From: Mariprofundaceae bacterium
Lineage (GTDB): Bacteria; Pseudomonadota; Zetaproteobacteria; Mariprofundales; Mariprofundaceae
Length of the DNA stretch: 35,075 bases
Assembly: GCA_030950825.1 (NCBI GenBank)
Contig: JAUZQT010000071.1
Location: forward strand, 1 to 35,075
Direction: 5' to 3'
The notes below the pieces were generated by a model that was given only the letters and a program-made list of their open reading frames with translations, ran no database searches and was not told where the DNA came from. This document shows, piece after piece, positions 1-35,075 of the stretch (positions are counted from its first letter, which is position 1; each line of letters starts with the position of its first letter). A program made the translations under genes and the position numbers.

Positions 1-262
1 TTATAAGGTATCCTGCTAACCCATGAAAACCGTCATTCCTGCTTCGACAAGCTCAGCAACCCAACTGTATTGGGAATCCATTATAAAACAGGCGTGTTTA
101 TCATGGATCCTCAATACAAGCACTTGAGGATGACGAAATAAATGCATATTTGAGTATGCTGCGGGATAAGTCATAGGTAAGTTGCGCTGCTACTGCTTAT
201 TTTTTAATTATTCAGGATAGGTCTATTTGACTAAGTCCTACAGGTTCCTAGCGTGCATCACT

Positions 263-1396
263 ATGGATAAATTAATGAATGATATGGATATGAACGATTT
301 AAGGGCTGCCATTGATGCAGTGGATGATGATATTCTGGCTTTGATCCATAAACGCGCAGCATTGGCCTCTGCTGTGGGTGAAAGAAAAACAGCCCAAGCC
401 ACTGCCCCCTTTTATGTACCCAGTCGCGAAGCAGGTATTATTCGACGTTTATTAAAGAGAAATGCCATCGCGGCCGCCAAATCTCATGCCTCCAAAATTC
501 CAGATGAGGCCATTCATGGTATTTATCGTGGCATCATTGGGGCTTGCTTGGCTTTAGAGCACCCAATGACTATTGCTTATCTAGGCCCTGAAGGCACTTT
601 TTCACACACTGCCGCGCAGCGACAATTTGGGGAAACATCAAGCTATTTACCTTGCCCAAATTTAGCACAAGTATTCGAAGAAGTGGAAGCTGGGCGTGCT
701 ACCTATGGCGTCGTTCCCATTGAAAATGCCTTTGAAGGCGCCGTCAATGATACCCATGATAAGTTTGCTGATTTTGATATGAATCTATTTATTTGTGCTG
801 AGATTCAACTCTCCATCCATCACCAGTTATTAAGTTCATGTACGCAACTATCTGACATCAAAACAGTTTATTCTCACCCTCAACCTCTAGGCCAATGTAA
901 AGCCTGGCTCGCCTCACATTTGCCACAGGCAAATCTATGCGAGGTCGCATCAACCGGTAAAGGGGCTGAAATTGTCCAACAAGAGCACGGCAACCCACAC
1001 AGTGCAGCAGTGGCTTCCATGGCTATGGCTGAAAGGCTGGCTCTGCCTGTGATTGCATCCAATATCGAAGACCATCATCATAACACCACACGTTTTTTCG
1101 TGATTGGACAGCATGATTCACCGCCATCAGGTGAAGATAAAACAGGGCTGGTTATTGCCGTAAAAGATACACCTGGTGCGCTGTATGGCTTGATTAAACC
1201 ATTTGCTGAGCGGAGCATGGACTTAACACGGATTGAATCGCGCCCATCCAAGAAAAAACTTTGGGAATATGTGTTTTTTGTCGATGCACAAGGCCACCGT
1301 GATGATGATGATATGCGTGCGGCAATAGCCGATATAGAAACGGCAGGTGCATCTGTGAAAATGCTTGGCTCTTACCCTGTATCAAGGGCGTTATAA
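263..1396 (+). CDS. pheA: Bifunctional chorismate mutase / prephenate dehydratase (P-protein)
   Basis: ORF 227..1396 begins with TTG; the ATG at 263 (MDKLMNDMDMNDLRAAIDAVDDD) is the more likely start. N-terminal chorismate mutase helix, then AYLGPEGTFSHTAA prephenate dehydratase motif and ACT-like ESRPSKKKLWEYVFFVD. Confidence 0.95.
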   Translation: MDKLMNDMDMNDLRAAIDAVDDDILALIHKRAALASAVGERKTAQATAPFYVPSREAGIIRRLLKRNAIAAAKSHASKIPDEAIHGIYRGIIGACLALEHPMTIAYLGPEGTFSHTAAQRQFGETSSYLPCPNLAQVFEEVEAGRATYGVVPIENAFEGAVNDTHDKFADFDMNLFICAEIQLSIHHQLLSSCTQLSDIKTVYSHPQPLGQCKAWLASHLPQANLCEVASTGKGAEIVQQEHGNPHSAAVASMAMAERLALPVIASNIEDHHHNTTRFFVIGQHDSPPSGEDKTGLVIAVKDTPGALYGLIKPFAERSMDLTRIESRPSKKKLWEYVFFVDAQGHRDDDDMRAAIADIETAGASVKMLGSYPVSRAL

Positions 1397-2500
1397 ATGG
1401 ACTGGATGCTGCAAGCGGTTGGTCAGACGCAAGGTCTTCACCCTTATATTCCAGGCAAACCCGTTGAACAGTTACTGCGCGAAAAAGGGCTGTCTCATGC
1501 CGTTAAATTGGCTTCCAACGAGAACCCTTATGGTGCAAGCCCGAAAGCCATCAAAGCGATGCAAACAACAGCCTCAGAAGTGCACCGCTACCCAGATGGC
1601 GACTGCACAAATTTGAAATCAGCCTTGGCAGATCATCATGCTGTTCAAGCATCACAAATTTTACTTGGTAATGGTTCGAATGAGGTTCTGGAATTGATTA
1701 TTCGCAGCTTTGCCGGCGTTGGTGATAACGTGGTATACAGCCAATGTGGTTTTATTGTTTATGCCTTGGCAACACAGGCAGCTGGAGCCACGCAGGTAGC
1801 GGTGCCCGATACAAAAGAATTAGGCCATGATTTGGATGCCATGGCTGCGGCGGTGAATGACAAAACCAAAGTGGTATGCATTGCCAACCCGAACAACCCA
1901 ACAGGAACCTTATTGCACAATGACCAACTACAGGCTTTTTTAGATAACCTACCCCATCATATCGTGGTGATTTTGGATGAGGCCTATCATGAGTTCGTTA
2001 CCGACATCAAAGCCGATAGCTTGAATGCCTTAAAACATCCAGGACTGGTGGTTAGCAGAACCTTCTCTAAAGCCTATGGTTTAGCAGGCTGCCGAGTTGG
2101 CTATGCGCTTGCAGATTCAGCGCTACTGAATGTGGTCAATCGTTTCCGTGAGCCGTTTAATGTCAATCACTTGGCGCAAGTCGCAGCACAGGCAGCCTTG
2201 GATGATCATGATTGGGTGATGGATAAGGTTGAAAGGGTGAAGTCTGAGCGTGCTCGTTTGGAAATAGCTTTTGAAGCATGGGGCATATTGGGTGGAAAAA
2301 GCTATGCCAACTTTGTACTACTAAAACATCCGATGGCTGGAAAAATACTTAATAAATTGGAAGATCAGGGTATTATTCCGCGCCCTCTAGCAGGCTATGG
2401 TTTAGCGAGTTATTTGCGTATATCTATCGGCACCATTGAAGAAAACTGCCTCTTATTAAAAAGTTTACATATCGCTTTAGAGCAGACATCAAATATATGA
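1397..2500 (+). CDS. hisC: Histidinol-phosphate aminotransferase
   Basis: PLP aminotransferase class I/II with SNENPYGASPKA, NPNNPTGT and RTFSKAYGLAGCRVGY motifs; located between pheA and tyrA. Confidence 0.93.
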   Translation: MDWMLQAVGQTQGLHPYIPGKPVEQLLREKGLSHAVKLASNENPYGASPKAIKAMQTTASEVHRYPDGDCTNLKSALADHHAVQASQILLGNGSNEVLELIIRSFAGVGDNVVYSQCGFIVYALATQAAGATQVAVPDTKELGHDLDAMAAAVNDKTKVVCIANPNNPTGTLLHNDQLQAFLDNLPHHIVVILDEAYHEFVTDIKADSLNALKHPGLVVSRTFSKAYGLAGCRVGYALADSALLNVVNRFREPFNVNHLAQVAAQAALDDHDWVMDKVERVKSERARLEIAFEAWGILGGKSYANFVLLKHPMAGKILNKLEDQGIIPRPLAGYGLASYLRISIGTIEENCLLLKSLHIALEQTSNI

Positions 2501-3381
2501 GCTTATCAATCAAGCATCTAGTCGTGATTGGTACTGGCCTCATTGGAGGCTCGGTAGCGCTGGCTTTGCGGCGTGCTGGTTGCGTCGAACGTATTACAGG
2601 TGTCGGACGCAATGCAAGAAACCTCAAGGAGGCTGTTTCTCTGGGTGTGATTGATGATTATGAACATGATATTGGCAAGGCCGTTGCGACTGCGGATATA
2701 GTATTACTCGCTGTGCCTGTGGCAGCGTGTAAGCAAGTATTTTCAGCCTTAGCCAAGTCGTTGCCGAGTGATGCTCTTATTACAGATGCTGGCAGCACCA
2801 AACAATCAGTCATGGCCTCAGCGCAGAAATATTTAACCGATGTTTCACATTTTGTTCCTGCGCACCCCATTGCAGGAACCGAGCATTCAGGCGCTGCGGC
2901 AGCTTTTGCTGAGCTGTTTGAAAAACGCATGTGTATTTTAACACCCAATGCACAAACGGATGCCGCTGCGCTGGCACGGGTGCGTAGTTTATGGGAAACA
3001 GTCGGCTCACAGGTGAAAATTATGTCTGCAATAGAGCATGATGATGTACTGGCTTCGGTTAGTCATTTACCACACTTGGCAGCATTTGCGATTGTCAATG
3101 CTGTAAGTAAAGACAATCATGCCTTCCGCTTTGCTGCTGGTGGGTTTCGAGATTTCACACGCATTGCCTCCTCATCACCCGAAATGTGGCGGGATATAGC
3201 ACTATGCAACAGCCCAGCCCTAATGAATAAAATTGATCATTTACAAGCCGAGTTGAACATTCTACGTGAGGCATTAAAGCATGCCGATGGTGCTGTTCTG
3301 CTGGAAAAATTTAAATCGGCAAAGCTGGCTCGTGATGGCTGGTTAAACGATATGAAACAAACAAATGGAGAAACATTATGA
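2497..3381 (+). CDS. tyrA: Prephenate dehydrogenase
   Basis: GTGLIGGSVALALRRAG Rossmann motif, HPIAGTEHSG motif; overlaps hisC by 4 nt. Confidence 0.93.
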   Translation: MSLSIKHLVVIGTGLIGGSVALALRRAGCVERITGVGRNARNLKEAVSLGVIDDYEHDIGKAVATADIVLLAVPVAACKQVFSALAKSLPSDALITDAGSTKQSVMASAQKYLTDVSHFVPAHPIAGTEHSGAAAAFAELFEKRMCILTPNAQTDAAALARVRSLWETVGSQVKIMSAIEHDDVLASVSHLPHLAAFAIVNAVSKDNHAFRFAAGGFRDFTRIASSSPEMWRDIALCNSPALMNKIDHLQAELNILREALKHADGAVLLEKFKSAKLARDGWLNDMKQTNGETL

Positions 3382-4709
3382 ATGTCGGTGGAACACTGGT
3401 TGCAGGGCCTGCAAAATCGGGATTAAGTGGTGTAGTGAGCATTCCTGGTGATAAGTCCATGTCTCACCGAGCGATCATGCTTGCAGCGCTGGCCGATGGT
3501 ACAACAGAAATCCATGGTTTTTTACCTGGCGAAGATTGCCTAGCAACAGCGACAATGTTTACCCAGATGGGTGTCACCATTGATTGGTTGAATGACGACA
3601 AAACTTCCCTGCGTGTGCATGGTGTTGGTCTGCATGGTTTAAAGAAACCTGAAACAACATTGGATGCAGGAAATTCAGGCACATGCGTTCGTTTGATGAT
3701 GGGAGTGCTGGCTGGGCAGGCATTTGAGAGCCATATAACAGGTGATGCTTCCTTACAAGCTCGACCCATGCAGCGTGTTGCTGACCCTATTCGTCAGATG
3801 GGAGCAAGCGTCACTGGAAATGATGATTTACTGCCACTAACAATTCAGGGAGGAAAACTCAAAGGTATTCAGCATATCTCAAAAATTGCCAGTGCCCAAG
3901 TAAAATCATGTGTCTTACTCGCAGCTTTGTTTGCCGAAAATGAAACAACGGTGTCTGAACCGCGCCCAACGCGTGATCATACAGAGCGTATGTTACCCTT
4001 GTTTGGTCAACCTGTCCGCGTGGATCGCAATGGCGTGATTCATTTGCTTCCAACAGGAAAACTGACTGCACCCAATGAGCCTGTTTACATTCCCGCCGAC
4101 CCATCATCAGCCACCTTTTTTGCTGTGGCTGCGTCACTGGTTAAGCACTCCGATATTACCCTACAGCGCATTGGCATGAACCCTTTACGCAACGGCTGGA
4201 AACGTATTTTATCCGATATGAATGGCGATATGTGTTTGCAGCATGAAGTCTTGGTCGGTCAAGAATCCGTGGCTGATATTCATGTGCTGTACCGAGATTT
4301 GCATGGCATTGCAGTGAATCCAGCCGATGTACCCGATGCTATTGATGAGTTTCCAGTTTTGTTTGCAGCAGCAAGCCTCAGTGATGGTGTATTTATACTA
4401 TCCGAAGCCGAAGAATTGCGCGTGAAAGAGTCTGATCGTATTGCTGTAATGGCAGCTGCTTTGCAGGCAGCTGGTGCAAATATTGAAGAGAAACCTGATG
4501 GCGTTAAAATCATAGGCGGAAAGTTGCACGGCGATTGTACCATAAACGCCTGTGGTGATCATCGGATTGCCATGGCAATGGCGGTAGCGGCGCAGTGTGC
4601 CGAGATAGAAATTCATATTGAGAATTCAGCCTCTATTGCAACATCATTCCCTGATTTTGTGCCACTGGCTCAATCATTGGGCATGAATATACACTGGGCT
4701 GATTGTTAA
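3378..4709 (+). CDS. aroA: 3-phosphoshikimate 1-carboxyvinyltransferase (EPSP synthase)
   Basis: GDKSMSHRAIMLAALADG, LDAGNSGTCVRLMMG, KESDRIAVMAAALQAAG motifs; ATGA overlap with tyrA. Confidence 0.96.
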   Translation: MNVGGTLVAGPAKSGLSGVVSIPGDKSMSHRAIMLAALADGTTEIHGFLPGEDCLATATMFTQMGVTIDWLNDDKTSLRVHGVGLHGLKKPETTLDAGNSGTCVRLMMGVLAGQAFESHITGDASLQARPMQRVADPIRQMGASVTGNDDLLPLTIQGGKLKGIQHISKIASAQVKSCVLLAALFAENETTVSEPRPTRDHTERMLPLFGQPVRVDRNGVIHLLPTGKLTAPNEPVYIPADPSSATFFAVAASLVKHSDITLQRIGMNPLRNGWKRILSDMNGDMCLQHEVLVGQESVADIHVLYRDLHGIAVNPADVPDAIDEFPVLFAAASLSDGVFILSEAEELRVKESDRIAVMAAALQAAGANIEEKPDGVKIIGGKLHGDCTINACGDHRIAMAMAVAAQCAEIEIHIENSASIATSFPDFVPLAQSLGMNIHWADC

Positions 4710-4711
4710 CG

Positions 4712-5410
4712 ATGTCGGGAACTCATTGGAAAACAACACCCAGTTTGCAAGTGGCGGTGGATGGGCCTTCTGGCTCAGGCAAAGGAACCGTCGCAATCGC
4801 CGTTGGTAAAGAGCTGGGGCTGCCTGTATTGGATACGGGTTTATTGTATCGTTTTGCAGGCTGGCAAATGGCACAAACAAATTCAGAATCATTCGATGAG
4901 CAGTCAGTTCTAAAGGTTTTGAAAAACACACTCCCACACATGCAATGGCGTGCCACAGGCGTCTTTTTTAAAAGCAAAGATTGCACTTCCCTGCTACGTG
5001 GTGAGGATGTCGGCGGCTTGGCATCACAGGTAGCACAATTCCCAAATATACGGACTATACTCCTTGATGTACAACGGGATATAGCATCACAAGGCTGTGT
5101 GATGGATGGTCGAGATATTGGCACAGTGGTATTACCCAATGCCCAAGCAAAGTTTTTTTTAACTGCCAGTCAACGCGAACGAGCCAGACGACGTTGGTCA
5201 CAACTGCATATCAAGGATAGAGAGCTATCCATTGAGCAAGTAGCTGGTGAGCTAAGAGAAAGGGATGAGCGAGACATGCAACGTGATTGTGCACCGCTTG
5301 AGCGTGCCAAAGACGCTATTCATATTGATTCCACTACCATGCGTGTGGACGAAGTTGTGGATCGCATGTTGGCAGTTCTGGAGAGACGGGATTTAATTCA
5401 ACCGACTTAG
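4712..5410 (+). CDS. cmk: Cytidylate kinase
   Basis: VAVDGPSGSGKGTVA P-loop, MDGRDIGTVVLPNAQAKFFLTAS; ORF call at 4703 uses TTG, ATG at 4712 is more likely. Confidence 0.93.
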   Translation: MSGTHWKTTPSLQVAVDGPSGSGKGTVAIAVGKELGLPVLDTGLLYRFAGWQMAQTNSESFDEQSVLKVLKNTLPHMQWRATGVFFKSKDCTSLLRGEDVGGLASQVAQFPNIRTILLDVQRDIASQGCVMDGRDIGTVVLPNAQAKFFLTASQRERARRRWSQLHIKDRELSIEQVAGELRERDERDMQRDCAPLERAKDAIHIDSTTMRVDEVVDRMLAVLERRDLIQPT

Positions 5411-5457
5411 AGTTTTGAGTATTTTGTAGATTTTATTAATAGGTGGAACCAAGAATC

Positions 5458-7152
5458 ATGGTAGAAGAACAAGCAAGCGACCAAAGCGCAATTCCAGAAG
5501 AAGACAATTTCAAAGCTATGTTTGAAGCATCATTAAAAGAGGAGCATAGCCTGAAAAAAGGCGAAAGTATTCGTGGCGTAGTGGTTGCTATCAGTGATGA
5601 GAATGTCATCATGGATATTGGAACCAAAAACGAAGGCATCATCCCTATTGCTGAGTTTACCTCATTGGCAGTCGCTATTCCTACTGTTGGTAGTGACATC
5701 GAAGCGATTGTTGTATCAGCAGGTGGTTCTGTACGCTTATCTGTTTTAGAAGAAAAACGCAGTGAATTGTGGGCAATGGTGGATACAGCAATTACTGAAG
5801 GAAAAACCGTGCGTGCCAAAATTATATCGGAAGTGAAGGGTGGGTTCCGGGTTGATTTGGGCGGTTTACAAGCCTTTATGCCACGCTCTGAAGTGGATAC
5901 CCATGCGGGCATGGGCGCTGATCAACTGCTGGATAACACCTATGATGTGAGCGTGTTGGAGGCAACACAGCAACCCTCCAATATTGTTGTATCACGCAAG
6001 CAACCCTTAGCGATTGTCGCGGAAGCAAAGCGTGCTGACTTTTTTGCCAGCGTCCACCTTGGCGACAAGATTACAGGGGAAGTAAAACGCTTGGCTGATT
6101 TTGGTGCCTTTGTCGATTTAGGTGGTATTGATGCCTTATTGCATGTCTCCGATATGGCATGGCGTCGTATTAATCACCCCTCAGAAATGCTATCCATTGG
6201 GCAATCAATCACTGCCGAAGTGGTAAAGCTAAACACTGAAACAGGGAAAATATCTATTTCAACAAAGAATTTACAACAAGACCCTTGGGAACATGTTACA
6301 GCCACCTATGATATGGACATGCGGCTAACTGGAACTGTGCGCAAACTATTGGATTTTGGTGCTGTCGTTGAATTGGAAGCTGGCGTAGAGGGTTTAATTC
6401 ACCGCTCTGAAATGAGCTGGACACGCCAAGACGTTAAGCCTACTGAAATATTGGCAGAAGGCGATGTTGTTGATGTCGCCGTATTGGAAGTAAATGCTGA
6501 TCAACGCCGTATTCGTTTAAGTCTGAAAGAAGTTGCTGAAAACCCATGGCAAGCGTGGATGACAGAGCACCCAGAAGGATCACGCGTAACTGGAAAAATT
6601 CGCAACATCACAGATTTTGGATTTTTTGTAGGTTTGGCTGATGGCCTTGATGGTTTGGTGCATATTGGCAATCTATCTTGGACTGAAGCTGGTGAGGAAG
6701 TCATACAATCTTACAGTAAAGGTCAGGATATTAAATGTGTTGTGTTGGGTGTAGATGTTGCCAAGCAACGTATTGGCCTTGGCATCAAGCAGCTGTCTGA
6801 TGATCCCTTTGAAGTTTTTATTTCGGGCGTAAAACGTGGCGCTTCAATCAAAGGGAAAGTTACTGAAATTGTTTCTGGCGCCGTGTGGGTTGAATTGGCT
6901 GAGGGTGTTCGTGCCCGTTTAGCATTGCGCGAAGTGCCAAAAGATCATGACACCTTAAAAGAAGGCGATGAAATTGAAGCCAAAGTCATTGATGTCAACC
7001 GCAGACGTCGGCAAGTTGATTTATCAATTCGCCAGTTTTTGAATGATGAAGAGCGCGAAGCTGTGCGCCAATATAGTCAGTCGCTTGTATCAAAAGAAGA
7101 GCCTTCGGCATTAGCACTGGAGTTGCAACGCAAATTGTTGGGTAAAGTTTAA
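5458..7152 (+). CDS. rpsA: 30S ribosomal protein S1
   Basis: Multiple S1 repeats (GEVKRLADFGAFVDLGGIDALLHVSDMAWRR, GKIRNITDFGFFVGLADGLDGLVHIGNLSW); located after cmk. ORF at 5443 begins GTG; ATG at 5458 preceded by AGGTGG. Confidence 0.96.
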   Translation: MVEEQASDQSAIPEEDNFKAMFEASLKEEHSLKKGESIRGVVVAISDENVIMDIGTKNEGIIPIAEFTSLAVAIPTVGSDIEAIVVSAGGSVRLSVLEEKRSELWAMVDTAITEGKTVRAKIISEVKGGFRVDLGGLQAFMPRSEVDTHAGMGADQLLDNTYDVSVLEATQQPSNIVVSRKQPLAIVAEAKRADFFASVHLGDKITGEVKRLADFGAFVDLGGIDALLHVSDMAWRRINHPSEMLSIGQSITAEVVKLNTETGKISISTKNLQQDPWEHVTATYDMDMRLTGTVRKLLDFGAVVELEAGVEGLIHRSEMSWTRQDVKPTEILAEGDVVDVAVLEVNADQRRIRLSLKEVAENPWQAWMTEHPEGSRVTGKIRNITDFGFFVGLADGLDGLVHIGNLSWTEAGEEVIQSYSKGQDIKCVVLGVDVAKQRIGLGIKQLSDDPFEVFISGVKRGASIKGKVTEIVSGAVWVELAEGVRARLALREVPKDHDTLKEGDEIEAKVIDVNRRRRQVDLSIRQFLNDEEREAVRQYSQSLVSKEEPSALALELQRKLLGKV

Positions 7153-7242
7153 CATGAAACAAATGAGCAGCTGAAGCTTTTTCAGCCTGTGATAAATGTT
7201 GCATATCATGGGGTAAAAAATTCATCTGCGTTAGGAGGAAAG

Positions 7243-7527
7243 ATGACGAAATCGGAATTGGTAGACGTTGTTGCGGAAGTGCATGATCAAATTACACGGC
7301 GTGAAGCAGAGGTTGTGGTCAACGAAGTCATTAATGCTATTGCTGGTGCTTTAAGTGCTGGGAAGCGTGTGGAGTTGCGTGGTTTCGGCAGCTTTACCAT
7401 TAAAAAGCGCGAGCCTCGAATTGGGCGCAACCCTAAAACGGGAGAAGCTGTAAAAGTTCCTGCCAAACGGGTTCCCTACTTTAAGCCTGGGAAGGCACTG
7501 CGTGAGCGGGTTGATGCCGCGAAATAA
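7243..7527 (+). CDS. ihfB: Integration host factor subunit beta
   Basis: MTKSELVDVVAEVHDQITRREAEVVVNEVINAI...RGFGSFTIKKREPRIGRNPKTGEAVKVPAKRVPYFKPGKALRERV; strong RBS TTAGGAGGAAAG before ATG 7243, making the 7189 ORF start unlikely. Confidence 0.94.
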   Translation: MTKSELVDVVAEVHDQITRREAEVVVNEVINAIAGALSAGKRVELRGFGSFTIKKREPRIGRNPKTGEAVKVPAKRVPYFKPGKALRERVDAAK

Positions 7528-7536
7528 CGCTGTATA

Positions 7537-7854
7537 ATGTCTGTTTTTCTTGCAAGTAGAAAACACTGGTTAAATATTGCTGTGATGGCTTTATTGCTCG
7601 CGTTTTTTATTATCTTTGCGTTATCAAATTTAAGCAAAGTAGAAGTACGTTTATTGGGCATGCATAGCCAAGCTATATGGCTTTCCATTCCCATTTTCAT
7701 TGCTTTTCTATTGGGTTTTTCAGGGGGGATGTTGTCGTTAAGTTTCTCACGCCGCAAACACAAGCTGGAAATTTCTAAATTGCGTGCAGAGAATAAATTA
7801 TTGCATCAGGAAGTAGAAAACCTACGTAATATACCCTTGCAGGATGATGTTTAA
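7537..7854 (+). CDS. lapA: Lipopolysaccharide assembly protein A-domain protein (DUF1049)
   Basis: Short protein with two TM helices and C-terminal coiled coil; position ihfB-lapA-lapB is the conserved order. Confidence 0.8.
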   Translation: MSVFLASRKHWLNIAVMALLLAFFIIFALSNLSKVEVRLLGMHSQAIWLSIPIFIAFLLGFSGGMLSLSFSRRKHKLEISKLRAENKLLHQEVENLRNIPLQDDV

Positions 7855-7932
7855 TATCCCTTATTACTGGAAGTCTTCAAAAACCGTCGCCAGCGGTAAA
7901 AAAAGCAATGCAAAACGCCGATGCTTTGGAAC

Positions 7933-7953
7933 GCAGTCTTTTTTTAAGACTGC
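7933..7953. other. Perfect 8-bp hairpin GCAGTCTT-TTTTT-AAGACTGC in the lapA-lapB gap
   Basis: Direct reading: gcagtctt (7933-7940) and aagactgc (7946-7953), 5-nt T loop, 21 nt upstream of the lapB start. Confidence 0.6.
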
Positions 7954-7974
7954 CTATTTTATAAATACCTTTAT

Positions 7975-9120
7975 ATGACAACACTATTACTTGTTTTATT
8001 GCTTGCAGCGCTGATTCTTGCTTGGGTATTATTTTGGCGGCAATGGCAACAAGATGACGCTGAACCAAGCATTGAACATGATGAGCGGGTAAGCCCACTG
8101 CTTCGTGGTATTAATTATTTATTGGTTGATAAACCAGATTTAGCACTGCAAGAAATGGTGCAAGTAGCCAAACTTCGTTCTGAGGCAGCTGATGTTTACA
8201 TGGCTTTGGGCGAAATGTTTCGCTCACATGGTGAGATTGGACGTGCTGTTCGCATCCATCAAAATATTTTAGCGCGCCCAGATGTTAGCTCTGAACTTTA
8301 TTTGCAAGCCCACTTCGCCTTGGCAAAAGACTTTCAAACGGGCGGGCTTCTGGATCGTGCCTTGCGTCATTATCAAAAAGTACTGGATGTGAAATCAGGG
8401 CATTTAAACGCACTGAAGGCATCTTTGCGTATTCGAGAGCAAAGCAGTGAATGGTTAAAGGCTGAAGCATTATTATCACGCATTGAACAATTACAGGGAG
8501 ATCAAAACGCCTTGCATCGCGCCTATTTATGGGGTGCATTGGCCGAAGATGCAATACAGAAAAAACAGTTCGATGTTGCCCAAGAATATGCTGAAAAATC
8601 ATTGGCATTGTCCGTCAACTGTGGGCATGCATACATATTATTGATGAGCTTGGCGCTCCAATCTGGCAAGTATGATAACGTTAAAAATATATTACTGGCG
8701 ATGCAACAGGATGCACCTATTTATGTGCACTTATTAATCCCACTACTGCTAAAAGAAGATATATTTTATGACACGATCATGGATTATTGGCATCGCCAGC
8801 AAGACCATGAGTTGGCGTTGGCATGGATGGAAGAAGTTGCCAAACAAGATAGAGATGAAGCAATAACCCTAAAGGAAAATCTATCCTTCATGCCATTAAG
8901 TTTACGGAATTCATTGCGCTTAGCTGCCATCGGCATGAATGATGATGCTGTATTTGTACTGCAAGCAAAACAGTGGAGGGCAAGCATGAAACATTATTGC
9001 TGCGCTCAGTGCGGGGTTCAAACAGTGGACATGCGCTGGCAGTGCCCACAATGCCATCAATGGGGAAGCATGTGCCCCATCTTAGAGGATGATGGGCTAA
9101 GCCGAATTATTCATAAATAG
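7975..9120 (+). CDS. lapB: Lipopolysaccharide assembly protein B (TPR protein with C-terminal rubredoxin-like metal-binding domain)
   Basis: N-terminal TM helix, RGINYLLVDKPDLALQ, TPR repeats, C-terminal CCAQCG...WQCPQCHQWGSM. Confidence 0.9.
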   Translation: MTTLLLVLLLAALILAWVLFWRQWQQDDAEPSIEHDERVSPLLRGINYLLVDKPDLALQEMVQVAKLRSEAADVYMALGEMFRSHGEIGRAVRIHQNILARPDVSSELYLQAHFALAKDFQTGGLLDRALRHYQKVLDVKSGHLNALKASLRIREQSSEWLKAEALLSRIEQLQGDQNALHRAYLWGALAEDAIQKKQFDVAQEYAEKSLALSVNCGHAYILLMSLALQSGKYDNVKNILLAMQQDAPIYVHLLIPLLLKEDIFYDTIMDYWHRQQDHELALAWMEEVAKQDRDEAITLKENLSFMPLSLRNSLRLAAIGMNDDAVFVLQAKQWRASMKHYCCAQCGVQTVDMRWQCPQCHQWGSMCPILEDDGLSRIIHK

Positions 9121-9228
9121 TGCAGACTAATATAAGGAAGCCTTATAAAAGTTCGGATGCAAGCTGAACAGCTACTAGGTATTTTTTAGCCTGAATAATT
9201 GCATTCGGATAAGGATAGGTAAGAAGGG

Positions 9229-9906
9229 ATGAAACAAAGATTGATGGTTGCCTTGGATGTAGCCAGCACAGAAGAAGCGCTGAACATACAAAGCCAGTTG
9301 GCCGAGCACGTTGCTTGGTTCAAGGTTGGCTTACGACTATTTGTGGCAGAAGGTGCTCCCTTAATAAAGAAATTGCTACAATCACATAAAGTATTTCTTG
9401 ATTTAAAATTCCATGACATTCCTAACACTGTAGCACAAGCCATTGAAAGCGCTGGCGCTCTGGGTGTACAAATGGTCAATGTCCATGCGGCTGGTGGCGC
9501 TGATATGCTCAAGCGATCAGTTGCCGCTGCATCAGCATTTCCCGATATGAAGCTGATTGCCGTGACCGTACTAACCAGCGATTGCATGCCCGCTGAACAG
9601 GCTAAAAAGCTAGCTGTTGAACGGGCTATACTGGCAAAAAAATCAGGCTTAGATGGCGTAGTTTGTAGTGTTCACGAGGTCGCAAGCATTAAAGCAGCTT
9701 GTGGCAATGGTTTTATAGCCGTTACCCCTGGTATTCGCTGGGGAGATCAGGATATTCAAGATCAAAAGCGCGTTGCCGACCCTACTTTTGCTATCCAACA
9801 AGGAGCCGACTATCTTGTTGTGGGTAGGCCTATTATTCAGGCTGCAATACCTGCAAATGCTGCCGATGAAGCTGTTACCATGATGCAAAGAGGCCTTCAA
9901 TGTTAA
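9229..9906 (+). CDS. pyrF: Orotidine 5'-phosphate decarboxylase
   Basis: [24 protein letters not shown] active site motif, [29 protein letters not shown]. Confidence 0.96.
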
Positions 9907-10673
9907 GTAAACGTATTATCCCTTGTCTTGATATTGCCCATGGGCGTGTGGTCAAAGGCGTTCAGTTTGTTGATATTATTGATGCTGGCGACCCTGTTGA
10001 AGCAGCCATTAAATATGATGAGCAAGGAGCCGATGAGCTGACCTTTCTGGATATTCGCGCCAGCCATGAAAGCCGTGATACACTCTATCATATGGTAACT
10101 GAAGTCGCCGAACATGTTTTTATGCCACTTACTGTCGGTGGCGGTGTTAAAGCCCTTAAAGATATTGAAGGGCTGCTACATGCAGGTGCGGATAAAGTGT
10201 CTATCAACACTGCGGCAATTTTTAACCCAGAGTTGGTGAAAGAAGCAGCAGAGCGATTTGGTTCATCCACCATTGTTGTGGCTGTGGATGCGAAATCCGT
10301 TCAAAAAGAGGGCGAAGAAAACCATTGGGAATGTTTTACCCATGGTGGCCGCAAAGCTACAGGCATCAATACTGTGGAATGGGCCAAGAGAATGTCTGAC
10401 TACGGTGCGGGCGAAATTCTTTTAACCAGCATGGATGCCGATGGCACCAAAGAAGGTTACGATATTCCACTCATCCGTGCCGTCTCAGATGCAATCACAG
10501 CCAATGTGGTGGCATCGGGTGGTGTTGGCACACTCGAACATCTCGCCGAAGGGCTGCGTGATGGCAAAGCCGACGCTGTACTTGCTGCTTCGATTTTTCA
10601 TTTTGGCACATTCACCATCGCCGAAAGCAAAGCTTATTTGGCAGCACAAGGCATTCCTGTTCGCCAAGTTTAA
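9900..10673 (+). CDS. hisF: Imidazole glycerol phosphate synthase subunit HisF
   Basis: [60 protein letters not shown] motifs. Confidence 0.97.
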
Positions 10674-10715
10674 ATCGCGCCCAAAAAAGGTGTGCTACAA
10701 AACAAAACTTCTACC

Positions 10716-12242
10716 ATGAAAAACATTACATTAACGACACTCAATGCCCGCTACTCCCACACTTCGCTTGCTTTACGTTACTTGTTTGCCAATCTAAAAG
10801 AGCTTCAGCAGCACGCTGATATTGTTGAATTCACCATTAATGACAATATACAAGATATTACTGAGCAGCTACTGACTAAGCCACTGTTGGCTGAAAATGT
10901 GCGCATTATTGGTATTGGTGTTTATATATGGAACGCCATTCAGGTATCTGAACTTATTCAAACATTAAAAAAAATATCCCCCGAAACCATCATTATTCTT
11001 GGCGGCCCTGAAGTAAGTTATGATCCAATACGCATCAATATGAGTGTCGCTGATTATATTATTCGTGGTGAAGGTGAGCTTGCCTTTTATGAAGTTTGCA
11101 AAACAATTCTAAATCATCAAATGCCAGTAACAAGGGTCGTTGATGCAGGAACTGTCAGCCTTGATGCTATTGAGCTTCCCTATCGCTATTACACTGATGA
11201 GGATGTGAAAAACCGCCACATTTATGTTGAAGCATCGCGGGGCTGCCCTTTTTCTTGCGAGTTTTGCCTTTCTTCCATAGATCATCGTGTACGCAACCTA
11301 TTCATCAATCGCCTATTGGATGAATTTGAGATCCTTTGGCGACGCGGTGTACGAAATTTCAAATTTATTGATCGAACATTTAACCTAAGCCCTAAAATAT
11401 CCAATCAGATTTTGGATTTCTTTCTAACCAAAAGTGATGACTATTTTGTCCACTTTGAAGTCATCCCAGATCACTTTCCAATCAGCATCCAGCAACGCAT
11501 CAAACAATTTAAACCAGCATCATTACAATTAGAGATTGGCATTCAAACACTCAACATTGATGTGGCGGCAACCATTCAACGCAAACTGAATATTGCCAAA
11601 ATAAAAACAAACATTGCTTTTTTGGAAGAGCATACCCATGCCCATATGCACTTGGATTTGATTGTTGGCCTGCCTGGTGAAAGTTTAGAAAGTTTTGCAC
11701 AAGGCTTAAACCAACTTTGCAGCCTGACCAATGCAGAAATTCAGATTGGCATTTTAAAGAGCCTTTCTGGAACCAGTCTTTCACGGCATAATACGGTATA
11801 TAACATGGTTTATAGCGACATTCCACCCTATGATATTCTAAAAAGTGATCAGTTGAGCTTTGATGATATACAAAAAATGAAACGTTTCGCCCGTTTTTGG
11901 AACCTGTACAAAAACAGTGGAAACTTCAAAAAGAGCATCACGCTTTTATGGCCAAACAACGATGTTTTTGAACGTTTCTTTGCATTTTCTTTATGGATTT
12001 ATGCGCAAACCAATGCCACTTGGCAGATCTCTCTAGATCGCCTTGCTGCATTACTTTTTGATTATTTAATACATATAGAGCATGATGACAAACAATACAT
12101 TGCTGATTGCTTGGTACAGGATTTGATGAAAATTGAAGGTCGTGTTTTACCTGCTTTTTTACGCCCTTATACACCATACACAAGCAAAAAAACTCAAGTG
12201 AAGGCATCTGGACATAATAAACGCCAACTTCGTCACCTTTAA
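10716..12242 (+). CDS. B12-binding domain radical SAM protein (DUF4080-type C-terminus likely)
   Basis: TTLNARYSHTSLALRYL B12-binding-type N-terminus, GGPEVSYDP, radical SAM cluster ASRGCPFSCEFCLSS (CxxxCxxC), EIGIQTLN. ATG at 10716 is a better start than 10692. Confidence 0.85.
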   Translation: MKNITLTTLNARYSHTSLALRYLFANLKELQQHADIVEFTINDNIQDITEQLLTKPLLAENVRIIGIGVYIWNAIQVSELIQTLKKISPETIIILGGPEVSYDPIRINMSVADYIIRGEGELAFYEVCKTILNHQMPVTRVVDAGTVSLDAIELPYRYYTDEDVKNRHIYVEASRGCPFSCEFCLSSIDHRVRNLFINRLLDEFEILWRRGVRNFKFIDRTFNLSPKISNQILDFFLTKSDDYFVHFEVIPDHFPISIQQRIKQFKPASLQLEIGIQTLNIDVAATIQRKLNIAKIKTNIAFLEEHTHAHMHLDLIVGLPGESLESFAQGLNQLCSLTNAEIQIGILKSLSGTSLSRHNTVYNMVYSDIPPYDILKSDQLSFDDIQKMKRFARFWNLYKNSGNFKKSITLLWPNNDVFERFFAFSLWIYAQTNATWQISLDRLAALLFDYLIHIEHDDKQYIADCLVQDLMKIEGRVLPAFLRPYTPYTSKKTQVKASGHNKRQLRHL

Positions 12243-12405
12243 CCTGAATAATTCACAAATACTGTCGTGCCCTTGCTTGCCCCTTTATCCGCAACGGATT
12301 CTTTGCCAGTCGACCGTATCCACTGGTACGGCACTTCCGACAAAAAAATCGTTACTAATAAAGGTTCTTCGCAATCATCACAATGATTTATGAATTACTC
12401 AGGTT
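12241..12405. repeat. ~165-bp noncoding element bounded by near-perfect 15-bp inverted repeats (MITE-like)
   Basis: AACCTGAATAATTCA at 12241-12255 and TGAATTACTCAGGTT at 12391-12405 (14/15 as inverted repeat); internal hairpin CCGTA/TACGG at 12314-12331. Confidence 0.5.
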
Positions 12406-12419
12406 AAAGAGTAGCAATC

Positions 12420-12479
12420 AAATAACTTGTACACTTCAAACTTATTTTTATTCAGCATCAGCGTTCGTTACAAAAAAAC
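12420..12479. repeat. Diverged half copy of the 162-bp palindromic repeat found at 22193-22354
   Basis: AAATAACTTGTACACTTCAAACTTATTTTTATTCAGCATCAGCGTTCGTTACAAAAAAAC resembles AAATAACTTACGCAATTCAAACTTGTCTTTTTACCCAGCATCGGCGTTGCAAAAAAAAC at 22206 onward. Confidence 0.6.
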
Positions 12480-12481
12480 AG

Positions 12482-12510
12482 TTGCAAAACAACTTATATT
12501 CATGTATAAA
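12482..12510 (+). promoter_or_regulatory. Sigma70-like promoter for the small basic ORF
   Basis: TTGCAA (12482-12487), 17-nt spacer, TATAAA (12505-12510). Confidence 0.5.
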
Positions 12511-12555
12511 TCTACATTGACTTTTACAGCGAAAGCTGAATGTAAGGAGGCAAAA

Positions 12556-12729
12556 ATGCTCGGAAGACACCAAAAGACAACAGGCGAAGAAACAACCCTT
12601 ATTAAAGTACAATGGAGAAAGCTCCGTACTTGGCATCTGAATGAGAAAAAACGCCTGAAAAGAGCTATGAACAAACGTTTTAGACAGGAAGGAAAAAGAG
12701 AAATTTTATTCAACCAAGTTTCTGCCTAA
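12556..12729 (+). CDS. Small highly basic protein (57 aa), unknown function
   Basis: MLGRHQKTTGEETTLIKVQWRKLRTWHLNEKKRLKRAMNKRFRQEGKREILFNQVSA; strong RBS TAAGGAGGC before ATG 12556; promoter-like boxes upstream and intrinsic terminator downstream. The longer ORF start at 12427 lies upstream of the predicted promoter. Confidence 0.6.
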   Translation: MLGRHQKTTGEETTLIKVQWRKLRTWHLNEKKRLKRAMNKRFRQEGKREILFNQVSA

Positions 12730-12789
12730 ATTTTCTCTGCATAAACTTAACCCTCACCCGTATTATTCACGAATATTACGCGTAAAGAA

Positions 12790-12814
12790 GCCTCGCTGAT
12801 GCGGGGCTTTTTTT
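12790..12814 (+). terminator. Intrinsic terminator
   Basis: GCCTCGC-TGAT-GCGGGGC stem (one G-T pair) followed by seven T. Confidence 0.75.
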
Positions 12815-13001
12815 GGCTATGTCGCAAACCCCTGTTGAAACTGTCCAGTTTTTCCCAGCGTGCTGGGTTAAGTCCATGCCTTCTGGAAGGCGAATGCCGC
12901 AGCAGTCCTCATTTTGAATTTTAAGCCTGCTTGTGTGTTTTGCCCAACATCAACAGTTAATTTACTTTCCATTAAGCCTCCAAAATAATGTCATTTGTAT
13001 A

Positions 13002-13216
13002 GTAACTATTCAGCTCACTATTGACTTTATCCGATATACCCCATGTGTCGGTCATTCTCGTACTTCGACAAGCTCAGTAAACAGGATGCTGAGCTTGTCG
13101 AAGCACAAGGATCCATTGATAACCACGATTTTCATCATGGACTCCCAATACAAGCACTTGGGATGAACTGTGCATAGAGTCAAGTTGGGCATCTTGTTAG
13201 CATGCTAAATAGTTAC
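13002..13216. repeat. Composite intergenic repeat element with 13-bp imperfect inverted ends, containing a perfect 15-bp inverted repeat
   Basis: GTAACTATTCAGC (13002-13014) versus GCTAAATAGTTAC (13204-13216), 12/13 inverted; inside CTTCGACAAGCTCAG (13063-13077) / CTGAGCTTGTCGAAG (13089-13103) and TCCCAA-TACAAGCAC-TTGGGA (13143-13163). Confidence 0.5.
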
Positions 13217-13450
13217 AATAAGCTAACTCTGTCATCATCGCTAAAAAAGACATCTTCTCGTCTGTTTCCACGTTAAGTAATATGATTTAAAGGGTAGCGT
13301 CCCCTTTGTGCTTTATTGACAAGAGTTCTCAAGAAAGTATGAGACCCCACCTGCACAATTAGGATGCAAATGCGCGAAACAAGACCTGACCCCATCTGTG
13401 TGACCCATCTGCTATAGGCCAGCAGAATTGGATGGTTGTCGTGCACGTTT

Positions 13451-15622
13451 CTACGCTTGTTGAATCTCAGATACGACTTTCTTTATTTTTTTGTAGGATG
13501 TTGGTTTGCTCAATATTTCAATCGGAAGGGCGCTGCCTTGCTGAAGTTTCTTTGCATCCGCATAGGCTGTAATCATAAGGATCGGGAGCTGTGCGTTATA
13601 CTGGTAAATAAGGTTGCTAAGATCCATGCCGTCCATGCCAGGCATGCGAAAATCAGTGACCAACATGTCGAATGCTTTGTCCTTCTCTTTTATAGCCTGC
13701 TGGAAGAGTATTAAGGCTGCTTCGCCACTTTCCGCAGTGGTGACTTGCAGGCCGATACGTTCAAGGAAATGCTGGTGTACATGCAAAACTTCAGGGCTAT
13801 CGTCTACCAAAAGTATGCGCCAAGGTTTAATGTTTTGGGGCACTTCTTCTGAATTCGATTGTGGCGTTGGTGTGGTTGCCTTTTCAATGCTGTTTGGCGC
13901 TAGGCTTACCTCATGCTCTAAAGGAAGGCCTGTTTCTTCTTGAGAATCTTCAGTTTGAGAACCTTCAGCTCGAGGCTCGGCCAGCATAGGCGGGAATGTG
14001 ATGTTGATTTGAGTGCCTTTACCCAGTGTGGATTGAATGTCAAATTCACCACGGTGATTGCGAACAATGCGCTGTACCATAGCCAGTCCCAAGCCAGTCC
14101 CCCCCTCTTTTGAACGCGATGTCCAAAAGGTCTTGGTTACTTTGGGAATGTCTTCTGCAGCAATACCTTTGCCTTCATCACTGACGCAAATGTGAAGTGC
14201 TGGGGCATCATGAGCGGCCAATTTATGATGCATGTCGGTATATAGTCGGATATTGATACAGCCAGCTGTCTGCATTGATTCTGTAGCATTCTTGATGAGA
14301 TTCATTAAAATTTGTTCTAATTGTGTTGGATTGATGGCAATGGATGGTAGATTTTTTTCGACATCAAGATGCAATTGAATGTGTGCAGGCAACTGAACGC
14401 GTAAGAGGTTTGTGATGCTTGTTAACGATTGATGCATGGCCTGGCTATCTATGGATTTATCGCCCTCGTTTGGCGTGTTGAGTGTCAAAAGATGAGTGAT
14501 CATGTTTGAGCCACGTTCGCCTGCATCAATAATCAAACCCAATTGCCTGGCAATATCTTGATCTTCCACCGTAAACTGCATAACTTCAGCTGTACCAATC
14601 ACACTGGTGAGGACATTGCGAAAATCATGCACAATACCTGCCACAAGGGTGCTCATATGACCATCATGCATGTTTTTTTGCATTTCAGAACGCATGGACT
14701 CGTTTTTGGTGATATCAAGTAAAAAACAGATTCCAACAGTTTTTCCATGAATATCTAAGTTACTGCTTTGCCCAATCATTTGTAACAGCGCTCCATGACT
14801 GTTGCGGCCACGAATATAAAACTGTTGGGATTCAATCAAAGGGGAGGTGAAGCTTTTGAGGCAGGCTTGAGTGACTTCATGCCTATCCTCCATGAGGGCA
14901 ATGATATCCACTTTTTCTCCAACAAGCCTGGTGGCATCTTTGCAATAAACCTGTTGCATGGCGGTGTTGACATAGGTGATATGCGGCACATCTTGATTGA
15001 TCTGCTCGAATATAAACACGGGTATAGGGCTATGATTTAAAAAGCCAAAGGCTGATTCTTTTGCCTTCTCTTTTTCGTGAAATGACACTCTAGCATGGCG
15101 ACTTACGATATAGATGTAGTATGGTATAACAATTAACGATAATACTTGCAGTAGCAAGAGTGGAAAGTCGAGCGTTTGTTGTAAAATATAATAGGAGAAG
15201 GCACAGCTGAATAAAAATGAAAGCAATGCCAAGGTCTGTGCGTATAGCAGTATGCTGTCACCAAAACGAATACCATTGCTCATCATCATCATGAAATAAA
15301 ATAAAAAGATACCACTATGCTGACCGCCATCAACGATGATTCCAATGGTAATCAACAGGGCATCCAGTATGGGAGATACGATGAGACGAACAGTGCAAAG
15401 TGGGCGACGAGAAATATTGAGCAGTGTATAAACTTGCCAGCCGATATAAATGAGTATGATGCCGACATACCAGGTTTGGTATGTCGCTGTTACGCCACTG
15501 TGGAAATGAACGTATAAAACGCCAAAAATAATCGCAATAAGGCGAGTCCATGTTTGTTGCCGTTGATTCGGGATCAAATCCTGTGTGTGTGTTGGCAGTG
15601 AGCGAACCATCCAGTGATACAA
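13451..15622 (-). CDS. Membrane hybrid sensor histidine kinase with PAS, HisKA/HATPase and C-terminal receiver domain
   Basis: Multi-TM N-terminus, PAS-like segment (SPIPVFIFEQINQDVPHITYVN), H-box GIVHDFRNVLTSVIG, N-box NLIKNATESM, GGTGLGLAMVQRIV, REC ILLVDDSPEVLHVHQ...LVTDFRMPGMDGMDL. Confidence 0.9.
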   Translation of the reverse strand: MYHWMVRSLPTHTQDLIPNQRQQTWTRLIAIIFGVLYVHFHSGVTATYQTWYVGIILIYIGWQVYTLLNISRRPLCTVRLIVSPILDALLITIGIIVDGGQHSGIFLFYFMMMMSNGIRFGDSILLYAQTLALLSFLFSCAFSYYILQQTLDFPLLLLQVLSLIVIPYYIYIVSRHARVSFHEKEKAKESAFGFLNHSPIPVFIFEQINQDVPHITYVNTAMQQVYCKDATRLVGEKVDIIALMEDRHEVTQACLKSFTSPLIESQQFYIRGRNSHGALLQMIGQSSNLDIHGKTVGICFLLDITKNESMRSEMQKNMHDGHMSTLVAGIVHDFRNVLTSVIGTAEVMQFTVEDQDIARQLGLIIDAGERGSNMITHLLTLNTPNEGDKSIDSQAMHQSLTSITNLLRVQLPAHIQLHLDVEKNLPSIAINPTQLEQILMNLIKNATESMQTAGCINIRLYTDMHHKLAAHDAPALHICVSDEGKGIAAEDIPKVTKTFWTSRSKEGGTGLGLAMVQRIVRNHRGEFDIQSTLGKGTQINITFPPMLAEPRAEGSQTEDSQEETGLPLEHEVSLAPNSIEKATTPTPQSNSEEVPQNIKPWRILLVDDSPEVLHVHQHFLERIGLQVTTAESGEAALILFQQAIKEKDKAFDMLVTDFRMPGMDGMDLSNLIYQYNAQLPILMITAYADAKKLQQGSALPIEILSKPTSYKKIKKVVSEIQQA

Positions 15623-15871
15623 AATACAGTTTTTCAGTGTGCCCTCCCATGGGATTGTAATAGAAAAACAGCTATTTTCACCCCTTATAGTCAGTGATGT
15701 GCATTACGTTTTATGGAACAAATAAGGTCAGCGCGCTAAATAGTTACTATTCAATTCTAGTATAGACCATATGTCGGCGTTAGCTAGCCTAAATTATTCA
15801 GGTTGGGTGATTTCTAAGCCATGGCAGGGTATAGTGCGCGAAATCTTGAATAATCAGGTTTGGAGTTTTCA

Positions 15872-16642
15872 ATGTTGTATGTTGCTGTGCGAGCTGCCCG
15901 TAAGGCAGGTGATTTCATTGCGCGAAGTTTTGACGAACGTTCGGGTTTGAAAATTCAGGAAAAGAAAGATAGAGATTTTGTGACTGACGTGGATAAGAAA
16001 GCCGAAAATCTTATTCTAAACGAAATTCGCAGACATTACCCAGATCATGGTATTGTTGCTGAAGAATCGGAGCGCACCAATCCCAATGCCTCAATCCAGT
16101 GGTATGTTGATCCGCTGGATGGCACTACTAATTTTATTCATGGCTATCCTCATTTTGCGGTGTCTATTTCGGCGTGGCGTGATGGCAAGCCTTTTTTGGC
16201 CGTGATTCATGACCCTATCAAGGATGAAACCTTTGAAGCGCAACGCGGCAATGGTGCCTTTTTAAATCGCCGTCGCCTGCGCGTGGCTAGCGCTGGAAGG
16301 GTTAGCCATGCCATTTTTGCGTCTGGTTTGCCGCCGTACCGTCGGCGTACACAAATGGATTCTTTTATGAAACGCATGGATGTTTGTATGCGCGAAGCGG
16401 AGGGCTATCGCAGAGGTGGATCTGCCGCTTTGGATCTGGCCTATGTTGCAGCTGGGCGCTTGGATGCTTATTGGGAAGGCGGCCTGTGTGCTTGGGATAT
16501 TGCAGCAGGTATACTGTTGGTTCAAGAGGCTGGTGGCATTGTAACTGACTTGGATGGGGCTAGTGTCGACCTTGAAAAAGGGGATGTTTTATGTGCTAAT
16601 GGCATATTGCATCGGCAGTTTTTATCGTTGTTGAAACTATAA
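15872..16642 (+). CDS. suhB: Inositol-1-monophosphatase family protein
   Basis: DRDFVTDVDKKAE, IVAEESE, YVDPLDGTTNFIHGYPHFAVSIS, CAWDIAAGILLVQEAGG motifs. ATG 15872 preferred over TTG 15860. Confidence 0.9.
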   Translation: MLYVAVRAARKAGDFIARSFDERSGLKIQEKKDRDFVTDVDKKAENLILNEIRRHYPDHGIVAEESERTNPNASIQWYVDPLDGTTNFIHGYPHFAVSISAWRDGKPFLAVIHDPIKDETFEAQRGNGAFLNRRRLRVASAGRVSHAIFASGLPPYRRRTQMDSFMKRMDVCMREAEGYRRGGSAALDLAYVAAGRLDAYWEGGLCAWDIAAGILLVQEAGGIVTDLDGASVDLEKGDVLCANGILHRQFLSLLKL

Positions 16643-16732
16643 AAACGATTCGGCTTGTTCTTGATTTCCCTATTAATGCCGAAGTTTTGTGATGTAGGTT
16701 TTATGATGTAGGTTTTATGAGGTTCTCTTGCG

Positions 16733-17533
16733 ATGAATAAAGCAGATGCTATAAATAATTTACTTTGTATTGATGTGGGTAACACCCAAATGGTTTTTGG
16801 ATTGTATCAATATGGTGAACTTATTTCACATTGGCGTTTATCCACGAGTGCGCATATCACCAGTGATGAGTTAAGCTGGCAGCTGTATGGCATGTTCTCC
16901 CAATTTGAACATGAAGCAAAATCCATTGATGGGACCATGGTTGCAAGTGTTGTTCCTCATTTGGATAGGGTGCTGCGTGAAGCCTGCATGCAAGTCTGTG
17001 CATGCCAAGTTTCCTTTATTGGTGATCGTGATGTTAAAACAGGCATGGCTGTTGATTATAAAAACCCGCGTGAGGTTGGGGCTGACCGTATTGCCAATGC
17101 GATTGCAGCGCGTGAAGACTATGGTTACCCAGCGATTGTTCTGGATTGTGGTACAGCAACAACATTCGATCTGATTAATGATCGAGGCCATTATGCTGGC
17201 GGGCTTATTATTCCAGGCATGGATATTGCCCTTGCTGCTTTGTGTAAACGTGCTGCAAAATTGCCTGAGGTGTCTGTTGTTGCGACAACAACGCTGATTG
17301 GCAGGGATACCATTAGTAGTATGCAGGCTGGAAGTTATTGGGCTTCAGTGGATGGTTTGTCGGGAATTATTCAACGCCTGCATGCCCTTGATATATATCG
17401 TGATGCACCAGTTATTGCCACTGGTGGCTTGGCTTCCCGTATTTATGATGATATGCCCAGTATTAGCAGCCTGGAACCCCACTTAACCTTGAATGGCTTG
17501 TATATCTTGTGCAAACGTCACTTTTCAGCATGA
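16733..17533 (+). CDS. coaX: Type III pantothenate kinase
   Basis: LLCIDVGNTQMVFGLY, NPREVGADRIANAIAA, VLDCGTATTFDLI, GGLIIPGMDIALAAL. Confidence 0.94.
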   Translation: MNKADAINNLLCIDVGNTQMVFGLYQYGELISHWRLSTSAHITSDELSWQLYGMFSQFEHEAKSIDGTMVASVVPHLDRVLREACMQVCACQVSFIGDRDVKTGMAVDYKNPREVGADRIANAIAAREDYGYPAIVLDCGTATTFDLINDRGHYAGGLIIPGMDIALAALCKRAAKLPEVSVVATTTLIGRDTISSMQAGSYWASVDGLSGIIQRLHALDIYRDAPVIATGGLASRIYDDMPSISSLEPHLTLNGLYILCKRHFSA

Positions 17534-18183
17534 AAAATATATTGGTTTTGATGATATTGGGCGTTACATCGGGATTGACATGGCAAGCTTGGAACCCACC
17601 AGAGATACAAACGCAGTTGAGACAAAATCGCTTACTTATTCCTGATATACAAGCGCCAGAAGAAACGTTATGGCGTGTTGTAACCCGTCGCATGGTTTGG
17701 AAACAAGCTGTTGCGGATATGAAAAATAGATTATTAAAAGAAGGTTTTGAGCCCGAACAGATTCAGCGGCGCGAGCCCGTTGAATTACATGCCTTTGATG
17801 ATCCTCGGACATTTAAAACACAAGCCGAAGCAAGAAAAGTGAAAGCTATGTGGGAAGAAAAAGGCATTGAAGCGGATGTTCTCAAACATCAAACGGATAA
17901 TAATAAAAGTGTTTTTAAGGTCGGTCTTGGGCGTTTCTATATCAGTGAATATGCTGAAAGAACGCAGGATCAGATTAAAAAAACCAAGCAAGCTTATAGC
18001 TATGAACGGCGCACGATTCGTATTCCGAGTTATCATTTTGTATTTCCTGCCATGCATCAAGACAAGGCTGAAAGCCTATGGAAAAGGTTGCAAAATATAG
18101 GGGTAACGGATCCAGTGATTGTTCAGCAGCGCGAATTTGATAAACTTTATACCAGCAAATCAGCGAATCGATCAAATAAATAA
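17530..18183 (+). CDS. SPOR-like domain protein with N-terminal membrane anchor/signal
   Basis: ATG at 17530 overlaps the coaX 3' end; single hydrophobic N-terminus; [61 protein letters not shown] resembles SPOR repeats. Confidence 0.6.
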
Positions 18184-19265
18184 TCTGCATCTTGTGGGCC
18201 AGGGCTGGCCTCAGGGTGATATTGCACTGAAAAGACAGATTTATCTTTCACGCATAATCCTTCAATGGTTCCATCAAATAAAGAACGGTGGGTAATTTCA
18301 ACATTGCTAGGAATGGCATCGTCGGATACGGCAAAGCCATGGTTTTGGCTGGTAATTTCAATTTTCCCTGTGGTTTCATCTTTGACGGGATGATTGCCAC
18401 CACGATGTCCAAATTTCAGTTTAAATGTTTGTAAGCCTAAAGCTTGCGATAACAGTTGGTGCCCCATGCAAATGCCAAAGATCGGTGTGTCAGTATCCAA
18501 TAAGGCACGAATAGTATCCACTGCATAAGCCACGGCAGATGGATCACCTGGGCCATTGGATAAAAATATTCCATCAGGATTCATTGCCAAGACTTCTTCA
18601 GCAGAGGTTTGTGCTGGCACAATGGAAACTTTTATTCCACGATCTGCCAACTTCCGAAAAATATTGCGCTTGCAGCCAAAGTCAAATGCCACAACATGTT
18701 TGTTTATCGTCGGTTTTGTATAGGCTGCACGATCAAGGTTATAGGTTCCTTGCTGCCATGTTGAAACATGATCACAACTCACTTGCCCTACCAAATCACG
18801 ACCTTCCAGCCCAATCCAACCCCTAGCTTTTGTCACCGCATCTTCGTCCGACATACCATCTGAAACAATCACGCCATGTTGTGCGCCATGGTTACGCAAG
18901 TGCCGAACCAAGGCTCGTGTATCAATATCTGCAATGCCAACCACTGATTTGCTACTTAGCCAGCTAGCCAAGTCTTGCTCGGATCGGTAATTTGATGTTT
19001 GACGTGCAGGTGCTCGCACAATCAAGCCGCGCACAGCGATATTATCAGATTCCATATCCTGCGCATTGACACCCACATTACCAATATGTGGGTAGGTGAA
19101 TGTCATGATTTGATCCGTATAAGAAGGATCTGTTAGAATTTCTTGGTAACCAGTCAGTGATGTATTAAAGCAGACTTCGCCGACGGTATGCCCTATTTTT
19201 CCCAATGCCACGCCTCGAAAAATACGACCATCTGCCAATGCTAAAATTGCCTGTGTGTCACTCAT
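18147..19265 (-). CDS. carA: Carbamoyl-phosphate synthase small subunit
   Basis: [33 protein letters not shown] glutaminase motif, [20 protein letters not shown]. Confidence 0.96.
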
Positions 19266-19330
19266 GCGCATATACCTCAGAAAAAGACTCGCCGCAGGGT
19301 ATGAAAAACGCCGTTAAAAGTCGAGCAACA

Positions 19331-20218
19331 TCACGCATTTTCCATACTATCAGGGGAAACCAGCCGAGCTGTCGCAATCAATGCTCCCAAGCAGCCTAAA
19401 AATGCACCACCCGCTAATAACGGAAACAATAAGCTGGCAATATGCAGCTCAATAGCTGAATCTGCCAGCCATTCACTGCTTCCCCAAACCCAAGGCCACA
19501 GCAATAACCAAGCAAGTAGGCCTGCTGTAGCACCCAAAAGCATGCCTTCCAATACAAATGGCATACGTACAAACCATTCTTTGGCTCCCATAAGGCGCAT
19601 CAAATGCACTTCATCGGCGCGTGCCAATAAAATCATGCGCAATGTATTGGATACAATCAGCGACATGGCTAAAATTAATAAGACTGTGGCAAACCATACA
19701 AATTGTTCGATTTTGTTTAAAATATCACGCATACTTAATAATTTTAATTCATCCTGATTGATATCTGCATGTGTGCGTTTTACAACATCACGCACATCAT
19801 CAATAACAAAATGGTTTTCTTCATGTTTCAATAGATGTACAAGCAATGTTTCTGGCAAACGCTCGGCCAGCGTATCAACATTGAGTTGGCTGCCGCCCAA
19901 CCATTGTTGCATCCATTCTGCTGAATTTTCACGTGCTACATAACTTACTTTTTGCACGCCATCCACGGCTTCTAAATTTTCCTGTAAAGCCTTGAGTTCT
20001 TTTTTGTGTTCTTGGGGTAAATAAACATGCAATACGACTTGTTGCTGCCATGCTCCAACCCATTGCCCTGTTGCCTGTAAACCCATCCACACCGAACCCA
20101 AAGCCCAAAGCGATACAGCCACAATGATTAAAGCTAGGTATTGGTGAATGCCAAAGGGGGGAATATTCATACCACCTGGAAGGTGAATGTTGACGGGTTC
20201 ATTTTTTTTAACGGGCAT
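19331..20218 (-). CDS. ftsX: Cell division protein FtsX (permease-like)
   Basis: N-terminal TM, VVLHVYLPQEHKKELKALQENLEAVDGV, C-terminal TM bundle with RLMGAKEWFVRMPFVLEGMLLG; adjacent to ftsE. Confidence 0.9.
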   Translation of the reverse strand: MPVKKNEPVNIHLPGGMNIPPFGIHQYLALIIVAVSLWALGSVWMGLQATGQWVGAWQQQVVLHVYLPQEHKKELKALQENLEAVDGVQKVSYVARENSAEWMQQWLGGSQLNVDTLAERLPETLLVHLLKHEENHFVIDDVRDVVKRTHADINQDELKLLSMRDILNKIEQFVWFATVLLILAMSLIVSNTLRMILLARADEVHLMRLMGAKEWFVRMPFVLEGMLLGATAGLLAWLLLWPWVWGSSEWLADSAIELHIASLLFPLLAGGAFLGCLGALIATARLVSPDSMENA

Positions 20219-20894
20219 AAGAATCCTCCACCAAAGCACCAGCATGTAATTGTACGATCCGCCCAGGATGTGATTTTAATAAATGTAAATCATGGGTTGC
20301 CATGATAACCGTAGTGCCCAGTTGATTGAGACCCATCAATAAATTTAGCACATGGCGTGCTGTATCTTCATCCAAATTGCCTGTTGGTTCATCGGCCAAG
20401 ACCACGGGAGGAGTGGCCATCATGGCCCGTGCAATGGCGATTCGTTGTTGCTCACCACCTGACAAAGCTTCGGGGTATGACCATAAGCGATCTTCTAGGC
20501 GAACAAATTCTAAAACTTTCCGTACACGTGGAATCAGACGATCTTTATTCCAGCCTTGAACACGCAGTGGCAAAGCAACATTTTCAAATACAGTGCGTGA
20601 GAAAAGCAAGCGGTGATCCTGAAATACAATGCCTGTCCGCCGCCGTACTGTCCGCACTGTTCCCATATTAGCTTTCCGCATATCGGTATTTTGTACGTGG
20701 AGTTGCCCTGATGTTGGGCGAAAACCACCATAAAACATGCGTAATAGTGATGACTTCCCAGCCCCACTTTCACCTGTGAGGTAAACAAACTGTCCTTGTT
20801 TGATGCTTAGGTTGACACCCGACAATGCAACTTTTCCTGTTGGGTAGCGCAGCATAAGTTGCTGCATATCGATGATGTTTTTGCGCTCTGACAT
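20208..20894 (-). CDS. ftsE: Cell division ATP-binding protein FtsE
   Basis: [50 protein letters not shown]; start ATG at 20894. Confidence 0.93.
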
Positions 20895-20970
20895 GCCAAA
20901 ACAGTAGCGTATATGCCAGCAATTGCACCCCCCTACTGACAAACATGCTTTCAAGCTTCAGCATGCCGCC

Positions 20971-21696
20971 ATGTTTGTCTCCTGTCCGCAATGTAAAGCG
21001 CAATATCTACTTGAAGCGAATATTAAAAATGTCATTTTGATTTGTCACCGTTGCGACACTGAATTCAGTAGTGAGCCAGATATCAAAGACGGCGCTCATA
21101 GCCCAAACATTGCCGCACGACCTGAGTTGCGTCTTGACTCTGGTAATGAAGTGTTGGCCGTCATGCCATTGCCTGAAAAAATGGTTCTTCCCAAACGTGG
21201 TAAAGTACGCGTATGGCCTTGGCTTATACTGGTTTTATTATGTGCTGCTGGCTTGGGCATTTGGAATAATCAAAACCAATGGCTATCGCAGCCTTGGGTG
21301 CGCAGCCTGATGATGAATGTGAAGCTACCAATTACCCCTGAGGCAAGAGATTGGGAGCTTGTGGAAGAAAGTTTGAATAGCCAATGGGTGGATCGCCAAG
21401 ATGGTAGCCGTGTGCTGGTTGTGAGTGGTTATATTCACAATCGTTTACTGAGTGATCAAATACCTCCCAGCCTACGTGTTCGCTTTTTTGACGTGCCGCA
21501 TAGTAGCGCTGTTGATACACGCAGTGTAGCTATTTATGAGCCGCCCAGTTTAGTCGCAATACAGCACGCACCCTACCTGCCCCCACCGATAGACCAAGTT
21601 CCTGTCAGTGCCGGTGGACAGCGTGCTTTTACATTGATTCTTGAAAATATACCCGAGCAATATCAAGAAATATCTATGAGTATTTCTGTTCCTTAG
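20971..21696 (+). CDS. MJ0042-type zinc-ribbon protein with one TM and a DUF3426-like domain
   Basis: MFVSCPQCKAQYLLEANIKNVILICHRCDTEFSSE zinc ribbon (CPxC...CxxC), internal TM, VDRQDGSRVLVVSGYIHNRL...SVSAGGQRAFTLILENIP-like C-terminus. Confidence 0.7.
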   Translation: MFVSCPQCKAQYLLEANIKNVILICHRCDTEFSSEPDIKDGAHSPNIAARPELRLDSGNEVLAVMPLPEKMVLPKRGKVRVWPWLILVLLCAAGLGIWNNQNQWLSQPWVRSLMMNVKLPITPEARDWELVEESLNSQWVDRQDGSRVLVVSGYIHNRLLSDQIPPSLRVRFFDVPHSSAVDTRSVAIYEPPSLVAIQHAPYLPPPIDQVPVSAGGQRAFTLILENIPEQYQEISMSISVP

Positions 21697-21738
21697 GAAT
21701 GGAAATTGTGACGCTAACCATCCGCTCTGTATTTTTTA

Positions 21739-22164
21739 TTATAAGGGTATTTTGTTGGGTAATTGAACAGCGAATTGATGAATCATGTTTCTTAATTCTT
21801 TTTGGACAGGGGGTAAGGCATGGCCCGGGCTGTCAATGAAAAAAACATCACCGCGCTGTTGATGCTTTAAACCTTGTAAGAGCGTGATGCTGCGCATGAA
21901 ACGTGCGGTGTTTTCCTGGCCTAAATGATTGTGCCATTGCTGCATGTCCATACGTATCGAAGGCATTTCCAATCCGCCGATGTGTAGGGAAAAACACACA
22001 AATACCGTATCCTTCATTACGGAATGAATGCTCAAATGAAGCATTTTCTCATCACACGACCAAGGCAAGCCGATTTCTTGCCAATCATTTAATAAAACGG
22101 AATAAAACTCGCGATGGGCGCCATCACAAAGAAGGTAAAAATCATTTAAACGGGTTGTTTTCAT
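21739..22164 (-). CDS. Hypothetical protein (141 aa)
   Basis: Intact ORF filling the gap between the zinc-ribbon gene and the palindromic repeat; no motif recognised. Confidence 0.5.
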   Translation of the reverse strand: MKTTRLNDFYLLCDGAHREFYSVLLNDWQEIGLPWSCDEKMLHLSIHSVMKDTVFVCFSLHIGGLEMPSIRMDMQQWHNHLGQENTARFMRSITLLQGLKHQQRGDVFFIDSPGHALPPVQKELRNMIHQFAVQLPNKIPL

Positions 22165-22192
22165 AAGTTTAATCCAAGGGGCTCACAGGTTT

Positions 22193-22354
22193 AGGAACGG
22201 GAATTAAATAACTTACGCAATTCAAACTTGTCTTTTTACCCAGCATCGGCGTTGCAAAAAAAACTTACATAGCAGACTATGCTTCGCTTTTTGCGCCTTG
22301 ATGCTGAATAAAAATCCTCGCTTTAAATGCACAAGTTATTTAATTCCCGTTCCT
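22193..22354. repeat. 162-bp imperfect palindromic intergenic repeat with 22-bp perfect inverted ends
   Basis: AGGAACGGGAATTAAATAACTT (22193-22214) and AAGTTATTTAATTCCCGTTCCT (22333-22354) exact inverted copies; central hairpin CATAG-CAGA-CTATG (22268-22281) at the symmetry centre. Confidence 0.85.
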
Positions 22355-22843
22355 TAATTCTCGTTCATATATGTTGAATAATAGCACCACTGCTTGTGCA
22401 GCGATGCCTTCGCCACGGCCTGTGAAACCAAGTTTTTCTGTTGTTGTTGCTTTGATATTACACGCATCTTGGTGGATCCCCAGCAAGTCAGCCAGACATA
22501 TTCGCATATCGATAATATACGGTGACAGCTTCGGTTTTTGCGCAATCACGGTGGCATCCAGATTGCCGACCTTCAAGCCATGTTTGGCCAAGCTATGCAT
22601 GACTTTATGCAGTAGTTTTGTGCTATCAATGCCTGCATATTGTGGGTCGTTATCAGGAAAATGATGGCCAATGTCGCCCAAGCCAGCGGCACCAAGCAAG
22701 GCATCACATATGGCATGAATCAGTACATCAGCATCTGAGTGCCCAGCCAGACCAAGGTGATAGGGTATTTCAATACCACCTAGGATCAGTGCTCTATTTT
22801 CTGCAAAGGCGTGCACATCGAAGCCCTGACCAATTCGCATCAT
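22340..22843 (-). CDS. ispF: 2-C-methyl-D-erythritol 2,4-cyclodiphosphate synthase
   Basis: [73 protein letters not shown] overlap with ispD. Confidence 0.96.
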
Positions 22844-23550
22844 AACATGCCCTCTGTTAACGTTTTTTCTATCTGTGTTAGCTGTGTCTGCATCCATAAC
22901 AAGTCACCTTTAGTGGTGATCTTTCGGTTATTTACATCACCCTGAGATACATAAACAGCAAAGCCAGCGGCTTCCAATACTGAAGCATCATCCGTATGCA
23001 AATGCAAACGCTTACATTCTTGTTTTAGCGCTTGTTCAAACCATGCCCGACGTGCTACTTGTGGGGTTTGCACGGCTCGCAAATATGTGCGATTGGGGGT
23101 ATCGATGACACGCCCATCTTCTGAAATTCGTTTAATCGTGTCGTTTACCGCAAAGCCAGGGATGGCCGCTCCATGCATCTCAGCCATATCCAAGACATCC
23201 ATCAACACATGTTTTGAGGTCAATGGTCGTGCCGCATCATGCACAGCAACCATATCAATATCATCGGGCAAAGCAGCGAGGCCTTTTTGCATCGAAATGG
23301 CGCGTTCAGCACCGCCATATATCGCAGGCAGCAATTGGAAAGGAAAGCTGTGTCCAGACACAGTATTGGAAAACAGCATGTCACCTTCAGCGATGACGGG
23401 CTGCACGATGGTAATGCGAGGTTCCTGAGATAGGCTTTGTAAGGTGTGCAGTAGAATCTCCTGCCCACATACTTTGACATATTGTTTGGCAAGCGCACCA
23501 CCGAAACGTGTGCCACGCCCAGCCGCTAACAATAATACAGCAATTTTCAT
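22840..23550 (-). CDS. ispD: 2-C-methyl-D-erythritol 4-phosphate cytidylyltransferase
   Basis: [58 protein letters not shown]. Confidence 0.94.
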
Positions 23551-23713
23551 CCCAAAATCCGATATTGACATTGAATACAGACTATCATGTTGGATAGGTC
23601 AAGCGATTGCGGTATGTACTGAATGTCAAAGTTGATTCCTAGGTTCATAGTGGGAATTGTGAACCATTAAGTCATAAGGGTCACGCAAAGAATAAACCAT
23701 CCGAATGCTGCTG

Positions 23714-26026
23714 TTAGCTTTTTTGTAGCGTTCCCATAATATATTGCATCATTTTCTGTGGTTCAATAGGCTTGCTTAAAAAAGTATCCATCCCCGCATC
23801 CAAGCATGTTTGCTGAACATCCTCCAAAGCATGGGCACTCAAACCAATAATGTATGTTCGAGGTTTGTTTTTTTCTTTTTCGTATTGGCGTATTTTCTTG
23901 GTTAACACTAGGCCATCAATGCCAGGCATACGCAAATCAAGCAGGATTAGGTCGTAGGATTGTTGTTGAAATAAACGCCAAGCCTCACGCCCATCTTTTG
24001 CCAAATCGGCTTCGACCCCTGACTTTTTAAGGCGTTTCAACGCTATGCGCTGGCTGATTGGATCATCTTCGGCCAGTAAAACTTTGCAGCATTGTAAATG
24101 ATTTTGAACAGATTTCTCAAAATTTGTTCGTGCTTCGATAAGGACATCACCAGCATTGGCAGCATCCAACGAGCATGAGATAACATCTGAATCATACGAG
24201 CATGGGAACCTGAAATTAAAGGTACTGCCTTCACCCAGCTTGCTTTCAATACGAATATCTCCCAGCATTTCTTGAACCAGACGTTTGGCGATGGTTGTGC
24301 CTAAGCCTGTGCCGCTGTGCTGACTTTGCATTAAGTTTGAAACTTGTGTGAAAGGCTCAAAAATAGTATCGATATCTTCTTTTGAGATGCCTATGCCCGT
24401 ATCTTTTACACGAATATCCAGCCATGTTTTATCTAATTTTTGCAACCCTTTTATATGAATATGCACGCCGCCTTTTTCCGTGAATTTCACGGCATTGCCC
24501 ACGAGGTTTACGAGCACTTGGCGAATTCGGACCTCGTCACCCAGTATGACCATTGGGACAGCTTGCATTTCAGCCGTTAGAGTAATGTCCTTATGTTTTA
24601 CCGCGACAACAAATGTTCGCAAGACATCAATAAGACAATCTTTGATATGAACAGGGCTATTTTTTAAGCGAAGTTTTCCTGCTTCAACTTTGGATAAATC
24701 CAAAATATCATTGACCAAAGCTTGCAATGATTGTGCGGATTGTTGCACCAGACTGAAATCTTGTCGTTGTTCTGGGTGGATACCCGACCGCATTAAATCA
24801 AGCAGCCCAATCATGCCATGGAGTGGGGTTCGAAGCTCGTGGCTCATCACGGATAGAAATTCGCTTTTGGCTGTTAATGCTTGTTCAGCCTGCTGTTTTG
24901 CATCAATAAGTTTTACTTCCATGTATTTTCGTTCCTCAATTTCTTTCAGTAGTTTGCCAGTACTTCGTAGAATTGCTGAGCGTTGCATAATCCAGTGCAA
25001 GGTAAGGAAAATAACCAGCAATATTAAAAAGAAGACGCATATTTTCCAAGCCGATGTTTCAAGAACATCCTGCAAGACAATTTTTTTATGGTATAAAAAA
25101 CCATAAAGTGAAAAATCTTTGGGTAACAAACCAAATGTTTGATAAGTCCGTACAATACTTTGCCAGCGGTCGGGATTGATATAACCAATTTGAACCATAT
25201 CAGAATGCATTAAACGTGAAATTTTGCGTGCCTCAAACGCCAAATGCTCACGGCTTTTGTGTTGGCTGTTGTATTTCTTTAAAATAGTATCAATGGCTTG
25301 GTCAGGATGTTTTAAGGCTTCATTCCAGCCTCTTAGTGTTGCTTGTAAAACGCGCTCTACACGATCAGGGTGAAAATCCAGTTCACTTGAAGTTGTGATC
25401 AGCATATCACCATAAAAGTCCACGCCGTAGTCTTGCGGATGGAATTCGTGAAACGCAAAGGCGCGTTTTCTTAATAAAAAAGGTTCGTTGGAAATATAGC
25501 TTGGCCATGCACTGGTTTTACCAGATAGTAAATCATCTATCGAGCCAGTATCTTGTTGAATCACCTCTTTGTTATTGTAGTCAATGCCTGCCTTTTTTAG
25601 CATCGCGATAAGTTCAATACGGATCTTAGAAATCATAACGGCTTGGCCGCGTAACTCAGCAAGCTTGTTGATGGCTTGAGGGGTTATAAGCTCCATGGCC
25701 GAATGTTGAAAAATATTTGCCAAAACGACAACGGGGAAACCTTCGTTTTTATAAAGAAGTACCCCCGTATCGGCGACAGCATATTGTACAGCACCCTCTA
25801 CGAGCGCTTGTATGGGATCTTTATCTGAGGTGCCTTCAATGAGTTCAACTTGAAAGCCTGCATCTTTATAATAGCCTTTTTCAAGTGCGACGATGTAACC
25901 CGCAGATTGAAATTGATGCATCCATTTTAAGTGAATTTTGACGTTTTCGAGTGCAAGCGCGGGAGAGCTCATCAGTAGACTGATGAAACAAGCTGCTATC
26001 AGGGGAAAAAAGCGCATGACATTCAT
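23714..26026 (-). CDS. Hybrid sensor histidine kinase with periplasmic NMT1/THI5-like solute-binding domain and C-terminal receiver
   Basis: Signal peptide, LKWMHQFQSAGYIVALEKGYYKDAGFQVELIEG (NMT1-like), TM after KIVLQDVLETSAW, H-box SEFLSVMSHELRTPLHGMIGLLD, NLVGNAVKFTEKG, GTGLGTTIAKRLV, REC LILLDLRMPGIDGL. Confidence 0.92.
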   Translation of the reverse strand: MNVMRFFPLIAACFISLLMSSPALALENVKIHLKWMHQFQSAGYIVALEKGYYKDAGFQVELIEGTSDKDPIQALVEGAVQYAVADTGVLLYKNEGFPVVVLANIFQHSAMELITPQAINKLAELRGQAVMISKIRIELIAMLKKAGIDYNNKEVIQQDTGSIDDLLSGKTSAWPSYISNEPFLLRKRAFAFHEFHPQDYGVDFYGDMLITTSSELDFHPDRVERVLQATLRGWNEALKHPDQAIDTILKKYNSQHKSREHLAFEARKISRLMHSDMVQIGYINPDRWQSIVRTYQTFGLLPKDFSLYGFLYHKKIVLQDVLETSAWKICVFFLILLVIFLTLHWIMQRSAILRSTGKLLKEIEERKYMEVKLIDAKQQAEQALTAKSEFLSVMSHELRTPLHGMIGLLDLMRSGIHPEQRQDFSLVQQSAQSLQALVNDILDLSKVEAGKLRLKNSPVHIKDCLIDVLRTFVVAVKHKDITLTAEMQAVPMVILGDEVRIRQVLVNLVGNAVKFTEKGGVHIHIKGLQKLDKTWLDIRVKDTGIGISKEDIDTIFEPFTQVSNLMQSQHSGTGLGTTIAKRLVQEMLGDIRIESKLGEGSTFNFRFPCSYDSDVISCSLDAANAGDVLIEARTNFEKSVQNHLQCCKVLLAEDDPISQRIALKRLKKSGVEADLAKDGREAWRLFQQQSYDLILLDLRMPGIDGLVLTKKIRQYEKEKNKPRTYIIGLSAHALEDVQQTCLDAGMDTFLSKPIEPQKMMQYIMGTLQKS

Positions 26027-26115
26027 TCCCCGTATTTATAGCACATATTACTGAATGATGCCAAGTATGCGTTTTATCGACGCTGGTTCGTGTTATTTAT
26101 TTACGGTGCCTTAGC

Positions 26116-26128
26116 CTGAATAATTCAG
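26116..26128. promoter_or_regulatory. Palindromic motif CTGAAT-A-ATTCAG (one of several copies in the window)
   Basis: Perfect 6-1-6 palindrome in the divergent intergenic region between the hybrid kinase and the MotA-like gene; same core at 206-216, 9190-9200, 12243-12253, 15793-15803. Confidence 0.4.
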
Positions 26129-26368
26129 ATTAGATAGGAATATCGACCCAGGAGCACACGGGGGGGAGGGGGAGGCGTGCTCACCGAGCCGATAAACCGT
26201 TGGGGTGTATCCAGCTTCTTTTTAAGGTTACCGGATATGGTTATTAGTCTAGCATAAAAAAAAGTATATGGTGCAAGATGCAAAAATATATTTTTGTACT
26301 GGTGGGCATAGAGGGTGAGCGGCGTGTATAGTGCTGTAGTTTGGGGTGCATAAGGTAGAGGGGTCAAT

Positions 26369-27406
26369 ATGATAAAAAATCAACAGGCGATGGATCAACG
26401 TGGGCTGAAAACCTTGGCGTTGTGGTTGGTATGGGCGGCGATATGCGCTTCGGTGTTTGTGCAGCTGTTTCACCAGGCCAATATCTGGGATTATATTGTC
26501 TATGATACATCACGTGTTACGTGGGTTATTATGGCAACCTTTGTATTTGGTGTGCTGGTCAGTTTGGTGCATGTGGTTGCTTTAACAGTGGAGTGGCTTT
26601 GTACACATCGTTTGCAATATCAGCTTGAAAAACATGGCTTGTATGGCGTGAAAACAAAAAGAAAGTTGGCAAGTAGCCGTTTGATTGCGTCATTGCAACA
26701 CATTCATAGAGGGGGTGGGCAGGTTGATTTGCCGACACTCAGCACGCTAGAATTCTCGGCTTATATTCGTGTTGCTCGCTTTGTTGGGCTGCTTGGAAGC
26801 ATGATGATTACCATGGGTTTGATTGGTACGGTATTGGGCTTAACGATTACCCTGACAGGATTAAATGGTGCTTTGGAGAATATTGATTCTGATGCAACAT
26901 CTGTGCTGATTGGCTTGCGTGAGGCTATGTCTGGCATGGGTTTGGCGTTTTATACCACCTTGCTTGGCTCAATTATGGGTGGCGTGCTATTGCGCATGTT
27001 TGCTTATATTGGTGATAATTCGATTGAGGCATTGCAAGACACGCTGGTGCGCAGTTGTTTGGTGTATGCAGCTATTGATTTAACGCCATCGGTGCAACGC
27101 GATTTTTTGCAATTGGATCGTGTTATTGAAGGTATGGAGCTTCGACTTGGTAGTTTGACGCAATCGTTGCATGAAAGTAAAGCTGCGATGACTTTGTTTG
27201 CTGAAGAGATGCAAGATTTAAAAGGTGCGACATCACTGTCGGCTAGTGATGATGAGATATTCAAGGCCATTGCTGTACACCGCCATTATGCCAAAGTGTT
27301 GCGTTATGAACTGCAACTACAGAGAAAATTAAGTAATTATAAACAGCGACTTTTAGCATTTATGGGGTTTCAGATAGGTGCTCAAAAGAAGCGCTCTGAG
27401 GGTTAG
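26369..27406 (+). CDS. MotA/TolQ/ExbB proton channel-family protein
   Basis: Four predicted TM segments; RFVGLLGSMMITMGLIGTVLGLTITLTGLNGAL and GLREAMSGMGLAFYTTLLGSIMGGVLLRMFAYI match the MotA/ExbB TM3-TM4 signature; helical C-terminal tail. Confidence 0.85.
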   Translation: MIKNQQAMDQRGLKTLALWLVWAAICASVFVQLFHQANIWDYIVYDTSRVTWVIMATFVFGVLVSLVHVVALTVEWLCTHRLQYQLEKHGLYGVKTKRKLASSRLIASLQHIHRGGGQVDLPTLSTLEFSAYIRVARFVGLLGSMMITMGLIGTVLGLTITLTGLNGALENIDSDATSVLIGLREAMSGMGLAFYTTLLGSIMGGVLLRMFAYIGDNSIEALQDTLVRSCLVYAAIDLTPSVQRDFLQLDRVIEGMELRLGSLTQSLHESKAAMTLFAEEMQDLKGATSLSASDDEIFKAIAVHRHYAKVLRYELQLQRKLSNYKQRLLAFMGFQIGAQKKRSEG

Positions 27407-27408
27407 CT

Positions 27409-28191
27409 ATGCGTTCACGGCGTAGGCAGGATCTAAGCTCTATTTATGAGGTGTTTTCCGATATGGCACTGCTGATGTTGGCGGCATTTATCTTTTTGTT
27501 TGCCATGTTTTTAATGGTTTCAAAAGTGAATGACTCAGGGGACTCACTCAAAACAAAAGCGCAGGTTGCCAGTTTGGAAAAAGAGTTGGCCGCTGCTAAA
27601 CAACGTAATTTAGACCTTTTACAGGAAATGGATGCCTTGGTGGGTTCCAGCAGCGAAGTTCAAATGGAAAAGGTGCTGGATTCGGCTGGTTTGGGTAGAG
27701 GGCAGGGGCGTAAAGATTTTGAAATGATGATAAAGGGCTTGCGTAGGATGCCTGGCAAAGATTTGCATTTGATTATTGATGCAACTGGCTCAATGCATGG
27801 GGTGACGGCATTTTTAATTCCTGTTTTACGGGTCATCGCTATTCGGTCGGGGAAACACCTGAGCGCTATTACATGGTTTGCAGATAATCGCACGGGTACC
27901 TATAGGGGCACAATGGGCGAGATGTTTGATTACTTAATGCAAAGCGCGCCATTTATTGGTAATAGAGAGACCATCGGGCACACCTTTGATACATTGGCAA
28001 AAGAAGCAATTATTCCTGGGGCATACATGTTGATTGGTGATGAGCCTCCAACCGACACCGTACATTATCATGCGATCCCTGCCCCTGTGTTTACGCTACC
28101 ACTGGGCAATAGTGATACTAGTACCAAAGTTGCTTTTCAAAAAATAGCAGAAATTTCAGGTGGGCGTATGCTGCAATTGAACTTTCATTAA
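27409..28191 (+). CDS. MotB/ExbD-like single-TM protein with coiled coil and C-terminal VWA-like domain
   Basis: Starts 3 nt after the MotA-like stop codon; FSDMALLMLAAFIFLFAMFLMV has the acidic-residue-then-TM arrangement of MotB/ExbD; coiled coil SLEKELAAAKQRNLDLLQEMDAL; MIDAS-like LHLIIDATGSMHG and LIGDEPPTD. Confidence 0.75.
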   Translation: MRSRRRQDLSSIYEVFSDMALLMLAAFIFLFAMFLMVSKVNDSGDSLKTKAQVASLEKELAAAKQRNLDLLQEMDALVGSSSEVQMEKVLDSAGLGRGQGRKDFEMMIKGLRRMPGKDLHLIIDATGSMHGVTAFLIPVLRVIAIRSGKHLSAITWFADNRTGTYRGTMGEMFDYLMQSAPFIGNRETIGHTFDTLAKEAIIPGAYMLIGDEPPTDTVHYHAIPAPVFTLPLGNSDTSTKVAFQKIAEISGGRMLQLNFH

Positions 28192-28195
28192 CCAC

Positions 28196-31100
28196 TCAAA
28201 AAATCACATCAAACACTTCACCTAGCAGTGGCATGTGAATCAATGTTTTTAGCACTGGTTTATCAGTAGCAAGCTCCACGGCCTTTTTGTATACCGCCAG
28301 TTGTGGTGCATATTGTTTGGCATGTTCGGCGGCATTGCCACCTAGGTAACTTTTGTGATCAATGATCACATAGCCTTCAGATAGCTCAAGCAACATGTCT
28401 ATCATACCAGTCATTCGTTGATTGTTTTCCAACACCATCGTTATCGCCCATTCGCTTTTTACTTTGGCAGTTGGGTAATGCTCAGTGATATATTGATTGA
28501 GTCGATCACTGGCCAGCAATACATCTGAAGCTGTCATCGAATCTTCCACAGCCCAATTGGTGAGCAGGTTTTCGGCATGGCTTAAACGGGCGGCTTCATC
28601 TTGACCAAGATCTGCACCAAGGAAGCCATGCATGGCATTACCAAAGTCTGTCATCTTTGGTTTATCAGTAAGCTTGAGGTGCTCACCAAGAGTGGCGACT
28701 GATGAAACGGTTACATCTTCTTCACTCAGCTCTCCCCCGCTTGCATCCCCCCAATCCGCACTGCTGGGAGCTCTTGTTGCCGCTGGATACTCCTTTGCTT
28801 CAGATAACTTTGGTAGATACCTTGATTCATCGGCAGGCATTGCAACCTCAGCCGCATCACATGGCGGCGTGAGTTCTCGGGTGGTCACCTTGAATACTTT
28901 TGTCTCTTCACCATTGGTGATAATGCTCATTTTACCATCTGAAAAGTTTAAGACGGGTTGATTATCTTCATCGATAAGCTCATCCAACCACTTATTCTCA
29001 ATATCTTTCTTGGCTTTTTCTTGCACCAAAATTAAACCATCTCTGGCTCTTGTCATGCCAACATACAAAACGCGCTGAGACTCCAACAAAGCATGGTTTA
29101 TGGCGGCTTTGGCAATGTCTGATTCTGCAAGACAGGCATCAAGGGCATCGCCCTTTTTCTTGGCGCCATAAGGCCATGGCCAGAAACGAATCGAACGACC
29201 GTTTAAAGGGGTTTCGGCTGTAAAAATTTTAGCTTCGGATACTGAGACACCAAACAAACGGCTTTTCGATGGTTTATTTAAACTGGTCATCACCACCACT
29301 GGCAATTCAAGGCCTTTGGATTTGTGATAAGTAAGTACATTCACTGTGTTTTCACCTGAGCTTTCTGCTTGTTTTAACTCAGCTTCACTGCTTAACCAAG
29401 TTAAAAAACCTATCACCGTGGCTGAGCTGTGCCTTGACTTGCACCTATTCTGATATTCAATGCATGCAGCACGCAATTGATCAAGATTACTTAAGCGCAA
29501 GTCAACATTACCCCAAGCATGAACCGTGCGTTCCATATTCACACTTGCCATAGCTTTTTCCAATGACTCTAATGGTGTGAGATACACAGCTTTCTTGCCT
29601 GCTTGCGTTAGCGCAACCATCAAGGGATCTTCTTGCCAGCTTGCTTGGGTGGTTTCGCCATCATTAAGTAAATTTTTCAGCCAATCATCATGGGCACTGT
29701 GCTGGCGACTAAAACAAACAATCTCCGCCATGGCGATGGTGTCCTGTTGATCAGCCATATAACGCAATGCTGCCAAGGCCAATGTACACTCATTGGTTGC
29801 CAGCAGATCCCCCTGAGCAATAGAGGCGCGAATACCAATGGCATTGAGTGATGCAGATACGGTTTCGCATTCCTTATTCGAACGACAAAGAATGGCGATA
29901 TCCCCTGCTTTGATCTTACGCTCTGTAATCAGATCTTTAATGCCAGAAACAAGTGCGCTGCTTCTTTTTTCAATATTACTGCCTTCCATCACCCAATTTT
30001 CCAACCAACCATCTTTTGCTGACTCTTTGCGTGCTTCGGGAATATTAAGGCGTACCTTATCTTCGCCCATCTGATGGAACACAGGGCCGAAAATTTCATT
30101 GCAAAAACTGACCAGTTGCTCTTTTGAGCGCCATGAGTCTTTGAGTACATTATCAGCTGAGGCAGCACCTGCTTGCAACTCAATGTCACTGGCCACAGCA
30201 TCCATTAACACCGGATCTGCCCCACGGAAACCATAGATGGATTGTTTCTGATCACCCACCCAAACCACATCTTCAGCCAACTCTGAAAATTTAAGGAACA
30301 GTGCCAATTGAATAGGGCTGGTATCTTGAAACTCATCGACCATCAATAATTTCACACGCTCTTTGATTGAGGCTTGGAAGGATGGGTTATTGGTTGCCAT
30401 ATCCAATACCAAGGCTTCTTGATCAACAAAATCCATAAGCCCTTGCTCACGTTTGTACAAAGCATACTGCTCTAGGGCATGGCCTGCACAATCAAATACA
30501 CCTTTGATCATGGCTTGCATATCATCGCGGAATCGTGGGTGTTTGAGATGTTCACTGGATCCTTCAGCGGCCCATGGCCCCCACAAATCTTTAACCAGAT
30601 CACCACCCCGCTTGCCAATCTCAATATTCTCAATTTCTAGCCAGTCAACCCAACTCAGCTCCCAGCCTTTACTTAATTTCTGGTGGATATTTTGTAAGGA
30701 TTTTTGCGCCAGTTTATTTACTTTTTCACCAGCTTCAATCAGATTTACTGCTTGAAATACGGCATCTTTCAAGCGTTCATCTAAGCCAATGCCCATTTCT
30801 TGACCATGTGATTTGCCAAGCAGTGATTCTAATGAAGCCCACGACTCATCACCGGATGTTGTTAAGTTTTCAGGTGTCATGGCATTGGAACGCGCAAGGT
30901 TGACTATTTCACGAACAAAATCACGCCAATCAGCTTGTTTGGCAAACGCTGAGCCGTAGCCCATTAAGCCCAAACGTCGTGCAATGGGTTCAAGCTGTTT
31001 TCCAGCTTTATCAATGGCCGAGGCCGTTGCAATATTAAAAATACGTGACGCATCCTCTTCCAAAAGCACATCAACGGCCGGTGATAAACCAGCTTCAAAG

Positions 31101-31381
31101 GCATATTCCTTAAGCAGGCGCGAGCAAATTGAATTGACCGTACCTATTAGCCCATCATAGATGCGCTGGGCTTCATCTGCTTTGCTTTCATCAAGCAAGC
31201 GCATACGAATGCGTTCTTTAAGCTCTGCTGCCGCTTTATTGGTGAATGTCGTGGCCATAATCTGTTCGGGCGCGACAGGATTGCCCCCCCCTTCACCGCT
31301 GATTCTTTGGGCAATTTCATTCATTAAACGATAGGTTTTACCTGAACCAGCACTGGCACTAATCAACTGAATATTTTTCAT
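28196..31381 (-). CDS. AddA/RecB-like UvrD-family helicase with C-terminal PD-(D/E)XK nuclease domain
   Basis: MKNIQLISASAGSGKTYRLMNEIAQ Walker A, TTFTNKAAAELKERI, KLLMVDEFQDTSPIQ, QKQSIYGFRGAD, VLYVGMTRARDGLILV, nuclease GMIDMLLELSEGYVIIDHKS. Confidence 0.9.
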   Translation of the reverse strand: MKNIQLISASAGSGKTYRLMNEIAQRISGEGGGNPVAPEQIMATTFTNKAAAELKERIRMRLLDESKADEAQRIYDGLIGTVNSICSRLLKEYAFEAGLSPAVDVLLEEDASRIFNIATASAIDKAGKQLEPIARRLGLMGYGSAFAKQADWRDFVREIVNLARSNAMTPENLTTSGDESWASLESLLGKSHGQEMGIGLDERLKDAVFQAVNLIEAGEKVNKLAQKSLQNIHQKLSKGWELSWVDWLEIENIEIGKRGGDLVKDLWGPWAAEGSSEHLKHPRFRDDMQAMIKGVFDCAGHALEQYALYKREQGLMDFVDQEALVLDMATNNPSFQASIKERVKLLMVDEFQDTSPIQLALFLKFSELAEDVVWVGDQKQSIYGFRGADPVLMDAVASDIELQAGAASADNVLKDSWRSKEQLVSFCNEIFGPVFHQMGEDKVRLNIPEARKESAKDGWLENWVMEGSNIEKRSSALVSGIKDLITERKIKAGDIAILCRSNKECETVSASLNAIGIRASIAQGDLLATNECTLALAALRYMADQQDTIAMAEIVCFSRQHSAHDDWLKNLLNDGETTQASWQEDPLMVALTQAGKKAVYLTPLESLEKAMASVNMERTVHAWGNVDLRLSNLDQLRAACIEYQNRCKSRHSSATVIGFLTWLSSEAELKQAESSGENTVNVLTYHKSKGLELPVVVMTSLNKPSKSRLFGVSVSEAKIFTAETPLNGRSIRFWPWPYGAKKKGDALDACLAESDIAKAAINHALLESQRVLYVGMTRARDGLILVQEKAKKDIENKWLDELIDEDNQPVLNFSDGKMSIITNGEETKVFKVTTRELTPPCDAAEVAMPADESRYLPKLSEAKEYPAATRAPSSADWGDASGGELSEEDVTVSSVATLGEHLKLTDKPKMTDFGNAMHGFLGADLGQDEAARLSHAENLLTNWAVEDSMTASDVLLASDRLNQYITEHYPTAKVKSEWAITMVLENNQRMTGMIDMLLELSEGYVIIDHKSYLGGNAAEHAKQYAPQLAVYKKAVELATDKPVLKTLIHMPLLGEVFDVIF

Positions 31382-34125
31382 GCTTCTGCCCTCGCTTTGC
31401 CACATAATTTACCAAAGTCACAGAAGTGACATGGCGGACTTGAATACATTAAATCAGCTTCCTCACGTGCAGCTTGAAGTTCTTTTCCCTCGATCAAGCC
31501 AGACACTTCAATCTCTCCCGTTGTCATTTTCTTGAATAAATCAGTCCAAGTCTTAGAACCTGAATTCCAAACCTCTTTGGCTGATAATGGACTTTCAATC
31601 ACAGATGTTGTATTAAAACGAACATCATCGGTAAGTACCTCTCCCTGTGCCAGCATAAAATATGCACCTGGTGCCCAATCACTATCGCTCTTAGCCAACA
31701 TCCATGCATAACTGGCCAACTGCAAGGCTTTGCCTTTTTCAACTTCTTCTTTTTTATATTTTATCGAGCTCGACCATTTTAAATCGATTACAAACGTATT
31801 GCCCGCATGATCTTCCAGCAATAGATCAATATAGCCTCGAAATGGAATGCCATTCAAAGCTTTTCCTTCAACTTTACCTTCTGTTTTGGTGACATGCAGA
31901 GCTGCTTGATCAATCGATTTCACCAAAGCATCCACCGCATCACACACACCCAGTCGGTAACGCTGACGCTCCACTTCACGACCTGATTCAAGAAGCTCTG
32001 CGGCCATTTGTGGCACACGTATATCAAACAATTCGGAAGCTCTTGTGGTTACAGTATCCGCTGACCATGTTGTCGGCGCTAAATAAAGGTCTTCTACAAT
32101 TTTATGGCACAGTGAGCCAATCATGGTGTTACCCGTTGGTAAGCTGAGTGAATCCATCGCCCTTAAACCCGCATGATATTGCAATGCCCACTTGGTTGGG
32201 CAGCCAATTAGTGTACTCATCTGAGAAAAAGAAAGCCTTTTCGGTTTGACGATGCAACCAGGCTCTACCGCAATGGTTGCTTGGGCTTGTGCCAATATAC
32301 TTGTCTTTTCTTGCTCTAAAAGCATCTCACGCCCGGCAAAAGAAATAGACTCCTGCTGATGAAGCTTCTGCCCTTCAACGGTAAGGTAAGCAAACAACGC
32401 TTTTTTTTCTGAATCCGATGTTTGTTGTTGCGTGGCAAAATGACGAATCTCATCCCAAAGTGGGTGCGGCTGCACTGCCTGCCCATTCAAACGTTTTGGC
32501 GTGACCAAAATTAAACGCTTTCCTGCATAAGCCAGAGCATTGCGCCATTGCTGACTTTGCCTAGCGCGCACTTGTTGGGATGTTTCCAAATGAATACCAA
32601 TGCTTGCTAGATTTGAGCGTTCTTCACCACTCCAGAAGGTCATGGATGATTGTCCGGGGTCGGTGAAGCCCCACCAGATGATGGTTTCAACTTCAGCGGC
32701 AATAGCACCCGAATCGAAAACACTTAACCAGGGCGCTGCTTGAACCACGATCTCAGAGTTTTCCCCGCCCTCCGCAATCACCGAGTCCAACATACGCTCC
32801 ACTTGCGCTCTAGGGATTGGTTTTTGATAACAATCTGCCAACGCAATCATACATTCAACTTGGGCTAAGGCCTGGGTCATACTGCGTTCTAAACTAGGGG
32901 ATTTCAAACCCAGTTTCACCCATTCACACATTGCTTTTAATGATTCTGGAGGAATGCCTTCACTGGGATCAAAACGTAAATTTGTAAGGTGGTGCTTTAA
33001 CTGCTCCATCAGTTGTGGTGCTTGTTTTAGAGCGGCATCTTCATCCAGACCATTTTCAAGCAAGATCTGTTGCTGCTCTTTTGTGATTTTCTGCTCAGCT
33101 TTTAGCCAGTGCTCGCCACCAATACCTGGTTCATTTTGAATCGCACGACATAATAGTTGTGCAGCAAAGCTTGGCACAGGCGAATAAGGCAAAGAAAGCA
33201 GCGATAAAAGGGCATGAATATCCAATGGATTCCAAACATTGGCCAAACTCAAAGGTAAAATTTGCAATGCAGCGCGCCAGGCTGATCGCTGATTATTACC
33301 CAGCATCGGCAATCCTGCATTGTGTAGTGCTGCATCCAATACATCACTGCCTTGCCCCTGAATCAGTAATACTTCACCATTATTTTCCTCACCAGCTTTT
33401 AGCCATGAAGCAACACTGTTGGCAGCCGACCATTCATCGTCTGCGCGTAATAAAATAAGAGAGTCATCTTCAGCGACAATATTTTCTCTAGCTTCAGATG
33501 CGCAGAACATCGCTTGTTGAATACGACCAAGGTTGCCTGCTGCCGATGTGTGTTGTGCTTGGTTAATAACCATTTCCACACCACAAATGGCAAGTCTGTT
33601 CATCACTTGTTTTAATAAAGCAGGGAGATTGTTTGAATTTTCAACCAGTTCAATTTTTTCAATCGATATCGCTGCAACATGATCCAGTGCAATAAGCACC
33701 CTTTGCAATTTATCACCCAAGCCTTGTTTCAAGGATTCAGGCAACACTTGATCAATCACGGCCAATGCTTTTAAGCGCGCTGTAAATGCAGCATCACTTT
33801 GACCTGTCCAACCAGCAAGCACCAGCTCATCACGCCAAGCCAGCATCTGTTTGGCCGAAGACCAGGAGTCGGCTGCAAAAGATTCCGTAAAGAAAGCTGC
33901 GTCTGCCTTACTCAGTACATTGTCGCGCACCTCACGCATACAGTCCATATAACCCTGGATCCGCATTGTGTGATGGGTTGCTTTGCCTGTGAGTCCTAAA
34001 TGCGTTTCTAAGACATTCAACAGCCCTTTAGGCCCCGTAAACAACTTGCCAAGAGAAGCTTCTCCAGCTCGAACACCATCAGGTGCCACGCTTTGGTCGT
34101 ACGCCATATCAAAAACAATGTGCAT
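31378..34125 (-). CDS. AddB-like PD-(D/E)XK nuclease with probable Fe-S cysteines
   Basis: C-terminal SFSQMSTLIGCPTKWALQY, GYIDLLLEDHAGNTFVIDLKWSSS, and CHFCDFGKLC; upstream in operon with the helicase, ATGA overlap at 31378-31381. No Walker A seen at the N-terminus. Confidence 0.82.
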   Translation of the reverse strand: MHIVFDMAYDQSVAPDGVRAGEASLGKLFTGPKGLLNVLETHLGLTGKATHHTMRIQGYMDCMREVRDNVLSKADAAFFTESFAADSWSSAKQMLAWRDELVLAGWTGQSDAAFTARLKALAVIDQVLPESLKQGLGDKLQRVLIALDHVAAISIEKIELVENSNNLPALLKQVMNRLAICGVEMVINQAQHTSAAGNLGRIQQAMFCASEARENIVAEDDSLILLRADDEWSAANSVASWLKAGEENNGEVLLIQGQGSDVLDAALHNAGLPMLGNNQRSAWRAALQILPLSLANVWNPLDIHALLSLLSLPYSPVPSFAAQLLCRAIQNEPGIGGEHWLKAEQKITKEQQQILLENGLDEDAALKQAPQLMEQLKHHLTNLRFDPSEGIPPESLKAMCEWVKLGLKSPSLERSMTQALAQVECMIALADCYQKPIPRAQVERMLDSVIAEGGENSEIVVQAAPWLSVFDSGAIAAEVETIIWWGFTDPGQSSMTFWSGEERSNLASIGIHLETSQQVRARQSQQWRNALAYAGKRLILVTPKRLNGQAVQPHPLWDEIRHFATQQQTSDSEKKALFAYLTVEGQKLHQQESISFAGREMLLEQEKTSILAQAQATIAVEPGCIVKPKRLSFSQMSTLIGCPTKWALQYHAGLRAMDSLSLPTGNTMIGSLCHKIVEDLYLAPTTWSADTVTTRASELFDIRVPQMAAELLESGREVERQRYRLGVCDAVDALVKSIDQAALHVTKTEGKVEGKALNGIPFRGYIDLLLEDHAGNTFVIDLKWSSSIKYKKEEVEKGKALQLASYAWMLAKSDSDWAPGAYFMLAQGEVLTDDVRFNTTSVIESPLSAKEVWNSGSKTWTDLFKKMTTGEIEVSGLIEGKELQAAREEADLMYSSPPCHFCDFGKLCGKARAEA

Positions 34126-34341
34126 ATTAACTATCCTTGTAAGCGAGTTATTTCTTAATTATTTAGCTCTTATCCGATATGCCCATTGTGTGGTCATCTT
34201 ATGCTTGGGCAAGAGCTAATTCACGTTAAATTTGTTAGAATAAGTGATTAGCACTGAAGACAGGACACACTATAATTCGTCATTCGTGTTTGAACACCGT
34301 CGAGGATGTAAGTACCTGTCTTTTTCTTGAGAGCAAAGCTA

Positions 34342-34428
34342 ATATAAGGGGACAGTATACCTATTAATTTCCATACAAGTCCCTCTTTCCTCTAGAGACT
34401 ACTTAATAGGTATACTGTCCCCTTATAT
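34342..34428. repeat. 26-bp perfect inverted repeat with 35-nt loop
   Basis: ATATAAGGGGACAGTATACCTATTAA (34342-34367) and TTAATAGGTATACTGTCCCCTTATAT (34403-34428) are exact reverse complements. Confidence 0.9.
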
Positions 34429-34435
34429 CCAGACG

Positions 34436-34536
34436 GGCGTACCACAAATAGCTCCAGCGGACAATTCAAAGCGGCACTTATTTTGCTTTCATAAAAACGT
34501 GCCACTTTGAATTGCCGCTGAGCAAAACGTTATGCC
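34436..34536. other. attC-like imperfect palindrome upstream of the toxin gene
   Basis: Arms GCTCCAGCGGACAATTCAAAGCGGCAC (34451-34477) and GTGCCACTTTGAATTGCCGCTGAGC (34499-34523) pair with two unpaired bases, both on the left arm; terminal GTTATGCC (34529-34536) mirrored weakly by GGCGTACC (34436-34443). Confidence 0.35.
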
Positions 34537-34554
34537 TTTAAGCGAAGGTAATTC

Positions 34555-34585
34555 TTGACTCTTTAATGGTATTGAATAAGATACC
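34555..34585 (+). promoter_or_regulatory. Sigma70-like promoter with overlapping operator-like palindrome for the TA module
   Basis: TTGACT (34555-34560), 16-nt spacer, TAAGAT (34577-34582); GGTAT-N8-ATACC (34568-34585) spans the -10 box. Confidence 0.5.
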
Positions 34586-34588
34586 ACA

Positions 34589-35014
34589 ATGAGTATTTCT
34601 ATAATCATTGATACATGCGTCTTTATTTCGGCTTTACGCTCAAACCGAGGAGCATCATTTAAAATTCTGTCTCTCATTGACAGTGGTAAATTTGAGTTTT
34701 ACTTGTCTGTAGCTCTTGTTTTGGAATATGAAGCAGTGGCAAAACGAAGCACTCAAAAACTCGAGCTTACAGATTCAGATATAGAAGAGCTTATCGATTA
34801 CATGTGTGCTGTAGGAAAGTCTCGCCAAGTACACTTCTTATGGCGGCCGAGCTTAAAAGATCCATCGGATGATTTTATTTTAGAGTTGGCTGTAGAGTCT
34901 CAATGTAATTACATCGTTACACATAATATTCGAGATTTTGCAGGTGCTGGAAAATTTAAAGTCAAAGTAATCACACCACAAAAATTCCTTAAAATTATAG
35001 GAGCTATATCATGA
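34589..35014 (+). CDS. PIN-domain toxin of a toxin-antitoxin system (COG1569-like)
   Basis: SIIIDTCVFISALRSNRGASFKIL, VLEYEAVAKR, WRPSLKDPSDDFILELAVESQCNYIVTHNIRDFAGAGKF: acidic PIN residues and typical family wording. Confidence 0.85.
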   Translation: MSISIIIDTCVFISALRSNRGASFKILSLIDSGKFEFYLSVALVLEYEAVAKRSTQKLELTDSDIEELIDYMCAVGKSRQVHFLWRPSLKDPSDDFILELAVESQCNYIVTHNIRDFAGAGKFKVKVITPQKFLKIIGAIS

Positions 35015-35075
35015 GCACACTCAGCTTGAGACTACCAGATTCTCTACATGAAGGCGTAAGAAAACTGGCAAAACA
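35011..35075 (+). CDS. Ribbon-helix-helix-type antitoxin, truncated by window end
   Basis: ATGA overlap with toxin stop; MSTLSLRLPDSLHEGVRKLAK resembles the N-terminus of HicB-family/RHH antitoxins. Confidence 0.65.
   Translation, partial: MSTLSLRLPDSLHEGVRKLAK

Follow-up and report, generated by a model that had tools for sequence, protein, structure and literature searches.

A putative MotA/TolQ/ExbB-type motor pair with a VWA output arm in Zetaproteobacteria and its conserved nitric-oxide-linked operon context

Background

The closest described counterparts of the locus reported here are predicted TolQ-like pentamers with dimeric pore-helix-vWA (TPH-vWA) partners (Mol Biol Evol 2025, Fig. 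4c,d; PMC12204202). Their genes predominantly encode heterologous vWA pairs and occur broadly in Proteobacteria and Verrucomicrobia, and the proteins have been proposed to act as Tol/Ton-like force transducers of the envelope (PMC12204202). Motors with a vWA output arm were thus predicted only in 2025, with their function then unknown. In nitric oxide metabolism, a different VWA machine, the NorQ-NorD system of nitric oxide reductase, has been reported to work by twisting (PMC13036017).

We analyzed a stretch of 35,075 nucleotides (hereafter, the window) that carries two adjoining genes, A and B, encoding a predicted motor subunit and a partner with a predicted VWA domain. It is a contig from the draft genome of a marine iron oxidiser of the Zetaproteobacteria, with Mariprofundaceae and Mariprofundus as nearest named relatives. 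An earlier note on this DNA stated that no system with this architecture had been described, a statement superseded by the TolQ-like motors with pore-helix-vWA partners of PMC12204202. What is new here is the conserved nitric-oxide-linked operon context of a VWA motor pair.

Results

The motor subunit and its VWA partner

The two genes, separated by 2 nt from the stop of A to the start of B, contain the following features (window positions, strand, description, basis).

26369..27406, + strand: gene A, MotA/TolQ/ExbB-type motor subunit (PF01618, Foldseek, 24-sequence alignment)
26756..26872, + strand: TM3 of A, with invariant Thr154 at 26828-26830 (alignment, model)
26894..27004, + strand: TM4 of A, with invariant Thr196-Thr197 at 26954-26959 (alignment, model)
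27092..27361, + strand: C-terminal helical tail of A, residues 242-331 (model, moderate to low confidence)
27409..28191, + strand: gene B, with pore helix, coiled coil and VWA domain (ORF, alignment, model, Foldseek)
27454..27522, + strand: trans-pore helix of B, residues 16-38, with invariant Asp18 at 27460-27462 (alignment, MotB_plug in 24/24)
27553..27642, + strand: putative coiled coil of B, residues 49-78 (low-confidence model, coiled-coil-type profile matches)
27757..28188, + strand: VWA domain of B, residues ~117-260 (model, Foldseek)
27778..27795, + strand: MIDAS-type motif 1, DATGSM, with D124, T126 and S128 invariant (alignment)
27970..27972, + strand: T188, candidate MIDAS threonine, Ser in one member (alignment)
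28036..28056, + strand: MIDAS-type motif 3, GDEPPTD, with D211 invariant (alignment)

The product of gene A (345 aa) has four TM helices and a cytoplasmic helical tail of ~100 aa. It matches PF01618 (MotA_ExbB) over the gathering score (Pfam, E 1.1e-5), and its model (mean pLDDT 79) was matched by Foldseek to ExbB, TolQ, ZorA and MotA structures with a probability near 1, none of these matches having an E-value < 0.001. Besides the MotA_ExbB match, A has the TM3-TM4 core with polar Thr that is typical of MotA/TolQ/ExbB-type subunits: all 24 aligned A proteins have Thr154 in TM3 and Thr196-Thr197 in TM4. A profile comparison against single E. coli MotA, MotB and ExbB sequences, usable solely for aligning TM3 and otherwise too weak, places Thr154 at the GTVWG segment of ExbB (Thr148); by analogy with MotA, ExbB and TolQ, Thr196-Thr197 are presumed to line the pore.

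The product of gene B (260 aa) carries the sequence features FSDMALLMLAAFIFLFAMFLMV, DATGSM and GDEPPTD, and its VWA domain forms the C-terminal end. We aligned it with 23 relatives that are 58-84% identical to it; in all 24 proteins Asp18 stands ahead of the hydrophobic helix, and each of them gives a weak MotB_plug match (best E 0.0014). Judged from sequence, B therefore resembles the B subunits of 5:2 motors in having a single TM helix and an invariant TM-proximal Asp. Its N-terminus (MRSRRR) is arginine-rich and, with only one TM helix, the positive-inside rule predicts that the VWA domain should be periplasmic.

The model of B is poor in the TM and coil regions and fair in residues 117-260, for which the top Foldseek matches are almost all VWA/I domains (best E 6.1e-5), among them NorD, VWF A2, CMG2, CLCA1 and integrin I, with NorD from the NorQD complex as the best. 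The model thus supports a VWA fold for the C-terminal domain; because Pfam detects no VWA domain in B, the assignment rests on fold and motif. The MIDAS signature is present as a DxTxS variant with conserved T188 and D211 (D124, T126, S128 and D211 are invariant in the 24 B proteins, T188 nearly so), and this intact, conserved signature also supports the VWA assignment. Neither Pfam nor the fold search found a peptidoglycan-binding domain in B, including the OmpA-type domain that marks flagellar stators of the MotAB kind.

Most of what the earlier note had read from the letters holds up against these results. Both ORFs exist as it described them, although it placed them 3 nt apart; its MotA/ExbB-type assignment of A is backed by PF01618 and the motor folds, its acidic residue before the TM of B is the invariant D18, and the MotB_plug-like N-terminus that it expected from Pfam was recovered, weakly, in all 24 proteins. 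The VWA domain that it proposed is upheld by the fold matches and the conserved MIDAS residues, though not by the Pfam match it had anticipated, and a periplasmic location, which it thought probable, is likewise what we predict. Its expectation that the two genes would be conserved together is also confirmed, as described next.

Conservation and distribution

Gene A adjoins B in every locus long enough for both, and every locus read has one B gene. With pN/pS values against close relatives of 0.15-0.17 for B and 0.18-0.22 for A, this constant adjacency indicates that A and B are under purifying selection and inherited together. B homologs are present in 43 of the 78 Zetaproteobacteria genomes, some with two or three copies, and one of the hosts, Mariprofundus sp. 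EBB-1, belongs to a genus in culture, which makes the function of the family accessible to experiment. No B homolog was found in roughly 320 other Pseudomonadota genomes searched; a weak B match in genome G056 lies among unrelated metabolic genes, none of which encodes a motor. A search of 80 other Pseudomonadota genomes with the A1 profile at E up to 10 gave unconvincing matches only, and plasmid records yielded nothing for A and only chance-level matches for B.

Neighbourhood of the pair

In the window, A-B is flanked by two features on the opposite strand.

23714-26026, - strand: hybrid histidine kinase/response regulator with an NMT1/THI5-type sensor domain
28196-34125, - strand: AddAB-like helicase-nuclease pair

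Neither neighbour stands beside A-B in the other loci read, and the AddAB-like pair is an ordinary double-strand-break repair system. A PIN-domain toxin-like gene (PF13470, TIGR00305) lies further along the window at 34589-35014 on the + strand.

The earlier note had seen in this neighbourhood a hint of defence, and a Zorya-like anti-phage system would account for the four-TM-plus-tail layout of A, its weak matches to ZorA models (best E 3.6e-6), and the patchy distribution of the pair with several copies per genome. We nevertheless regard this as very unlikely. The ZorA model scores A at 18.8 bits, under its cut-off of 100; the tail of A is short, and B lacks the peptidoglycan-binding domain of ZorB. 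No ZorC, ZorD, ZorE, nuclease or helicase is conserved with the pair, the AddAB-like genes adjoin it in the window only, and the conserved neighbours are metabolic; the hint from the neighbourhood fails. Phage defence was accordingly set aside as a candidate role, with no ZorC/D/E-type partner gene beside the pair to support it.

The conserved neighbourhood is instead an Rrf2-globin-reductase operon, in or beside which A-B is found in relatives belonging to at least five genera. There, an Rrf2 gene repeatedly stands divergent from globin-globin-reductase, which is followed by NirK-cytochrome c-F26, by iPGM or by CcoG, and then by A-B. The Rrf2 regulator is NsrR/RirA-like, the globins are truncated ones, and the reductase is of the ferredoxin (globin/ferredoxin) type. 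In several lineages a NirK-like multicopper oxidase and a cytochrome c are directly upstream of A-B; the label “NirK-like” is tentative, because copper-resistance oxidases give this protein a higher score than nitrite reductase does. Where iPGM precedes A, the gap is 0-1 nt in three genomes (L059, L060, L074). The operon linkage occurs on either side of the B tree, as well as in the sisters of the window's pair; a derived loss is therefore the simplest account of the state in the window. This copy is one of several located outside the operon, and some are standalone or next to iPGM, CcoG or unrelated genes.

Three further observations concern these loci. A multi-TM protein of roughly 500 aa (F8; L062:16314-17819, L066:13318-14787 and relatives), without a match in Pfam or NCBIfam, adjoins the Rrf2 gene in most operons. 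In NirK-type operons, the gene that separates cytochrome c from A (L062:10644-11417, L027:4756-5505) encodes F26, a protein of roughly 250 aa without a family match, which could be a partner of the motor. Genome G128 carries two nearly identical A-B copies ~92 kb apart on one contig (L064, L065), one inside a globin operon and the other by CcoG/LysR, and their near identity suggests recent duplication or gene conversion.

The conserved operon context suggests that A-B serves nitric-oxide/nitrite metabolism; as other copies follow iPGM or CcoG, the nitric oxide link may reflect microaerobic respiration in general. A possible but less probable reading is that A-B is a general, Tol/Ton-like envelope force transducer without a specific tie to nitric oxide, its operon linkage being historical. 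The architecture is the same as that of the published TPH-vWA systems (PMC12204202), and the copies outside the operon agree with such a role. However, the linkage reappears in parts of the B tree that are far from each other, and 35 of the 78 class genomes (16 of the 39 of high quality) yielded no pair, so that it does not perform an essential envelope function.

The neighbourhood also bears on a specific form of the explanation that we prefer, in which A-B would be a PMF-powered, periplasmic counterpart of MoxR/VWA metal-insertion machines such as NorQ-NorD, the motor twisting a VWA adaptor, which in turn would remodel a metalloenzyme of the periplasm, for instance the NirK-like oxidase or its cytochrome. 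NorD is the best fold match of B, the oxidase and cytochrome c stand directly upstream of A-B in several lineages, and twisting is the reported action of NorQD; yet NirK is missing from many A-B operons, NorD is cytoplasmic, and its top rank is weak evidence because the fold similarity covers the whole VWA class. We consider this version doubtful.

Regulator and co-occurrence with globins

The Rrf2 regulator scores best with NsrR (125 bits, below the cut-off of 182) and then with RirA (104 bits). A shared element before the globins, overlapping a TTGACA, has the consensus AAAGATATATTTGGTTGACATCTTTT and, in an alignment made by hand, seems to resemble the published NsrR palindrome gATGyAT-N5-ATrCATc (PMC1274295). 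In Legionella, the sole NsrR target is a globin-ferredoxin-reductase operon, for which nitric oxide oxidation has been proposed (PMC1274295). No operator-like site was found before A in the window. In iron mats, nirK is strongly expressed by Zetaproteobacteria (PMC8114936), which are therefore likely to face nitric oxide.

We compared gene content across the 39 high-quality genomes of the class, 23 with and 16 without A-B. The operon-type globin, sorted by hand on match strength and tandem arrangement, is present in 23/23 positive versus 4/16 negative genomes (Fisher p 5e-7, phylogeny ignored), and the reductase ortholog in 21/23 versus 3/16 (p 6e-6, phylogeny ignored). This co-occurrence is largely physical linkage and shared ancestry: most positive genomes have globin and A-B physically linked, among them G025, G028, G081 and G103, where contig ends apparently divide the operon. 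Globins and A-B are apart in G005, G006 and G038. The globin module is also carried by three or four of the genomes that lack A-B.

The same sample speaks to the idea that Mariprofundus forms its twisted iron stalks because this motor rotates the cell, which we hold to be extremely improbable. Genes like Sfz2 occur in 7/23 A-B-positive and 7/16 negative genomes (Fisher p 0.5), and stalk rotation was ruled out on this lack of association between the Sfz2-like marker and A-B.

Discussion

Our best explanation, which we think somewhat likelier to be right than wrong, is that A-B is an ion-driven motor with a periplasmic VWA domain that serves a nitric-oxide/nitrite or microaerobic process. The products of A and B would form a rotary complex of the MotA/TolQ/ExbB superfamily, presumably with five A around two B. 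Asp18 of the B pore helix, inside the threonine ring of A, would be protonated or bind Na+, which would make pentamer and dimer rotate against one another; through its short coiled coil, the B dimer would pass this motion on to its two VWA domains in the periplasm, and these may grip a partner by metal-dependent (MIDAS) binding rather than bind peptidoglycan. The partner would belong to the envelope or the periplasm and be required during exposure to nitric oxide or nitrite or during microaerobic respiration; the placement of A-B in or with an NsrR/RirA-like-regulated globin-reductase operon, sometimes with a NirK-like oxidase and cytochrome c, makes a partner of this kind the most likely. We infer the 5:2 assembly, the rotation, the periplasmic grip and the nitric-oxide-related role from these lines of evidence taken together. 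As far as we know, the A-B family offers the first strong genomic lead to the physiological context of motors with vWA output arms.

Comparison with known systems

MotAB, ExbBD and TolQR share with A-B the core of the A subunit and a pore helix with an Asp, but B has neither an OmpA-type nor an ExbD/TolR periplasmic domain. Zorya ZorAB belongs to the same superfamily of 5:2 motors and likewise has a four-TM A subunit with a cytoplasmic tail; it differs in its long tail, its peptidoglycan-binding B domain and its accessory genes, none of the latter (ZorC/D or ZorE) having been found at A-B. NorQ-NorD (MoxR AAA+/VWA) also acts through a VWA domain and in nitric oxide metabolism, but it is ATP-driven and cytoplasmic, with an unrelated motor, so that the likeness is in working principle only.

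The closest relatives of A found outside the class are ExbB-like (profile E 3.7e-10; loci L106-L109, L113 and L114) and are paired with B subunits of OmpA type, a label read from their sequences and not from a family search. The pore helix and the start of the coiled coil are similar to those of B, the pore helix aligning with FVDAM of the OmpA-type subunits (E 3.6e-4), whereas those subunits have an OmpA-type domain at their end, in most cases preceded by a very long coil, and B has a VWA domain preceded by a short one. On sequence grounds, the simplest reading would be that the output domain was exchanged on a common motor, and these relatives thus hint at how motor output domains are exchanged. 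In two other loci, L110:4595-6108 and L111:5096-6549, a MotA/ExbB-like gene is followed by a gene for a 228-aa single-TM protein of unfamiliar type (ITLDWPDNHPDDLDL), possibly another unusual motor partner.

With the TPH-vWA systems, A-B shares a TolQ-like gene next to a gene for a vWA protein with a proton-binding Asp in its pore helix, a Thr ring, and the lack of a tolR/exbD gene (judged here from the neighbouring ORFs). We also looked for TPH-vWA loci of the Idiomarina type by intersecting MotA_ExbB and VWA_2 matches and then reading MotA_ExbB loci, and among ~40 such loci from other genomes none had a VWA neighbour. The published loci predominantly have heterologous pairs of vWA genes, whereas A-B always has one B gene, and the present family, as far as searched, is confined to Zetaproteobacteria, which sets it apart from the published description. 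With these two differences, the A-B family fits the kind of motor described in PMC12204202.
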